From Roseitranquillus sediminis (GTDB lineage: Bacteria; Pseudomonadota; Alphaproteobacteria; Rhodobacterales; Rhodobacteraceae): 64,000 nt of DNA. Below are positions 1 through 64,000 of the stretch, in pieces. The notes under the pieces are model-generated. The model worked only from the letters and a program-made list of their open reading frames with translations. It was not told the origin of the DNA and ran no database searches. The translations under genes were made by a program, and so were the position numbers. How positions within the stretch are numbered: the first letter of the stretch is position 1; each line of letters starts with the position of its first letter. The stretch is from assembly GCF_016918935.1 (NCBI RefSeq), contig NZ_JAFFOB010000015.1:124001-188000 (forward strand). Reading direction: 5' to 3'.

Positions 1-2181
1 GTGGCGGCGGGGGTTCTGGAGGAGCTGCCCGCAATCCGCGACAGCCTGCCCGACGGGATGACCGTCTCGATGGTATATGATGCCACCGAGACCATCTCGG
101 CCTCGATCGAGGAGGTGTTCAAGACAATCGCCGAGGCGGTGATCATCGTGGTGCTGGTGATCCTCCTGTTCCTTGGTTCGTTCCGGTCGGTGCTGATGCC
201 GATCGCGACGATCCCGCTGTCGCTGGTCGGCGTCTGCTTCTTCCTCTGGTTGATGGGCTACTCGATCAACCTCCTGTCGCTGCTTGCGATGGTGCTGGCG
301 ATCGGCCTCGTCGTCGATGACGCGATTGTGGTCGTCGAGAACATCCACCGCCATGTCGAGGAGGGGATGAAGCCGCTGGCGGCGGCGATCAGGGGAATGC
401 AGGAGATCTGGCTGCCGATCGTGGCGATGTCGCTGACGCTCGTCGCTGTATTCGTGCCGATCGGGTTTGCCGGCGGACTGACCGGATCGCTGTTCCGCGA
501 GTTCGCGTTCACGCTGGCCGGGGCGGTGCTGATCTCCGGCCTCATCGCTTTGACGATCACCCCGATGATGTCGGCGCGGCTGCTGAAATCCGGCGGGCAC
601 AGCCGGTTTCAGCGGATCGTCGATCGCACCTCCGACCGGCTGTCGAACTGGTACGAGCGGCGCGTCGAGAGCTCGCTCGACTACCGGCCCGTGACGCTCC
701 TGATGGTCGTCGTGCTGGTCGGCGTCACCGGGTTCATGTTCCTCAACACGTCGAGCGAGCTGGCGCCGGAGGAGGATTCGGGCGCCCTCTTCTCGCTGTT
801 GACCGGGCCGCGCTACGCGACGAGCGAATACACCTTCGAGTACGCCGCCGAGATCGGCGAGTTGACCCGCGATATCGAGGAGGTGCGCGCGCAGTTCCAG
901 ATCGTCGGCATGGGCGGGCAGACCAATTCCGGCTTCGCCATCTGGGGCCTCAGGGACTGGGCCGAGCGCGACCGCAGCCAGGCCGAAATCCAGCAGGAGA
1001 TCCAGGGCCGCATCGCCGCCGTCGACGGGGTCGAGGCGCTGGTCTTCGCGCCGCCGTCGCTGCCGGGCGCGGGCGGAGGCCTGCCGATCTCGCTGGTGAT
1101 CCAGTCGACCGGCGATCCGGCCCAGGTCTATGAGGTCGCCGAGGAGATCCGGCTGGCGGCGCAGCAGACCGGGCGGTTCATCGTGGTGCAGAACTCGCTC
1201 GCATTCGACGCGCCGCAGGTGACGGTGACCATCGACCGCGACCGCGCGGCGGCGCTGAACGTGCCGGTGGCGGACATCGGCTCGACGCTCGGCATCCTCG
1301 TCGGCGGCGGTGCGGTCAGCCAGTTCGACCGCGAGAGCCAGAGCTACGACGTCATCACGCAGGTGCCGCAGGACTACCGTGCCAACCCCGAGCGGCTCGG
1401 CGAGTACTTCCTGCGCTCGGCCACCGGGGCGATGATACCGCTGTCGTCGGTGATCGACGTATCGACCAACGCCTCGCCGGCGGCGATCGAGCAGTTCAAC
1501 CAGCTGAACTCGGCGACTATCTCGGCGCTGCCGCTGCCAGGCGTCACGACCGGCGAGGGCCTGGCGACGATCCAGGAGCTTGCCCGTGAGGCGCTGCCGG
1601 ACGGGTTCTTCATCGACTACTCCGGGCAGTCGCGCCTGGAGGTCGAGCAGGGCAATACAATTCTCGTGGCCTTTGCCGCTGCGCTCATCGTGATCTACCT
1701 GCTGCTCGCCGCGCAGTTCGAGAGCTTCCGAGACCCGTTCATCATCATGATGTCCGTGCCGCTGTCGATCTTCGGCGCGATCCTGCCGCTGAACCTCGGG
1801 CTCGGGTCGCTCAACATCTACACACAGGTCGGGCTGATCACGCTCATCGGCATCATCACCAAGCACGGGATCCTGCTGGTCGAGTTCGCAAACCAGCGGC
1901 AGGCGGCGGGGCTTTCTGTGCGCGAGGCGATCGTCGAGTCCGCCAAGGTGCGGCTGCGGCCCATCCTGATGACCACCGCCGCGCTGGCGCTGGCAGTGGT
2001 GCCGCTGATGATTGCAGCCGGCGCCGGGGCCGCGGCGCGCCAGGCGATGGGCCTCGTGATCTTCTCCGGGCTCATGGTGGGGACGCTCTTCACCCTCTTC
2101 GTCGTCCCGATGTTCTATACGTACATCTCCCGCCCGCGAAACGCGCCGGACGCGCGCGCCGCGCCGGTTGCCGCCGAGTGA
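1..2181 (+). CDS. RND multidrug efflux permease, 5' truncated by window edge
   Basis: This is the carboxy-terminal 726 residues of an inner-membrane RND (HAE1-type) drug/proton antiporter, which normally has about 1,030 residues, so roughly 300 N-terminal residues lie before the window. The GTG at base 1 is probably an internal valine codon. The second to last transmembrane helices are visible. They include the proton-relay segment VVDDAIVVVENI with the paired Asp, near residue 105, and the late helix IIGIITKHGILLVEFANQ carrying the conserved Lys. The large periplasmic loop between the two transmembrane blocks is also present. The membrane-fusion partner is presumably upstream, outside the window. 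The exact substrate cannot be read from the sequence. Confidence 0.93.
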   Translation: MAAGVLEELPAIRDSLPDGMTVSMVYDATETISASIEEVFKTIAEAVIIVVLVILLFLGSFRSVLMPIATIPLSLVGVCFFLWLMGYSINLLSLLAMVLAIGLVVDDAIVVVENIHRHVEEGMKPLAAAIRGMQEIWLPIVAMSLTLVAVFVPIGFAGGLTGSLFREFAFTLAGAVLISGLIALTITPMMSARLLKSGGHSRFQRIVDRTSDRLSNWYERRVESSLDYRPVTLLMVVVLVGVTGFMFLNTSSELAPEEDSGALFSLLTGPRYATSEYTFEYAAEIGELTRDIEEVRAQFQIVGMGGQTNSGFAIWGLRDWAERDRSQAEIQQEIQGRIAAVDGVEALVFAPPSLPGAGGGLPISLVIQSTGDPAQVYEVAEEIRLAAQQTGRFIVVQNSLAFDAPQVTVTIDRDRAAALNVPVADIGSTLGILVGGGAVSQFDRESQSYDVITQVPQDYRANPERLGEYFLRSATGAMIPLSSVIDVSTNASPAAIEQFNQLNSATISALPLPGVTTGEGLATIQELAREALPDGFFIDYSGQSRLEVEQGNTILVAFAAALIVIYLLLAAQFESFRDPFIIMMSVPLSIFGAILPLNLGLGSLNIYTQVGLITLIGIITKHGILLVEFANQRQAAGLSVREAIVESAKVRLRPILMTTAALALAVVPLMIAAGAGAAARQAMGLVIFSGLMVGTLFTLFVVPMFYTYISRPRNAPDARAAPVAAE

Positions 2182-2377
2182 CGGCAGATGCGGCGGCGCA
2201 GCTGACGGCTCAGGACGCCGCTTGCGAAACTCGTGTGCTGGGCGGTCGGTAAGGCCGAGCTGACACGGAAATTCCGGTCGCTGGTCCTCGGGCACGTCGG
2301 CGCCGCATGGCCGCAAGGTGGCTCCCGGCCTGACCGGGTTGCCGAGCTGCCGTGATCCTCGCCCTGGCGGGTCCGCG

Positions 2378-2980
2378 TCATTCTCGGCGACGGTGGCGGA
2401 TAGCCGCTCTGACGAGGAGGGCGCCCAGCACGGAGCTGATGCCGATCGAGGATATCAGTCCCGCCCAGTTTCCGACGAGCTCGACCAGATCCGGGAGCCG
2501 CGAGCCGAAGAGGAAGCCAAGGCCGACATAGGTGGCGACCCAGATCGCCTCGCCGGTCGAGTCCCATGCAAGGAACTGCAGGCGCGGCATTCCTGCGGCT
2601 CCGGCGATGAGGTTCACCCACGGCCCGAGCGGAGCGAAGAGCCATGTCGATAAGAACACACCGGCGCCGCCCCACCGGGCCACCGAGGCATTCGCCCGCG
2701 CGATCAGCGCCTCTTTCTTCGGAGACCGCGCCAGGAACTCGATGGCGGCGCGTCCGCTCCAGCGCCCGACCTGGAACCCCGACTGATCGCCGAGCACGGC
2801 GGCAAGGTAGGCGGTTGACAGCACCTGCCAGAGCACGAGGTCGCCAGACGCGGCAAAGGCCCCGCCGGACAGCATGACGGCGAACGTGGGAATGGGGAGC
2901 GCGAGGCAGGAAAGGAAGGCGGAGATGGCAATGACCGGCAGGCCATAGCTCGAGACGTATCCGAAGAGCGTCTCAGTCAC
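2378..2980 (-). CDS. DedA/VTT-family integral membrane protein
   Basis: A 200-residue polytopic membrane protein of the DedA (SNARE-associated, VTT) family. Members of this family act in lipid carrier or phospholipid transport and membrane homeostasis. The sequence shows the family's re-entrant region with the glycine-rich APLGPWVNLIAGAAGMP motif in the middle (about residues 117-133) and the GDQSGFQVGR motif near residue 65. The start is GTG at 2980; its GTGACTGA overlaps the stop of the upstream gene by 8 bases, which suggests translational coupling. The gene converges with the RND pump gene. Substrate unknown; family assignment is firm. Confidence 0.88.
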   Translation of the reverse strand: MTETLFGYVSSYGLPVIAISAFLSCLALPIPTFAVMLSGGAFAASGDLVLWQVLSTAYLAAVLGDQSGFQVGRWSGRAAIEFLARSPKKEALIARANASVARWGGAGVFLSTWLFAPLGPWVNLIAGAAGMPRLQFLAWDSTGEAIWVATYVGLGFLFGSRLPDLVELVGNWAGLISSIGISSVLGALLVRAAIRHRRRE

Positions 2981-3332
2981 CCGTCTCGCTCCGGGCGTCC
3001 CTCACCGCGGCTTCGAGCGCCAGTCTCAGCTCCTCGAGGCTCCGGTCCTGTGAGACGGCGATCTCGTCGAGCGTCAGGCGGCGTCCGGTGCCGTCTCGCC
3101 CGAGCCCCAACGCGTCGGCGACGATCTCCGGCTGCACCTGCCGGGACCTCGCCACGTAGCGCGGTGTCATCCAGCCGGCGATCGGTTGTTGGTGAGGATC
3201 AGGATCGGACCACACGATCGTCGAGACCGCGAAGCGGACGAGGAAGAGCGCGGTGACCACGAGCGCAATGGCGAACACCATGCTCAGGATCGGGTGGCTC
3301 TTGAAGAACTTGAGCACGCGTCGCGCCTCCAT
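2973..3332 (-). CDS. Hypothetical single-pass membrane protein coupled to dedA
   Basis: A 119-residue protein that I do not recognise. It starts at ATG 3332 rather than at upstream in-frame codons, because coding-like composition and a plausible topology begin there. Residues 1-12 are basic (KFFKSHP), residues about 13-33 form one hydrophobic helix, and the rest is soluble. The soluble part contains a WMTPRYVARSRQV segment and a helical, charged C-terminus (DRSLEELRLALEAAVRDAR). The arrangement suggests an inner-membrane anchor with a periplasmic or cytoplasmic helical domain. Its stop overlaps the start of the DedA gene by 8 bases, so the two are probably co-translated and may work together. 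Confidence 0.7.
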   Translation of the reverse strand: MEARRVLKFFKSHPILSMVFAIALVVTALFLVRFAVSTIVWSDPDPHQQPIAGWMTPRYVARSRQVQPEIVADALGLGRDGTGRRLTLDEIAVSQDRSLEELRLALEAAVRDARSETGD

Positions 3333-3659
3333 CCGCCCTGGGCTCACCGGCGCAATGATCTCGACACGTTGGCAAGTGTCAGTCGACGAGTCCAGCCGGG
3401 TAACTGCCGTATCGTCGCGAGGTTCATGGCCGGCAGTTCGGCCTGCCTTGCCGGTGCTTGCTCGCTGCGCTCGCACATGGTGGCTCCACGCTCTCTACGG
3501 CGGCGCCGCGCATGCCTGATACCGGCACGGCGCTGCGTGAAAAACCGGGCAGGAGTGTTCAATATTACTCGGCTCTTCTCCCGGAACGGGCATGACGGTT
3601 CACAAATCGCGAATGATCGGCGAGAGTTGCTGAAAAGAATCGATTTCGAGGAGAGGGAC
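3333..3659. other. Intergenic region upstream of ccoN, no gene
   Basis: This 327-base gap separates the divergent dedA pair from ccoN and must hold both promoters. I looked for the FNR/FixK consensus TTGAT-N4-ATCAA that commonly precedes ccoN in alphaproteobacteria and did not find a recognisable copy. The last 100 bases are AT-richer than the flanks and may hold the ccoN promoter. A clear ribosome site, GAGGAGAGGGA, ends this interval just before the ccoN ATG. Confidence 0.5.
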
Positions 3660-5315
3660 ATGATCGGCGCACTGACGGTGGGACAGCGCCAGGCCGGCCT
3701 GGTCATCCTGATCCTCGGTGCCGTTGTCGGGCTGGCGATGGCGGCGGCGGGAGCTGGTGAAGCCTTCGGGGCGCACGGCTTGATCATCCTCGCCTTCTGC
3801 GCCGCTCTGTCTTTCGCGGTGCTCGCACGTCTTGACGACCCGGAGCCTCCGGCGGAGCGACGGCGCGCGTACTACGACGATCCGATCAAGGTCGGCATCG
3901 TCCTGTCGATGATCTGGGCCGTTATCGGCATGTTCTTCGGCCTGTGGGTAGCCTACCTGCTGGCTTGGCCGGACCTGACCCTTGATGCGCCCTGGGCGAG
4001 CTTCGGACGGCTGAGACCGGCGCATACCACGGCGGTGATCTTCGGCTTCGGCGGCAGCGCCCTGATCGCAACGTCGTTCCACGTCATGCAGCGCACCAGT
4101 CGCGCACGACTTGCCGGCGAGTTCAGCCCGTGGTTCGTGCTGATCGGCTACCAGCTCTTCGTGATCCTCGCGGTCACCGGCTACCTGATGGGCATCAACC
4201 AGTCCAAGGAGTACGCCGAGGCCGAATGGTACGCCGATCTCTGGCTGGTCGTCGTCTGGGTGACGTACTTCGTCCTCTACATGCGCACCCTCGCGCGCCG
4301 GAACGAGCCGCACATCTACGTGGCGAACTGGTACTACATGGCGTTCATCCTGATCGTCGCGGTGCTGCACATCTTCAACAACATCGCGGTGCCGGTCTCC
4401 TTCGGCGGGTCGCAGAGCTACATCCTTTGGTCCGGCGTTCAGGACGCGATGATGCAGTGGTGGTACGGCCACAACGCGGTCGCGTTCTTCCTGACCGCCG
4501 GCTTCCTCGGGATGCTGTACTACTACCTGCCCAAGCGGGCGGAGCGGCCGATCTATTCCTACCGGCTGTCGATCCTGAGCTTCTGGGGCATCGTCTTCTT
4601 CTACGTCTGGGCGGGCTCGCACCACCTGCACTACACGGCATTGCCGCACTGGGTGCAGACGCTGGGGATGACGTTCTCCGTCATGCTGCTGGTGCCGTCC
4701 TGGGCGACGGCGGCGAACGCGCTGCTGACGCTGAACGGAGCCTGGCACAAGGTGCGGGACGACGCGACGCTGCGGTTCATGATGGTCGCGGCGATCTTCT
4801 ACGGGCTTACCACTTTCGAGGGGTCGTTCCTGGCAATCCGTGGGGTAAACGCCCTGTCGCACTACACGGACTGGACGGTGGCGCACGTCCACGCGGGGGC
4901 TCTCGGCTGGAACGCCATCCTGATCTTCGGCGCGGTCTACGCGGCAGTGCCCGTGATCTGGCGGCGCGAGCGGATGTGGTCGAACCGCCTGGTCGAGTGG
5001 CACTTCTGGCTCGCCGTCATGGGGACCGTCATCTACGTCTTCGCGATGTGGAACTCCGGTATCCTGCAGGGGCTGATGTGGCGCACCTATACGGATGCCG
5101 GGACCTTGCAGTATTCATTCATCGACAGCGTTTCGGCGATGATCCCGTACTACGTCGCCAGGGCGGTGGGCGGCACGGCGTTCCTCATCGGCACCGGGAT
5201 CGGCGTCTTCAACATCTGGATGACGATCCGGCAGGCGCCGGAGGCGCATCTCGCGCTCGACCGCCCGACCTCGCCCGCGGGCGAGGCAGACGACCGCAGC
5301 GTCCCGGCGGAGTAG
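3660..5315 (+). CDS. ccoN: cbb3-type cytochrome c oxidase subunit I
   Basis: The catalytic heme-copper subunit (551 residues) of the high-affinity cbb3 terminal oxidase, which reduces oxygen to water at the cytoplasmic membrane and pumps protons. ATG 3660 was chosen because GAGGAGAGGGA precedes it; the reading frame stays open further upstream, but that stretch is not coding-like. Metal ligands can be seen: His122 in RPAHT (low-spin heme b), His271 in WWYGHN and the HisHis pair 321-322 in GSHHLHY (CuB), and His409/His411 in AHVHAG (hemes). It is the first gene of ccoNOQP, 4 bases ahead of ccoO. About 12-14 membrane helices are expected. Confidence 0.97.
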   Translation: MIGALTVGQRQAGLVILILGAVVGLAMAAAGAGEAFGAHGLIILAFCAALSFAVLARLDDPEPPAERRRAYYDDPIKVGIVLSMIWAVIGMFFGLWVAYLLAWPDLTLDAPWASFGRLRPAHTTAVIFGFGGSALIATSFHVMQRTSRARLAGEFSPWFVLIGYQLFVILAVTGYLMGINQSKEYAEAEWYADLWLVVVWVTYFVLYMRTLARRNEPHIYVANWYYMAFILIVAVLHIFNNIAVPVSFGGSQSYILWSGVQDAMMQWWYGHNAVAFFLTAGFLGMLYYYLPKRAERPIYSYRLSILSFWGIVFFYVWAGSHHLHYTALPHWVQTLGMTFSVMLLVPSWATAANALLTLNGAWHKVRDDATLRFMMVAAIFYGLTTFEGSFLAIRGVNALSHYTDWTVAHVHAGALGWNAILIFGAVYAAVPVIWRRERMWSNRLVEWHFWLAVMGTVIYVFAMWNSGILQGLMWRTYTDAGTLQYSFIDSVSAMIPYYVARAVGGTAFLIGTGIGVFNIWMTIRQAPEAHLALDRPTSPAGEADDRSVPAE

Positions 5316-5319
5316 CGCG

Positions 5320-6129
5320 ATGTTCGACAAGCTGAACGAGACGCTCAAGAAGGTCGTCGCGCCGTTCCACGCGGTCTTTCTGTTGATCTTCCGCGGCCAC
5401 TACCGGCTCGAGCGCTACTCGCTGGCCCTCGCCCTCGCCATCGTCGTCGCCGGCGGCATCGGCGGCGCGGTCGAGATCGCGCCACTCTTCACCATAGACG
5501 AAACCGTGGAAGACGTGCCCGACATGCGCGTCTACACCCCGCTCGAGCAGGTGGGGCGCGACATCTACATCCGCGAGGGCTGCTCCACCTGCCACAGTCA
5601 GATGGTCCGCACCCTGGTCGACGAGGTTGACCGCTGGGGCCCCTATTCGCTGGCTGTCGAGTCGCAGTACGATCACCCGATGCTCTGGGGCTCGAAGCGC
5701 ACCGGGCCCGACCTCGCCCGCGTGGGTGGCAAGTATTCCGACGCCTGGCACGTCGCGCATCTCTACTATCCGCGCGACGTCGTGCCGGAGTCGGTGATGC
5801 CCGCCTACCGCTGGCTTGCCCGGCGCGAGGCGGACCTTCGCGACCTGCCGGAGCGGCTGGCGACACTGCGAATGGTCGGCGTTCCCTACAGCGACGAGCA
5901 GATCGAGAACGCGATCCCGGACGCGCTCGCGCAGGTGGACCCCGACGGCGCACGCGTTGATGGCCTGATCGAGCGCTACGGCGAGGAGACGAACATCCGC
6001 AACTTCGACGACCTGGCGGGCGTTCCGACCGAGATGGACGCGATGGTGGCCTACCTGCAGGTGCTGGGTCGGCTGATCGACATCGAGGCGATCGAGGCGG
6101 CGCAGCAGGTGGTCGAGGACCAGGAGTAG
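5320..6129 (+). CDS. ccoO: cbb3-type cytochrome c oxidase subunit II (monoheme c)
   Basis: A 269-residue membrane-anchored monoheme cytochrome c that passes electrons from CcoP to the CcoN active site. One N-terminal transmembrane helix (about residues 34-54) is followed by a periplasmic domain with a single heme-binding motif CSTCH (Cys88, Cys91, His92). Methionine residues in the downstream sequence (for example ESVMPAYRW) fit the distal heme ligand of this family. It lies 4 bases after ccoN and 4 bases before ccoQ within the same operon. Confidence 0.96.
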   Translation: MFDKLNETLKKVVAPFHAVFLLIFRGHYRLERYSLALALAIVVAGGIGGAVEIAPLFTIDETVEDVPDMRVYTPLEQVGRDIYIREGCSTCHSQMVRTLVDEVDRWGPYSLAVESQYDHPMLWGSKRTGPDLARVGGKYSDAWHVAHLYYPRDVVPESVMPAYRWLARREADLRDLPERLATLRMVGVPYSDEQIENAIPDALAQVDPDGARVDGLIERYGEETNIRNFDDLAGVPTEMDAMVAYLQVLGRLIDIEAIEAAQQVVEDQE

Positions 6130-6133
6130 GCGC

Positions 6134-6304
6134 ATGGACATCAGCCACGAAACCCTCGTCGCCTTCGCCAAGACGTTCGGGCTCTTCTACCTGATCGTTA
6201 TGTTCCTTGCGGCCTGCGCCTATGCATTCTGGCCATCGAAGCGTGACGAGTTCGACCGCGCCGCCCGAAGCGTGCTCGAAGACGAGGACGGCCCATGTCT
6301 GTGA
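6134..6304 (+). CDS. ccoQ: cbb3-type oxidase small subunit CcoQ
   Basis: A 56-residue single-helix protein. It begins MDISHETLVAFAKTFGLFYL and continues with the typical AYAFWPSKRDEFDRAAR segment just after the membrane span, which is the CcoQ/FixQ signature. CcoQ stabilises the interaction of CcoP with the CcoNO core. The stop codon at 6302-6304 lies inside ccoP, so the genes overlap by 10 bases and are probably coupled. Position between ccoO and ccoP confirms the call. Confidence 0.93.
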   Translation: MDISHETLVAFAKTFGLFYLIVMFLAACAYAFWPSKRDEFDRAARSVLEDEDGPCL

Positions 6305-7170
6305 AGGAGCGGGATCCGCTGACCGGCCACCAGACAACCGGTCACGAGTGGAACGGCATCACCGAGCTCAACACCCGCGTGCCGCGGGCGATCTGGTGGT
6401 TCATCGGCATCACCCATCTCTGGGCGCTCGTCATGTGGATCCTGTTGCCCACCTGGCCGCTCGTGACGAGCTACACCAAGGGCATTCTGGGGCTGGACCA
6501 GCGCGAGCTCGTGGCCGGCGAAATCGAGGCGGGTGAGCGCTACCGCGAGCACTGGGTGGTGCGCTTCGAGGGCGAGTCGCTGGACGGGATCCGCCAGGAT
6601 GAGACGCTGATGGAGGTTGTCAGCGGCGCCGCACCGGCGATCTGGGGCGATAATTGCGCCGTCTGTCACGGCGTCTCGGGCGCCGGGGGCCCAGGGTTCC
6701 CGAACCTCGTCGACGATGCCTGGCTCTGGGGCGGCAGCGACGAGGCAGTGCTCGAGTCGATCCGCGTGGGCATCAACTCGGCGCATCCCGAAACGCAGTT
6801 CTCCCAGATGCTGGCCTTCGGTGAGACCGATATCCTCACCCGCGAGCAGATCCGCACCGTCGTCGCCTACGTGCAGTCGCTCTCCGGTCTCGCCGATCCG
6901 CCGCCGCAGATGCGCGAGGAGGGAGCGATGCTCTTCGCCGACAATTGCGCGAGCTGCCACGGCGAGGACGCGACCGGCGTCAACGATCTCGGCGCACCGA
7001 ACCTGACCGACGACGCCTGGATCTACGGCGGCGACACCGAGACGCTGTTCGTCACGATTCATGACGGGCGCATGGGCTGGATGCCTGGCTGGGAGGGCCG
7101 GCTGACCCAGGCCGAGCGCAAGATGCTGGCGGTCTACCTCCTCGACGTCCTGCCGGAGGAGGGCGGATGA
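6295..7170 (+). CDS. ccoP: cbb3-type cytochrome c oxidase subunit III (diheme c)
   Basis: A 291-residue diheme cytochrome c that accepts electrons from soluble cytochrome c or the bc1 complex and hands them to CcoO. The N-terminal half has a membrane anchor (WWFIGITHLWALVMWILLP, about residues 34-52). Two periplasmic cytochrome domains follow, with CAVCH at residues 121-125 and CASCH at 218-222. Conserved histidine and methionine segments (WGDNCAVCHG, MGWMPGWEGRL) fit the family. The start overlaps ccoQ by 10 bases, and its stop overlaps the next small gene as ATGA. Confidence 0.96.
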   Translation: MSVKERDPLTGHQTTGHEWNGITELNTRVPRAIWWFIGITHLWALVMWILLPTWPLVTSYTKGILGLDQRELVAGEIEAGERYREHWVVRFEGESLDGIRQDETLMEVVSGAAPAIWGDNCAVCHGVSGAGGPGFPNLVDDAWLWGGSDEAVLESIRVGINSAHPETQFSQMLAFGETDILTREQIRTVVAYVQSLSGLADPPPQMREEGAMLFADNCASCHGEDATGVNDLGAPNLTDDAWIYGGDTETLFVTIHDGRMGWMPGWEGRLTQAERKMLAVYLLDVLPEEGG

Positions 7171-7370
7171 GCGAGACGTCGTCTCCGCGCCTCGGCCGCA
7201 GGGGTCGCTGGACCCTCGTCGGGATCGGCGCCGGCATCGTGGCGGTGTTCACCGTGGCGAATGTCCACCTCGTCTACGTCTCGCTCGCCTCGCAGCCGGA
7301 GTGCGTGCCCCACCTCAAGGCGCCGGACGGGAGAGGCACCACCTTCCGCGCCGCCAAGTCCGCCTGCTGA
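7167..7370 (+). CDS. Small hypothetical membrane protein after ccoP
   Basis: A 67-residue protein of unknown function whose ATG overlaps the ccoP stop by 4 bases (ATGA), so it is very likely translated with the oxidase. Basic residues at the N-terminus precede one transmembrane helix (about residues 16-40). A short tail that should face the periplasm carries two cysteines (PECVPH and the C-terminal KSAC). It is not CcoH/FixH, which is more than twice as long. I infer a role linked to oxidase assembly or stability from position only. The paired cysteines could bind metal or form a disulfide. Confidence 0.65.
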   Translation: MSETSSPRLGRRGRWTLVGIGAGIVAVFTVANVHLVYVSLASQPECVPHLKAPDGRGTTFRAAKSAC

Positions 7371-7382
7371 CGGAGTCGCACG

Positions 7383-8222
7383 ATGGAAAGCGAAGCTCTC
7401 CCAAAGGTCGTCCCGCCGCTGCCCCGGCCGAACCAAAAGGCGTTGAACCTGCCGCGGCGGACTGCCGTCGACTGGCTCGGGGCCGGGTGGCGCGACCTGC
7501 GGACCAACCCGCTGCCGAGCGTCCTCTACGGCTCCGCCGTCTTCCTGGTCTCGATCTTCGTGACCTGGGGGATGTTCCGGTTCGAAGTCGACTACTTCTT
7601 CTTTCCCGCGCTCAGCGGCTTCATGGTCCTCGGGCCCCTGATCGCCACCGGCCTATACGAAAAGAGCCGCCGGCTTGAGCGGGGGGAGCGCACCAGCTTT
7701 TCGCAGATGCTCTTCGTGCGGCCGGCGTCTACCTATCAGGCGGTATTCCTGGGATTGCTGCTGCTCCTTCTCTTCATGCTGTGGCAGAGGGCGGCGGTGC
7801 TGCTCTACGCGCTGCACATGGGTGTGCGAGCGTTTGCGGGCTTCGACGAGATCATCCCGATGCTCTTCACCACCTGGTACGGCTGGTCTTTGCTCGTTAC
7901 CGGCACCGTCATCGGCGGCCTCTTCGCGAGCTTCGCCTTCGCCATCAGCGTCTTCGCGATGCCGATGATGCTCGAGGAGAAAACCGACGCGCTGACTGCC
8001 ATGGGCATCAGCCTGTCGCTCGTCTGGAACAACCTGCCGGTGATGCTGGTGTGGGGCGCGATCGTCGTGGGCCTCTTCGCCGTTTCGGTCCTGACGGTCT
8101 TCGCCGGGCTGATCGTCATTTTTCCGGTTCTCGGCCACGCGACATGGCACGCCTACCGCGCCATCCGCACCACGCGGGGCGAACGGGTGTTCTACTGGTC
8201 GGAGCGGGAAAGCCGCGCCTGA
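7383..8222 (+). CDS. DUF2189 domain integral membrane protein
   Basis: A 279-residue polytopic membrane protein that I assign to the DUF2189 family of alphaproteobacteria. It has a soluble N-terminus of about 45 residues. About six hydrophobic segments follow (for example residues 50-66, 75-95, 120-145, 160-200, 215-260), with conserved-looking features ALSGFMVLGPLIATGLYEKSR and FPVLGHATWHAYR. The gene lies 12 bases after the small membrane protein and its last 31 bases run into the 3' end of ccoS on the other strand. Function is unknown; the position suggests co-expression with the cbb3 oxidase. Confidence 0.82.
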   Translation: MESEALPKVVPPLPRPNQKALNLPRRTAVDWLGAGWRDLRTNPLPSVLYGSAVFLVSIFVTWGMFRFEVDYFFFPALSGFMVLGPLIATGLYEKSRRLERGERTSFSQMLFVRPASTYQAVFLGLLLLLLFMLWQRAAVLLYALHMGVRAFAGFDEIIPMLFTTWYGWSLLVTGTVIGGLFASFAFAISVFAMPMMLEEKTDALTAMGISLSLVWNNLPVMLVWGAIVVGLFAVSVLTVFAGLIVIFPVLGHATWHAYRAIRTTRGERVFYWSERESRA

Positions 8223-8416
8223 CTCTCTGACGAGCCCTGCGGCCGCTGGGCGTCCGACGCCGGTGGCAACGGCTTGTCGTCCTCGTCGAGCAGGATGCGC
8301 TCGGCCGACCCCGTAAGATCCTCGTACTGGCCGCTCCGCAGGCTCCAGAGGAAGGCGCCGAGACCCACTAGGCCGAGGATCAGGCTGGCCGGGATGAGCA
8401 GGGACAGGATGCTCAC
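8192..8416 (-). CDS. ccoS: cbb3 oxidase maturation protein CcoS
   Basis: A 74-residue membrane protein of the CcoS/FixS family, needed for heme and copper insertion into cbb3 oxidase. It shows the family pattern: one N-terminal helix (SLLIPASLILGLVGLGAFLW) followed at once by RSGQYEDLTGSAERILLDED. The start is GTG at 8416, overlapping the ccoI stop as GTGA and preceded by AAGGAG. Its 3' end overlaps the DUF2189 gene on the plus strand by 31 bases, so the ccoNOQP and ccoIS units converge here. Confidence 0.92.
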   Translation of the reverse strand: MSILSLLIPASLILGLVGLGAFLWSLRSGQYEDLTGSAERILLDEDDKPLPPASDAQRPQGSSESQARLSRSDQ

Positions 8417-10680
8417 GCGTAGCTCTCCTTCGCTTGCGGCGCCGCACGGCGGGCGCCGGTGCCGAAGCCCTCGAAACGCAGCGCGTTGCCGACCACGAGG
8501 ATGGAAGACCCCGACATGGCGACGGCGGCCACCAGCGGCGTGACGAAGCCGGCCACCGCAAGCGGTATGGCGATGGCATTGTAGATGGCGGCAAGGCCGA
8601 AGTTCTGCATGACCAGGCGGGCCGACCTGAGTGCAATGCGGTGCGCGACGATGACCGCGTCCAGGTTCTCGCGGGTGAAGACGAAGTCGGCGGCGAGGCG
8701 GCCCGCGTCGGATGCGGAGCCTGGCGCCATCGAAACATGAGCCGCGGCCAGGGCGGCGGCATCGTTCAGGCCATCGCCGACCATCAGCACGCGCAGTCCC
8801 GCCCTGCGCAGATCCTCCAGATGGGCGACTTTCTCGGCCGGCGTCGCGCCGTGACGCACCTCGTCGAACGTGATCCGCTGCGCGATCGAGGCGACCGCCT
8901 GCGATCCGTCCCCGGAGAGGAGCTCGGCGGGGATCCCCCGGTCACGAAACGCCTCCACGACGCGGGACGCGTTCGGGCGCAGGGTTTCGGATATGCGGAA
9001 CGACGACATCGCACCTCCGGCACGCGCGAAGGCGGGGCCGTCTGCGGCCGGCGCCGCGCCATCGGCGATTTCGGCTACCCAGGTGGGCCGGCCCAGCCGG
9101 GCCGCACGTCCGTCGGCCAGGGCCTGGATGCCGCAGCCCGGCACCTCGCGGACATTGGTAAGCCGGACGGGCGGCGCGTCGACGGATGCGGCGATCGCTC
9201 TGGACAGCGGATGCAGTGACTCTGCCGCGAGCGCGCGTGCAATCGCACGGTCTTCGGCCGTCTCAGGGCCACCGCCGGCAAGACGCGGGGCACCGGTGGT
9301 CAGGGTGCCGGTCTTGTCGAACACGACGCGGTCGATGGTCGCCAGCCGCTCGAGCCCTGAGCCGTCTTTCATCATGATGCCCTCGCGAAAGAGCCGACCC
9401 GCGGCGACGACGTGCACGACCGGAACCGCAAGGCCGAGCGCGCAGGGGCAAGTGATGATGAGAACCGAGATCGCGACGAAAAGCGAGCCGTACCAGTTGC
9501 CCGTGGCGACGACCCAGCCGGCGAAGGTCAGCGCTGCCAGCAGATGCACCAGGGGCGCGTAGAGACGCGCTGCGCGGTCGGCGATGCGGACATAGTCGCC
9601 GCGGCCCCGCTCTGCCGCCTCGAGCATGCGCGAGACTTCGGCGAGGAACGACTCTGTGGCCGGTCGCACGGCACGCATCCGGATCGGCCCGGTCAAGTTG
9701 AGGATGCCCGCCTCGAGCGGCGTGCCGGGGCCGGCATGTGCGGGGGCGTGCTCGCCCGTGACGAGCGAGCGGTCGAGGTCGGTAGTGCCATCGAGGACGA
9801 GGCCATCGACCGGAATTCGCTCCCCGGGAGAGATGCGCAGCACCATGCCCGGCTGGATCGCATCGAGCTCCACGTAGGCCACCGCGCCGTCAGCGGTCTC
9901 GCCCATCGCCCCTTTTGCAGCGAGCCGCGCCAGCCCGACGACCGCGCTCCGCGCCCTGGCGCGCATGAGCAGGTCGAGATAGCGCCCGATGAGCAGGAAG
10001 AACAGCAGCACCACCGCCGCGTCGAAGAACACGTGCTCGCCGCCCCGGATCGTCTCAAAAACGCTCAGCCCGGTGGCGAGCAGCACCGCGAGCGAGATCG
10101 GCACGTCCATGTTCAGCCGTCCCGCCTTCAGCGCGCTCAGCGCGGAGGCGAAGAACGGGCGGCCGGCGTATGCAACGACAGGCAGAGCGATGAGTGCAGA
10201 GATCAGGTGGAACGTGTCACGCGCCGCACCCTCCGCGCCCGACCAGACAGAGACCGACAGCAGCATGATGTTGGCCGCGCCGAAGCCGGCAACAGCGAGG
10301 CAGCGCAGCAGGCGAGCCGCGGAATGCGTGTCGCCGCCGTCGCTCGGTATCTCGCTCTCGGTGACCTCGGCCGCATAGCCGGCCGTCCGAATCCGCTCAA
10401 GCGCGGGCAGAGGGTCGCTCTCCGGGCTCTCCAGTGTCACCAAGACGCGCCGCTGCGTGAGGTTCACCCGAGCTGCAACGACACCCTCACATCCCGCCAG
10501 CGCCCGCTCGATCGTGCCAATGCAGGCGCCGCAGCTGATGCCCGGCACCGAAACGACGCATGCGCCCCGGCCATCGGCTGTCTGCCGCACGCGCACACGT
10601 CGCTCGGCCGACGCCAGACGGGATTGAGGATCGGTGTCGGTATCATTGCCTGCCGAAGGCGCATCGCTGCAGCAACTCAA
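8413..10680 (-). CDS. ccoI: Copper-translocating P-type ATPase for cbb3 assembly
   Basis: A 755-residue P1B-type ATPase (CcoI/FixI) that exports copper towards the CuB site of the cbb3 oxidase. The N-terminal heavy-metal domain has GISCGACIGT, the membrane core has CPC in ITCPCALGLAVPV, the phosphorylation site is FDKTGTLT, and MVGDGLNDAAAL closes the hinge. I place the start at TTG 10680, giving MSCCSDAPSAG, because GGAGGAG sits 8 bases upstream. A longer frame from GTG 10767 has no ribosome site and lacks resemblance to the family. It is followed by ccoS with a 4-base overlap. Confidence 0.93.
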   Translation of the reverse strand: MSCCSDAPSAGNDTDTDPQSRLASAERRVRVRQTADGRGACVVSVPGISCGACIGTIERALAGCEGVVAARVNLTQRRVLVTLESPESDPLPALERIRTAGYAAEVTESEIPSDGGDTHSAARLLRCLAVAGFGAANIMLLSVSVWSGAEGAARDTFHLISALIALPVVAYAGRPFFASALSALKAGRLNMDVPISLAVLLATGLSVFETIRGGEHVFFDAAVVLLFFLLIGRYLDLLMRARARSAVVGLARLAAKGAMGETADGAVAYVELDAIQPGMVLRISPGERIPVDGLVLDGTTDLDRSLVTGEHAPAHAGPGTPLEAGILNLTGPIRMRAVRPATESFLAEVSRMLEAAERGRGDYVRIADRAARLYAPLVHLLAALTFAGWVVATGNWYGSLFVAISVLIITCPCALGLAVPVVHVVAAGRLFREGIMMKDGSGLERLATIDRVVFDKTGTLTTGAPRLAGGGPETAEDRAIARALAAESLHPLSRAIAASVDAPPVRLTNVREVPGCGIQALADGRAARLGRPTWVAEIADGAAPAADGPAFARAGGAMSSFRISETLRPNASRVVEAFRDRGIPAELLSGDGSQAVASIAQRITFDEVRHGATPAEKVAHLEDLRRAGLRVLMVGDGLNDAAALAAAHVSMAPGSASDAGRLAADFVFTRENLDAVIVAHRIALRSARLVMQNFGLAAIYNAIAIPLAVAGFVTPLVAAVAMSGSSILVVGNALRFEGFGTGARRAAPQAKESYA

Positions 10681-11185
10681 CGTCCGGTCTCCTCCGTCGC
10701 CCCCAGGGACGCCCCGCTGGTCTGTCGGAGCTCGGGACCCTCCAATGGATGGTATATCTGATACCACTCACGAAGTCGTCCCGTCGAACACTGGCTTGCC
10801 GGGATCGGGACGTCCCTCTCGGAATTGATCTCTCTGCGGCAGATGGGATCGACCACGGAGGTGGCGACAAGCCGGACGCCAGCAGGCCACGCACCGACCT
10901 CGCGGTCTAGTACGTGGACCGAGTTCGAGACCCTTCGCAGTCATATGAGTTGAGAAATGGATGCGCCCGATCGCGGTGCGGAGGGTCCGGCGCATCTCGC
11001 GTTCGACCCGCGGAATTTCGCTGCACCATGCGATGCTGTCGAAAAAGGGGTAACCAAGTCAGCCGTGCGCGGGTCCGATTTGCCGCCAAGCAGCATGGCA
11101 AGCGGTCCCTCATGCGCTCCGGCGCAAAAAACTGCGGAAACGCCCCACGTTCTCGACGCATCAAAGCTCATTGTCGTGAAAAATT
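10681..11185. other. Intergenic region between ccoI and tRNA-Gly, no gene seen
   Basis: This 505-base stretch has no convincing coding region on either strand; the open frames it contains are short and look like shadows. Composition is less GC-rich than the neighbours, with patches such as GTCATATGAGTTGAGAAATGG near 10940. It must contain the ccoI promoter, and it carries an operator-like palindrome at 10750-10766. No terminator hairpin with a T-run is apparent. Confidence 0.5.
10750..10766. promoter_or_regulatory. Operator-like palindrome upstream of ccoI
   Basis: The sequence shows TGGTAT, a 5-base centre, then ATACCA, which are perfect 6-base inverted arms. It lies 69 bases before the TTG start of ccoI. 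TGGTAT/ATACCA arms resemble half-sites of some GntR-family regulators, so it may be a regulator binding site for ccoI or for an unseen transcript. A chance palindrome cannot be excluded. Confidence 0.3.
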
Positions 11186-11260
11186 TGGAGCGGGCGATGA
11201 GATTCGAACTCACGACCCTTACCTTGGCAAGGTAATGCTCTACCCCTGAGCTACGCCCGC
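11186..11260 (-). tRNA. tRNA-Gly (anticodon GCC)
   Basis: On the minus strand the sequence folds as a full tRNA of 75 bases including an encoded CCA. The acceptor stem is GCGGGCG/CGCCCGC, the D-arm region is TAGCTCAGGGGTAGAGCA, and the anticodon stem TTACC/GGTAA carries the loop TTGCCAA, hence anticodon GCC (glycine, GGC/GGU codons). The T-arm is GTGAGTTCGAATCTCAT. A weak promoter-like pair (TTGCAG and GATAGA, spacer 15) lies 20-46 bases upstream on the minus strand. It is the only tRNA found in the window. Confidence 0.96.
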
Positions 11261-11269
11261 ATCCATTGG

Positions 11270-11629
11270 GTGACGCGGTGTCTATCCAGCGAGCGAATGG
11301 CCTGCAAGCGAAAAAATGGCGGCATGGCGGGGCGTCGTGGCGTCAAGCACCGAGGGGCGTCGCGTCGAACGCGGCGGCTTGATGGCATTGTTCCAGAGGG
11401 GCATCATCAGCGGGTTCAACCGTGGGAAGCGTCGTGGAGGACGTACTTGCTTCGGCGCGGATTCGAAGAGGCGCGCCTTGCGGTACGCGATGAGATTGCA
11501 GCCTGTTTGGCACCCATCGCGGGGTGCGACGCGCAGTTCAACCACCTTCTAAGGATGCGACAGCGGCTGACGGACGCGCTTGCCGCGCTCGATCGAGAGG
11601 TGCTTGTGCCGTCGTCGCGCGAGCCCTGA
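11270..11629 (+). CDS. Doubtful small ORF between tRNA-Gly and pyc
   Basis: This is an open frame of up to 119 residues in a 372-base gap that otherwise holds nothing recognisable. The first 50 residues are Arg/Gly-rich and look non-coding. The last 65 (from about WRTYLLRRGFEEARLAVRDE) read like an amphipathic helical protein, but the third-position GC content is lower than in neighbouring genes. No good ribosome site precedes the possible starts. It could be a small orphan gene, a decayed remnant or chance. It converges with pyc. Confidence 0.22.
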   Translation: MTRCLSSERMACKRKNGGMAGRRGVKHRGASRRTRRLDGIVPEGHHQRVQPWEASWRTYLLRRGFEEARLAVRDEIAACLAPIAGCDAQFNHLLRMRQRLTDALAALDREVLVPSSREP

Positions 11630-11632
11630 ACT

Positions 11633-14600
11633 TCACTCCAGTTCGACCAGCAGGTCCTTCGCGTCGATCTGAGTGCCGGGCGTGACGTGGACGGCCTTGA
11701 CCGTGGCGTCGCGCTCGGCGTGGATGCCCGTTTCCATCTTCATCGCCTCGATTGTCAGCAGCAGGTCGCCCTGCCGAACGGTGGCGCCCGCCTTGGCGAC
11801 GACTGAGGCGACGACGCCCGGCATCGGCGCGCCGACATGGCTTTCATCGCTGGGGTCGGCCTTGGGCTTGATGGCGCCGGAGGCCGCGACCTTGCGGTCC
11901 TGCACGCGGATCACGCGCGGCTGGCCGTTCAGGTCGAAGAAGACGCGGGCCTGCCCCTGCTCGTTGGTCTCGCCCACCGCCTGGAGCCTGACCTCCAGCG
12001 TCTTGCCGGGGTCGATCTCCGCCGAGATCTGCTCGCCCGGCTCCATGCCGTAGAAGAAGGTGCGCGTCGGCAGCGTGCGAACGGGCCCGTAGGTCTCGTG
12101 CCGCCGGGCGTACTCCGTGAAGACCTTGGGATACATCAGGTAGCCGTTGAGATCCTCGTCGTCGATCTCGAGCCCCAGCTCTTCCTCCAGTTCCCGGCGC
12201 TTCGCCTCGATGTCGACCGGCACGAGGTGCGCGCCGGGGCGATCACGCAGCGGCTTCTCTCCCTTCAGAACCTTCTTCTGGATGTTCTCCGGCCAGCCGC
12301 CGGGGGGCTGGCCGAGCGACCCGCGCATCATGTCGATGACGCTGTCGGGGAACGAGACGTCGACCGAGCGATCCTCCACCTGCGCGCGGGTCAGCCCCTG
12401 GCTCACCATCATCAGGGCCATGTCGCCGACCACCTTGGACGACGGCGTCACCTTCACGATGTCGCCGAACATCAGGTTCACGTCGGCATAGGTCTGCGCG
12501 ACCTCGTGCCAGCGCTCCTCGAGGCCCATCGAGCGGGCCTGCGCCTTGAGGTTGGTGAACTGTCCGCCGGGCATCTCGTGCAGGTAGACCTCGGAGGCGG
12601 GAGACTGCATCCCAGATTCGAAAGCGGCGTAGTGCGCGCGCACCGCCTCCCAGTAGTTCGAGATCTCGCGGATGGCGCCGATGTCGAGGCCGGTGTCGCG
12701 GGCGCTCCATTTGAACGCCTCGACGATGGAGCCCAGCGTCGGCTGCGAGGTGTTTCCCGACAGCGCGTCCATCGCCGCGTCGATCGCGTCTGCGCCCGCG
12801 TCGGCCGCGGCGAGGACCGTGGCAATCGCCGCGCCGCTGGTGTCGTGGGTGTGGAAGTGGATCGGCAGTCCGACTTCTTCCTTGAGCGCCCTGACGAGCG
12901 GACCGGCGGCCTTCGGCTTGAGCAGGCCCGCCATGTCCTTGAGGCCGAGGACGTGCGCGCCTGCGTCGCGCAGCGCCTTGCCCATGGTCACGTAGTACTT
13001 CAGGTCGTACTTCGCGCGCTCCGGGTCGTCGATGTCGCCGGTGTAGCAGATCGTGCCCTCGCAGACCTTGCCGGCCTCGATCACCGCGTCCATCGCGACG
13101 CGCATGTTCTCAACCCAGTTGAGGCTGTCGAAGGTGCGGAAGACATCGATCCCCGACTCCGCCGCCTGGTGCACGAAGCTCCGCACCACGTTGTCGGGAT
13201 AGTTTGTGTAGCCGACCCCGTTCGAGGCGCGCAGCAGCATCTGCGTCATCAGGTTCGGCATCGCCGTGCGCAGGTCGCGCAGGCGTTGCCACGGGCACTC
13301 CTGCAGGAAGCGGTAGGCCACGTCGAAGGTCGCGCCGCCCCAGCATTCCACGCTGAAGAGACCTGGGAGGTTCGCGGCGTAGGCCGGCGCGACGCGGATC
13401 ATGTCGATCGAGCGCATGCGGGTTGCGAGCAGCGACTGGTGTCCGTCCCGCATGGTGGTGTCGGTCACGAGCAGGCGGTCCTGCGCCGCCATCCAGTCGG
13501 CCAGGCCTTGTGGCCCCGTCTCGTCGAGGATCTGCCGCGTGCCCCGCGCCGGCTCCGCCCGCAGCGCAGGCGGTTTCGGCTCGCGCGCCTCGGCGGGTGG
13601 CTTCGGCCGGCCCTGCGTCTCGGGATGGCCATTGACGGTAACGTCGGCGATGTAGGTCAGGATCTTGGTTGCCCGGTCGCGCCGCTTCTCGAAGTGGAAG
13701 AGCTCCGGCGTCTGGTCGATGAAGCGAGTGTGGTACTCGTTCGACAGGAAGGTCGGGTGCTTGAGCAGGTTCTCGACGAATGCGATGTTGGTCGAGACGC
13801 CGCGTATCCGGAACTCGCGCAGCGCCCGGTCCATCCGCGCGATCGCCGCCTCAGGCGTCGGCGCCCAGGCCGTGACCTTTTCCAGCAGCGAATCGTAGAA
13901 CCGCGTGATGATCGCGCCGGAATAGGCGGTGCCGCCGTCAAGACGGATGCCCATTCCCGTCGCGCCGCGATAGGCGGTGATCCGGCCGTAGTCGGGGATG
14001 AAGTTGTTGGTCGGATCCTCGGTGGTGATCCGGCACTGGATGGCGTGACCCGTCAGGCGCACGTCGTACTGGCTGGCCGTGCCGGTCGCCTCGACTAGGC
14101 TCTTGCCCTCGGCGATCAGGATCTGCGCGCGGACGATGTCGATGCCGGTGACCTCCTCGGTCACGGTGTGCTCGACCTGCACGCGCGGGTTGACCTCGAT
14201 GAAGTAGAACTGCCCGTCGGACATGTCCTGCAGGAACTCGACGGTGCCGGCGCACTCGTAGCCGACTGCCTCGGCGATGCGGCGGCCGAGCCCGCAGAGC
14301 TCCTCGCGCTGGGCGTCGGAGAGGTAGGGAGCGGGCGCGCGCTCCACGACCTTCTGGTTGCGCCGCTGGACCGAGCAGTCCCGCTCCCAGAGGTGGTAGA
14401 TGTTGCCCTGGCTGTCGCCGAGGATCTGCACCTCGACGTGTCGGGCGCGTTCGATCATTTTCTCGAGGTAGCCCTCGCCGTTGCCGAACGCCGCCTCGGC
14501 CTCGCGCCGGCCCTCGCGCACCTTGCCCTCGAGCTCGTCCGGTCCGGCGATGGGGCGCATACCTCGGCCGCCACCGCCCCAGGACGCCTTGAGCATCAGC

Positions 14601-15070
14601 GGATAGCCGATCTCGTCGGCCTGCCGCCGGATCTCGGCCATGTCCTCACCCAGCACGTCGGTCGCGGGGATGACCGGAACGCCCGCCTCGATCGCCACCT
14701 GCCGCGCCGAAGCCTTGTCGCCCAGCCGCCGCATCGTCTCGGCACGAGGTCCGATGAAAGTCAGGCCAGCCGCCTCGACCGCTTCGACGAAGTCCGGGTT
14801 CTCGGAGAGGAGCCCGTAGCCCGGATGGATCGCATCGGCGCCGCACTTCTTCGCCGCCTTCACGATCTCCTCAATGGACAGGTACGCGGCCACCGGGCCC
14901 AGACCCTGACCAATCAGGTACGCCTCGTCCGCCTTGAAGCGATGGAGCGAGAGCTTGTCTTCGTCGGCATAGACGGCGACGGTGCGCTTGCCCATCTCGT
15001 TCGCCGCCCGCATCACGCGGATCGCGATCTCTCCGCGGTTGGCGACGAGGATCTTCGCGAAGTCCGGCAT
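11633..15070 (-). CDS. pyc: Pyruvate carboxylase
   Basis: A 1,145-residue biotin enzyme that carboxylates pyruvate to oxaloacetate, the main anaplerotic step for growth on C3 substrates. All domains are in one chain. Biotin carboxylase comes first (from KILVANRGEIAIRVMRA, ATP-grasp SWGGGGRGMR). The carboxyltransferase begins near residue 530 (LLVTDTTMRDGHQSLLATR, metal site HFHTHDTSG). The biotinyl domain closes the chain, with the biotinylated Lys in EAMKMET. ATG 15070 was chosen because GAGG lies just upstream and the protein then begins MPDFAKIL; an upstream in-frame codon is poorer. It is divergent from the EF-hand gene and monocistronic. Confidence 0.97.
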   Translation of the reverse strand: MPDFAKILVANRGEIAIRVMRAANEMGKRTVAVYADEDKLSLHRFKADEAYLIGQGLGPVAAYLSIEEIVKAAKKCGADAIHPGYGLLSENPDFVEAVEAAGLTFIGPRAETMRRLGDKASARQVAIEAGVPVIPATDVLGEDMAEIRRQADEIGYPLMLKASWGGGGRGMRPIAGPDELEGKVREGRREAEAAFGNGEGYLEKMIERARHVEVQILGDSQGNIYHLWERDCSVQRRNQKVVERAPAPYLSDAQREELCGLGRRIAEAVGYECAGTVEFLQDMSDGQFYFIEVNPRVQVEHTVTEEVTGIDIVRAQILIAEGKSLVEATGTASQYDVRLTGHAIQCRITTEDPTNNFIPDYGRITAYRGATGMGIRLDGGTAYSGAIITRFYDSLLEKVTAWAPTPEAAIARMDRALREFRIRGVSTNIAFVENLLKHPTFLSNEYHTRFIDQTPELFHFEKRRDRATKILTYIADVTVNGHPETQGRPKPPAEAREPKPPALRAEPARGTRQILDETGPQGLADWMAAQDRLLVTDTTMRDGHQSLLATRMRSIDMIRVAPAYAANLPGLFSVECWGGATFDVAYRFLQECPWQRLRDLRTAMPNLMTQMLLRASNGVGYTNYPDNVVRSFVHQAAESGIDVFRTFDSLNWVENMRVAMDAVIEAGKVCEGTICYTGDIDDPERAKYDLKYYVTMGKALRDAGAHVLGLKDMAGLLKPKAAGPLVRALKEEVGLPIHFHTHDTSGAAIATVLAAADAGADAIDAAMDALSGNTSQPTLGSIVEAFKWSARDTGLDIGAIREISNYWEAVRAHYAAFESGMQSPASEVYLHEMPGGQFTNLKAQARSMGLEERWHEVAQTYADVNLMFGDIVKVTPSSKVVGDMALMMVSQGLTRAQVEDRSVDVSFPDSVIDMMRGSLGQPPGGWPENIQKKVLKGEKPLRDRPGAHLVPVDIEAKRRELEEELGLEIDDEDLNGYLMYPKVFTEYARRHETYGPVRTLPTRTFFYGMEPGEQISAEIDPGKTLEVRLQAVGETNEQGQARVFFDLNGQPRVIRVQDRKVAASGAIKPKADPSDESHVGAPMPGVVASVVAKAGATVRQGDLLLTIEAMKMETGIHAERDATVKAVHVTPGTQIDAKDLLVELE

Positions 15071-15242
15071 GGCGCCCTCACTTTGCAGGTGCAGCATTCC
15101 TACGACGTTGCAGGCGCAGCGTAAACAGCGTCGGTTGATCCGTCGAGCGAATGCTCGCGCAGCATTTAGTTGGGCGGGAAACCCGCGGGACGTTCAGGTG
15201 TTGGGCAGGCATTGGCAACGTGCCCGAAAGAGAGGATACGTC

Positions 15243-15638
15243 ATGAACGGCAAATATCTTAGCGTCGGCGCCGGCCTTCTCGCGCTTGGCCTTGGCGCGG
15301 CGTCCGCGCAGCAGGCGATGCAGGATTACGACACCGACGCCGACAGCATGGTCAGCCAAGAAGAGTTCACGGCAGCCACCGCGACGATGGCATCGACCAG
15401 CTTCTCGCAACTCGACCAGAACGGAGACGGTATGGTCAGCCAGGAGGAATGGATCGAGTCGCCGGTCTCCGACATGGTTTCCTTCGAGGAATACGACTTC
15501 GACCAGTCCGGCGATGTCTCGGCCGAGGAGCATGCGCAAGGCGAGTTCGGCCGCTTTGATGCGAATGAGGACCAGATGTGGGACGAGGCCGAGTTCGGCG
15601 CCTACAGCGATGACATGCGGGCGCGTCAGGCCCAGTAG
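15243..15638 (+). CDS. Secreted EF-hand calcium-binding protein
   Basis: A 131-residue protein with a Sec-type signal peptide (MNGKYLSVGAGLLALGLGAASA, cleaved before QQ). Four EF-hand-like loops follow: DTDADSMVSQEEF, DQNGDGMVSQEEW, a shorter DQSGDVSAEEH and DANEDQMWDEAEF. The first two match the canonical calcium loop best. The product should be periplasmic or exported and bind calcium; its partner is unknown. The ATG has AGAGAGGA upstream. It stands alone, divergent from pyc and convergent with the lldD-like gene. Confidence 0.85.
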   Translation: MNGKYLSVGAGLLALGLGAASAQQAMQDYDTDADSMVSQEEFTAATATMASTSFSQLDQNGDGMVSQEEWIESPVSDMVSFEEYDFDQSGDVSAEEHAQGEFGRFDANEDQMWDEAEFGAYSDDMRARQAQ

Positions 15639-15654
15639 GCCGGCCTGACGGTCC

Positions 15655-16803
15655 TTAGGCCGGGGCCGCCGTCATGAGGCGGCCCCGCGCCTCCTCCGGC
15701 CGGGCCAGTCCCATCTGGCCCATGTCGGCGATCATCCCCTCGCGCAGGATGTGAAAGACGTGCCGCGCCCCCTTGGCGCCGAAGGCGGCCAGACCGTAGT
15801 GCACAGCGCGTCCCAACATGACGAGGTCGGCGCCGAACGCGATGGCGCGCAGGACGTCGGTCCCGGATCGAACGCCCCCGTCCCATATGACCGGCATCTC
15901 CGGCACCGCTGCCCTTACGTCCGGCAGGACGTCGAGGGACGCCGGCGCGGCGGAGAACTGGCGTCCGCCGTGGTTGGAAACCCAGACTCCATCCACCCCC
16001 GCGGTCCGCAGGCGCACCGCATCCTCGGGATCGAGCACGCCCTTGACGACGAGAGAGCCGTCCCACTCCTGCCTCAGCGCCGCGACGTAGTCCCAGTCCG
16101 GTGCACAGCGCAGGAGGTAGCCTACATGCCCGGTTGCAGGCATGTCCCTGTCTTCGCGCGCATACTTGTCGAGGGTGCGGAGCCGCGGCTTGCCGTGCCG
16201 CAGCGTCTCGACCGCCCAGCGCGGCCGCATCGCCGCCTGCAGGAAGATGCCGGGCGTCATCTTCATCGGATTCGTCAGCCGCGAGCGCCGCTGACGCTCG
16301 CGCCGGCTCGGCACCGCGACGTCGGCGGTCAGCACCAGCGTGTGAAAGCCCGCGTCTCGCGCGCGGGCCAGCATGTCCCGCCGGATATCGGCGTCACCGG
16401 GCGGATAGAGCTGGAACCAGCCCTGGTCACCGGCGCATGGCCCCACCGTCTCGGGCGTCTGCGCCGCGACGGTCGAGAGGCCGTAGGGCACTTCGAGCTC
16501 GGCCGCGAGCCGGGCGAGGATCCGCTCGGCGTCAGGCCAGACCAGTCCGGACATGCCGACCGGAGCGATCCCGACCGGCATCGACAGGCTGCGCCCCATG
16601 ATCGTGGTCGAGAGGTCGGGCGCCACCGTGCCGCGCAGGATGGCGGGCCTCAGGCGCACCGCATCGAGCGCCGCCATGTTGGCACGGTGCGACGCTTCGT
16701 CCCCGGTCCCGCTGTCGAGATACTCCCAGACAAACCGAGGGATGCGGTGTCGGGCGGTGCGGCGGAGGTCTTCGATGGCGGGGTGGCTGAGATCCAGATC
16801 CAT
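15655..16803 (-). CDS. FMN-dependent alpha-hydroxy-acid dehydrogenase (LldD family)
   Basis: A 382-residue FMN enzyme of the L-lactate dehydrogenase/glycolate oxidase family, which oxidises 2-hydroxy acids to 2-oxo acids. Family marks include RIPRFVWEYLDSGTGDE at the N-terminus, WFQLYPPGD, the catalytic histidine in VWVSNHGGRQ, and the FMN phosphate motif DGGVRSGTDVLRAIAFGAD. ATG 16803 gives MDLDLSHPAIEDL, the usual kind of start; a 20-residue longer frame exists but looks untranslated. L-lactate is the likeliest substrate, but mandelate or glycolate cannot be excluded. No permease or regulator gene is adjacent. Confidence 0.87.
   Translation of the reverse strand: MDLDLSHPAIEDLRRTARHRIPRFVWEYLDSGTGDEASHRANMAALDAVRLRPAILRGTVAPDLSTTIMGRSLSMPVGIAPVGMSGLVWPDAERILARLAAELEVPYGLSTVAAQTPETVGPCAGDQGWFQLYPPGDADIRRDMLARARDAGFHTLVLTADVAVPSRRERQRRSRLTNPMKMTPGIFLQAAMRPRWAVETLRHGKPRLRTLDKYAREDRDMPATGHVGYLLRCAPDWDYVAALRQEWDGSLVVKGVLDPEDAVRLRTAGVDGVWVSNHGGRQFSAAPASLDVLPDVRAAVPEMPVIWDGGVRSGTDVLRAIAFGADLVMLGRAVHYGLAAFGAKGARHVFHILREGMIADMGQMGLARPEEARGRLMTAAPA
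15661..15687. terminator. Terminator-like hairpin at the EF-hand/lldD convergence
   Basis: CGGGGCCGCC and GGCGGCCCCG form a perfect 10-base-pair stem around a 7-base loop. It lies 22 bases after the EF-hand stop and inside the last codons of the converging lldD-like gene. There is no T-run, so if it terminates transcription it probably does so in a bidirectional, Rho-assisted or RNA-protecting way. Confidence 0.35.
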
Positions 16804-16999
16804 GGCGCTCAAAAAAGTCGAGGGGCCTTCCCGCACAGGGACCGCCCCTCCAGTTTCCAGCAAACGAACTCGCGTTCGCCATCCGCATAACGCGTCTGCG
16901 CATGCGATTCAATTTGTTGGTTTCGACATGATTAACGAACGCCAGAACGGAAGTGGAACGCGGCTTTATCCGGCGCGGCATCTGGTCTAGGTTGCACGC

Positions 17000-19453
17000 A
17001 TGAGCAGCTTTAATGATGGCGATGCATTTGAGGCGGCGGGCTCGCTGTCCTCCCGCGCGATGGCGGCGCGGCCCGCGCCCTACCTCGACCAGTTGAACCC
17101 GGCGCAGCGGGAGGCGGTCGAGGCGCTGCAGGGTCCGGTGCTGATGCTGGCCGGCGCGGGCACCGGCAAGACGCGCGCGCTGACCGCCCGGATCGCGCAC
17201 CTGCTGGACACGGGGACGGCGCGCCCGAACGAGATCCTGGCCGTCACCTTCACCAACAAGGCGGCGCGCGAGATGAAGGATCGCGTCGCGCGCCTGCTGG
17301 GCCAGACGGTGGAGGGGGTGCCGTGGCTCGGCACGTTCCACGCGATCTGCGTGAAGCTCCTGCGCCGTCACGCCGAACTGGTGGGGCTGAAGCCGAACTT
17401 CACCATTCTCGACACTGACGACCAGCTCCGCCTGCTCAAGCAACTGATTGCGGCCGCGGACATCGACGAGAAGCGTTGGCCGGCCCGGCAGCTCGCTGGT
17501 CATATCGACCAGTGGAAGAACCGGGCGTGGAGCCCGGCGAAGGTGCCGGTGGCCGAGAGCGGCGCCTTCAACCGCCGCGGGATCGAGCTCTATGCCGCCT
17601 ATCAGGAGCGGCTGCGCACCCTGAACGCCGTCGACTTCGGCGACCTACTGCTGCACGTCCTGACGATCTTTCAGGAGCACGACGATGTGCTGGCGCAGTA
17701 CCAGCGCTGGTTCCGCCATATCCTCGTCGACGAGTACCAGGACACCAACGTCGCGCAGTATCTCTGGCTGCGCCTGCTGGCGCAGGGGCACCGCAACATC
17801 TGCTGCGTCGGCGACGACGACCAGTCGATCTACGGCTGGCGCGGTGCCGAGGTGGGCAACATCCTGCGCTTCGAGAAGGACTTTCCCGGCGCCAAGGTCG
17901 TGCGGCTGGAGCAGAACTATCGCTCGACCCCGCACATCCTCGCGGCCGCATCGGGCCTCATCGCCGCAAACGCGGGGCGCCTCGGCAAGACGCTCTGGAC
18001 CGACGCCGAGGCCGGCGCGAGGGTCCGCCTGATCGGCCACTGGGACGGCGAGGAGGAGGCGCGCTGGATCGGCGAGGAGATCGAGGCGCTGGGGCAAGGC
18101 ACCCGCGGCCTCCGGCCCGTGCCGCTCGACCAGATCGCCATCCTCGTCCGCGCCGCCCACCAGATGCGCGCCTTCGAGGACCGGTTCCTGACCATCGGCC
18201 TGCCCTACCGGGTGATCGGCGGCCCGCGCTTCTACGAGCGGCTCGAGATCCGCGACGCCATGGCCTACTTCCGCCTCGCCGTCAGCCCCGACGACGACCT
18301 CGCCTTCGAGCGCGTGGTCAACACACCGAAGCGCGGTCTCGGCGACAAGGCGCAGCAGCGGATCCAGATCGCCGCCCGCGAGAGTGGTGTGAGCCTGCAC
18401 GAGGGCGCACGCCTGCTGGTCCAGTCCGGTGAGATCGGCGGCAAGGGCGGTCGCGAGCTCCGCCTTCTGGTCGAGTCGGTCGATCGCTGGCACCGCGATG
18501 TCGCCGGAGGTGCCTTCGTTGCCGGAGGCGAAGTCGAAGGGCTCGTCATCGAGGAGGACGCGCCGGCCCGAAATGTTCGCTCCCACATCGAACTGGCTGA
18601 GATGATCCTCGACGAGTCGGGCTACACGGCGATGTGGCAGAACGACAAGACGCCCGAGGCGCCGGGGCGGCTTGAGAACCTCAAGGAGCTGGTGAAGGCG
18701 CTGGAGAGCTTCGACAACCTCCAGGGCTTCCTCGAGCACGTCGTGCTGATCATGGACAACGATTCCGACGCAGGCGAGCCGCGGGTCAGCGTGATGACGC
18801 TGCACGCCGCGAAGGGGCTCGAGTTCCCGGCGATCTTCCTGCCGGGGTGGGAGGATGGCCTCTTCCCCAGCCAGCGCTCGATGGACGAGAACGGTCTCAA
18901 GGGGCTCGAGGAGGAGCGGCGCCTGGCCTATGTCGGCATCACGCGCGCCGAGGAGCTCTGCACCATCTCCTTCGCTGCGAACCGCCGGGTCTATGGCCAA
19001 TGGCAGTCGCAGCTGCCCTCGCGCTTCATCGACGAACTGCCCGCCGACCATGTCGAGGTGCTGACGCCGCCGGGCCTCTACGGCGGCGGCTACGGCGCGG
19101 CCGGCATGGGGGCGACGGCCTCGCCCGCGCTGGCCGGGATGCAGGGCTCCGACCTGCACGAGCGTGCCTCGCGTTCCAACGTCTACAACTCGCCCGGGTG
19201 GAAGCGGCTTCAGACCCGCGGGCAATCCCGCGGCATGAGTCAGCCGCGCGAGCAGGCGAATATGGTGATCGATCTCGAGGCGGTCTCGGCCTTCGACGCG
19301 GGGGACCGCGTCTTTCACCAGAAGTTCGGCTACGGCAGCATCCGCGCGATCGAGGGCGACAAGCTCGACATTGCCTTCGACAAGGCGGGGTCGAAGAAGG
19401 TCGTCGCGAGATTCGTTGTCGCGGCCGACGCGGCGGGCGACGTGCCCTTTTGA
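17000..19453 (+). CDS. uvrD: UvrD/PcrA-type DNA helicase II
   Basis: An 817-residue SF1A helicase that unwinds DNA 3'-5' in nucleotide-excision and mismatch repair and removes RecA or stalled polymerase. Motifs in order are LNPAQREAVEALQGP (Q motif), AGAGTGKTRALTARI (Walker A), DEYQDTN (Walker B), GDDDQSIYGWRGA, LEQNYRSTP, VMTLHAAKGLEFPAIFLPG and YVGITRAEE. The C-terminal residues (about 755-817) form the Tudor-like domain (FDAGDRVFHQKFGYGSIRAIEGDKL) that contacts RNA polymerase. The N-terminal extension MSSFNDGDAFEAAG is usual for related bacteria. It is followed by a long non-coding interval. Confidence 0.95.
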   Translation: MSSFNDGDAFEAAGSLSSRAMAARPAPYLDQLNPAQREAVEALQGPVLMLAGAGTGKTRALTARIAHLLDTGTARPNEILAVTFTNKAAREMKDRVARLLGQTVEGVPWLGTFHAICVKLLRRHAELVGLKPNFTILDTDDQLRLLKQLIAAADIDEKRWPARQLAGHIDQWKNRAWSPAKVPVAESGAFNRRGIELYAAYQERLRTLNAVDFGDLLLHVLTIFQEHDDVLAQYQRWFRHILVDEYQDTNVAQYLWLRLLAQGHRNICCVGDDDQSIYGWRGAEVGNILRFEKDFPGAKVVRLEQNYRSTPHILAAASGLIAANAGRLGKTLWTDAEAGARVRLIGHWDGEEEARWIGEEIEALGQGTRGLRPVPLDQIAILVRAAHQMRAFEDRFLTIGLPYRVIGGPRFYERLEIRDAMAYFRLAVSPDDDLAFERVVNTPKRGLGDKAQQRIQIAARESGVSLHEGARLLVQSGEIGGKGGRELRLLVESVDRWHRDVAGGAFVAGGEVEGLVIEEDAPARNVRSHIELAEMILDESGYTAMWQNDKTPEAPGRLENLKELVKALESFDNLQGFLEHVVLIMDNDSDAGEPRVSVMTLHAAKGLEFPAIFLPGWEDGLFPSQRSMDENGLKGLEEERRLAYVGITRAEELCTISFAANRRVYGQWQSQLPSRFIDELPADHVEVLTPPGLYGGGYGAAGMGATASPALAGMQGSDLHERASRSNVYNSPGWKRLQTRGQSRGMSQPREQANMVIDLEAVSAFDAGDRVFHQKFGYGSIRAIEGDKLDIAFDKAGSKKVVARFVVAADAAGDVPF

Positions 19454-19657
19454 GCGCTCGGCAGGATCGCAGCCATCGCGGCACAATAGCGCGCGCCTCG
19501 GGGCCGTCTCCACCGTAACTCTCCCCGGACGACTCCCGATGTCCTGATCATGGTGACTTCGGCTCTGATCGGCTTGGCCTCGCCGCCGCCTGCGCTTGCG
19601 CGCCGGCGGAGATCACACGTGCGACCGTCCGCGGCGCGATGCTTGCGAGCTCGAGGC

Positions 19658-19773
19658 AAAAAAAAGCGGCGACACCGGGGAGGAGGTCGGTGTCGCCGCC
19701 AGAAGTCAGAAGACCCAGGGAGGAGGAAGGACCTTCTGTCAGAACCCGTGGTGGAGGGAGGATCCACCGTGGG
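19658..19773 (-). ncRNA. Cuckoo/CcsR-like small RNA with three CCUCC hairpins
   Basis: Read on the minus strand, three hairpins follow one another. Hairpin 1 (19773-19745) has GGTGGA/TCCACC around TCCTCCC, with a lower CCC/GGG clamp. Hairpin 2 (19738-19707) has a continuous 10-pair stem CAGAAGGTCC/GGGTCTTCTG, with two GU pairs, around a 12-base loop containing CCTCCTCCC. Hairpin 3 (19699-19666) has a perfect 12-pair stem GCGGCGACACCG/CGGTGTCGCCGC around ACCTCCTCCC and runs into eight T's (19665-19658), a textbook intrinsic terminator. Anti-Shine-Dalgarno CCUCCUCCC loops plus a terminator are the hallmark of the CcsR ('cuckoo') sRNAs of Rhodobacteraceae. The 5' end and promoter are not determined. 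A small palindrome TGCTGC-TAT-GCAGCA sits upstream at 19827-19841. Confidence 0.72.
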
Positions 19774-20098
19774 CCTGCCCCTATCTGGACCTTTATGCTG
19801 CGCTTGCACAATGGGTTTCGCTACAATGCTGCTATGCAGCAACCGCATGGCGCACAAGGGACCATTATGAAGGCGCTGTGATAATTTTCGCGGCAGTCTC
19901 TGGACCACCACGGGTTCGACAGCCGGATCTGCACGCCCGCATTTCGGTGGCGCGATTCGGCGCATCAGTGGGCCGTGCCCGGGAAGTCATGGGCGCTGCC
20001 GGCGAAAAGTTCTGCGCCTATATCTGGTGCCTCTCGTGTTTCGCGTGCGGCAACAACCACCTCATCTGGTGAAGGAGCTTCATGACCTGCACGTCGAG

Positions 20099-20142
20099 TG
20101 CCATGATTTCCCAAGAATTCCCTTGAGTTCCATGGAATCCCA
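20099..20142 (-). promoter_or_regulatory. Candidate MraZ box array upstream of mraZ
   Basis: On the minus strand five pentamers recur every 9-10 bases: TGGGA (20142-20138), TGGAA (20132-20128), AGGGA (20123-20119), TGGGA (20113-20109) and TGGCA (20103-20099), with 5-, 5-, 4- and 5-base spacers. MraZ of Escherichia coli is known to bind TGGGN direct repeats with 5-base spacers in the dcw control region. The array overlaps the predicted promoter, so autorepression by the mraZ product is the natural inference. The repeats point away from mraZ, and two of the five are imperfect. Confidence 0.55.
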
Positions 20143-20151
20143 TGACATAAG
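20123..20151 (+). promoter_or_regulatory. Predicted sigma-70-type promoter of the dcw cluster
   Basis: TTGAGT (20123-20128) and CATAAG (20146-20151) are separated by exactly 17 bases, each matching four of six consensus positions. Transcription would begin near 20158, giving a leader of about 237 bases before mraZ. Between start and terminator the RNA would be about 200 bases, close to the size I recall for the UpsM RNA at the same place in Rhodobacter sphaeroides. It overlaps the candidate MraZ boxes. Confidence 0.45.
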
Positions 20152-20157
20152 GTTTGC

Positions 20158-20359
20158 ACAAGATGAGGCGGGCCAGACGGGCACCAAGACCCGGACACCG
20201 AACAAGGCAAAGCAGGTTTCATACAGGCAGCCCTCACTCATCGCAGAACCGGCGCGCGGGCGAGCAGACATCCCCCAGGTGGCGCGCGCGACCGGACATA
20301 CCCGGTGACGGGACGAGGGCGGCGGATCGGGCAGTGGCAGCAGCGCGATCCGCCGTTTT
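20158..20359 (+). ncRNA. UpsM-like leader RNA upstream of mraZ
   Basis: The roughly 200 bases from the predicted start site to the internal terminator contain no plausible gene on the plus strand. The equivalent place in Rhodobacter sphaeroides yields the abundant sRNA UpsM, formed by partial termination and RNase E cleavage of the long mraZ leader. Here the architecture is the same: promoter, structured leader, Rho-independent-type hairpin, then a short spacer and mraZ. The call rests on position and structure, not on sequence identity, which I cannot test. The 5' end is predicted only. Confidence 0.5.
20320..20359 (+). terminator. Leader terminator/attenuator before mraZ
   Basis: CGGCGGATCG (20320-20329) pairs perfectly with CGATCCGCCG (20346-20355) across a 16-base loop and is followed by TTTTC. 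The short T-run suggests incomplete termination, letting part of the transcription continue into mraZ 36 bases further on. This fits an attenuator that both makes a short leader RNA and sets dcw expression. Confidence 0.6.
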
Positions 20360-20394
20360 CGTGACCAGCTCACGGGAACGGCGAAGGAACGGGC

Positions 20395-20898
20395 TTGGCG
20401 CGCAGGTTCAGAGGTGAAGGCCGCCACAAGGTCGACGCAAAGGGACGGGTCTCGATCCCCGCACTCTTCCGTCGCGTGCTCGAGGCCGGCGATCCCGACT
20501 GGAAGGAGGGCCTCCGCCCGCAGCTCGTCATCGTCTACGGCGATCACCGCCGCGAGTTCCTCGAATGCTTCACGATCGAGGCGATTGACGAGGTCGACGC
20601 CCGAATCGACGCCATGCCCCGCGGCTCGCCCGAGCGGCGGCTGTTGGAGAAACTGGTGCAAGGGCAGTCGCTTCCCACCGAGGTTGACAGCGACGGGCGC
20701 CTCGTCCTGCCGCAGAAGCTGCGCGACAAGATCGGCATCGAGAGCGAGGCCTACTTCATCGCCAGCGGCGACACCTTCCAGATCTGGAAGCCCGAGACCT
20801 ACGAGCGGGTCGACGCCGCGAAGACCCGCGCGCTGCTCGACGAGATGCCCGAGGACATGGACATCCTCGCGCTGCTCGACCGGGCGCCGGAGGTTTGA
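20395..20898 (+). CDS. mraZ: Transcriptional regulator MraZ
   Basis: A 167-residue DNA-binding protein of the MraZ family, first gene of the dcw cluster and usually a repressor of it. Two tandem AbrB-like half-domains are present, each with the conserved DxxxR signature (DAKGR near residue 15, DSDGR near residue 99). The start is TTG at 20395 ([18 protein letters not shown]), with AAGGAA 7-8 bases upstream; no ATG or GTG fits the family N-terminus. The stop is one base before the rsmH GTG. Candidate target boxes lie 250-300 bases upstream. Confidence 0.95.
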
Positions 20899-20899
20899 G

Positions 20900-21853
20900 G
20901 TGGCAGTGCATGTCCCTGTCCTGCTCGAGCCCCTGCTGCGGGCGGTGGCGCCGGTGCGCGGCACCTGGCTCGACGGTACGTTCGGCGCGGGCGGGTACGC
21001 GCGCGGTCTCCTCGATGCGGGAGCGGAGCGCGTCATCGGCGTCGACCGCGATTCCTCGGCGCTCGACGCTGCGCGGGACTGGGCGGCCGGTGAGCCGCGC
21101 CTCACGCTGGTCGAGGGCACATTCGGCCGGCTCGACGAACTGGCGAAGGAGCCGCTCGACGGCGTGGTGCTGGATCTGGGTGTGTCGTCCATGCAGCTTG
21201 ACCAGGGCGAGCGCGGCTTCTCGTTCCGACAGGACGGCCCGCTCGACATGCGGATGGGAAATCATGGTCCGACCGCCGCGGACGTGGTGAACGAAAGCGA
21301 GGAGGGGCAGCTGGCCGACATCCTCTACCGTTACGGCGAAGAGCGTGCCTCGCGCCGGATCGCCCGCGCGGTCGTCGCCGCGCGTCCCCTGCGGACCACG
21401 GGCGAGCTGGCGGCTGTGGTGGAGCGATGCCTGCCGCGCGCGAAGCCCGGCCAGAGCCATCCGGCCACGCGCAGCTTCCAGGCCATCCGCATCGCCGTGA
21501 ACGACGAGTTCGGGGAGCTGGCGCAGGGCCTCGGTGCGGCGGAGCGGGCGCTCACGCCGGGCGGCCGACTCGCCGTGGTGACGTTCCACTCCATCGAGGA
21601 CCGGGCGGTGAAGCGCTTCTTCCAGTCCGGCTCCAGCGGAGGCGGCCGCGCCAACCGTTTTGCCCCAGAGGCCCCGGAGCAGACTCCCCGCTGGCGCATT
21701 CTCGGCCGCGCCGTCGCGGCCGACGAGGAAGAGACCGACCGCAACCCGCGCGCCCGCTCGGCCCGCCTGCGGGTGGCGGAGCGGACCGACGCACCGGCGC
21801 AGGAGGTCGATCCGCGCGAGCTCGGCCTGCCGCAGGTGGGAGGCCTGCGATGA
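20900..21853 (+). CDS. rsmH: 16S rRNA (cytosine-N4) methyltransferase RsmH
   Basis: A 317-residue S-adenosylmethionine-dependent enzyme that N4-methylates C1402 of 16S rRNA. The SAM-binding region [27 protein letters not shown] is near residues 30-55. The family motif [19 protein letters not shown] and the [18 protein letters not shown] and [14 protein letters not shown] segments are intact. GTG 20900 is the start ([13 protein letters not shown]), with GGAGG six bases upstream inside the mraZ 3' end. Its stop overlaps a 17-codon mini-ORF rather than ftsL directly. Confidence 0.95.
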
Positions 21854-21903
21854 CGTCCGTCCGCGCCCCGAACCACGTTCGTATCGAGGAGCACCATTCA
21901 TGA
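21850..21903 (+). CDS. 17-codon bridging mini-ORF between rsmH and ftsL
   Basis: A tiny frame encoding [17 protein letters not shown] exactly fills the gap between rsmH and ftsL. Its ATG overlaps the rsmH stop as ATGA, and its stop overlaps the ftsL ATG as ATGA. A good ribosome site (GGGAGG) precedes it. It could pass ribosomes from rsmH to ftsL by termination-reinitiation. Whether the peptide itself matters is unknown, and chance cannot be excluded for so short a frame. Confidence 0.4.
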
Positions 21904-22247
21904 GACCGCTCGTCTACATCATCTCTGTCTTTTGCGTGATGGCGCTGGCCGCATGGGCCTACCGCGAGAACTTCCGCACCCAGTCGGCGTTGCGCGAGGT
22001 CGAGCTGCTGCGCGCCCAGATTGGCACGCTGCGCGAGCGGCGTTCTGTGCTTTCGGCGGAATGGGCTTGGCTCAACCGGCCCGAGCGCCTGCGTGACCTG
22101 GCCGAGATGAACTACGAGCGGCTTGGGCTGCTGCCGCTGAGGCCCGAGCAGTTCGCCCGGATCGACGAGCTGGCCTTCCCGCCAGCGGATGCGATGGTGC
22201 TGCCCGACCCGGTCGACCTGGCGGAGATGGGCGAGGAGTATCCCTGA
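21900..22247 (+). CDS. ftsL: Cell division protein FtsL
   Basis: A 115-residue bitopic protein that forms the FtsQLB subcomplex activating septal cell-wall synthesis. It has a short cytoplasmic start and one transmembrane helix (residues 4-20, LVYIISVFCVMALAAWAY). A periplasmic coiled-coil follows (about 28-62, ALREVELLRAQIGTLRERRSVLSAEWAWLNRPERL), then the NYERLGLLPL segment common to alphaproteobacterial FtsL. ATG 21900 has GAGGAG upstream. The stop overlaps the ftsI ATG by one base (TGATG). Confidence 0.88.
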   Translation: MRPLVYIISVFCVMALAAWAYRENFRTQSALREVELLRAQIGTLRERRSVLSAEWAWLNRPERLRDLAEMNYERLGLLPLRPEQFARIDELAFPPADAMVLPDPVDLAEMGEEYP

Positions 22248-24025
22248 TGCGCACGCCGCTCCGGCCGCTGCCGCGCATTCTGGAGGCCCGCGCCCGCGGC
22301 GAGAATCCCGATGCGATCGAGCGCGAGAACCTGCGCCTCAGGCGCGAGAGTCAGCGCGATCGCTCGCGCCAGCGCGCCGAGGGGCGGCTCACGGTACTCG
22401 GCATGTTCTTCGTCTGCGCCTTCCTGCTCATCGGCTTCCGCATGGGGGCGCTGGCCGCGTCGGAGCCGGAGGAGCCGCGCCTCCTCGCCTCGGCCTCCAG
22501 CATCAGCGCCACCCGCGCCGACATCGTCGACCGAAACGGCCGCGTGCTGGCCACCAACCTCGCCACACACTCGCTCTATGCCCACCCGCAGGACATGGTG
22601 GACCCCGAGCGCGCGGCGCGTGAGCTGGGGCGGATCTTTCCCGACATGGATGCCGAAGCGCTGCTGCGGCGCTTCACCGACGGCCGCAAGTTCATGTGGA
22701 TCAAGAAGACGATCTCGCCCGAACAGCGGCAGGCGGTGCACGACATCGGCGAGCCGGGGCTGCTGTTCGGCCCGCGCGAGATGCGGCTCTACCCGAACGG
22801 ACGCCTCGCGGCGCACATACTCGGCGGCGCGAGCTTTGGCCGGGAGGGCGTGCATTCGGCCGAGGTGATCGGCGTCGCCGGCATCGAGAAGGCACTCGAC
22901 GAGCGGCTGCGCGATCCGGCGCACGCGCACGAGCCGCTGCGCCTGTCCATCGACCTGACGGTGCAGTCCGCCATGCGCCGGGTGCTCGAGGGCGGCATGA
23001 AACTGATGAACGCCAAGGGTGCGGCAGCGGTCCTGATCGAGGTCGATACCGGGCAGATCGTCAGCATGATGTCGCTGCCCGATTTCGACCCCAACGACCG
23101 GCCGCGGCCGCTGACTGCCGGCGACGCCGGCGACAGTCCGCTCTTCAATCGGGCGGTGCAGGGGGTCTACGAGCTCGGCTCGGCGATGAAGATCGTGACC
23201 GTCGCGCAGGCAATGGAGGCGGGGCTGGTCAACCCCTCGACCACGATTGAGACCAAGGGCCCGCTGACCTGGGGCCGCTTCCGAATCCGCGACTTCCGCA
23301 ACTACGGGCCCGAGCTGTCGGTCACGAACGTGGTGGTGAAGTCGTCCAACATCGGCACCGCCCGCATCGCGATGATGATCGGGGCCGAGCGCCAGCGCGC
23401 CTTTCTCGACAGCCTCGGCCTCCTGCAGCCGACGCCGGTCGAGCTGATCGAGGCGGCGGGCGCGGCCCCGTTGCTGCCGCCGCGCTGGTCCGAGATCTCG
23501 ACGATGACGATCAGCTACGGTCACGGCCTCTCGATCAGCCCGCTGCACCTCGCCGCGGCCTACGCCTCGCTCCTCAACGGCGGGACTCGGGTCACGCCGA
23601 CCCTGCTGGCGCAGGACGCCCCGGACCCCGGTCCGCGCGTCGTCTCCGAGACCGTCAGCGAGGCGGCGGCGTCGATGCTTCGGCAGGTCGTGGTCCGCGG
23701 CACCGCGAGCTTTGGCGAGGTCGAGGGCTACGAAGTGGGCGGCAAGACCGGCACCGCCGACAAGCCGAAGCCGAGCGGCGGCTACTACGACGAAAAGGTC
23801 ATCGCCACCTTCGCCAGCGTCTTCCCGGCCAGCGACCCGAAGTACGTCCTCGTCCTGTCGCTCGACGAGCCGGAGGAAACCTCGGGCGAGGAGCCTCGGC
23901 GCACGGCAGGATGGACGGCCGTTCCGGTCGCCGCCGAAGTGATCCGCCGCGTGGCGCCGCTCCTCGGCCTCAGGCCTGCCGTTGAACAGGACGGAGAGAC
24001 CCTGCTAAGCCGGGCCAGCAACTGA
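22247..24025 (+). CDS. ftsI: Septal peptidoglycan transpeptidase FtsI (PBP3)
   Basis: A 592-residue class B penicillin-binding protein that cross-links septal peptidoglycan. One transmembrane helix lies near residues 48-70 after a long, charged cytoplasmic tail. The dimerisation/pedestal domain begins at RADIVDRNGRVLATN. Transpeptidase motifs are SAMK (catalytic serine, about residue 310), SSN (about 365) and KTGT (about 501). It partners with FtsW, encoded eight kilobases downstream. The start overlaps the ftsL stop by one base, and murE follows after 13 bases. Confidence 0.95.
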   Translation: MRTPLRPLPRILEARARGENPDAIERENLRLRRESQRDRSRQRAEGRLTVLGMFFVCAFLLIGFRMGALAASEPEEPRLLASASSISATRADIVDRNGRVLATNLATHSLYAHPQDMVDPERAARELGRIFPDMDAEALLRRFTDGRKFMWIKKTISPEQRQAVHDIGEPGLLFGPREMRLYPNGRLAAHILGGASFGREGVHSAEVIGVAGIEKALDERLRDPAHAHEPLRLSIDLTVQSAMRRVLEGGMKLMNAKGAAAVLIEVDTGQIVSMMSLPDFDPNDRPRPLTAGDAGDSPLFNRAVQGVYELGSAMKIVTVAQAMEAGLVNPSTTIETKGPLTWGRFRIRDFRNYGPELSVTNVVVKSSNIGTARIAMMIGAERQRAFLDSLGLLQPTPVELIEAAGAAPLLPPRWSEISTMTISYGHGLSISPLHLAAAYASLLNGGTRVTPTLLAQDAPDPGPRVVSETVSEAAASMLRQVVVRGTASFGEVEGYEVGGKTGTADKPKPSGGYYDEKVIATFASVFPASDPKYVLVLSLDEPEETSGEEPRRTAGWTAVPVAAEVIRRVAPLLGLRPAVEQDGETLLSRASN

Positions 24026-24038
24026 CCGGAGCCGCGCG

Positions 24039-25529
24039 ATGGGCGAAGAGGGCCGAATCCGCACTTTGTCGCAGCTGGGCCTGACGGCCCGGGACGGACG
24101 CGAGGCGCGGGTGACCGGCCTTTCGGTCGACAGCCGCGACGTGCGCGACGGACACCTCTTCGCCGCACTGCCGGGCACGCGCATGCACGGCGCCGAGTTC
24201 GTGTCGTACGCACTCAGGATGGGCGCAGCCGCCGTGCTGACCGATCGCGAGGGCGCGCAACTGGCGGCGAGCGGCATGGGGGCGAGCGGCGCCGCGCTGG
24301 TGGTGACGGAGGATCCGCGCCAGGCGCTGGCCTTCGCCGCCTCGCTCTGGTTCGGCGCGCAGCCCGAAACGGTCGTCGCGGTGACGGGCACCAACGGCAA
24401 GACCTCGGTTGCGACCTTCACCCGTCAGATCTGGGAGGCGCTCGGCCTCGCCGCGGTGAATGTCGGCACGACGGGTGTCGAGGGCGCGTGGAGTACGCCG
24501 CTGAAGCACACCACGCCCGAGCCGGTGACGCTGCACCGCGTGCTGGCCGAGGCGGCCGCGGCGGGCGTCACCCACGCCGCGATGGAGGCCTCGTCGCACG
24601 GGCTCGAGCAGCGGCGGCTGGACGGGGTGCGGCTCAGGGCGGCAGCGTTCAGCAACTTCAGCCAGGATCACCTGGACTACCACCCTGACTTCGACGCCTA
24701 CTTCGCCGCCAAGGCGGGTCTCTTCGACCGGGTGCTGCCGGACGACGGCGTGGCGGTCCTGAACCTCGACGACGCGAAGGGGCAAGTGCTTGCCGAGCGG
24801 GTGGCGGCGCGGCGGCAGGACATCCTGACGGTGGGGCGGCACGAGGCGGCGGCGCTGCGGATCCTGGACCAGCGCTTCGAGCCGGGGGGGCAGACGCTGC
24901 GATACTCCTGGGCCGGCCGGACGCGGCAGGCGAGGCTGGCGCTGATCGGCGGGTTCCAGGGCGGCAACGTGCTGCTGTCGGCGGGACTTGCCGTCGCCAC
25001 GGGATCGGAGCCGGACGAGGTTTTCGCGGTGCTGCCACGCCTCGCGGGCGTGCGGGGCCGGATGCAGCGGGTGGCCGAGCGGGCGGACGGCGGGGCGGTC
25101 TACGTCGACTACGCCCACACGCCCGAGGCGCTGGCGACGGCGCTGCAGGCGCTGCGGCCGCACGTGATGGGCCGGCTCGTGGTGGTGTTCGGCGCCGGCG
25201 GCGACCGCGACCGCGGCAAACGGCCCCTGATGGGGGCGGCGGCGACGGCGCACGCCGACCTTGCCTTCGTCACCGACGACAATCCGCGGACCGAGGACCG
25301 GGCGGCGATCCGGCGCGCGATCCTGCAGGCGGCGCCGGACGCGATCGAGGTTCCGGACCGGGCTGAGGCGATCCTGCGCGGAGTCGACGCGTTGCAGCCG
25401 GGCGATGCGCTCCTGATCGCGGGCAAGGGGCACGAGACGGGACAGATCGTGGGCGAGACGGTCTATCCGTTCGACGACGCCGAGCAGGCGAGCGTGGCGG
25501 TCGCGGCGCTTGACGGACGGGTCGCATGA
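24039..25529 (+). CDS. murE: UDP-MurNAc-tripeptide synthetase MurE
   Basis: A 496-residue Mur ligase that adds the third stem-peptide residue to UDP-MurNAc-L-Ala-D-Glu in the cytoplasm, using ATP. The N-terminal UDP-binding domain includes VTGLSVDSRDVRDGHLFAALPG. The P-loop is VTGTNGKTSVATF. The DNPR motif (TDDNPRTEDRAAIRRAI) near residue 410 is the signature of meso-diaminopimelate rather than lysine specificity. The stop overlaps the ATG of a 39-codon mini-ORF, not murF itself. Confidence 0.95.
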   Translation: MGEEGRIRTLSQLGLTARDGREARVTGLSVDSRDVRDGHLFAALPGTRMHGAEFVSYALRMGAAAVLTDREGAQLAASGMGASGAALVVTEDPRQALAFAASLWFGAQPETVVAVTGTNGKTSVATFTRQIWEALGLAAVNVGTTGVEGAWSTPLKHTTPEPVTLHRVLAEAAAAGVTHAAMEASSHGLEQRRLDGVRLRAAAFSNFSQDHLDYHPDFDAYFAAKAGLFDRVLPDDGVAVLNLDDAKGQVLAERVAARRQDILTVGRHEAAALRILDQRFEPGGQTLRYSWAGRTRQARLALIGGFQGGNVLLSAGLAVATGSEPDEVFAVLPRLAGVRGRMQRVAERADGGAVYVDYAHTPEALATALQALRPHVMGRLVVVFGAGGDRDRGKRPLMGAAATAHADLAFVTDDNPRTEDRAAIRRAILQAAPDAIEVPDRAEAILRGVDALQPGDALLIAGKGHETGQIVGETVYPFDDAEQASVAVAALDGRVA

Positions 25530-25645
25530 GCGGCCGAGCGCAGCGCGATGGCCGCCACGGGGGCGCGGGCTCGCCGGCCGGGGGACGCTGGGGTCCCCCG
25601 GCCTCTTCGCCCGCCGCGGGGCGCGCCGCTCGGAGGATCGCGTGA
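25526..25645 (+). CDS. 39-codon bridging mini-ORF between murE and murF
   Basis: The frame starts at ATG 25526, overlapping the murE stop as ATGA. It ends at TGA 25643-25645, overlapping the murF start as GTGA. The predicted peptide is Gly/Arg/Ala/Pro-rich and shows no domain. A strong hairpin lies inside it. It may couple murF translation to murE, with ribosomes also unwinding the hairpin. A GC-rich frame of this length can arise by chance, so coding function is doubtful. Confidence 0.3.
   Translation: MSGRAQRDGRHGGAGSPAGGRWGPPASSPAAGRAARRIA
25576..25603. repeat. Strong hairpin in the murE-murF junction
   Basis: GGCCGGGGGAC and GTCCCCCGGCC form a perfect 11-pair stem with a 6-base loop, 28 bases before the murF ribosome site GGAGG. 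There is no T-run, so it is not an ordinary terminator. In RNA it could stabilise the 3' end of a processed murE message or restrain murF translation unless ribosomes cross it. Confidence 0.5.
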
Positions 25646-27105
25646 CGGCAGCGGGCTGCGGGCCGCTCTGGACGGCGGCGGACGCGGCGGCGGCCACTGG
25701 CGGTGAGGTGACGAAAAATTGGGCCGCGACGGGCGTCTCGATCGACACGCGGACGCTGCGGCCGGGTGACCTCTTCGTCGCGCTGAGCGCGGCGCGGGAC
25801 GGGCACGACTTCGTGGCCGACGCGCTGCGCAGGGGTGCGGCGGCGGCAATGGTCTCGCGGGTGCCGGAGGACGTGCCGTCGGAGGCGCCGCTCCTTATGG
25901 TCGGGGACGTGATGGAGGGGCTGGCGGCGCTCGGCCGAGCCGGGCGGGCGCGCGTGGCGGCGCAGGTGGTGGCGGTGACCGGCTCCGTCGGCAAGACCTC
26001 CACCAAGGAAATGCTGCGCGCGATGCTCGAGGGGCAGGGCCGGGTCCATGCCGCCGAGGCGAGCTACAACAACCACTGGGGGGTGCCGCTGACCCTGGCG
26101 CGGCTGCCGCAAGCCGCGGACTTCGCGATCGTCGAGATCGGCATGAACCATGCGGGCGAGATTGCCCCGCTGGCGCGTCTCGCGCGGCCGCATGTGGCGA
26201 TGATCACGACCGTCGCGGCGGCGCATCTGGAGGCGCTGGGCACGCTTGAGGCGATCGCCGTGGAGAAGGCCTCGATCTTCGAGGGGCTGGAGCCGGGCGG
26301 CGTGGCGGTGCTGCCGGGCGACCTCGCGGTGACGCCGATCCTGCGCGGCGCGGCTCAGGCCGCGGGCGCGCGCGACGTGAGCTTCGGCGAGGGATGCGGC
26401 AACCATCATCGGCTGGAGACGGTGACGCTCTCGCGCGACAGCACCGTGGCGCAGGGGCGCGCCTGGCGAACGCCGCTGCTCTACAAAATCGCGACGCCGG
26501 GGCGGCACTTCGCGCTGAACGCGATGGGCGCGCTCGCGGTAGTGGACGCGCTCGGGGCGGACCGGGCGCGGGCGATCCTGGCACTCGGCCGTTGGACACC
26601 GCCGGGCGGACGGGGCCTGCGCGAGACGCTGGCGCTCGACGTGGTCGAGGAGCGGGCGACCATCGACCTGCTCGACGACGCCTTCAACGCCAACCCCGCC
26701 TCGATGGCGGCGGCGCTCGACACGCTCGGCGCCTGCGAGCCGCAGGACGGGCTCGGCCGGTTCTCGCGCGGGCGGCGGATCGCGGTGCTGGGCGACATGC
26801 TGGAGCTCGGGCCGGAAGAGGCGCGGCTGCATGAGGACCTGGCGCGGCATCCGGCGATGGCGCGTATCGCGCGCGTGCATTGCGTGGGGCCGCGGATGCG
26901 CGCGCTGCACGCGGCGCTGCCCGAGGAGCGGCGCGGCCGCTGGACCGAGGACGCCGAGGCGCTGGCGCGGCAGGTGCATCAGCTGCTCGACGCGGGCGAC
27001 GTCGTGCTGGTAAAGGGCAGCAAGGGCAGCCGCGTGAGCCTCGTCGTTGACGCGATCCGGAAACTCGGGCATCCGCTGCCGGACGACAGAACCGGGGCTT
27101 CCTGA
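25642..27105 (+). CDS. murF: UDP-MurNAc-tripeptide:D-Ala-D-Ala ligase MurF
   Basis: A 487-residue Mur ligase that adds D-Ala-D-Ala to complete the UDP-MurNAc-pentapeptide. The N-terminal domain shows [22 protein letters not shown]. The P-loop is [18 protein letters not shown] and is followed by [17 protein letters not shown] and [10 protein letters not shown]. The C-terminal domain has [11 protein letters not shown], typical of MurF. GTG 25642 was chosen because GGAGG is five bases upstream and the protein then begins at the expected place; a 44-residue longer frame is Arg/Gly-rich and unlike the family. The stop overlaps mraY by one base. Confidence 0.94.
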
Positions 27106-28190
27106 TGCTCTACTGGCTGACGGCCCTCTCCGACGGCGGCGACGTCTTCAACCTCTTCCGCTATATCACGTTCCGCGCCGGCGGCGCGTTCTTCACCGCG
27201 CTTGTCTTCGGCTTCCTGTTCGGCCGGCCGCTGATCGCGCTCCTGCGCAAGCGCCAGCGGAACGGGCAGCCGATCCGCACCGACGGTCCGGAAAGCCACC
27301 TGCAGACCAAGGCCGGCACGCCGACCATGGGGGGCATGCTGATCCTGGGCGCGGTGGTCGTGTCGACCCTGCTCTGGGCGCGGCTCGACAACGGCTACGT
27401 CTGGATGATCCTCTTCGTGACGATCGCCTTCGGGACGCTTGGCTTCGTGGATGACTTCCACAAGATCACGCGGGGCAACTCCAAGGGGCTCTCGGGGCGG
27501 ATGCGCATCGCCATCGGCCTCGGCGTGGCGGCCATCGCCGGAACCTGGGCCGGGCTCCTGCACCCGGCCGATCTGAGTTGGCAGCTGGCGTTCCCGGTCT
27601 TCAAGAACGTGCTCCTGAACCTCTCGGTGGTGTTCGTGCCCTTCGCCATGCTGGTCATCGTGGGCGCGGCGAATGCCGTCAACCTGACGGACGGGCTCGA
27701 CGGACTGGCGATCATGCCGGTGATGATCGCGGCGGCGACGCTGGGCGTCATCGCCTACGCGGTCGGACGGGTGGACTTCACCGACTACCTCGAGGTGCAC
27801 TACGTGCCGGGGACGGGAGAGATCCTGATCTTCACGGCGGGGCTGATCGGCGGCGGATTGGGGTTCCTGTGGTACAACGCGCCGCCGGCGGCGGTGTTCA
27901 TGGGCGACACCGGCAGCCTTGCGCTCGGCGGCGCGCTCGGGGCCATCGCGGTGGCGACCAAGCACGAGATCGTACTGGCGGTCGTGGGCGGCCTCTTCGT
28001 GGTCGAGGCGCTGAGCGTCATCATCCAGGTGTTCTACTTCAAGCGAACCGGCAAGCGCGTGTTCCTGATGGCGCCGATCCACCACCATTTCGAGAAGCAG
28101 GGCTGGGCCGAGCCGCAGATCGTCATCCGCTTCTGGATCATCTCGCTGATCCTGGCGCTGATCGGCCTGGCGACGCTCAAGGTGCGCTGA
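27105..28190 (+). CDS. mraY: Phospho-MurNAc-pentapeptide translocase MraY
   Basis: A 361-residue polytopic membrane enzyme that transfers phospho-MurNAc-pentapeptide to undecaprenyl phosphate, giving lipid I. Visible motifs are [17 protein letters not shown] near residue 65, FVDDFHKI, the catalytic-site [13 protein letters not shown] (about 190-202), and the HHHFEKQGW loop near residue 322. The start overlaps murF (TGATG), and the stop overlaps the following SDR gene in the same way, so translation is tightly coupled. Confidence 0.97.
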
Positions 28191-28846
28191 TGGCGGTGGC
28201 GCTCGTCACCGGCGGCAATCGCGGAATCGGACGTGCCATCTCGGCGGCGCTGGCGCGGCAGGGGCACGAGGTGGTGATCGGCGCGCGCGACCCGGCCGCC
28301 GGCCGGGCGGCGGCGGACGAAATCGGGTGCCGGTCGGTCGTGCTGGACCTCGAGCGGCCCCAGGAGTTGAGCGAGGCGGTCGCGGAGGCGGGCGAGGTGT
28401 CGATCCTCGTCAACAATGCGGGCCTCCTGCGGAAGGTGCCGATGCTGGAGGATCCGAAGGGCTTTGCCGCGGCGATGCAGGTCATGGTGCGCGGGCCCTA
28501 CGAGCTGATCCGGCTGACGGCGCCGGGGATGGCGGCGCGGGGACGCGGGCGGATCGTGAATCTCTCCTCGGGCTACGGATCCTTCGCGCGCGGCCTCCGG
28601 GGGCCGGGTGCCTATGGGGTCGCCAAGGCGGCGCTCAACGCGCTGACGCTGGCGCTGTCGCAGCAGTTGCCGGCGACCATCAAGATCAACGCGATGGATC
28701 CGGGCTGGGTCAGGACGCGGATGGGCGGGCCGGACGCCTCGAGCAGCCCGGAGGAGTCGGCGGAGACGGCGGTGTGGCTGGCGACGCTGCCGGAGGACGG
28801 ACCGACGGGCGGGTTCTTTCGCCGGCGGGAACGGGTGGGATGGTGA
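28190..28846 (+). CDS. Short-chain dehydrogenase/reductase inside the dcw cluster
   Basis: A 218-residue SDR-family oxidoreductase with the cofactor motif TGGNRGIG at residues 7-14, NNAG near 79-82, the catalytic Ser in NLSSGYGSF, and YGVAK for the Tyr/Lys pair. It is somewhat shorter than classical SDRs, and the N-terminal charge pattern (GARDPAAGR) suggests NADP(H). Substrate unknown. The ATG overlaps the mraY stop by one base, so it is expressed with the cell-wall genes, although murD normally follows mraY in this cluster. Composition matches the neighbours, so a recent foreign origin is not evident. Confidence 0.88.
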
Positions 28847-28909
28847 GCGGGGCGGCTCCCGCCCGTCGTCGGCATCCGCCTGCGGCGGTAGCCTCCTCCC
28901 GTTGGGCCG

Positions 28910-28931
28910 CGCAGGCGCTTGCGCGCCTGCG
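28910..28931. repeat. Hairpin between the SDR gene and murD
   Basis: CGCAGGCGC and GCGCCTGCG form a perfect 9-pair stem around TTGC, 25 bases before the murD start. There is no T-run. It may be an RNA processing or stabilising structure in the 109-base gap after the SDR gene. Confidence 0.4.
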
Positions 28932-28955
28932 GTCGCGCACGCGGGAGGCGCGGCG

Positions 28956-30362
28956 ATGATCCCGGTGCAGGGTCACGCGGGCGGCCGCGTCGCGGTGCTG
29001 GGCCTCGGGCGGTCGGGGCGGGCCACGGTGCGGGCGCTGGAAGCCGGCGGAGCGGAGGCGCTGGCCTGGGACGAGAGCGGCGAGGCGCGGGCGCGGGCGG
29101 AGGCGGACGGTTTCGCGCTGACCGACCTGGGGCGGCCGGACGTCTGGAGCGGGGTCCAGGCGCTGATCGTCTCGCCGGGGATCCCGCACCTCTACCCGGC
29201 ACCGAACCGCGTCGTGGCCGCGGCGCTCCGGGCGCAGGTGCCGCTCGACAACGACATCGGGCTCTTCTTCCGCTCGCACGCGACCGACGAATGGGCGCGG
29301 TTCGACCGGGTGCCGCGGGTGGTGGCGGTCACCGGCTCGAACGGCAAGTCGACGACGGCGGCGCTGATCGCGCATGTGCTGGCGGCCGAGGGGATAGAGG
29401 TGCAGCTTGCCGGGAACATCGGCCGCGGCGTGCTGGACATCGAGCCGCCGGGCGACGGTGGCGTGGTGGTGCTGGAGCTGTCGTCCTACCAGATCGAGCT
29501 GGCGCGGGCGCTGACGCCGGACATCGCGATCTTCACCAACTTGACGCCTGATCATCTCGACCGGCACGGTGGGCTTGGCGGCTATTTCGCGGCCAAGCGA
29601 CGCCTCTTTGCCGAGGGCGGGCCGGATCGCGCGGTGATCGGCGTGGACGAGGTTGAGGGATTGTTCCTGGCCGATCGGATGGCCGAGGGGCCGGCGGACG
29701 ACCGCGTGATCCGGATCTCCGCCGCCGCAAGGATCGAGGGTGTCGGCTGGTCGGTCGCGGCGCGTAAGGGCTTCCTCGCCGAGCGGCGCAAGGGGCGGCA
29801 GGTGGCGTCGATCGACCTGCGCGCGATCGCTGGACTGCCGGGCGCACATAACCACCAGAACGCCTGCGCCGCCTTCGCCGCCGCGCGCGCTCTCGGCCTC
29901 TCGCCGCGGCGGATCGAGGCGGCGTTCCAGAGCTTCGCGGGCCTCCCGCACCGCAGTCAACGCATCGCCGAGGCGGGGGGCGTGGTCTTCGTCAACGACA
30001 GCAAGGCGACCAACGCCGACAGCGCGGCCAAGGCGCTGCAGGCGTTCGAACGGATCCGCTGGATTGCCGGAGGCCTGGGCAAGGAGGGCGGGATCGCCTC
30101 TCTTGCGCCGCATCTCGGCCATGTCGCAAAGGCCTACCTGATCGGGCATTCGGCGCGCGAGTTCGCGCTGCAGCTCGGCGAGACCCCGAGCGAGATCTGC
30201 GGCGACATGGCGACCGCCGTCGCGCGCGCCGCCGCCGAGGCCGAGCCGGGCGAGACGGTGCTGCTCGCGCCGGCTGCGGCCAGCTTCGACCAGTATGCCG
30301 ATTTCGAGGCACGGGGCGACGATTTCGCGGCGCAGGTGCGACAGGTTCTGGCCATGGAATGA
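28956..30362 (+). CDS. murD: UDP-MurNAc-L-alanine:D-glutamate ligase MurD
   Basis: A 468-residue Mur ligase that adds D-glutamate to UDP-MurNAc-L-Ala. The UDP-binding N-terminus is [18 protein letters not shown], the P-loop is [17 protein letters not shown], and the later motifs [22 protein letters not shown] and [15 protein letters not shown] are family-typical. ATG 28956 has GGGAGG upstream; the frame continues 18 codons further up without family similarity. A 112-base gap separates it from ftsW, the longest within this part of the cluster, so an internal promoter is possible there. Confidence 0.95.
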
Positions 30363-30474
30363 AATCAACCTGCGCGGGAGTGCCTGAATTGGCTGGCACG
30401 CGCCGGCGCTTCGGTCTAGACTTCGTCGCGAGACCCGGAGAACGGGCGAAACGGGCAGTGTTGAGGCGCGCTCC

Positions 30475-31641
30475 ATGACCGAGATGGCCCATGGCGCGGT
30501 CCCTCTGAGGGACGGCGAACCGATCCTGCCACGATGGTGGCGGACGGTCGACAAGTGGTCGATGTCCTGTGTCCTGTTGCTGTTCGGCATCGGGCTCCTG
30601 CTCGGACTCGCCGCCTCGCCGCCGCTGGCGCAGCGCAACGGCTTCGCGCCTTTCCATTACGTCGAGCGTCAGATCCTCTTTGGCGGCATTGCGCTGATCG
30701 CGATGCTGCTGACGACGATGATGCAGCCGGTGCTGGTGAGGCGCCTCGCGGTCATCGGCTTTGCGGCGAGCTTCGTGGCGATGGCGGGGCTGCCGCTCTT
30801 CGGGACGGACTTCGGCAAGGGGGCCGTGCGCTGGTACTCGCTCGGCTTCGGCAGCGTGCAGCCATCGGAGTTCATCAAGCCGGGTTTCGTCGTGGTGGCC
30901 GCCTGGTTCCTGGCGGCGAGCACCGAGGTCGGCGGCCCACCGGGCAAGCGCATGTCCCTGGCGCTGGCGGTTCTCATCGCGGCGATGCTGGCGATGCAGC
31001 CAGATTTCGGCCAGGCCTGCCTGATCCTCTTCGCCTGGGGCGTGATGTACTTCGTTGCTGGCGCGCCGATCACGCTGCTGGTCGCGCTGGGCGGGCTGGC
31101 GGTCGGCGCGGGCGTCATGGCCTACGAGAACTCCGAGCATTTCGCGCGGCGCATCGACGGCTTCCTCTCCGCCGAGGTCGAGCCGACGACGCAGCTCGGC
31201 TACGCCACCAACGCCATCATCGAGGGCGGCTTCTTCGGCGTCGGCGTGGGCGAAGGGCAGGTGAAGTGGTCGCTGCCCGACGCGCACACCGACTTCATCA
31301 TCGCGGTTGCCGCCGAGGAATACGGTCTGGTGCTGGTGCTCGCCATCATCGCCCTCTATGCGACCGTCGTGATCCGGTCCCTGGCACGGCTGACGCGCGA
31401 GCGGGACCCGTTCATCCGCCTGGCGGGCACGGGGCTCGCCTGCACGTTCGGGGTTCAGGCGATGATCAACATGGGCGTCGCGGTGCGGCTGCTGCCCGCG
31501 AAGGGCATGACCTTGCCGTTCGTGAGCTACGGCGGCTCGTCGCTGATCGCCGGGGGGCTGATGCTGGGGATGCTGCTGGCCTTCACCCGCAACCGGCCGC
31601 AGGGGCAGATCGGCGACGTCCTGCTGCGGCAGGGGCGCTAG
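30475..31641 (+). CDS. ftsW: Peptidoglycan glycosyltransferase FtsW (SEDS family)
   Basis: A 388-residue SEDS-family polytopic membrane enzyme that polymerises lipid II at the septum together with FtsI. About ten helices are seen. Family motifs are [32 protein letters not shown] (catalytic Asp), the loop [26 protein letters not shown], and [22 protein letters not shown] near the C-terminus. ATG 30475 has GAGG eight bases upstream. The stop is one base before the murG GTG. Confidence 0.95.
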
Positions 31642-31642
31642 G

Positions 31643-32749
31643 GTGGCGCGGCTCGTGACCATCGCCGCCGGAGGGACCGGCGGCCACATGTTTCCTGCGC
31701 AGGCGCTGGCCGAGACGATGCTCCGGCGCGGCTGGCGCGTCCGGCTGGCGACCGACGAGCGCGGCGCGCGTTACGCCGGCGGCTTCCCCGACGCGGTGCC
31801 GGTCGACCGGATGGCCTCGGCCACGCCCGCGCGCGGCGGCGCGGCGGAGCGGGCGCTGGTGCCGCTGCGGATCGCGGGCGGCGTCGGTGGGGCGATTTTG
31901 CGGATGCTGCGCGACCGGCCCGATGCGGTGATCGGCTTCGGCGGCTATCCGACGATCCCGGCGCTGAGCGCGGCGGTCGCGCTCGGCCGCCCGCGCATGA
32001 TCCACGAGCAGAACGGCGTGCTGGGGCGGGTGAACCGCGCCTTCGCCAGCCGCGTCGCGGCGGTGGCCTGCGGGACCTGGCCCACGCAGCTGCCGGAGGG
32101 GGTCAAGGGCATCCACGTCGGCAATCCCGTCCGCGCCGCGGTGCTGGAGCGGGAGGGCGCGCCCTACATTGCGCCGGGCGACTACCCGATGCTGCTCCTC
32201 GTGATCGGCGGCAGCCAAGGCGCGCGGGTCCTGTCGGACGTCGTGCCGCAGGCGGTGGCGCGGCTGCCCGAGGCGCTGAGGCGCAACATCCGCGTGGCGC
32301 ACCAGGCCCGCGCCGAGGACGGCGCGCGGGTCTCCGGCGCCTATGCCGCGGCCGGCATCGACGCCGAGGTGCGCCCCTTCTTCGACGACATCGCCCGCCG
32401 GATGAGCGAGGCGCAACTGGTCGTCAGCCGCGCCGGCGCCTCGTCGGTTGCGGACCTCAGCGTGATTGGCCGGCCGAGCATCCTGATCCCCTTCGCCGCC
32501 GCCGCCGAGGACCACCAGACCGCCAACGCGCGCGGCCTCGCCAAGGCCGACGCCGCGATCCTGCTGCCCGAGCGCAAGGCCGACGCCGAGACGCTGTCCG
32601 AGCAGATGGCGCTCATCCTCGAGAACCCCGACGCCGCCTCGCGCATGGCGCGCGCCGCGCTGGCGCAGGGCAAGCCGGACGCCGCCGAACGGCTGGCCGA
32701 CCTGGTCGAGGCCCTTGCGGCCGGCGACCTGAACAGACAGGAGACCTGA
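31643..32749 (+). CDS. murG: Lipid I N-acetylglucosaminyltransferase MurG
   Basis: A 368-residue peripheral membrane glycosyltransferase (GT-B fold) that converts lipid I to lipid II using UDP-GlcNAc. The N-terminal glycine loop is [17 protein letters not shown], and [13 protein letters not shown] and [14 protein letters not shown] are the other two expected glycine-rich or substrate motifs. [23 protein letters not shown] binds the nucleotide sugar. The start is GTG 31643, one base after ftsW; murC follows after 4 bases. Confidence 0.96.
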
Positions 32750-32753
32750 GGCG

Positions 32754-34172
32754 ATGGACGGAAGCGCACCCATGAATGCCGCCGTGACGAAGCTGCCCAC
32801 CGGCCTCGGCCCGATCCACTTCGTGGGGATCGGCGGGATCGGCATGTCCGGCATCGCCGAGGTGCTGCTGACCCACGGCTACACCGTACAAGGCTCGGAC
32901 CTGAAGGCGTCGGCGATCACCGAGCGGCTCGAGACGCTGGGCGCGCGGATCTTCGTCGGGCAGGACGCTGCGAACCTGGGCGATGCCGAGGTCGTGGTGA
33001 TCTCCTCCGCCATCAAGTGCGGCAACCCCGAGCTCGACGCCGCGCGGGCGCGCAAGATGCCGGTGGTGCGCCGCGCCGAGATGCTGGCCGAGCTGATGCG
33101 GCTGAAGTCCAACGTCGCCATCGCCGGTACCCACGGCAAGACAACCACCACCACCATGGTTGCGACCCTCCTCGACGCGGGCGGCCTCGATCCCACGGTC
33201 ATCAACGGCGGCGTCATCCACGCCTACGGCTCGAACGCGCGGGCGGGGCAGGGCGAGTGGATGGTGGTCGAGGCCGACGAGAGCGACGGCACCTTCAACC
33301 GTCTGCCCGCCACCATCGCCGTCGTGACCAACATCGACCCCGAGCACATGGAGCACTGGGGTGACATGGCGCGCCTGCGCAAGGGCTTCGACGACTTCGT
33401 CTCGGGCGTCCCGTTCTACGGCCTCGCCGTCTGCTGCACCGACCATCCCGAGGTGCAGGCCCTCGTCGGCCGCGTCACCGACCGCCGCATCGTCACCTAC
33501 GGTTTCAACGCCCAGGCCGACATCCGCGCGGTGAACCTGCGCTTCGAGGACGGGCGCGCGCATTTCGACGTGGCACTGCAAGCCGAGGGCAGCACGATCG
33601 AGGGCTGCACGCTGCCGATGACCGGCGACCACAACGTCTCGAACGCGCTCGCCGCCGTGGCCGTGGCGCGGCACCTTGGGATGAAGCGCGCCGAGATCCG
33701 CGCCGCGCTCGCCGCGTTCAAAGGTGTAAACCGGCGCTTCACCAAGGTGGGCGAGGTCGACGGCATATCCATCATCGACGATTACGGCCACCACCCGGTC
33801 GAGATCGCCGCCGTCCTCCGCGCCGCGCGGCAGGCGACGAAGGGCCGCGTCATCGCAGTCCACCAGCCGCACCGCTACAGCCGCCTCAGCGCCCTCTTCG
33901 ACGATTTCTGCGCCTGCTTCAACGACGCCGACGTCGTCGCCATCGCCGAGGTCTATTCCGCCGGCGAAGCGTCGATTGAGGGCGCGAGCCGCGATGCGCT
34001 GGTTGCCGGCCTGATCCGCCACGGCCACCGCCACGCCCGCGCCGTCGTCTCCGAGGACGACCTCGAGCGCCTCGTGCGCGAGCAGGCGCGACCGGGCGAC
34101 ATCGTCGTCTGCCTCGGCGCCGGCACCATCAGCGCCTGGGCCAACAACCTTGCCGCGAGGCTGTCGCAGTGA
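32754..34172 (+). CDS. murC: UDP-MurNAc:L-alanine ligase MurC
   Basis: A Mur ligase of 472 residues that adds the first amino acid, L-alanine, to UDP-MurNAc. Motifs are [18 protein letters not shown] at the N-terminus, the P-loop [31 protein letters not shown], and [14 protein letters not shown]. Two starts are possible: ATG 32754 (with AGGAG and GAGG upstream) or ATG 32772, which gives [14 protein letters not shown], closer to relatives as I recall them. The N-terminal difference is six residues. It follows murG by four bases. Confidence 0.95.
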
Positions 34173-34259
34173 CGGCCACGCCGAAGATCCGCCCAGGGCA
34201 CCGCGTCCGGGCGCAATCCGTGAACCACGTCCCGCAACCCCTCAGGAAAGGTCGAAGAC

Positions 34260-34499
34260 ATGAGTCACTCGTTGCTCCTGTTCTGCCTCTGGGTGGTCGG
34301 CGCGAACGTGGCGGCGATGCTGCCAAGCCGTCGCGATCACCTGCCGACCACCTTTCTGCTCGTCTGCGCCGGGATACCCATCGTGGGATACCTGACGCTG
34401 CAGCACGGTCCGGGCGCGGGCGTCCTGGCGCTCGCAGTGGGCGCCGCGATGCTGCGCTGGCTGGCGTCCCGCGTCGACCGCGCCCGCAGGGCCGACTGA
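34260..34499 (+). CDS. DUF2484 small membrane protein
   Basis: A 79-residue protein with three hydrophobic segments (about residues 4-20, 28-45, 50-65) and a basic C-terminus. It matches the DUF2484 family, which I recall as occurring between murC and murB in Rhodobacterales. Function unknown; its fixed position suggests a role in envelope synthesis or division. ATG 34260 has a weak GGAAAGG upstream. There is an 87-base gap after murC and a 30-base gap before murB. Confidence 0.82.
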   Translation: MSHSLLLFCLWVVGANVAAMLPSRRDHLPTTFLLVCAGIPIVGYLTLQHGPGAGVLALAVGAAMLRWLASRVDRARRAD

Positions 34500-34529
34500 C
34501 CCCGCCTACCCACCCGGCGCGCTGACACG

Positions 34530-35453
34530 TTGCGCGATCTGCCGCAGGTCCGGGGCCGCCTGACGCCCGCGCGTCCTCTGGGCGACTTGACTTGGCTGCG
34601 CGTCGGGGGGCCGGCGGACTGGCTCTTCCAGCCGGCGGACGAGGCCGACTTGGCGACCTTCCTCGGCGCGCTCGACTCGTCGATCCCCGTGCTGCCGATG
34701 GGCGTCGGTTCGAACCTCATCGTGCGGGACGGCGGCTGGCGCGGCGTCGTCATCCGCCTCGGCCGCGCCTTCGCCGGCATCCGCGTCGAGGGCGAACGGG
34801 TGGTGGCCGGCGCCGCGGCGCTCGACTCGCGCGTCGCGATGCAGGCCGCCGCCGCCGGCCGCGACCTGACGTTCCTGCGGACCATTCCCGGCGCGATCGG
34901 CGGCGCGGTGCGGATGAACGCGGGCTGCTACGGCCGCTACGTCGCGGATGCGCTGGTCTCGGTGCGGGTGGTCACGCGGGACGGCGACGTGCTGACCCTG
35001 CCGGCAAGCAACCTGCACCTCGCCTATCGGCAGAGCGATCTGCCGCCCGACACCGTGGTCGTCGAGGCGGAGTTCCGCGCCGAGGCCGGTGCGCCCGAGG
35101 CGCTGAAGCGGCGGATGGAAGAGCAGCTTGCCCAGCGCGACGCGACGCAGCCGACGCGGGAGCGCAGCGCCGGCTCGACCTTCCGCAACCCCGCCGGCCA
35201 TTCCTCGACCGGCGGCCCCGACGACAGCCACGAGCTCAAGGCCTGGCGCCTGATCGACACCGCCGGAATGCGCGGCGCGCGCGAGGGCGGCGCCGAGATG
35301 AGCGCCAAGCACCCGAACTTTCTCGTCAATGCCGGAGGGGCCACGGCGGCCGACCTCGAGACGCTGGGCGAGAGGGTGCGGGAAAGGGTGGCGCAGACGC
35401 ACGGCATCACGCTAGAGTGGGAAATTATGAGGGTCGGCGAACCGGCCCCTTGA
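34530..35453 (+). CDS. murB: UDP-N-acetylenolpyruvylglucosamine reductase MurB
   Basis: A 307-residue FAD enzyme that reduces UDP-GlcNAc-enolpyruvate to UDP-MurNAc with NADPH. Visible are the FAD-binding segments [16 protein letters not shown] and [39 protein letters not shown], and the proton-donor serine in [13 protein letters not shown]. The start is TTG 34530; no ATG or GTG lies between the DUF2484 stop and this codon in frame, and no clear ribosome site is seen, so translation probably depends on the upstream gene. Confidence 0.93.
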
Positions 35454-35514
35454 AATGGCGGGCCCACGGGCACCGCGACAACAGGGGCCGGTCAGCGGCC
35501 CGATGAGGCGACGA

Positions 35515-36438
35515 GTGGCGGGATTGTCGGGCAGGACATTCCCCAGGGTGGCGGTCCTGAAGGGCGGCCCTTCCGCCGAGCGGGAGGTGTCGCTGTCGTC
35601 AGGGCGCGAATGCGCGGCCGCCCTGCGGGACGAAGGCTATGAGGTGATCGAGCTCGATGCCGGGCCCAACCTCGCCGCGCGTCTGACCGAGGTGCGCCCG
35701 GACGCCGTCTTCAACGCGCTGCACGGCCGTTGGGGCGAGGACGGCTGCGTCCAGGGCCTGCTCGAGTGGATGCGCCTGCCCTACACCCATTCCGGCGTGC
35801 TCGCCTCCGCGCTCGCGATGGATAAGCAGCGCTCCAAGCAGATCTTCGCCGCCGCCGGCCTGCCGGTGGCCGAGGGCCGCCTCGTCCCGCGCGATGAAGC
35901 TGCGCGGGCGCACGCGATGGAGCCGCCCTACGTCGTGAAGCCCAATGCCGAGGGATCGTCCGTCGGCGTCTATCTCGTGCACGAGGCGGCGAACGGCCCG
36001 CCTGCGCTGGGGCCCGAGATGCCCGAAACCGTGCTGGTCGAGCGCTTCGTGCCGGGGCGCGAGCTGACGGTGACGGTGGTCGGTGACAGGGCGCTGACCG
36101 TGACCGACATCCTGACCGATGGCTGGTACGACTATGACGCCAAGTATCGGCCGGGCGGCTCGCGCCATGTCCTGCCGGCCGATATCCCCGGCGAGATTGC
36201 CCGCGCCTGCTGCGACCACGCGCTGACCGCGCACCGAGTGCTCGGCTGCCGCGGGATCAGCCGCGCCGACTTCCGCTGGGACGAAGCGCGGGGCCCGGAC
36301 GGGCTGATCCTGCTGGAGATCAACACCCAGCCCGGCATGACGCCGACGTCGCTGGTGCCCGAGCAGGCAGCGCATTCCGGCATGGGCTTCGGCCCGCTTT
36401 GCCGCTTCCTTGTGGAGGACGCATCGTGCGACAGGTGA
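35515..36438 (+). CDS. ddl: D-alanine--D-alanine ligase
   Basis: A 307-residue ATP-grasp enzyme that makes the D-Ala-D-Ala dipeptide used by MurF. Motifs include [49 protein letters not shown] and [21 protein letters not shown] chose GTG 35515 because GAGG lies six bases upstream; TTG 35524 (giving MSGRTFPRV) is an alternative, and an ATG at 35455 just after murB would add 20 residues. The 3' end overlaps ftsQ by 13 bases. Confidence 0.93.
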
Positions 36439-37280
36439 CGCGCCGCGATCCCGCCCCGTCGCGCATTGCCTACCGGATGCAGCGGCTCCTGCTGACGCCG
36501 CTCTTCTGGCGGGCGCTGCTCTGGGGGCTGCCGCTGGCGCTGGTCCTTGGCGGCACCGGGCTCTGGCTCTCCGACGCCGACCGGCGGCAGGCGCTCGTCG
36601 AAGGCGCGACCGAGCTGCGCCGCCAGATCGAGGAGCGGCCGGAGTTCATGGTCCAGATCATGGCGGTCGAGGGCGCCTCTGACCCGCTCGCCGCAGAGAT
36701 CCGCGAGATCCTGCATCTGCGCCTGCCGGTCAGCTCGTTCGACCTCGACCTGCAGGAGGTCCGCGATCTCGTCGCCGCGCTCGACCCGGTGGCGGGCGTG
36801 CGGGTGGCGGTGCGGCCGGGCGGCGTGCTGCAGGTCGACGTCGAGGAGCGGGTGCCGGCGATCGTGCAGCGTCGGTCCGAGGGACTGGTCCTGCTCGACG
36901 CGACCGGGCACCCGGTCGCGCCGCTCGCGGCGCGCGAGGATCGGGCGGACCTGCCGCTGGTCGCGGGCACGGGCGCGTCGCGGGCGGTGCCCGAGGCGCT
37001 GGCGCTCTATGCCGCCGCCGAGCCGATCGCGCCCGAGATGCGCGGCCTTGTCCGCGTGGGCGAGCGGCGTTGGGACGTGGTGCTCTCTGGCGGCCGGCGC
37101 ATCCTTCTGCCCGAGGCGGGTGCCCTCAGGGCGCTCGACCAGGCGATCGCCCTTCACCAGGCGCAGGACCTGCTCACGCGCGACGTCGACGTGGTCGACC
37201 TGCGCAACCCGCGCCGCCCGACCCTGCGCCTCGGCAGGCACGGTACCGAGCAGCTTCTGCAAGCAAGATCCGACAGATAG
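36426..37280 (+). CDS. ftsQ: Cell division protein FtsQ
   Basis: A 284-residue bitopic divisome protein of the FtsQLB complex. A cytoplasmic tail of about 25 residues precedes one helix ([23 protein letters not shown]). The POTRA domain follows (about residues 70-140, with [43 protein letters not shown] and VEERVPAIV), and then the FtsQ beta domain. GTG 36426 has GGAGG seven bases upstream and lies 13 bases inside ddl. ftsA follows after 13 bases. Confidence 0.92.
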
Positions 37281-37293
37281 GAGGGGCCGGACG

Positions 37294-38628
37294 ATGACGC
37301 AGTTCCACGAGGCGCAGCGGGCCATGCGCGCGATCCGGCGCGCGGCCATCCAGCGCGGCACCATCGCGGTGCTCGACGTGGGCACGTCCAAGGTCGCCTG
37401 CCTGATCCTGCGCTTTGACGGGCCCGAGCGCGACCGGATGAACGATGGCGTCGGCCCGATGGCGGGGCAGACCTCGTTCCGCGTAGTCGGCGCCGCCACC
37501 ACCCGCTCGCGCGGGATGCGCCTCGGCGAGATCGACGCGGCGGCCGAGACCGAGCGGGCGATTCGCACCGTGGTCCAGGCGGCGCAGAAGATGGCCGGCA
37601 TCCGCGTCGACCACGTCATCGCCTGCGTCTCGGGCGGGCGGCCGCGCAGCTACGGCCTCGCCGGCTCGGTGCTGGTGCCGACCGACGTGGTGAGCGAGGC
37701 GGACGTGGCGCGCGTCCTTGCCGCCTGCGATGTGCCCGACATCGGCGACGGGCGCGAGACGCTGCACGCCCAGCCGGTGAACTTCGCCCTCGACCAGCGC
37801 AGCGGCCTCGCCGACCCGCGCGGCCAGATTGGCAAGAAGCTCGCCTGCGACATGCATCTGCTCACCGTCAACGGCGACACGATCCGCGCGCTCCTCCATT
37901 GCATCACGCGGTGCGACCTGGAGCTTGCGGGGCTTGCCTCGTCCGCCTATGTCTCCGGCCTCGCCGCGCTCGTCGAGGACGAGCAGGAGCTCGGCGCCGC
38001 CTGCATCGACATGGGCGGCGGTGCGACCGGCATCTCTGTCTTCATGAAGAAGCACATGATCTTCGCCGACGCGGTGCGGCTCGGCGGCGACCAGGTCACC
38101 ACCGACATCTCCAAGGGGCTGCACGTGCCTTGGGCGACCGCCGAGCGGGTCAAGACGTTTCACGGCGGGGTCGTCGCCACCGGCGTCGATGACCGCGAGC
38201 TGATCGAGGTCGGCGGCGGCACCGGCGACTGGGAGCGCGACCGCCGCACCGTCAGCCGGTCCGAGGTCATCGGCATCATGCGCCCGCGCGTGGAGGAGAT
38301 CCTCGAGGAGGTCCGCGCCCGCCTCGACGCCGCCGGCTTCGACCACCTGCCGACGCAGCAGATCGTCCTGACCGGCGGCGGCAGCGAGATCCCTGGCCTC
38401 GACACGCTGGCGCCTCGCATCTTGGGGCAACAGGTCCGCATCGGCCGGCCGCTCCGCGTCCGCGGCCTGCCCGAGCGGGCGAGCGGCGCGGCCTTCGCGA
38501 GCGCCGTCGGCCTCTGTCTCTTCGCCACCCATCCGCAGGACGAGTGGTGGGACTTCGAGATCCCGGCCGATCGCTACCCCGCGCGCTCGCTCCGGCGCGC
38601 GGTCCGCTGGTTCCGCGACAACTGGTGA
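37294..38628 (+). CDS. ftsA: Cell division protein FtsA
   Basis: A 444-residue actin-like ATPase that tethers FtsZ to the membrane and recruits the divisome. The phosphate-1 loop is VLDVGTSKVACLIL, IDMGGGATGISVF is the phosphate-2 region, and VLTGGGSEIPGLDTLAPRILG is the adenosine motif. The 1C domain insert lies near residues 100-170. The C-terminus ends in an amphipathic, Arg/Trp-rich helix (SLRRAVRWFRDNW), the membrane-targeting sequence. ATG 37294 has GGAGG upstream. A 366-base gap follows before ftsZ. Confidence 0.95.
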   Translation: MTQFHEAQRAMRAIRRAAIQRGTIAVLDVGTSKVACLILRFDGPERDRMNDGVGPMAGQTSFRVVGAATTRSRGMRLGEIDAAAETERAIRTVVQAAQKMAGIRVDHVIACVSGGRPRSYGLAGSVLVPTDVVSEADVARVLAACDVPDIGDGRETLHAQPVNFALDQRSGLADPRGQIGKKLACDMHLLTVNGDTIRALLHCITRCDLELAGLASSAYVSGLAALVEDEQELGAACIDMGGGATGISVFMKKHMIFADAVRLGGDQVTTDISKGLHVPWATAERVKTFHGGVVATGVDDRELIEVGGGTGDWERDRRTVSRSEVIGIMRPRVEEILEEVRARLDAAGFDHLPTQQIVLTGGGSEIPGLDTLAPRILGQQVRIGRPLRVRGLPERASGAAFASAVGLCLFATHPQDEWWDFEIPADRYPARSLRRAVRWFRDNW

Positions 38629-38994
38629 GGTTTTCGCAACTCGGGGGGTGACGCCCCGGTGCGGCTCGGCTAGCGTCGACGGTGGCACGGGCGGTCAACG
38701 GCCCGGCCTGCGGCACGAGCAGTCGCACCCACATCGCTGGAAAGGCGGCTCTCGCCGCGCGAGGGTGAGCAGGGGTCCTGCGTCGCCCCATTCGTCGTGC
38801 CCGTGCGACGGACCGCAACATATCGTGGCGTGCGCAACACTTCGCCGGTCTCATGGACAATGCTGCCGCTATTTGGTGCTTGACCTGCGATTTTCGGGTG
38901 ACGGTGACGCGATCAGCGCGTAAGCTTGGGAGAAACAAAGAAGCGATCCGGCCGCAAAGGCCGGGCTCATTGGCAGAAGAACAGGCGGAACATC
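38629..38994. other. ftsA-ftsZ intergenic region, no gene
   Basis: This 366-base gap is unusually long for the cluster and likely holds an ftsZ promoter. No coding region is convincing. The last 100 bases are AT-richer, with a TTGACC hexamer at 38880 but no good -10 at 17 bases. A hairpin CCGGCC-GCAAA-GGCCGG lies at 38948-38964, 31 bases before the ftsZ ATG, and could affect leader stability. I looked for TTAA-N7-TTAA (CtrA) sites and saw none. Confidence 0.45.
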
Positions 38995-40518
38995 ATGGCA
39001 CTCAATCTGACGGTTCCCGAGCGGGACGACGACCTCAAGCCCCGGATCACGGTCTTCGGCGTGGGCGGCGCCGGTGGCAACGCGGTCAACAACATGATCG
39101 CGAAGGAGCTGATGGGCGTCGAGTTCGTGGTGGCGAACACTGACGCGCAGGCGCTGCAGCAATCGACCGCGCCCCAGCGCATCCAGATGGGCGTCAAGGT
39201 GACCGAGGGGCTGGGCGCGGGCGCGCGTCCCTCCGTCGGCGCCGCCGCCGCCGAGGAGACGATCGAGGAGATCATCGACCACCTCTCCGGCGCGCACATG
39301 TGCTTCATCACCGCCGGCATGGGTGGCGGCACCGGCACCGGGGCCGCTCCGATCATCGCTCAGGCCGCGCGCGAGATGGGCGTGCTGACCGTCGGCGTCG
39401 TGACCAAGCCCTTCCAGTTCGAGGGCGGCAAGCGGATGCGCCAGGCCGAGGAGGGGGTCGAGGCGCTGCAGAAGATGGTCGACACGCTGATCATCATCCC
39501 GAACCAGAACCTGTTCCGGCTGGCGAACGAGAAGACGACCTTCACCGAGGCGTTCTCCCTCGCCGATGACGTGCTCTACCAGGGCGTGAAGGGCGTGACC
39601 GACCTGATGGTGCGCCCGGGCCTCATCAACCTCGACTTCGCCGACGTCCGCAGCGTGATGGACGAGATGGGCAAGGCGATGATGGGCACTGGCGAGGCCG
39701 AGGGCGAGGATCGCGCGACGCAGGCCGCCGAAAAGGCCATAGCGAACCCGCTCCTCGACGAGATCAGTCTGCGTGGCGCCAAGGGCGTGCTCATCAACAT
39801 CACCGGCGGCTACGACCTCACGCTCTTCGAGCTCGACGAGGCGGCGAACCGCATCCGCGAGGAGGTCGATCCCGACGCCAACATCATCGTCGGCTCGACC
39901 CTCGACGCGGACATGGAGGGTCGGATGCGCGTCTCGGTCGTCGCGACCGGCATCGACGCGGTCGAGGGCTATGCCGAGACTCCGATGCCGCGCCGCCGGA
40001 TGACGGCCCAGCCGCAAGCGAAGCCGGAGCCGCAGCCCGAGCCCGTGGTGGACCAGGCGCCGGCCGAGCCGGTGGTCGCGCAGGAAGCGCCCCGGCCGGA
40101 ACCGCAGCCGGTGCGGATCCAGTCGCCCGAGCCGGACCTCTTCGAGGAGCCGGCCGAGCCCACCACCGCCGACGGCCTGCCGCCGCCGGCCTACCAGCGG
40201 CCCGCCGCCGCGCAGACGCCGCAGGTCGCGCCGCTGCAGACCCCGCGCGCGCCGGGACAACCGAGCGCCGAGGCGCTTGCGCGTCTCCAGGCCGCCGTTC
40301 GCAAGGTCCCGCCCGGCACGCAGCCGGTTCCCGGCGGCACGGCCTCGGCCGACAGGCGCCATTTCGGCATAAACTCGCTCATCGGTCGAATGACCGGGCA
40401 CGAGAGCAGGCATGGCGTGGCCCACGGTCAGGTGGCGCCGGAAGAGTCCGACGAGGCGATGTCGGGCGAGGACGAACGCATCGAAATCCCCGCATTCCTG
40501 AGGCGTCAGGCCAACTAA
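38995..40518 (+). CDS. ftsZ: Cell division GTPase FtsZ
   Basis: A 507-residue tubulin homologue that forms the division ring. The GTPase core (about residues 15-330) has [14 protein letters not shown] and the tubulin signature [11 protein letters not shown] long Pro/Gln/Glu/Ala-rich disordered linker (about 335-485) precedes the conserved C-terminal peptide [15 protein letters not shown], which binds FtsA and other partners. The long linker makes it larger than the 380-residue enterobacterial protein, as is usual in alphaproteobacteria. ATG 38995 has AGGCGGA upstream. Confidence 0.97.
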
Positions 40519-40543
40519 ACGCGAACAGGAACGAGCAGCTTTG

Positions 40544-40566
40544 GGGGCGGCTTTGGCCGCCCCTTT
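40544..40566 (+). terminator. Probable terminator after ftsZ
   Basis: GGGGCGGC and GCCGCCCC form an 8-pair stem around TTTG, followed by TTTCG, 25 bases after the ftsZ stop. The T-run is short, so termination may be partial. It separates the fts genes from lpxC, which has its own 123-base upstream region. Confidence 0.6.
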
Positions 40567-40689
40567 CGTCGTGCGGCAACGGTACCGCTCCACGTGGCAG
40601 CTTCGTGTTACAAGCCGTTGCAAACCTTGATTTGTGACACGCCAAGGCTGGGCATAGCTGTGACCGTGCCAAAGTGGCAGGGGACAGTC

Positions 40690-41610
40690 ATGCAAACCAC
40701 GCTGAAAACAGCGGTCACCTTTACCGGCGTCGGCCTCCATACCGGGCAGCAGGTCAGGATGACGCTCCGGCCCGCGATGGCCGAGGCGGGCGTGTGGTTC
40801 AACAGGATCGACGTGCGCGACAATCCGTGGATCTGCGCGCGCTGGAACGCGGTCACTCCGTCGCAGCTCTGCACCCTCGTGGTGAACGAGGCTGGCGTCT
40901 CGGTTTCGACGATCGAGCATGTGATGGCCGCGATCGCCGGCTGCGGCCTGAACAACGTGATCGTCGAGATCGACGGCCCCGAGGTTCCGATCATGGACGG
41001 CAGCGCGGCCGATTTTGTCGCCGGGATCCTGTCCGCGAGACTGGTGCGCCAGAACGCACCCGTGCGCGCGCTGCGCGTCATGCAGCCGGTGGAGGTCCGC
41101 CGCGGCGACGCCGTTGCGCGGCTCGAGCCCGCAGAGGGCTTCGGCATGGAATTTCACATCGATTTCCCAGACGCGGCCATCGGACGGCAAGCGATGTCGC
41201 TCGACCTCGCGAACGGCGCCTTCGTGCGCGAGCTCTGCGACAGCCGCACCTTCTGCCGCAACTCGGACGTCAGCGCGATGCGCGCGCAGGGTCTGATCCT
41301 CGGCGGCAGCGTCGAGAACGCTGTCGTGGTCGACGGCGCCGAAGTGCTGACGCCGGGCGGCCTGCGCCACGCGGACGAGGCGGTGCGGCACAAGATGCTC
41401 GATGCGCTGGGCGACCTCGCGCTCGCCGGCGCGCCGATCATCGGCCGCTATGTCGGCCATCGCGCCGGCCACGCGATGACGAACCTCCTGCTGCGCGAGG
41501 TCTTTGCGCGCCCCGATGCCGTGCGGCTTGTCGCCTGCGGAGGGCATCTTTCGGCGCGGCTGCCCGGTGCGGGCGTGACCCGCTCCGACCTTTCGGCGCT
41601 CGCCGCCTGA
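40690..41610 (+). CDS. lpxC: UDP-3-O-acyl-N-acetylglucosamine deacetylase LpxC
   Basis: A 306-residue zinc enzyme catalysing the committed step of lipid A synthesis. The first zinc ligand is in TIEHVMAAI near residue 78. The second and third are in the HKMLDALGD motif near residue 236, and the catalytic histidine is in GHRAGHAMTN. ATG 40690 has AGGGGA upstream and begins MQTTLKTAVTFTGVGLHTG, the family start. Position directly after ftsZ is normal. Its level is usually controlled by proteolysis, which cannot be judged here. Confidence 0.96.
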   Translation: MQTTLKTAVTFTGVGLHTGQQVRMTLRPAMAEAGVWFNRIDVRDNPWICARWNAVTPSQLCTLVVNEAGVSVSTIEHVMAAIAGCGLNNVIVEIDGPEVPIMDGSAADFVAGILSARLVRQNAPVRALRVMQPVEVRRGDAVARLEPAEGFGMEFHIDFPDAAIGRQAMSLDLANGAFVRELCDSRTFCRNSDVSAMRAQGLILGGSVENAVVVDGAEVLTPGGLRHADEAVRHKMLDALGDLALAGAPIIGRYVGHRAGHAMTNLLLREVFARPDAVRLVACGGHLSARLPGAGVTRSDLSALAA

Positions 41611-41707
41611 CGGCGCGGGCACCGGCCGGGGTGGCAAGGCGCGCAAACACGTTTCAAGCCGTTTTTCGCTATGCTAAGCCGCTCTTGGAAGCAGGAGTGG
41701 GCGCGGC

Positions 41708-42550
41708 ATGAAAAGGGTTTGGTTGCTGATCGGGGCTCTCGCGGTTTCGGCGTCGGTCGCGGGGTGCAGCCGTCTGCCGAACCCCTTCGTCAGCCGGGAG
41801 CAGCCGCTGGAGAACCAGCCGGCCGAGCAGATCTTCCAGCAGGCCGAGCTGGAGCTTGCGCAGAACGATCCCGACGACGCCGCCCGCCTCTTCGGCGAGA
41901 TCGAGCGTCTCTATCCCTATTCCAGCTACGCCAAGCGCGCGCTGGTGATGCAGGCCTATGCCTATCACCGCGAGCGTGACTACGACGCGAGCCGCGCAAC
42001 CGCGCAGCGCTTCATCGACCTCTACCCGGCCGACGAGGACGCGGCCTACGCCCAGTACCTGCTGGCGCTCAGCTACTACGACCAGATCGACGACGTTGGC
42101 CGCGACCAGGGCCTGACCTTCCAGGCGCTGCAGGCCCTGCGCGAGGTGATCGAGGTCTATCCCGAAAGCGAGTACGCCCGCTCGGCGATCCTGAAGTTCG
42201 ACCTCGCCTTCGACCACCTCGCGGCGAAGGAGATGGAGATCGGGCGCTACTACCTCAAGCGCGGGCACTACGTCGCGGCGATCAACCGCTTCCGCATCGT
42301 CGTCGAGGACTTCCAGACCACCACGCACACGCCCGAGGCGCTGCACCGCCTGGTGGAAGCGTACCTGTCGCTCGGCCTCGAGGACGAGGCGCGGACCGCA
42401 GGCGCGATCCTCGGCCTGAACTTCCGCGGGACCGAGTGGTACCAGGACAGCTACGCGCTCCTCACCGGGCGCGGCCTGACGCTCGAGCCGGCCGGCGAGG
42501 GCTTCCTCTCCGACATCTATCGGCAGGTGGTGCGGGGCGAGTGGCTCTGA
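41708..42550 (+). CDS. bamD: Outer membrane assembly lipoprotein BamD
   Basis: A 280-residue lipoprotein of the BAM complex that folds outer-membrane proteins. The signal peptide ends in a lipobox SVAGC, with the acylated Cys near residue 20. Tetratricopeptide-like repeats follow (EQIFQQAELELAQNDPDDAARLFGEIERLYPYSSYAKRAL and similar units), including the conserved YxRGHYVAAINRF region. It is followed 4 bases later by recN, so the two are probably co-transcribed. Confidence 0.94.
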   Translation: MKRVWLLIGALAVSASVAGCSRLPNPFVSREQPLENQPAEQIFQQAELELAQNDPDDAARLFGEIERLYPYSSYAKRALVMQAYAYHRERDYDASRATAQRFIDLYPADEDAAYAQYLLALSYYDQIDDVGRDQGLTFQALQALREVIEVYPESEYARSAILKFDLAFDHLAAKEMEIGRYYLKRGHYVAAINRFRIVVEDFQTTTHTPEALHRLVEAYLSLGLEDEARTAGAILGLNFRGTEWYQDSYALLTGRGLTLEPAGEGFLSDIYRQVVRGEWL

Positions 42551-42554
42551 CCCC

Positions 42555-44204
42555 ATGCTGCGCGGCCTCGACATCCGCGACATGCTCATCATCGACCGGC
42601 TGGAGATCGAGTTCCGGCCGGGCCTCAACGTCCTGACGGGCGAGACTGGGGCCGGGAAGTCGATCCTGCTCGACGCGCTCGGCTTCGTGCTCGGCTGGCG
42701 CGGCCGGGCCGAGCTGGTCCGGCAGGGGGCGGAGCAGGGCGAGGTGACTGCGTGGTTCGACCTGCCCGAGGGACACGCCGCGCGCGCGGTCCTGCAGGAG
42801 GCGGGGCTGCCGGACCGAGACGAGCTGATCCTGCGCCGGGTCAACACGCCCGACGGGCGCAAGACCGCCTGGGTCAACGACCGGCGCACCAGCGGCGAGG
42901 TGCTGCGGCGGCTCTCCGATACGCTGGTGGAACTCCACGGCCAGCACGACGACCGCGGCCTCCTGAATCCGTCCGGCCACCGCGCCCTCCTCGACGCCTT
43001 TGCCGGGTTCGAGCGCGCGGTCGAGGCGACCCGCGGCGCCTGGCGCGCGCTCCACGCGGCGCGGGAGCGGCGGCGCGCGGCGGAGGCTTCGCTCGAATCC
43101 GTGCGGGCCGAGGAGGAGTTCCTGCGCTTCGCCTCCGCCGAGCTCGATGCGCTCGACCCGCAGCCGGGCGAGGAGGCGGAGCTCGACGCCCGCCGCCGGC
43201 TGATGCAGGGCGCGGCACGGGTGCGAGAGGACATCGCCCGCGCGCATCAGGCGCTGGGACCGGACGGTGCCGAGGGGCGGATGCACGACGCCTCCCGTTG
43301 GCTCGATGGCGCCGCGGACGGCGCCGAGGGCCGGCTCGACGCGGCGATGGCGGCGCTCGACCGCGCGCTCGACCAGCTCGGCGAGGCGCAGTCGGGGGTG
43401 GAGTCGGCGCTGGAGGAGATGACGTTCGATGCGGGCGAGCTGGAGCGCGTGGAGGAGCGGCTCTTCGCGATCCGCGGCCTCGCGCGCAAGCACGGCGTGC
43501 TGCCGGACGACCTCGCTGCCTACGCCGCAGATCTCCGCACGCGGCTGGAGGCGCTCGACGGCGGCGCCTCGGATCTCGCGCGGCTCGCGGCGGACGAGGC
43601 GGCCGCCGGCGCGTCCTACGACGCCGCGGCCGACGCACTGAGCGCGGCCCGGCAGGCGGCTGCCGAGCGGCTCGATGCGGCGATGGCGGCCGAGCTTGCG
43701 CCCCTGAAGATGGAACGGGCCGCGTTCCGCACCGTCGTCGAGGCGGCCGAGCCCGGCCCCGGCGGCCGCGACGGCGTGACCTTTACCGTCGCGACGAACC
43801 CCGGAGCGCCGGCCGGACCGCTCAACCGCATCGCCTCGGGCGGCGAGCTCAGCCGCTTCCTGCTGGCGCTGAAGGTCTGCCTGACGAACGAGGTGCCGGG
43901 CCTCACGCTCATCTTCGACGAGATCGACCGCGGCGTCGGCGGCGCCACGGCCGACGCGGTCGGCCGCCGCCTCGCAGCGCTGGCGCGGCAGGCACAGGTG
44001 CTGGTCGTGACCCACTCGCCGCAAGTGGCGGCGCTGGCCGATCACCACTGGCGGGTCGAGAAGCGGGTCCTGCCCTCGACGACGACCTCCACTGTAATCC
44101 CGCTCGACACGGCGTCGCGCGTGGACGAGATCGCGCGGATGCTGGCGGGCGACACGGTCACGGACGAAGCCCGCGGCGCCGCACGCGCGCTGCTCGCGGG
44201 CTAG
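42555..44204 (+). CDS. recN: DNA repair ATPase RecN
   Basis: A 549-residue SMC-like protein for double-strand break repair. The P-loop GETGAGKSILLDAL is near residues 35-48. Two coiled-coil arms rich in Ala/Glu/Arg follow, and the C-terminal half carries the ABC signature IASGGELSRFLLALK, Walker B TLIFDEIDRGVGG, and the His-loop VVTHSPQVAALAD. Length fits the family. No LexA-type site is evident upstream because bamD precedes it by only 4 bases. Confidence 0.95.
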   Translation: MLRGLDIRDMLIIDRLEIEFRPGLNVLTGETGAGKSILLDALGFVLGWRGRAELVRQGAEQGEVTAWFDLPEGHAARAVLQEAGLPDRDELILRRVNTPDGRKTAWVNDRRTSGEVLRRLSDTLVELHGQHDDRGLLNPSGHRALLDAFAGFERAVEATRGAWRALHAARERRRAAEASLESVRAEEEFLRFASAELDALDPQPGEEAELDARRRLMQGAARVREDIARAHQALGPDGAEGRMHDASRWLDGAADGAEGRLDAAMAALDRALDQLGEAQSGVESALEEMTFDAGELERVEERLFAIRGLARKHGVLPDDLAAYAADLRTRLEALDGGASDLARLAADEAAAGASYDAAADALSAARQAAAERLDAAMAAELAPLKMERAAFRTVVEAAEPGPGGRDGVTFTVATNPGAPAGPLNRIASGGELSRFLLALKVCLTNEVPGLTLIFDEIDRGVGGATADAVGRRLAALARQAQVLVVTHSPQVAALADHHWRVEKRVLPSTTTSTVIPLDTASRVDEIARMLAGDTVTDEARGAARALLAG

Positions 44205-44264
44205 GGCGGGGGAACTCCCGCCCGCCGGACTGCGCGCTGCCGCGCTTGCCGGCGGCTGGGCCGG

Positions 44265-44291
44265 GCGCCGCGGCCGGTCCGGCCGCGGCGC
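44265..44291. terminator. Perfect 13-base palindrome between recN and SnoaL-like gene
   Basis: GCGCCGCGGCCGG and CCGGCCGCGGCGC are exact inverted repeats around a single T. They lie midway in the 208-base gap where recN and the minus-strand SnoaL-like gene converge. The sequence would form a very stable hairpin in RNA from either strand, without T-runs, consistent with a bidirectional terminator or transcript-protecting structure. Confidence 0.45.
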
Positions 44292-44412
44292 GGTCGTGCA
44301 TCGACTCCCTCCGCGCGCCACGTCCGGGGCCGGTCCCGCGTGCGGCGCACCGCGCGCCGCTCACGGCGAGCGCGGGGCACCTGTGGCCTCGTCGAGCCGG
44401 GAGCGGCCCCCT

Positions 44413-44862
44413 TCAGCGGTAATCCCGCGGCGCCATCCCCTCGGGTCCGGCAAGCCATGTCTCCGCCCCCGCATGCACATCGGTGTTCTGTGCTGCCACC
44501 GCCTGCCATCCGTCCGGCTTCCGCTCCAGCACGAAGACGAGGACCGTGGTGCGCGCGCCGCCCTCCGCGCCGTCCGGGCGCAGCTGGCCCGTCAGCCGAA
44601 CCCGCGCATGGACCACGGCGCTGTCCGCACCGAGGCGGCGCACCTTCACCCGCCCGACCGCGAGCCGCGAGCGTGAGAAGAACGTCTCCAGCCCCCGCCG
44701 GTGCGCCGCCTCGATCGCCTCCCGCGTCTCCCACCAGATCCCGACGACGTTGACGAAATCGGCATCCTCGGCGAAGAGCCCCGCCAGTGCCACGGCGTCC
44801 CGTGCCATCCACGCCTGCGCGAAGGCAGCGGGGAAATCCTCCGGCGCGCCGACGCCGCTCAA
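44413..44862 (-). CDS. SnoaL/DUF4440-like (SgcJ/EcaC-type) protein
   Basis: A 149-residue protein of the NTF2-like fold. It has FAQAWMARDAVALAGLFAEDADFVNVVG near the N-terminus, WWETREAIEAAHRRGLETFF in the middle, and a beta-sheet half ending VLVFVLERKPDGWQAVAAQNTDVHAG. Relatives are annotated as SgcJ/EcaC family; substrates are unknown and many are non-enzymatic binding domains. The best start is TTG 44862, overlapping the stop of the FAD dehydrogenase (TTGA) with GAGG four bases upstream, so the two genes are coupled. Confidence 0.8.
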   Translation of the reverse strand: MSGVGAPEDFPAAFAQAWMARDAVALAGLFAEDADFVNVVGIWWETREAIEAAHRRGLETFFSRSRLAVGRVKVRRLGADSAVVHARVRLTGQLRPDGAEGGARTTVLVFVLERKPDGWQAVAAQNTDVHAGAETWLAGPEGMAPRDYR

Positions 44863-46232
44863 TCCGCCTCGACGACCTTGCCCGGGTTCATGATGCCCGC
44901 CGGGTCCAGCGCCCGCTTCAGCTCCGCCATCACGGCCCAGGCCGCGCCGTGCTCGCCCTCCATGTAGCGCATCTTGCCCATCCCGATCCCGTGCTCGCCG
45001 GTGACGGTGCCGCCGAGCCGCAGCGCCCGCTCGTTCATCCGCGCCGCGAGCGTCCGCGCGGCCTCCAGCTCGCCCGGCGCCTCCGGGTCGATCAGCAGCG
45101 TCGCGTGAAAGTTGCCGTCGCCGACATGCCCGAGGATCGGTCCCGCTATGGGCGAGGCCGCGATCTCCGCCGCCGTCTCCTCGATCGCCTCGGCGAGGCG
45201 CGAGATCGGGACGCAGATGTCGGTGACGAGCGGTCGCGCCCCCGGCCGCGTCGCGATGATCGCGTGGTAGGCGTCGTGCCGCATCCGCCAGAGGCGGTTG
45301 CGGGCCTCGGCCTCGGCCGACCAGCGGAAGCCGAGGCAGCCGAACTCGTCCGCGATCTCGCCGAAGCGCGCGGCGTCCTCGGCCGCCCCGGCCTCCGAGC
45401 CGTGGAACTCCACCATCAGGTGCGGCAGCTCCGGGAAGTCCGCGCCGGCATAGGCGTTGAAGGCCGCCGCGGAGGCGGCGTCGAGGTACTCGATTCGCGC
45501 CATCGGCACCCCCGACTGGATCGTCGCGATCACCGCCGCCACCGCGCTCGCCGTGTCGGGGAAGGCGCAGACTCCCGCCGTCACCGCCTCCGGCTGGCCC
45601 CGCAGCCTCAGCGTCAGCTCGGTGATCAGGCCGAGCGTTCCCTCCGCGCCGACGAAGAGCGCGGTCAGGTCGTAGCCCGCCGCCGAATTCCGCGCGCGGC
45701 TGCCGGTGCGGATCACCCGCCCGTCGGCGAGCACCACCGTCAGGCCGAGCACGTTGTCCCGCATCGTGCCGTAGCGCACCGCGGTGGTCCCGCTCGCCCG
45801 CGTCGAGGCCATCCCGCCCAGTGACGCGTCGGCGCCCGGATCGACCGGAAAGAAGAGCCCCGTCGCCCGCAGCTCTTCGTTCAGCCGCCGGCGCGTAACG
45901 CCCGGCTCGACGGTGCAGAGCATGTCGTCGGCATCGACCGACAGCAACCGCGCCATCCGGCCGAAATCGACGACGACCCCGCCGCGCACAGCCAGCGCGT
46001 GCCCCTCCAGCGACGTCCCCGCGCCCCAGCCCACCACCGGCACGCCATTCGCGGCGCACACCTGCACCAGCCGCGAAACCTCCTCCGTCGTCTCGGGGTA
46101 GGCGACAGCGTCCGGCGCCGTCTCGGCGAAGTGGGCCTCCGAGCGGCCGTGGATCGCCAGATCGGACTTGGAGCGGCTGAGTCGATCGCCTAGGAACGAG
46201 GCGAGCTCGGTCAGGGCGGCAGGCAGCGTCAC
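44859..46232 (-). CDS. FAD-linked 2-hydroxy-acid dehydrogenase (D-lactate/glycolate type)
   Basis: A 457-residue flavoprotein with an N-terminal FAD-binding (PCMH) domain (AYPETTEEVSRLVQVCAANGVPVVGWGAGTSLEGHAL) and a C-terminal oxidase domain with HVGDGNFHATL and TGEHGIGMGKM. This architecture matches D-lactate dehydrogenase (cytochrome) and GlcD. A D-2-hydroxy acid, probably D-lactate, is oxidised with electrons passed to cytochrome c or quinone. GTG 46232 has AAGGAGG upstream. The gene is divergent from clcA by 97 bases. Substrate choice is inferred. Confidence 0.88.
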   Translation of the reverse strand: MTLPAALTELASFLGDRLSRSKSDLAIHGRSEAHFAETAPDAVAYPETTEEVSRLVQVCAANGVPVVGWGAGTSLEGHALAVRGGVVVDFGRMARLLSVDADDMLCTVEPGVTRRRLNEELRATGLFFPVDPGADASLGGMASTRASGTTAVRYGTMRDNVLGLTVVLADGRVIRTGSRARNSAAGYDLTALFVGAEGTLGLITELTLRLRGQPEAVTAGVCAFPDTASAVAAVIATIQSGVPMARIEYLDAASAAAFNAYAGADFPELPHLMVEFHGSEAGAAEDAARFGEIADEFGCLGFRWSAEAEARNRLWRMRHDAYHAIIATRPGARPLVTDICVPISRLAEAIEETAAEIAASPIAGPILGHVGDGNFHATLLIDPEAPGELEAARTLAARMNERALRLGGTVTGEHGIGMGKMRYMEGEHGAAWAVMAELKRALDPAGIMNPGKVVEAD

Positions 46233-46329
46233 GCGGGGGATCCTCCTTCGCCGGCGCCGGCGACACTAGGCCAGGCGCGCCGGCGGGAAAAGGCCGCTCA
46301 CGAGAGGCCCGCCAGAGGAGGGGCTGAGG

Positions 46330-48015
46330 GTGAGCGATACGCCGCATTCCCGGATCGCCGGCCATGCCCGTGCCGCGCGCGAGACGTGGCGCGAGGCGCT
46401 CCAGATTGTCCGCCGCCGCGGCCCGAGCCAGGTGCAGTTCTGGTTCATCGCGCTCGCCATCGGCATCGCCGCCGGCTTCGCCGCCCTCTTCTTCCGCAAG
46501 GGGATCGAGACGCTGCAGTCGGCGCTCTACGGCACCGACGACCCCGCGACGCTCCACAGCTTCGCCGAGACGCTGCCGTGGTACTGGATCCTCTGCATCC
46601 CGATCGGGGGCGGTCTCGCCGTCGGATTCATCCTCAGTCGGTTCACGCCCGATGCGCGCGTCCGCACGGTCGCCGACGTGATCGAGGGCGCCGCGCTCCG
46701 CGATGGCCGGGTCGAGCGTCGCGCCGGCCTCGCCTCGATCGCCGCCTCACTCATCACGCTTGGCTCCGGCGGCTCGACGGGGCGCGAGGGGCCGGTCGTC
46801 CACATGGCCGGCCTGATCTCCACCTGGGTCTGCAGGCGCATCCACGCCGATGGCATCACCGGGCGAGACCTCCTCGGCTGCGCCGTCGCCGCCGCCGTCT
46901 CGGCCAGCTTCAACGCCCCCATCGCCGGCGCCCTCTTCGCGCTCGAGGTGGTGCTGCGCCATTTTGCCGTGCACGCCTTCGCGCCCATCGTGATCGCCTC
47001 CGCCGCGGGCACCGTCATCAACCGGATCGAATACGGCGGCGTCACCGAATTCACGCTGCTGCAAAACACGCTCAGCTTCTACGTCGAGCTCCCTGCCTTC
47101 CTGCTCCTCGGCCTCGTCTCCGGCCTCGTCGCGGTGGCACTGATGCGCGCCATCTTCTGGGCCGAGGACGTCGGCAACGCGATGCAGCGCCGGCTGAGCC
47201 TGCCGCGCATGATCCGGCCGGCGATCTCGGGCGCGCTGCTCGGCGCCATCGCCATCCTCTACCCGCACATCATCGGCGTCGGCTACGAGACCACGTCCAA
47301 GGCGCTGACAGGCCAGCTCATCCTGACCCAGGCGGTGGTCTTCGCCGCGGTCAAGGCGGTGGCCGTCGCCATCACCATGGCGGGCCGCATGGGCGGCGGC
47401 GTCTTCTCCCCCTCGCTGATGATGGGCGCGCTCACCGGCCTCGCCTTCGGCCTCGTCGCCACGCCGCTCTTCCCCGAGGTGTCGGGCTCCGAGACGCTCT
47501 ACGCGCTCGCGGGCATGGGCGCGGTCGCGGCCGCGGTCCTCGGCGCGCCGATCTCGACCACCCTCATCGTGTTCGAGCTCACCGGCGACTGGCAGACCGG
47601 CCTCGCCGTCATGGTCTCCGTCTCGATCTCCACCGCCGTCGCCTCGCGCCTCGTCCACCGCTCGTTCTTCCTGACCCAGCTCGAGCGGCGCGGCGTCCAC
47701 CTCGCGGCGGGGCCGCAGGCCTACCTCCTCGCGATGTTCCGCGTGGCGCAGGTGATGCGCCGCCCCGACGATCCACACGCCGCCGCGCCCGAGGATTGCT
47801 GGAAGATGATCGAGGAGGGCGTCTATCTCGATGGCAACGCCACGCTGGAGGCGGCGATGCCGATCTTCGAGCGCGCCAACCTCTCCTTCATCCCGGTCGT
47901 CACGCTCGCCCGAGACGGGCGCCCGCCCGAGCTCATCGGCGCGCTGTTCCAGGTCGACGCGCTCAGGGCCTACAACCGCGCCCTCGCCGCCACCGCCGCC
48001 GAGGAGCATTCCTGA
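46330..48015 (+). CDS. CLC-family chloride channel/antiporter
   Basis: A 561-residue CLC protein that moves chloride, probably in exchange for protons, across the inner membrane. The family filter motifs are seen: GSGGSTGREGPVVHM (about residue 140) and GRMGGGVFSPSLMMGALTG (about 355). The first motif departs from GSGIP, as in some CLC subgroups. The C-terminal 100 residues look like a partial CBS-type module (LEAAMPIFERANLSFIPVV). The start is GTG 46330 with GAGG directly upstream. Confidence 0.92.
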   Translation: MSDTPHSRIAGHARAARETWREALQIVRRRGPSQVQFWFIALAIGIAAGFAALFFRKGIETLQSALYGTDDPATLHSFAETLPWYWILCIPIGGGLAVGFILSRFTPDARVRTVADVIEGAALRDGRVERRAGLASIAASLITLGSGGSTGREGPVVHMAGLISTWVCRRIHADGITGRDLLGCAVAAAVSASFNAPIAGALFALEVVLRHFAVHAFAPIVIASAAGTVINRIEYGGVTEFTLLQNTLSFYVELPAFLLLGLVSGLVAVALMRAIFWAEDVGNAMQRRLSLPRMIRPAISGALLGAIAILYPHIIGVGYETTSKALTGQLILTQAVVFAAVKAVAVAITMAGRMGGGVFSPSLMMGALTGLAFGLVATPLFPEVSGSETLYALAGMGAVAAAVLGAPISTTLIVFELTGDWQTGLAVMVSVSISTAVASRLVHRSFFLTQLERRGVHLAAGPQAYLLAMFRVAQVMRRPDDPHAAAPEDCWKMIEEGVYLDGNATLEAAMPIFERANLSFIPVVTLARDGRPPELIGALFQVDALRAYNRALAATAAEEHS

Positions 48016-48083
48016 GGAGCAGGGACCGCGCGGCCTCCGCCGCGCCCGGCCGCAGGTGGTTCGGCCCCTTCGGCCAGCCCCTG

Positions 48084-48422
48084 TCAGACGTGCTCGACCG
48101 TCACCTTGTCGGGATAGAAGGCAAGGTGCCCGGCGATCTCCTCGGCCCCCGACTTCGGCGCCTCATAGCTCCACGCCACGTCCTCGACCAGCATGCTCTT
48201 GGTCTGCAGCGAGTAGTAGCTGGCCTCACCCTTGTGCGGGCAGGTCGAGGCCGTCTCCGATGGCTCCAGCATCGCCATCGCCACGTCCTCGCGCGGGAAG
48301 TAGATCACCGGCTCGTAGCCCTCCTCGCGCAGTTCCAACGCGCGATCGGACTCGCCCAGTACGGCGCCTCCGCCGCGCACGACCCAGGTGCCTTTCGCCT
48401 TGCTGATCTCGATCACGGCCAT
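48084..48422 (-). CDS. DUF427 domain protein
   Basis: A 112-residue soluble protein of the DUF427 family. It has IYFPREDVAMAMLEPSETASTCPHKGEASYYSL in the middle and VEDVAWSYEAP...ELAGHLAFYPDKV-type sequence (here EIAGHLAFYPDKV) at the end. The Cys-Pro-His-Lys-Gly motif is the family hallmark. Function is unknown. It stands alone between clcA (convergent) and the aminopeptidase gene. Confidence 0.9.
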   Translation of the reverse strand: MAVIEISKAKGTWVVRGGGAVLGESDRALELREEGYEPVIYFPREDVAMAMLEPSETASTCPHKGEASYYSLQTKSMLVEDVAWSYEAPKSGAEEIAGHLAFYPDKVTVEHV

Positions 48423-48480
48423 GTCTGCTCCCGATGCTGTGGAGATGCGAACCTAGCGCGTCGGACCCGACGCTTCCATG

Positions 48481-50274
48481 TCAGATCGGCGCCGTCGCCC
48501 GCGCCAGCCATGCGGCCGCCGCGCCGTCCACGCGGGGCCCGATGCGCTCCGCCACCTCCGCGTGATAGCGGTTCAGCCACTCCCGCTCGTCGGGCGCCAG
48601 CATGGCCGCGTCGATCAGCCGCCGGTCGATCGGCACGAAGGTCAGTGTTCGGAACCGCAGCATCCTGCGGTCATCCCCGCCCTCCAGTTTCGGCGCGTCC
48701 TCCACGACCACGAGATTTTCGATGCGGATCCCGAACGCCCCCTCGCGGTAGTAGCCCGGCTCGTTCGACAGGATCATCCCCGGCTCCAGCGGCACCTCGC
48801 TCGTCCGGCTCAGGCGCTGCGGCCCTTCATGCACGCTCAGATAAACGCCGACCCCGTGCCCCGTGCCGTGATCGAAATCCTGCCCGGCGCGCCAGAGCGG
48901 CGCCCGCGCGACGGGGTCGAGATCGCGCCCGGCGAGACCGGTCGGCCACCTCAGCGTACTGATCCCGATCATCCCGCGCAGCACGCGGGTGAAGCAGGCA
49001 ACCTGCTCCTCCGTCGGCTCGCCGACAGCGATGGTGCGGGTGACGTCGGTCGTGCCGTCGCGGTACTGGCCACCCGAGTCGACCAGCAGCAGGTTCCCGT
49101 CCTGCAGCGCGCGGTCGCTCTCCTTGGTCACGCGGTAGTGGACGATGGCGCCGTCCGGTCCGCTCCCGGCGATCGTCTCGAACGAGATGTCCTCGAGCGC
49201 GTTCGTCTCCCGCCGGAACTGCTCCAGCCGCCGCGCGACCTCGATCTCCGTCAGCCCGCCGCCCGGTGCCTCGGCGTCGAGCCAGGCCAGGAACCGCACC
49301 ATCGCCGCCCCGTCGCGCAGGTGCGCCTCGGCGGTGCCGGCAATCTCGGCCGAATTCTTGCGCGCCTTGGGCAGGATGCAGGGGTCCTGCTCCCACGCGA
49401 TCTCCACCTCCGCCTCGCGCAGGATGTCCGCCACCGCCACCGGCGCGGTGTCGCGATCCACCCGCACCGGCCCGCCGAGGAACGTCAGCGCCGCCGCCAG
49501 CCCGTCCGGCGGCAGGGCGGTGACGCCCGCGTCGAGCGCCAGCTCCTCGACCTTCTGCGGCGCCACGAACAGGTCCACCCGAGCGTCCTCGTAGAGGATC
49601 GCGAAGGCGTGCGGCACCGGCGTCCGCGCCACGTCGGAGCCGCGGAGATTCAGCAGCCACGCGATGCTGTCGGGCAGCGTCAGCACCGCCGCCTCGTGCC
49701 CCGCCTCGCGGAGCCCCGCCGCGAGCCGTGCCCGCTTGTCCTCGCTCGCCTCCCCGGCGAGCTCCAGCGAGTGCGGCACGATGCGCCCCTCCGGCGGCGG
49801 CGGCTGATCCTCCCAGATGCGGTCGATCAGGTTCTCGCAGGGCATCATCGCGATGCCCTTGACCTCCAGCTCCTCGCGCAGCGCGGCGATCTGCGCCTCG
49901 GTGTGCAGCCACGGGTCGAAGCCGACGCGACCGCCCTCCGGCAGGTGACTGATGAGCCACGGCCCAAGCTTCGTCGCCGGCCAGTCCACCGGCGTGAAGT
50001 CCTGCGCCACCTGACCGCGCACCTGCAGCCGGTAGCGCCCGTCGACGAAGACACCCGCCACGTCCCGCAGCACCGCCGCGAAGCCGGCCGAGCCGGTGAA
50101 GCCGGTCAGCCACGCCAGCCGCTCGTCGCGCGGCGCCACCGTCTCGCCCTGGTGCGCGTCGGCCCGCGGCACGAGAAAGCCGTCGAGTCCCTCTCGCGCC
50201 ATCTCGGCCCTGAGCGCCCTCAGCCGGGGCGGGCCCTGCTCGGGCCGCGTGGTCGCGACGAAGCTCTGGAACAT
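48481..50274 (-). CDS. Aminopeptidase P family protein (M24, large form)
   Basis: A 597-residue Xaa-Pro aminopeptidase of the long M24B type. Two creatinase-like N-terminal domains (about residues 1-310) precede the pita-bread catalytic domain and a short C-terminal M24 extension. Metal-ligand motifs are LLVDSGGQYRDGTTDVTRT (two Asp), HGTGHGVGVYLSVHEGP (His) and later Glu residues in NEPGYY and GIRIENLVVV. ATG 50274 gives MFQSFVATTRPEQGPPRL; the preceding in-frame 23 codons are AT-richer leader. It cleaves N-terminal residues before proline. Confidence 0.93.
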   Translation of the reverse strand: MFQSFVATTRPEQGPPRLRALRAEMAREGLDGFLVPRADAHQGETVAPRDERLAWLTGFTGSAGFAAVLRDVAGVFVDGRYRLQVRGQVAQDFTPVDWPATKLGPWLISHLPEGGRVGFDPWLHTEAQIAALREELEVKGIAMMPCENLIDRIWEDQPPPPEGRIVPHSLELAGEASEDKRARLAAGLREAGHEAAVLTLPDSIAWLLNLRGSDVARTPVPHAFAILYEDARVDLFVAPQKVEELALDAGVTALPPDGLAAALTFLGGPVRVDRDTAPVAVADILREAEVEIAWEQDPCILPKARKNSAEIAGTAEAHLRDGAAMVRFLAWLDAEAPGGGLTEIEVARRLEQFRRETNALEDISFETIAGSGPDGAIVHYRVTKESDRALQDGNLLLVDSGGQYRDGTTDVTRTIAVGEPTEEQVACFTRVLRGMIGISTLRWPTGLAGRDLDPVARAPLWRAGQDFDHGTGHGVGVYLSVHEGPQRLSRTSEVPLEPGMILSNEPGYYREGAFGIRIENLVVVEDAPKLEGGDDRRMLRFRTLTFVPIDRRLIDAAMLAPDEREWLNRYHAEVAERIGPRVDGAAAAWLARATAPI

Positions 50275-50346
50275 CCGTTTAGGCCCTTTCAAGTCTTGCA
50301 GGTTCTTTGAAAAAGGCCTGTCCGTCCTTGCAAGAAGTTGCAAGAC

Positions 50347-52221
50347 TCAGCGCGCCGCGCGCGCGATACCCCTGATCGCCGCCCGCGCCCGCTTCGGGTC
50401 CTTGTCGAAGAGTCCGGCCAGCTGCTCGGTGATCGCCCCGGCCAGCTGATCGACATCCGTGATCGTCACCGCGCGGTCGTAGTAGCGCGTGACGTCGTGC
50501 CCGATCCCGATCGCCACCAGCTCCACCAGCTTCTTGCGCTCCACCATCGCGATCACGTCGCGCAGGTGTTTCTCCAGGTAATTCGCGGGGTTGACCGACA
50601 GCGTCGAGTCGTCGACCGGCGCCCCGTCCGAGATCACCATCAGGATCTTGCGCGCCTCGGGCCGCCCTGCCATCCGCCGGTGCGCCCATTCCAGCGCCTC
50701 GCCGTCGATGTTCTCCTTGAGCAGCCCTTCCTTCATCATCAGACCGAGATTGTTGCGCGCCCGCCGCCACGGCGCATCCGCCGGCTTGTAGACGATGTGC
50801 CGCAAGTCATTAAGTCTGCCCGGCAATTGCGGCCGCCCCTCGGACAGCCACTTCTCGCGAGAGAGCCCGCCCTTCCACGCGCGGGTGGTGAAGCCCAGGA
50901 TCTCGCACTTGACCTGGCACCGCTCCAGCGTCCGCGCCAGCACGTCGGCGCAGATCGCCGCGATCGAGATCGGCCGCCCGCGCATGCTCCCAGAATTATC
51001 GAGGAGCAGGGTCACGACCGTGTCGCGGAACTCCGTGTCCTTCTCGACCTTGAAACTCAACGGCGTGGTTGGGTTCGCCACCACCCGCGCCAGCCGGCCC
51101 GCGTCGAGGATTCCTTCTTCGCGGTCGAACTCCCAGCTCCGGTTCTGCTGCGCCTGCAGCCGGCGCTGAAGCTTGTTCGCCAGACGGCTCACCGCACCCT
51201 TCAGCGGCTCGAGCTGCTGGTCGAGGTAGGCGCGCAGGCGTTCCAGCTCGACGGGCTCGGCGAGATCCTGCGCCGCGACCTCCTCGTCGAATTCGGTCGT
51301 GAAGACCTCGTAGTTCGGGTCGGCCTCGCTGATCGAGGCGGGGGGCGGCGGCTCCAGCGGCGCCTCGCCGTCCGGCAGCTCGGCGTCCTCGCCCATCTCG
51401 GCGTCGGCCAATCCCTCGGCGCTCACCTGCGCCTCGGCCGCGTCCTGCTGCTCCTCCTGGGTGCTGTCCGGTGCCGCTTCGGCGTCGTCCTGGTCCTGCT
51501 GCTCGTCGCCCTGGCTCTCGGATCCGTCCTCGTCCTGACCCTCCTCGGCGTCGTCCTCGCCCTCGTCGCTCTCGTCGGGGTCGTCGCCGAGCTGGTCGCC
51601 GTAGCCCAGATCCTCGATGATCTTGCGGGCGAAGCGGGCGAAGGCGCTCTGGTCGGCGAGTGTCTCCTCAAGGCCGGCCAGGGTGCCGCCCGCCTGCTCC
51701 TCGATGTAGCCGCGCCAGAGATCCATCACGTTCGATGCGCCGGGCGGCAGGTCGCGTCCCGTCGCCAGGTGCCGGATGAGGTAGCCTGCTGCAGCAGCGA
51801 GCGGCGCGCCCTTGGCCTCGCTGATCTCGGCATAGCCGCGCCGGGCGGCCTCCACCCCGATCTTGGCGTCGATGTTCTTGGCGGTGCCGGGCATCACGCG
51901 CGCGCCGACCGCCTCGCACCGGGCCGTCTCCATCGCCTCGTAGAGGTCGCGCGCCATTTCGCCTTGCGGGGCATAGCGGCGGTGGGTGGCGGCGTCGTGG
52001 TAGCGGTGACGGAGCGCGAAGGCGTCGGCGGTACCGCGCGCCAGCAGAACCTCGTCCCGCGTCATCCGCCGCGTCACCTGCGGCAGGCGCAGCTGCTCCT
52101 CCGTCTGCCCAGGAGGGTCGACGGAGAACGTCACCCCCAGCTCGCGGTCATCGGCGAGGACGCGCGTCGCCTCGGCCAGCGCCTTCTTGAACGGTTCCGC
52201 AGGGTTGTCGTTCTGGCTCAT
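50347..52221 (-). CDS. cobT: Aerobic cobaltochelatase subunit CobT
   Basis: A 624-residue subunit of the CobNST chelatase that inserts cobalt into hydrogenobyrinate a,c-diamide on the aerobic B12 pathway. A folded N-terminal domain is followed by a very acidic Asp/Glu/Gln-rich stretch (about residues 215-310). The C-terminal von Willebrand A domain has the MIDAS motif [14 protein letters not shown] and later [15 protein letters not shown] 52221 gives [11 protein letters not shown]. cobS is on the same strand but 1.1 kb upstream, with an unrelated gene in between. Confidence 0.95.
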
Positions 52222-52422
52222 GTCGCGCCCGATCGTGCTCTTGTCGAATGTGCTTCTCTCACATCGGCACGGCAAGGTCGACGCACCGGTCTCGGGTCTC
52301 GGCAGGCCCGATGCTCACGGAGGCGTGAGGTTCAGTCCGGAAACATATGCAGCCGCTCCATCGCTGGAAAGGCGCAGCGCCGGCGGGTTGCCGGCGCACA
52401 AGCGAAACGGGAGGAGACCATT

Positions 52423-53298
52423 ATGCATGACATGCACCACAAGTTAGGCCGAACCACGCTGGCCGCTTCCCTCAGCGCCCTCCTGATGGCGGCGCCGGCG
52501 GCCTTTGCTCAGCAGGACCAGGCGAACCAGAACGCGGACCAGTCGCAGACGACGCAGACTGCGCCGCCGTCCGGGCAGGGTGCCGTGGACGCGCAGGCGG
52601 ACACTGAGGCGGCGAACCGGGAGGATGCTGCGGGAGACGTCGAGGAGGAAGGCGCGGACGCCGGACAGGACGGAGCCCAGGAGCAACCGGCGAACCCGAA
52701 CGAGGCGAACCCGGAGAGCGCGGGCCAGTCCGACGCCGAACAGTCGGGCGCCGCGGGTCGGGATGCGGCAGACGTCGAGCCGAGCCAGACCGAGGCCGCG
52801 CCAACGACCGATACCACGCACGGGGGCGGCGCGACGACCGCGAGCCCCGGAACGTCCGGCGGCGCCGAGATGCCGCAGGCCGCGACGCCGCAGGGACAGG
52901 ACCTGTCCGACATCGCCTCGTCCGGTGTGCAGAACCAGCAGGGCGGGACGATCATGCTGGACATCGAGGGCTACAGCCAGGCGATCTACGAGCGCGGCTA
53001 CCGGCAGGGCTATCTCCGCGGGATCGCCGACGCGCGGGAACGATTCATGGTGGAGATGGAGCAGCGGATGCGCGCCCAGCATGAGCGGATGGGTCAGCAG
53101 GACAGCACGCAGCAGCCGCTGAGCCAGCAGGAGCGCATGGAGCAGCCGCAGGGTTTGGCGGCCCAGCAGGGTGACATGCCCGCGCGCAGCATGACGGGCG
53201 AGCGCGGCTCGATCATCGTCCTGCCGCCCGGTGTCACCGCCGAAATGCTCATCGAGCAGATGATGCGGGCGAACGAGGAGGGCCAGCGCGGCAATTGA
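52423..53298 (+). CDS. Secreted low-complexity protein between cobT and cobS
   Basis: A 291-residue protein I do not recognise. A Sec signal peptide (about residues 1-29, LAASLSALLMAAPAAFA then QQ) leads into about 135 residues dominated by Gln, Ala, Glu, Asp, Asn and Thr, probably disordered. A more ordered part follows near residues 180-215 (IEGYSQAIYERGYRQGYLRGIADARERF), then Gln/Met-rich sequence and a short ordered end (GSIIVLPPGVTAEMLIEQMM). GGGAGGAG precedes the ATG. It is divergent from cobT and convergent with cobS. Likely periplasmic or surface-associated. Confidence 0.72.
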   Translation: MHDMHHKLGRTTLAASLSALLMAAPAAFAQQDQANQNADQSQTTQTAPPSGQGAVDAQADTEAANREDAAGDVEEEGADAGQDGAQEQPANPNEANPESAGQSDAEQSGAAGRDAADVEPSQTEAAPTTDTTHGGGATTASPGTSGGAEMPQAATPQGQDLSDIASSGVQNQQGGTIMLDIEGYSQAIYERGYRQGYLRGIADARERFMVEMEQRMRAQHERMGQQDSTQQPLSQQERMEQPQGLAAQQGDMPARSMTGERGSIIVLPPGVTAEMLIEQMMRANEEGQRGN

Positions 53299-53316
53299 TG
53301 CGCCTGAGCCCCGGAG

Positions 53317-53338
53317 GCGGGCCGCTCCGGCGGCCCGC
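53317..53338. terminator. Hairpin between secreted-protein gene and cobS
   Basis: GCGGGCCGC and GCGGCCCGC form a perfect 9-pair stem around TCCG, in the 46-base gap where the two genes converge. There is no T-run. It may work as a bidirectional terminator. Confidence 0.45.
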
Positions 53339-53344
53339 GTCGCG

Positions 53345-54316
53345 TCAGCCGAGCGCCATCGAGGCGGCGCTCTCCGGCAGCTCTTCGTCGAAGCAGCGCT
53401 GATAGAACTCGGCGACAGTCTGCCGCTCGAGCTCGTCGCACTTGTTGAGGAACGTCAGGCGGAACGCGTAGCCGACGTCGCGGAAGATCTCGGCGTTCTG
53501 CGCCCACGCGATGACGGTCCGCGGGCTCATCACCGTCGAGAGATCGCCCGCCATGAAGGCGGTCCGCGTCAGGTCCGCAACGGTCACCATCTGGCTTACG
53601 GTCTTGCGGCCCTTGGCGGTGTTGTAGTGCGGGCACTTGGCCAGCACGATCGCCGCCTCGGCGTCGTGGCTGAGGTAATTGAGCGTCGCCACCAGGCTCC
53701 AGCGGTCCATCTGGCCCTGGTTGATCTGCTGCGTACCGTGGTAGAGGCCCGTCGTGTCGCCGAGGCCGACGGTGTTCGCGGTGGCGAAGAGGCGGAACGA
53801 CGGGTGCGGCGTGATGACCTCGTTCTGGTCGAGCAGCGTCAGCTTGCCGTCGGTCTCCAGCACCCGCTGGATTACGAACATGACGTCGGCACGGCCCGCG
53901 TCGTACTCGTCGAAAACGATCGCGGCGGGGTTGCGCAGCGCCCAGGGCAGGATACCCTCCTGGAACTCGGTCACCTGTTTGCCCTCGCGCAGCTTGATCG
54001 CGTCCTTGCCGATCAGGTCGATCCGGCTGATGTGGCTGTCGAGGTTCACCCGCACGCAGGGCCAGTTGAGTCGCGCGGCCACCTGCTCGATGTGGGTGGA
54101 CTTGCCGGTGCCGTGGTAGCCCTGGATCATCACGCGGCGGTTGTAGGCAAACCCGGCGAGGATCGCCAAGGTGGTGTCGGGGTCGAACCTGTAGGTTTCG
54201 TCCAGCAGGGGGACGCGATCCGTCTTCTGCGCGAAGGCCTTGACCTTCATCTCGCTCTCGATCCCGAACACCTCCCGGACCGAGACCTCTTCGGTTGGCT
54301 TGGCCGCAGCGTCCAT
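53345..54316 (-). CDS. cobS: Aerobic cobaltochelatase subunit CobS
   Basis: A 323-residue AAA+ ATPase that forms the motor of the CobNST cobalt chelatase with CobT. The Walker A region is [34 protein letters not shown], Walker [24 protein letters not shown] and sensor-1 [22 protein letters not shown] follow. I chose ATG 54316 because it gives [20 protein letters not shown], the family-like start; GTG 54340 is an alternative without a ribosome site. It is divergent from msrB. Confidence 0.95.
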
Positions 54317-54475
54317 ATTGCCGTCCACCTCGCGCTTCACAGGGTCGCGTCTGCCTGCAACATATCCTGGGTGAGGACAAGGGCGAGGCGCAGGTTGGCG
54401 ACCGCTCCCGCCGCTTCACGATGACGACAGGTCACTACGCTTCAAGCCGCCGGCGCTGCATATTCCGAAGCGGGC

Positions 54476-54549
54476 GCGTGAGACGCCCCGCAGAACGATG
54501 TGGGCGCGTGGGAGGCCCCGCAGAACGGCGTGGGAGGCCCCGCAGAACG
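54476..54549 (+). repeat. Three 22-base direct repeats upstream of msrB
   Basis: Copies 2 (54506-54527) and 3 (54528-54549) are identical and directly adjacent. Copy 1 (54476-54497) differs at two positions and is set off by an 8-base spacer. Each ends in GCCCCGCAGAACG. The last copy ends 12 bases before the msrB ATG, just ahead of its AAGGAGG site. They could bind a regulator, or reflect recent slippage duplication in the leader. Confidence 0.85.
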
Positions 54550-54561
54550 AAGGAGGACGCC

Positions 54562-55065
54562 ATGAGACGCCGCCACTTCATGCTGACCGGCCTCGCGGGC
54601 GGCACCCTCGCCGCCGTGCCGGCCCTGCGCACAGGCTGGGCCGCTGAGGAGACGTTCGAGGTGACGCGCACCGAGGAGGAATGGCGCGCGATGCTGAGCG
54701 ATCTCGAATACGAGGTCATGCGCGAGGAGGGCACCGAGCGCGCTTTCACCAGTCCGCTCAACGAAGAGAAGCGCGCCGGGAATTTCCACTGCAAGGGCTG
54801 CGACCAGGCGCTCTATCCGAGCGACACCAAGTTCGAGAGCGGTACCGGCTGGCCGTCCTTCTGGGCGCCACTCGACGACGCGGTCGCGACGAAACCCGAC
54901 CGGTCTTGGTTCATGGTCCGCACCGAGGTCCACTGCGACCGCTGCGGCAGCCATCTCGGTCACATCTTCGACGACGGCCCGCCGCCGACCGGTAAGCGTC
55001 ACTGCATCAACGGCGTGAGCCTGACCTTCCGGCCCGCCGCGGACGCGGCGCAGACCACCGGCTGA
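54562..55065 (+). CDS. msrB: Exported peptide-methionine (R)-S-oxide reductase MsrB
   Basis: A 167-residue enzyme reducing methionine-R-sulfoxide in damaged proteins. The first 29 residues are a twin-arginine-like signal (RRRHFMLTGLAGGTLAAVPALRTGWA), so the enzyme should act in the periplasm. Zinc cysteines are in FHCKGCDQALY and HCDRCGSHLGHIFDDGP, the fold marker is FESGTGWPSFW, and the catalytic Cys is in RHCINGVSL. The ATG has a near-perfect ribosome site (AAGGAGG). Three 22-base repeats precede it. Confidence 0.93.
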   Translation: MRRRHFMLTGLAGGTLAAVPALRTGWAAEETFEVTRTEEEWRAMLSDLEYEVMREEGTERAFTSPLNEEKRAGNFHCKGCDQALYPSDTKFESGTGWPSFWAPLDDAVATKPDRSWFMVRTEVHCDRCGSHLGHIFDDGPPPTGKRHCINGVSLTFRPAADAAQTTG

Positions 55066-55084
55066 ATTCCGGAACCCCGTCGCG

Positions 55085-55104
55085 GCGACGGCGGTTGCCG
55101 TCGC
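55085..55104. repeat. Hairpin between msrB and exoD-like gene
   Basis: GCGACGGC and GCCGTCGC form an 8-pair stem around GGTT, 19 bases after the msrB stop and 14 bases before the next ATG. Without a T-run, it may act as a transcript-stabilising or weak terminator structure between the two genes. Confidence 0.4.
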
Positions 55105-55118
55105 AAAGGGGGTGACCC

Positions 55119-55709
55119 ATGCCGGATCAGCAGACCCGCGCCCTGAGCGAGGTCCTCGACCAGCTCGAGGCCTCGATTCATGACGAAAGCATCACTGTGC
55201 GGGAGGTGGTCGAGAGGCTCGGCCGCAAGTCCTTCGCCTCGCTGATGCTCGTCTTCTCCCTGATCTCGACGTCCCCGGCGAGCGGCATTCCCGGCGTCAC
55301 CGCTATCGTGGCGGCCATCGTCTTCGTGCTTGTCGTGCAGCTCATGATCGGGCGGGACTGCGTCTGGCTGCCGGACTTCGTCCTGCGCCGCAAGCTGTCG
55401 ACCTCGAAGCTCTGCAAGGGCATCGGCTGGATGCGAAAGCCGGTGCGCTTCGTCGAGCGGTTTCTCAAGGCGCGGCTGACGTGGCTGCTGCACCGGCCGT
55501 GGATCTTCCTGCCGCTCACGCTGATCCTGGGGCTCACGATCTTCATGCCGGTGATGGAGATCGTCCCGACCTCCGGCTCGATCGCGTCGGCGGTGATCGC
55601 GCTCTTTGCGGCAGGCCTTCTGACCCGTGACGGCGGGCTGGTGGTCGTCTCCCTGGCGCTGTTGCTCGCCGTGCCGGTGGCGGTCTGGCACTTCGGCTTC
55701 AGCGGCTGA
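55119..55709 (+). CDS. ExoD-family membrane protein
   Basis: A 196-residue membrane protein of the ExoD family, first linked to exopolysaccharide synthesis in rhizobia. A soluble N-terminus (ALSEVLDQLEASIHDESITVREVVERLGRKSFASLMLV) leads into hydrophobic segments near residues 45-75, 125-155 and 165-192. The PASGIPGVTAIVAAIVFV motif is family-typical. Biochemical function is unknown. It lies 53 bases after msrB on the same strand. Confidence 0.88.
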   Translation: MPDQQTRALSEVLDQLEASIHDESITVREVVERLGRKSFASLMLVFSLISTSPASGIPGVTAIVAAIVFVLVVQLMIGRDCVWLPDFVLRRKLSTSKLCKGIGWMRKPVRFVERFLKARLTWLLHRPWIFLPLTLILGLTIFMPVMEIVPTSGSIASAVIALFAAGLLTRDGGLVVVSLALLLAVPVAVWHFGFSG

Positions 55710-55852
55710 GGGCCAGGGAGCATCCCGGCGACGCCGTAGTCCCGTAGCCCCCCTTGCATCTCTGCGGCAGTCCCGCCATCTGAACCGCGAGAGGACGACC
55801 TCTCCCCTGACGGGGCAGCATTCGGGACGGCCCGCTGCAAGAGGGCTGTTCG

Positions 55853-56314
55853 ATGCGCAACACTCGCGACAGGATCAGACAGGCGCTGGCGTTCGAGGCG
55901 ATCGGCCTCACCGTCGTCACCCCTCTGATCGCATGGCTCTTCGGGGGCCACATGGGGGAGGTTGGCGTGCTCGCAGTCATCGGCGCGAGCCTCGCCACCT
56001 TCTGGCACTATGCCTTCAACTGGAGCTTCGACCGCCTGCTGCTGGCAGCCCGCGGCCGGACCGACAAGACGCTGCCCCTTCGCGTCGTGCATGCGCTGGC
56101 GTTCGAGGGCGGGCTGCTCGTCCTGATGCTGCCGGTGATCGCGTGGTGGCTGGACGTCTCGCTGGCGCAGGCGCTGGCGATGGACGTGGTTTTCGCAGCT
56201 TTCTACGTGGTCTACGCCTTCGTCTTCACCTGGGCCTACGACCGGCTGGTGCCGCCACCTGCGGCAGAAGGAGACCGCCGCGGGTTTGCTACTGGAAGTT
56301 GCGGCTGTCCTTGA
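55853..56314 (+). CDS. PACE-family small efflux transporter
   Basis: A 153-residue protein with two tandem bacterial transmembrane pair (BTP) domains, giving four helices, as in AceI-type PACE exporters of chlorhexidine and other biocides. Motif-like features are RIRQALAFEAIGLTVVTPL at the start, FWHYAFNWSFDRLL, RVVHALAFEGGLLVLMLPVIAWWL and FYVVYAFVFTWAYDRL. Family pattern and length fit well; the substrate is inferred. Its last 26 bases overlap the 3' end of the J-domain gene on the other strand. Confidence 0.88.
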   Translation: MRNTRDRIRQALAFEAIGLTVVTPLIAWLFGGHMGEVGVLAVIGASLATFWHYAFNWSFDRLLLAARGRTDKTLPLRVVHALAFEGGLLVLMLPVIAWWLDVSLAQALAMDVVFAAFYVVYAFVFTWAYDRLVPPPAAEGDRRGFATGSCGCP

Positions 56315-56918
56315 TCTGATCCCAGGCCCAGAGGACCTCCTGCAGGCGCTCCTCGTCCGCGCGGCCGCCGCCGTTCATGTCGGGGTGCAGGTCCTTGACC
56401 AGCGACTTGTACTGCTTGCGGATCTCGCTCCGGGTCCAGTGGTCGCGCGCCTCCAGGATGTCGAGCGCGCGCCGCTCGGTCGGGGGCAGGCGCCGTGCCG
56501 CCTGGGTGCCGCGGCCGGGGTTGCGGGTCGCGTTCTCGCCCAGGATCTGGTGCGGGTCGTCCACGCCGAGGCGCGACCAGGCGCGCTGCTCCTCGCCCGG
56601 CTTGCGGAAGGGCTGGGTCGGTCGGCCCCACACACGATCGTTGTCGATCATGTCGATGAACTCCTCCTCGGTCTGGCCGTGGAAGAAGTTCCAGCGCAGG
56701 TTGTATTCGCGCACGTGGTCCTTGCAGAACCAGAAGTAGTCGTCGAGCGTGTCGGGCGATTTCGGTGCGCGGTACTGTCCCGCCTCCTCGCAGTCCGGAT
56801 GGTCGCAGACGCGTGTGGAGGTGTCGACTGCGCCGGACATGCCGCGCCGCCCGCGCTGCCGTTTCTTCTTGTCGGCCGACACGCGCAGGTCGAATCCGAA
56901 GGGGTCGTTTTTCGGCAT
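56289..56918 (-). CDS. J-domain (DnaJ-like) co-chaperone
   Basis: A 209-residue protein with a C-terminal J-domain (about residues 145-207) holding the HPD motif in KSLVKDLHPDMNGGG. The N-terminal half has two cysteines in TRVCDHPDCEEAGQYRAP and one in YFWFCKDHVREYN, suggesting a small zinc-binding region. This J-protein type is common in alphaproteobacteria beside bolA and cobS. It should stimulate a DnaK-type ATPase; its client is unknown. It is divergent from bolA. Confidence 0.9.
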   Translation of the reverse strand: MPKNDPFGFDLRVSADKKKRQRGRRGMSGAVDTSTRVCDHPDCEEAGQYRAPKSPDTLDDYFWFCKDHVREYNLRWNFFHGQTEEEFIDMIDNDRVWGRPTQPFRKPGEEQRAWSRLGVDDPHQILGENATRNPGRGTQAARRLPPTERRALDILEARDHWTRSEIRKQYKSLVKDLHPDMNGGGRADEERLQEVLWAWDQIKDSRNFQ

Positions 56919-56984
56919 GGGTCACCTTTTCGACTCGGACCCGCGAGTTTAGTGTCCACTACCGTCGATGGAAGGGGAAATGTC

Positions 56985-57242
56985 TTGGGCGTAGAGCATG
57001 AGATCCGGGAAAAGCTCGACGCGGCCTTCTCGCCGCGCCTGCTTTCGGTCACGGACGAAAGCGAGCAGCATCGCGGACACGCCGGCTGGCGCGAGGGTGG
57101 CGAGACGCATTTCCGCGTCGAGATCGCGTCAGACGATTTCGCCAAGCTGAGCCGGATCGAGCGGCACCGCGCGGTGCACCGGGCGCTGGGCAGCGACCTC
57201 GTCGGCAGAATCCACGCGCTGGCTCTGCAGATCGAGGCCTGA
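56985..57242 (+). CDS. bolA: BolA-family protein
   Basis: An 85-residue BolA-like protein. It has the family pattern DESEQHRGHAGWREGGETHFRVEI near residues 29-52 and SRIERHRAVHRALG near 62-75. BolA proteins pair with monothiol glutaredoxins in iron-sulfur trafficking and affect morphology. The start is TTG 56985 with AAGGGG seven bases upstream; no ATG or GTG fits. The open frame extends far upstream but only as antisense shadow of the J-protein gene. Confidence 0.93.
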   Translation: MGVEHEIREKLDAAFSPRLLSVTDESEQHRGHAGWREGGETHFRVEIASDDFAKLSRIERHRAVHRALGSDLVGRIHALALQIEA

Positions 57243-57251
57243 GGGCGCCCA

Positions 57252-57626
57252 TCACTCCACCGGCGGCTCGTCCCGCTGTGCCGCCGGCGCCCGCAGGTGC
57301 GGCATCGCCACGCGGCGGCCCAATGCCCGCTCCGCCGAGCTGGCGAGGCGCGGGCTCGGCGCGGCGGGCGCGGCCGCCAGGACCTGCCGCGGCTCGTCCT
57401 CGCGCGTGCGGCGGAAGATCAGCAGCGTATGCTCCTCGACCCGCCGGCGCAGCCAGCTCCGATGCTCGCACGGCAGCCGGTCGGCGCGCACGTACTCCCA
57501 CCCTTCGGTGGCGTTCTCGTTGATGAGCTCCTCCACCGTCATGGCGAAGCGCGATTCGACCCCCTTCACCCCCTTGATGCGGCGGTGGCGGTGGGGCGCA
57601 GGAACAACCTTGTATTCGGAGCGCAT
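57252..57626 (-). CDS. DUF4177 domain protein
   Basis: A 124-residue protein with a short DUF4177 module at the N-terminus (SEYKVVPAPH, FAMTVEELINENATEGWEYVRADRLP, LLIFRR). A proline/alanine/arginine-rich tail of about 45 residues follows and is likely disordered. ATG 57626 gives MRSEYKVVPAPH and has GAGG upstream; the 18 extra upstream codons are not family-like. Function is unknown. It ends 10 bases past bolA on the opposite strand. Confidence 0.83.
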   Translation of the reverse strand: MRSEYKVVPAPHRHRRIKGVKGVESRFAMTVEELINENATEGWEYVRADRLPCEHRSWLRRRVEEHTLLIFRRTREDEPRQVLAAAPAAPSPRLASSAERALGRRVAMPHLRAPAAQRDEPPVE

Positions 57627-57702
57627 GGAGACCTCGTCTTGCGGCCGCGGCAGCATACCCACCGCGCCTGCGGTGTCCACACGGGACTAGCCTGATCCGC
57701 GG

Positions 57703-59214
57703 TCAGTCGCCGAGCTTGCGCGACACGATCTCGTTGACCGCCTGCGGATTCGCCTTGCCGCCGGTCGCCTTCATCACCTGGCCCACGAACCAGCCGGCGA
57801 GCTTGGGGTTGGCCTTTGCCTTCTCGACCTGCGCCGGGTTCGCGGCGATGATCTTGTCGACCTCGGCCTCGATGGCGCCGGTGTCGGTCACTTGCCGCAT
57901 CCTGCGCGCCTCGACGATCTCCGCCGGGTCGCCGCCCTCGGTGTAGACGATGTCGAAGAGGTCCTTGGCGATCTTGCCGGAGATGTCGCCCTTGGCGATC
58001 AGGTCGAGGATGCCGCCGAGCTGGCCCGAGCTCACCGGGCTCTCGCCGATGCCGTGGCCCTCCTTGCGGAGCCGGCCGAAGAGGTCGTTGATGACCCAGT
58101 TCGCCGCCGCCTTGCCGTCGCGGCCGCGCGCCACCTCCTCAAAGAAGGCCGCGTTCTCAGTCTCGGCCGTCAGCACGCCCGCGTCGTATTCCGTCATGCC
58201 GTACTCGGTGACGAAGCGCGCCTTCTTCTCGTCCGGCAGCTCCGGCAGGGTGGCCGCGATCTCGTCCACCCAATCCTGCTCGATCTCGAGCGGCAGGAGG
58301 TCGGGATCGGGGAAGTAGCGGTAGTCGTGCGCCTCTTCCTTCGAGCGCATCGAGCGGGTCTCGCCGGTGTCGGGGTCGTAGAGTCGCGTCTCCTGCACGA
58401 TGCTGCCGCCGTCCTCCAGGATGGCGATCTGCCGCCGCGCCTCGTATTCGATCGCGGCCTGGATGAACCGCATCGAGTTCATGTTCTTGATCTCGCAGCG
58501 CGTGCCCAGCACCCGGTGGTCGCCCGTCTCCTGATAGCGCTCGTAGTCGCCGGGTTTGCAGACCGAGACGTTGACGTCCGCGCGCAGGCTGCCGTTCTGC
58601 ATGTTGCCGTCGCAGGTGCCGAGGTAGCGCATGATCTGCCGCAGCTTCGCGACATAGGCGGCCGCCTCCTCCGGCCCGCGGATATCGGGGCGGCTGACGA
58701 TCTCCATCAGCGCGACGCCGGTGCGGTTGAGGTCGACGAACGACATCGTAGGGTCCATGTCGTGGATCGACTTGCCGGCATCCTGCTCGACATGAATGCG
58801 CTCGATCCGGACTCGTCGCGCGACGCCCGGCCCCATGTCCACCAGCACCTCGCCCTCGCCCACCAGCGGGTGGTAGAGCTGGCTGATCTGATAGCCCTGC
58901 GGCAGGTCCGGATAGAAGTAGTTCTTGCGGTCGAACGCGCTCACAAGGTTGATCTGAGCCTTCAGGCCCAGCCCGGTCCGAACCGCCTGCGCGATGCAGA
59001 ACTCGTTCACCACCGGCAGCATCCCCGGCATTGCCGCGTCGACGAAGGCCACGTTGCTGTTGGGCTCGGCGCCGAAGCGGGTCGACGCGCCGGAAAAGAG
59101 CTTGGCCTTTGAGGAAACCTGCGCGTGGACCTCCAGCCCGATCACCAGCTCCCAGTCGCTCTTGGCGCCTGAGATGACCTTGGGTTTCGGGGCCTCGTGG
59201 GCGAGATCGAGCAT
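57703..59214 (-). CDS. gatB: Asp-tRNA(Asn)/Glu-tRNA(Gln) amidotransferase subunit B
   Basis: A 503-residue subunit of GatCAB, which converts Glu-tRNA(Gln), and often Asp-tRNA(Asn), to the correct amide form. It starts [20 protein letters not shown] after a short leader, has the kinase-like core with [28 protein letters not shown] and [14 protein letters not shown], and ends in the YqeY tail domain ([27 protein letters not shown]). ATG 59214 gives [13 protein letters not shown]; further upstream codons are non-coding. gatA and gatC are not in this window. Confidence 0.96.
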
Positions 59215-59379
59215 CGGCGCCTCCGCGGGATGGTGTCGCCGCGCCTTGTAGGGCAGGGCGCGGGGCCCGGCAAGCCGCCGCCGGTCGGCGGAGAACCGCT
59301 TGTCGCTGCACTGCAGCATTGCGCGATCGCGGGCCTTCCGCCTACCTGCGGGTGACTTGGCTGCGATCGAGGATGGCTA

Positions 59380-59952
59380 ATGCGCGGTCTGCTTGTTGCT
59401 CTTCTTCTGATCTTTCCCGTCGCCTGCACCGAGGCGGCCTCGACGTCGGCGCGCCCGGCGGTGATGCAGTGGGACCACCGCCCCGAAGGCACGATGTGGA
59501 CCCAGGCCGCGCTCGGCGCGCTCAGCACCCACGGCGCGGCGCTGCCCTCGACCGTGCCGCAGGACATCGAGACCTGGTGCCCCGGGTATGAGGACGCTTC
59601 GGTCGAGGAGCGGCGGCTCTTCTGGGCGGGCCTTCTGTCCGCGCTCGCCAAGCACGAGAGCACCTGGCGCCCCGAGGCTGCCGGCGGCGGCGGCCGCTGG
59701 ATCGGCCTGCTGCAGATCGCGCCGGCAACCGCCCGCGGATATGGCTGCAAGGCGACCAGCGTTGCCGAACTCAAGAACGGCGCTGCCAACCTCGCCTGCG
59801 CCATCCGTATCATGTCGCGCACCGTGCCGCGTGACGGCGTGGTCGCGGCGGGCGGCGGCGGCATCGCGGCCGACTGGGGCCCGTTCACCCGCGCGGCCAA
59901 GCGCGCCGAGATGGCGAGCTGGGTCCGCGCCCAGCCCTACTGCACGGCCTGA
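59380..59952 (+). CDS. Exported lysozyme-fold (transglycosylase-like) protein
   Basis: A 190-residue exported protein. The hydrophobic start (LLVALLLIFPVACTEAAS) is a signal peptide with a near-lipobox (PVAC), so lipidation is possible but unproven. The central region ALAKHESTWRPEAAGGGGRWIGLLQIAPATARGYGC matches the catalytic-Glu and GLLQI pattern of lytic transglycosylase SLT domains. The conserved Glu would cleave peptidoglycan glycan strands. Spaced cysteines (WCPGY, GCKA, LACAI, YCTA) suggest disulfides. It is divergent from gatB. Confidence 0.83.
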   Translation: MRGLLVALLLIFPVACTEAASTSARPAVMQWDHRPEGTMWTQAALGALSTHGAALPSTVPQDIETWCPGYEDASVEERRLFWAGLLSALAKHESTWRPEAAGGGGRWIGLLQIAPATARGYGCKATSVAELKNGAANLACAIRIMSRTVPRDGVVAAGGGGIAADWGPFTRAAKRAEMASWVRAQPYCTA

Positions 59953-60021
59953 TCCCCTTCGGCGGGTCTTGCTCCCCGCACCGCGCCCCGGCACCATGAC
60001 CCGAGCCTGACGGAGGTCCTG

Positions 60022-60429
60022 ATGTCGCTGATCGAGGCCGCGCGCGAAGTGCGCGAGAACGCCTGGGTTCCCTATTCCCGCTTCAAGGTCGGCGCGGCGA
60101 TCCGCGCCGCCTCCGGCCGCGTCTATGTCGGCTGCAACGTCGAGAACGTGGCCTATCCCGAGGGCACCTGCGCCGAGGCGGGCGCCATCGCCGCGATGGT
60201 CGCGGGCGGCGACACCCGCATCGACGAGATCGCGGTCATCGCCGACAGCCCGACGCCGGTCGCGCCCTGCGGCGGCTGCCGCCAGAAGATCGCCGAGTTC
60301 GCCGGCCCCGACGTCGAGGTCACGATGGCCACCACCGAGGGACAGACGCTGACCCGCCGCGTCGCCGACCTCCTGCCCGGCGCCTTCGACGCCGCCCAGA
60401 TGGAGCGGGCCGCGGGCCCGGCCGCCTGA
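60022..60429 (+). CDS. cdd: Cytidine deaminase
   Basis: A 135-residue zinc enzyme that deaminates cytidine and deoxycytidine to uridines. Zinc/catalytic motifs are CAEAGAI (Cys and Glu, near residue 51) and PCGGCRQ (two Cys, near 84-87); N-terminal VPYSRFKVGAAI binds substrate. ATG 60022 is preceded by GGAGG. It is the first gene of the salvage operon cdd-deoA-deoB-add; its stop overlaps the deoA start region. Confidence 0.96.
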   Translation: MSLIEAAREVRENAWVPYSRFKVGAAIRAASGRVYVGCNVENVAYPEGTCAEAGAIAAMVAGGDTRIDEIAVIADSPTPVAPCGGCRQKIAEFAGPDVEVTMATTEGQTLTRRVADLLPGAFDAAQMERAAGPAA

Positions 60430-61718
60430 TCGACGCGCGCGGCATCATCGGCGACCTCGCGGCGTCGGGGCATCTCTCTGCCGACGCCGCCGCGTGGTTC
60501 GCCGCGGGCCTTGCCGACGGGTCGGTCACCGACGCGCAGGCCGGCGCCTTCGCCATGGCCGTCCGGCTCAAGGGGCTCGACCCGGCGGAGCGGGCGGCGC
60601 TGACGGCGGCCATGCGCGACACCGGCCACGTCCTCGCCTGGGACCTGCCCGGGCCCGTGGTCGACAAGCATTCCACCGGCGGCATCGGCGACTGCGTCTC
60701 GCTGGTCCTCGCCCCCGCGCTCGCCGCCTGCGGCGTCTATGTCCCGATGGTGTCGGGCAGGGGCCTCGGCCATACCGGCGGCACCCTCGACAAGCTCGAG
60801 GCGATCCCCGGCCTCGGCGTGGAGCTGGACGAGGCCGCCTTTCGCCGCATTGTCGAGGAGACTGGCGCCGCCATCGTCGCCGCCTCGCCCGAGATCGCGC
60901 CGGCCGACCGCCGCCTCTACGCCATCCGCGACGTCACCGGCACCGTCGAGAGCGTCGACCTGATCACCGCCTCGATCCTGTCGAAGAAGCTCGCCGCCGG
61001 GCTCGAGGCGCTGATCCTCGACGTCAAGGCGGGCTCGGGAGCGTTCCTCCCCGACCTCGACGACGCCCGCGCGCTCGCCACCTCGCTGGTCGAGACGGCG
61101 AACGCCGCCGGCTGCCGCACCGCCGCCCTCGTCACCGCGATGGACCGGCCGCTCGCGCCCTGCGCCGGCAACGCGCTCGAGGTCGCCGCCTCGATGGAGG
61201 CGCTGGAGGGCGCGCCAGGTGCGCTGCGCGACCTGACCGTGGCGCTGGGCGGCGCGCTCCTCGACCTCGTCGGCATCGCGGGCGGGGAGGGGCGCATCGC
61301 CGCGTCCATCGACGACGGCAGCGCGATGGACCGCTTCGCCCGCATGGTCCGCGCCCAGGGCGGCCCGGCGGACTTCGCCTCGACGTGGCGCCGCGACCTG
61401 CCCGCGGCCCCCGTGATCCGCGACGTGCCCGCGCCCTCGGCCGGCACCGTCGTCGCCATCGACGGCCGCGCCCTCGGCATGGCGGTGGTGCACCTGGGCG
61501 GCGGCCGGCTCCGCGGCGGCGAGACGTTGGACCTCTCCGTCGGCCTCGACCGTATCGCCCGGCTGGGCGACCGGCTTTCCGAGGGCGACCCGCTCGCGCG
61601 CATCCACGCCCCCGACGAAGCCGCTGCCGACAGAGCGGCCGAAGCGGTGCGAGAGGCGATCCGGCTGGGCGAGACCGCCGCGCCGATGCCGCTGGTCATC
61701 GAGAGGATCGGCCCATGA
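60426..61718 (+). CDS. deoA: Thymidine phosphorylase
   Basis: An enzyme of about 430 residues that phosphorolyses thymidine and deoxyuridine to base plus deoxyribose-1-phosphate. Signature motifs are DKHSTGGIGDCVSLVLAP, VSGRGLGHTGGTLDKLEAIPG and LDVKAGSGAFL. The N-terminal start is a problem. Family-like sequence (IDARGIIGDLAASGHLSADAAAWF) begins right after the cdd stop, but no ATG, GTG or TTG precedes it in frame. I place a CTG start at 60426, overlapping the cdd stop as CTGA. The first ATG, 60555, would lose the conserved N-terminal helices. The start is uncertain; the gene is not. Confidence 0.92.
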   Translation: MIDARGIIGDLAASGHLSADAAAWFAAGLADGSVTDAQAGAFAMAVRLKGLDPAERAALTAAMRDTGHVLAWDLPGPVVDKHSTGGIGDCVSLVLAPALAACGVYVPMVSGRGLGHTGGTLDKLEAIPGLGVELDEAAFRRIVEETGAAIVAASPEIAPADRRLYAIRDVTGTVESVDLITASILSKKLAAGLEALILDVKAGSGAFLPDLDDARALATSLVETANAAGCRTAALVTAMDRPLAPCAGNALEVAASMEALEGAPGALRDLTVALGGALLDLVGIAGGEGRIAASIDDGSAMDRFARMVRAQGGPADFASTWRRDLPAAPVIRDVPAPSAGTVVAIDGRALGMAVVHLGGGRLRGGETLDLSVGLDRIARLGDRLSEGDPLARIHAPDEAAADRAAEAVREAIRLGETAAPMPLVIERIGP

Positions 61719-61819
61719 CGGCCCCCGCTCAGTTTCTGCCCCTCCGGCCGACGCCATCCGTTCCCGTCGATGCCGCCGAAGACGTGTCGAATCCGAGGAA
61801 CCGGGACCCCCGCCCATGA
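61715..61819 (+). CDS. 34-codon bridging mini-ORF between deoA and deoB
   Basis: This frame starts at ATG 61715, overlapping the deoA stop as ATGA, and ends at 61817-61819, overlapping the deoB ATG as ATGA. The predicted peptide is Pro/Asp/Arg-rich (starting MTAPAQFLPLRPTPSVPV) with no recognisable domain. It could hand ribosomes from deoA to deoB. Short GC-rich frames arise by chance, so a functional peptide is doubtful. Confidence 0.35.
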   Translation: MTAPAQFLPLRPTPSVPVDAAEDVSNPRNRDPRP

Positions 61820-63009
61820 GCCGCGCCTTCCTCATCGTCCTCGACTCCGTCGGTTGCGGTGGCGCGCCCGACGCCGCGGACTTCGGCGACGAGGGGGCCA
61901 ACACCCTCGCCCACATCGCCGAGACCTGCGCCGCCGGCCGCGCCGACGAGGGCCGCGCGGGGCCGCTCCAGCTCCCGAACCTGGACCGCCTCGGCCTCGG
62001 CCGCGCCATCCACCTCGCCTCCGGCGCCACCGCCCCCGGCCTCGGGCACGAGCCGGAGGGCCTGTGGGGCGCCGCGACCGAGGTCTCGCGCGGCAAGGAC
62101 ACCCCGTCCGGCCACTGGGAGCTGGCGGGCGTCCCGGTCCCGTGGGAGTGGCACTACTTCCCCGCGACGGACCCATGCTTCCCGCCGGACCTCGTGGCCG
62201 AGGTCTGCCGCCTCGCCGGCACCGAGGGCATCCTCGGCAACCGACACGCCAGCGGCACCAACATCATCGAGGAGGAGGGCGCCCGGCACATCGAGACCGG
62301 CTGGCCGATCTGCTACACCTCCGTCGACAGCGTCTTCCAGATCGCCGCGCACGAGGAGGCGTTCGGCCTCGACCGCCTGCTCGACCTCTGCCGCGCGCTG
62401 GCCCCGCGACTCCACGCCATGCGCGTGGGCCGGGTGATCGCGCGGCCCTTCGTCGGCCGCGACGGCGAGTTCACCCGGACGAAGAACCGCCGCGACTTCG
62501 CCATCGCGCCCCCCCGGCCCACGCTCTGCGACTGGGTGCAGGGGGCGGGCCGCCGCGTCCACGCCATCGGCAAGATCGGCGACATCTTCTCGATGCGGGG
62601 CATCGACGAGGTCCGCAAGGGCTCGGACGACGAGCTCATGGAGCACCTCGTCGACCTCACCGCCACCGCAGAGGACGGCAGCCTGACCTTAGCCAACTTC
62701 GTCGAGTTCGACAGCCTCTACGGCCACCGGCGTGACCCCGCCGGCTATGCCCGCGCGCTCGAGCGCTTCGACGCCGCCCTGCCGCGGGCGCTGGAGCGCC
62801 TGCGCGACGGCGACCTCGCCATCTTCACCGCGGACCACGGCAACGACCCGACCTTCCAGGGCACCGACCACACGCGCGAGCGGGTGCCCGTGGTCGGAGC
62901 GGGCGTGGGCGCGCGCGCGGTCGGGCAGGTCGCCTTCGCCGACGTCGCCGCCTCGGTCGCCGCGCATCTGGGCGTCCCGGCGCAGGGGCCGGGGCGGAGC
63001 TTCCTGTGA
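61816..63009 (+). CDS. deoB: Phosphopentomutase
   Basis: A 397-residue alkaline-phosphatase-superfamily enzyme that interconverts (deoxy)ribose-1-phosphate and 5-phosphate, linking DeoA to central metabolism. It has the N-terminal metal/nucleophile region FLIVLDSVGCGGAPDAADFGDEGANTLAH, SRGKDTPSGHWELAGV, and the metal-binding FTADHGNDPTFQGTDHTRERVPVV near the end. The first Asp/Asn ligands and the DHGND motif are intact. The stop overlaps the add GTG as GTGA. Confidence 0.96.
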   Translation: MSRAFLIVLDSVGCGGAPDAADFGDEGANTLAHIAETCAAGRADEGRAGPLQLPNLDRLGLGRAIHLASGATAPGLGHEPEGLWGAATEVSRGKDTPSGHWELAGVPVPWEWHYFPATDPCFPPDLVAEVCRLAGTEGILGNRHASGTNIIEEEGARHIETGWPICYTSVDSVFQIAAHEEAFGLDRLLDLCRALAPRLHAMRVGRVIARPFVGRDGEFTRTKNRRDFAIAPPRPTLCDWVQGAGRRVHAIGKIGDIFSMRGIDEVRKGSDDELMEHLVDLTATAEDGSLTLANFVEFDSLYGHRRDPAGYARALERFDAALPRALERLRDGDLAIFTADHGNDPTFQGTDHTRERVPVVGAGVGARAVGQVAFADVAASVAAHLGVPAQGPGRSFL

Positions 63010-63959
63010 CGCCCAAGGTCGAGCTGCACCTCCACATCGAGGGCGCCGCGCCGCCGGCCTTCGTCCGCGGCCTCGCGGCGGAGAAGGGCGCGGACCTCTC
63101 CGGCATCTTTGACGAGCGGGGCGCCTACCGCTTCGACGGCTTCCTCGATTTCCTCAGGGTCTACGAGGCGGCGACCTCGGTGCTGCGCACGCCCCGCGAC
63201 TACGCCCGGCTGACCACCGCGGTCCTCGACCAGTGCGGCGAGAGCGGCGTGATCTACGCGGAGTTGTTCCTCTCGCCCGACTTCTGCGGCGGCCGCGACC
63301 TCTCCGCCTGGCGCGAGTACCTCGCCGCGCTCCGCGAGGCGGCCGAGGCGCACGAGGTCGAGATGCGCGGCATCGTCACCTGCGTCCGCCACTTCGGCCC
63401 CGACGCGGCGAAGGAGACGGCGCTTTGCGCCGCCGAGACGGCGGGCGATTTCGTCACCGGCTTCGGAATGGGCGGCGACGAGGGGCGCGGCACCAAGCGC
63501 GACTTCGCATGGGCCTTCGACTGCGCCCGCGAGGCGGGGCTGCGCCTGACCTGCCACGCGGGCGAGTGGGGCGGGCCGCAGAGCGTGCGCGACGCGCTGG
63601 CGCTGGGCGTCGAGCGGATCGGCCACGGGGTGCGCGCGATCGAGGACCGCGCCCTGGTCGATGACCTCGCCGAGCGCGGTATCGTGCTCGAGGTCTGTCC
63701 GGGCTCGAACGTGGCGCTCGGCGTCTGCCGCGACTGGCGCGCCCACCCGATCGAGAAGCTGCGCGAGCGCGGCGTTCCGGTGACGATCTCGACCGACGAC
63801 CCGCCGTTCTTCCACACGACGATGGAGAACGAGCACGCGCGCCTCGCCGAGGTCTTCGGCTGGGACGAGGGCGAGTTTGCCGAGATCCACCGCACCGCCG
63901 CGCGCGCCGCCTTCTGCGACGAGGCGACCCGAAAGCGCCTGCTGAAGGCGCTGGAGTGA
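63006..63959 (+). CDS. add: Adenosine deaminase family protein
   Basis: A 317-residue metal-dependent amidohydrolase that converts (deoxy)adenosine to (deoxy)inosine. The zinc motif KVELHLHIEGA opens the protein. CHAGEWGGPQSVRDAL, ERIGHGVRAIED, LEVCPGSNVALG and VTISTDDPPFF carry the other catalytic residues. The start is GTG 63006, overlapping deoB by 4 bases. The last 41 bases of the window follow it and include a possible next start (ATG 63980), too short to identify; upp often comes next in related operons. Confidence 0.92.
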   Translation: MTPKVELHLHIEGAAPPAFVRGLAAEKGADLSGIFDERGAYRFDGFLDFLRVYEAATSVLRTPRDYARLTTAVLDQCGESGVIYAELFLSPDFCGGRDLSAWREYLAALREAAEAHEVEMRGIVTCVRHFGPDAAKETALCAAETAGDFVTGFGMGGDEGRGTKRDFAWAFDCAREAGLRLTCHAGEWGGPQSVRDALALGVERIGHGVRAIEDRALVDDLAERGIVLEVCPGSNVALGVCRDWRAHPIEKLRERGVPVTISTDDPPFFHTTMENEHARLAEVFGWDEGEFAEIHRTAARAAFCDEATRKRLLKALE

Positions 63960-64000
63960 CGCCGGAGGCATTCAGGACGATGGCGCTCGCGCAGCCCGCT

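Follow-up and report, generated by a model that had tools for sequence, protein, structure and literature searches.

The DNA between uvrD and mraZ raises the question of what kind of RNA is encoded there on the minus strand, and of what is unusual about it at this place. The window, by which the whole 64-kb stretch of analysed DNA is meant, carries on the minus strand at 19777-19658 three hairpins with CCUCC in their loops, followed by a U8 tail, as read from the sequence and its fold. An RNA had been predicted to face the 3' end of uvrD, between this gene and the dcw leader, and this placement was borne out; the same spot is occupied by the CIN1 locus in relatives. The features of the locus were the following:

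17000..19453, plus strand: uvrD, the convergent neighbour (Pfam UvrD domains)
19658..19777, minus strand: stand-alone three-hairpin anti-Shine-Dalgarno sRNA, predicted transcript of about 118-120 nt (Rfam ar14 match, fold)
19740..19777, minus strand: hairpin 1 (H1), loop UCCUCCC, a degenerate motif (fold)
19707..19738, minus strand: hairpin 2 (H2), first half of a CcsR unit, CCUCCUCCC in the loop (alignment to relatives)
19665..19700, minus strand: hairpin 3 (H3), stem of the intrinsic terminator, CCUCCUCCC in the loop (22-sequence alignment)
19658..19665, minus strand: U8 tail of the terminator (sequence)
20395..20898, plus strand: mraZ, first gene of the dcw cluster (Pfam MraZ)

The fold had a minimum free energy of -55.6 kcal/mol, as against -41.2 ± 3.8 kcal/mol in 200 dinucleotide shuffles (z = -3.8), and none of the 200 shuffles reached the value of the native RNA; the three hairpins and the U8 tail noted on the minus strand were confirmed. 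H1 consists of an inner 6-bp stem (GGUGGA/UCCACC) enclosing UCCUCCC, with an imperfect outer stem around both, and it lies between the promoter and H2, which is the position of ccaF1 in relatives. H2 comprises 10 pairs, G-U included, enclosing UUCCUCCUCCCU, and H3 comprises 12 pairs, or 13 with a terminal G-U, enclosing ACCUCCUCCC, with eight T directly after. CCUCC was found in all three loops, as predicted, whereas the full CCUCCUCCC motif was present in H2 and H3 and absent from H1, which has CCUCCC only. A consensus scanner called neither a terminator nor a sigma-70 promoter at the RNA locus; its loop limit is 8 nt and the loop of H3 has 10.

Family membership and the CIN1 site

The Rfam model ar14 (RF02344) matched 19779-19662 over its full length (model positions 1-123) with 60.0 bits, 1.2 bits above the curated cut-off of 58.8 (E = 2.3e-8 for the 64-kb window, both strands searched). 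The model CcsR1 (RF02791) matched H2-H3 with 50.0 bits, below its cut-off of 65.3. H2-H3 do have the two hairpins with CCUCCUCCC loops of CcsR1, and the CCUCCUCCC motif that ar14 has in all three loops was incomplete, since H1 deviates. The CcsR arrays linked to ccaF1 passed the ar14 cut-off as well, so the ar14 model does not separate NfeR1 from CcsR. The window RNA was the sole ar14 match above the cut-off in the genome; searches for further copies with ar14 and CcsR1 gave weak remaining matches only, the best of which (contig 12, 27.6 bits) consists of one hairpin carrying UCUCCUCCU and was not taken as a second copy. Elsewhere in the window, a Guanidine-II riboswitch was recognised at 55787-55835 on the plus strand (41.6 bits, cut-off 32), just 5' of the gene at 55853-56311, which encodes a 153-aa BTP/chlorhexidine-efflux (PACE-type) transporter (PF05232, E = 4.6e-44).

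H2-H3 could be aligned with the CcsR units of relatives, giving 22 sequences (the window and 21 units), and in several relatives, e.g., L033, L083 and L086, the aligned unit lies directly 3' of ccaF1. Covariation of the stems among relatives had been proposed as a check on the RNA, and it was found: 84.6% of the cells in H2 and H3 were paired, as against 42.7-53.0% when the partner registers were slid. Double-changed cells numbered 52 compared with 19.5 in shuffled alignments, a count which is inflated by relatedness, and the argument rests on the slid and swapped controls. Changes on both sides occurred in 6/10 pairs of H2, while in H3 all 11 aligned pairs were kept in 22/22 sequences, 6 of them with changes on both sides. 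In the larger set of 376 hairpins, the arms formed stems of 9.5 pairs on average with their own partner and of 5.8 when swapped, and stems of at least 8 pairs were obtained in 66% and 20% of cases, respectively.

The organism falls within the Rhodobacteraceae/Paracoccaceae/Roseobacteraceae, and the window UvrD shares 81% identity with its counterpart in Kandeliimicrobium roseum. The surroundings of the RNA were compared with those in relatives. Minus-strand CCTCC arrays were present in the stretch after uvrD in relatives, with 2 to 15 hairpins per array in related Rhodobacteraceae, and ccaF1, detected with an HMM of the 71-aa DUF1127 protein in up to 4 kb per locus, followed uvrD in 53 of the 80 named loci. 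Among the 29 best matches to ar14 in other genomes of the family, 27 had ccaF1 directly before the array. This is the arrangement of CIN1, ccaF1-CcsR1-4, in Rhodobacter sphaeroides (PMC10253847), and the window RNA, facing uvrD and upstream of mraZ, has the position of CIN1 in relatives. The window RNA takes up the ancestral place of CIN1, with uvrD on one side and mraZ on the other; the CIN1 promoter boxes are kept, and it has a terminator of its own.

The arrays of the family varied widely. About 15 anti-Shine-Dalgarno hairpins stand behind one ccaF1 in Loktanella and a relative (L111, L082, L004), far exceeding the eight of CcsR1-4; in an uncultured Tropicimonas (L060), a single stretch holds four ccaF1-like genes, and hairpin pairs separate several of them; and two genomes (G096 and G087, loci L027 and L028) have a complete CIN1 locus together with a second anti-Shine-Dalgarno RNA lacking ccaF1.

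The assignment to the CcsR/cuckoo family in the original prediction stood in kind, on the grounds of Rfam, CIN1 synteny, H2-H3 orthology and covarying stems, and the window RNA is a known kind of RNA. The suggested novelty of the three-loop form did not stand: a three-hairpin anti-Shine-Dalgarno form is known from ar14/NfeR1 of rhizobia (PMC10746234, PMC7143759), and RNAs with three and four hairpins were compared in 2011 to a two-loop RNA of R. sphaeroides (PMC3927594). With CcsR1-4/CIN1 (ccaF1-ccsR) of R. sphaeroides the window RNA shares the anti-Shine-Dalgarno hairpin pair, H2-H3, and the terminator, and relatives have ccaF1 and such arrays at its site. However, it has no ccaF1 in its operon, carries a third, 5' hairpin, is predicted to form one short transcript and not a processed array, falls below the CcsR1 cut-off and has no evident RpoH-type promoter. 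With ar14/NfeR1 of Sinorhizobium meliloti it shares the three anti-Shine-Dalgarno hairpins, the stand-alone length of about 120 nt (predicted here), the upstream TGCA-N6-GCAT box and a score above the Rfam cut-off, but it belongs to another bacterial order and another locus, its H1 motif is incomplete and it is orthologous to CcsR units in both synteny and sequence. The SmelA075/SmelA099 families, which have been compared with R. sphaeroides RS0680a (PMC3927594), likewise have three and four hairpins with CCUCCUCCC loops; these are rhizobial copies, set beside the window RNA here by their published description. Finally, UpsM of R. sphaeroides is the dcw leader RNA and the window RNA sits just 5' of that leader, but on the opposite strand and with a different structure, and no evidence of a functional link with UpsM/StsR was found. 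Identity with StsR was ruled out, StsR being a 72-nt orphan sRNA that acts on UpsM (PMC8307010, PMC8625941).

A promoter in common with a distant ccaF1

The ccaF1 (DUF1127) gene that belongs directly upstream in the CIN1 operon is missing here, and neither ccaF1 nor a remnant of it was found by HMM search of the 64-kb window. The one good ccaF1 of the genome lies on contig 12. It is full length (71 aa, DUF1127 43.7 bits), has no CCTCC hairpins downstream and stands between a gene for a branched-chain-type ABC substrate-binding protein and an exosortase-like gene, these two neighbours being named from their sequence alone. The promoter region of the window RNA contained the following elements:

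19827..19841, minus strand: inverted repeat TGCTGCATAGCAGCA at the core of the conserved regulatory box, almost unchanged across 87 distinct promoters 5' of relatives' ccaF1
19805..19838, minus strand: composite promoter pattern TGCATAGCAGCATTG-N12-TTGTGCA (exact pattern search)
19806..19811, minus strand: putative -35 hexamer TTGTGC, with every base conserved to 91% or more across 43 aligned promoters
19795..19808, minus strand: TGCA-N6-GCAT box (TGCAAGCGCAGCAT), matching in form the LsrB box of NfeR1 (sequence; relatives' promoters)
19783..19788, minus strand: putative, weak -10 hexamer CCAGAT (43 aligned promoters)

The window RNA and the contig 12 ccaF1 both have the composite promoter TGCATRGCAGCATTG-N12-TTGTGCA or a sequence close to it. 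Of 120 family genomes, 20 had the exact pattern: 19 had a single site each, and this genome had two, those of the window RNA and the contig 12 ccaF1 only; a backwards control pattern gave 0 sites in the 120 genomes. TGCA-N6-GCAT was present in 62 of 87 distinct upstream regions (shuffled expectation 0.045 per set), and the second box, TGCA-N6-GCA, in 65 of the 87 promoters of relatives. In the window promoter the second box is exact and the first has one mismatch (TGCG), as in about one fifth of relatives. From the start of the pattern to the first CCTCC loop there are 78 nt in the window, as against 104-145 nt in other ccaF1-less loci, and the predicted transcript start, at about 19776, falls where the ar14 match begins. 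Compared with the LsrB-responsive sigma-70 promoter of ar14, the TGCA-N6-GCAT box and the -35 were seen and the -10 was weak, CCAGAT ranking second lowest of 43 with a family consensus of about TATCTT.

These results showed that ccaF1 was lost from the window locus and survives elsewhere behind the same promoter boxes. The unusual part of this locus, which the original prediction had overlooked, is the loss of the neighbouring DUF1127 gene together with the promoter held in common with a distant ccaF1. No published description of such a split CIN1 operon was found in a search that did not cover the central cuckoo RNA paper (10.1080/15476286.2015.1017206), which makes this a weak absence.

As for the regulator, LsrB binds the TGCA-N6-GCAT box at NfeR1 (PMC10746234), and AbcR1 is a further target activated by LsrB/VtlR, as are small hypothetical proteins in A. 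tumefaciens and Brucella (PMC7486931). The consensus GCAT-N3-TG-N3-T of B. abortus/A. tumefaciens (PMC8844928) was tried by eye and did not fit. The ccaF1-CcsR promoter of R. sphaeroides depends on RpoHI/RpoHII (PMC10253847), so the control of the window RNA may differ. The window promoter resembles the LsrB box of NfeR1; by eye, the TGCA-N6-GCAT form found at NfeR1 was the only one that fitted. In S. meliloti, lsrB presumably lies beside trxB; in this genome no LysR gene adjoins trxB, whose neighbour is an Lrp/AsnC-type gene, and trxB synteny yielded no LsrB gene. A PhaR site, CTGC-N3-GCAG, was considered as another candidate reading of the promoter palindrome.

Furthermore, four other genomes combine an array at uvrD that lacks ccaF1 with a ccaF1 at another place: Rhodovulum sp. 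12E13, HLUCCA09, G065 and, probably, Mangrovicoccus. In both Rhodovulum sp. 12E13 and HLUCCA09, the promoter and hairpins stand at uvrD without ccaF1, and a hairpin-less ccaF1 lies elsewhere behind a promoter with one mismatch. A similar split was seen in G065, where the promoter at the orphan ccaF1 matched less well (4 mismatches), and in Mangrovicoccus the RNA half stands at uvrD while ccaF1 lies elsewhere without a recognisable promoter. The five split rows require four changes on the UvrD tree (a quick FastTree), on which Meinhardsimonia xiamenensis is sister to the window and retains promoter, ccaF1 and array intact next to mraZ. One common origin of all splits was not supported, given these four changes and the neighbours of the orphan ccaF1, which differ between this genome and the Rhodovulum pair. 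It is conceivable, and we give it a little under even weight, that several independent events have each broken the CIN1 operon into two transcription units, one for a stand-alone anti-Shine-Dalgarno RNA and one for an orphan ccaF1, with the same rare promoter of the LysR type kept by both.

Separately, Mangrovicoccus sp. HB161399 has ten ar14-like matches on different contigs (L221, L228, L234, L237, L240, L242, L243, L244), which are dispersed stand-alone two-hairpin RNAs; those compared were 77-96% identical over about 75-99 nt only, with unrelated flanks.

Proposed function and its meaning

The window RNA, part of a split operon, probably acts in trans as a stand-alone riboregulator of the CcsR/cuckoo/ar14 type. 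A LysR-type activator (LsrB/VtlR-like) would transcribe the RNA and the distant ccaF1 together; the RNA of about 118 nt would expose CCUCC in three loops, perhaps partly redundant, and these would pair with GGAGG in the ribosome-binding sites of many mRNAs and block their translation. CcaF1, supplied in trans, may still aid RNase E and the stability of the RNA. For NfeR1, loop-dependent silencing of targets has been shown (PMC7143759, PMC10746234), and this RNA has been described as Hfq-independent (PMC10746234). The pattern GGGAGGAGG-N3..9-ATG occurred 12 times in this genome and once for the backwards control, with sites before plausible genes for a Usp protein, an HPPD-like dioxygenase, a TRAP DctQ subunit, a malate/lactate dehydrogenase (Ldh_2), an ABC ATPase and a metallo-beta-lactamase-fold protein. 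These are ordinary strong ribosome-binding sites and hence no evidence of targeting; the pattern matches are a pointer to candidate GGAGG targets only.

It is unlikely that the locus is a decaying relic, a CIN1 locus without ccaF1 and most of its hairpins whose remainder is little or not expressed. The weak -10, the degenerate loop of H1 and the presence of only three hairpins, against up to 15 in relatives, would agree with decay; however, the promoter boxes fit the conserved pattern exactly, the stems and loops of H2-H3 and the U8 are intact and covary with relatives, and ccaF1-less arrays persist in four other genomes. Quite improbable, too, is a role mainly as a sponge, in which the CCUCC loops would sequester another RNA or an RNA-binding protein (CcaF1, Hfq) or occupy ribosomes in place of silencing a defined set of mRNAs. 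Across the family the loops are identical and repeated and the stems variable, the Caulobacter sponge RNA CrfA inactivates sibling sRNAs (PMC12559287) and CcaF1 binds RNA (PMC10253847), but direct silencing of mRNA by the loops of NfeR1 is experimentally supported (PMC10746234). That the RNA is a true NfeR1 orthologue, ar14 in the strict rhizobial sense, and not a CcsR derivative, seems very improbable: it passed the ar14 cut-off, failed that of CcsR1 and has three hairpins and an LsrB-like box, yet CcsR arrays with adjoining ccaF1 also pass the ar14 cut-off, and synteny and H2-H3 orthology indicate CIN1. A role limited to ending transcription, or to insulating convergent uvrD from the dcw leader, can practically be set aside for the hairpins, although their position and the good minus-strand terminator formed by H3 and U8 would suit it, since no T tract follows H3 on the plus strand, so that H3 is not the terminator of uvrD, and since the conserved loop motifs and the promoter immediately upstream would be left unexplained.

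With a stand-alone riboregulator as the preferred reading, the locus bears on how CcaF1 and its RNAs work together. CcaF1 has been reported to mature the CcsR RNAs out of a joint transcript, and genomes in which ccaF1 and the RNA are unlinked and share a promoter offer a natural test of whether CcaF1 acts in trans and whether the RNA works without it. If the CIN1 operon has indeed been split repeatedly, selection would keep co-expression and not the processing in cis of one transcript. Additionally, the conserved TGC-rich promoter provides a testable link between the LsrB/VtlR small-RNA network of rhizobia and the Rhodobacteraceae.
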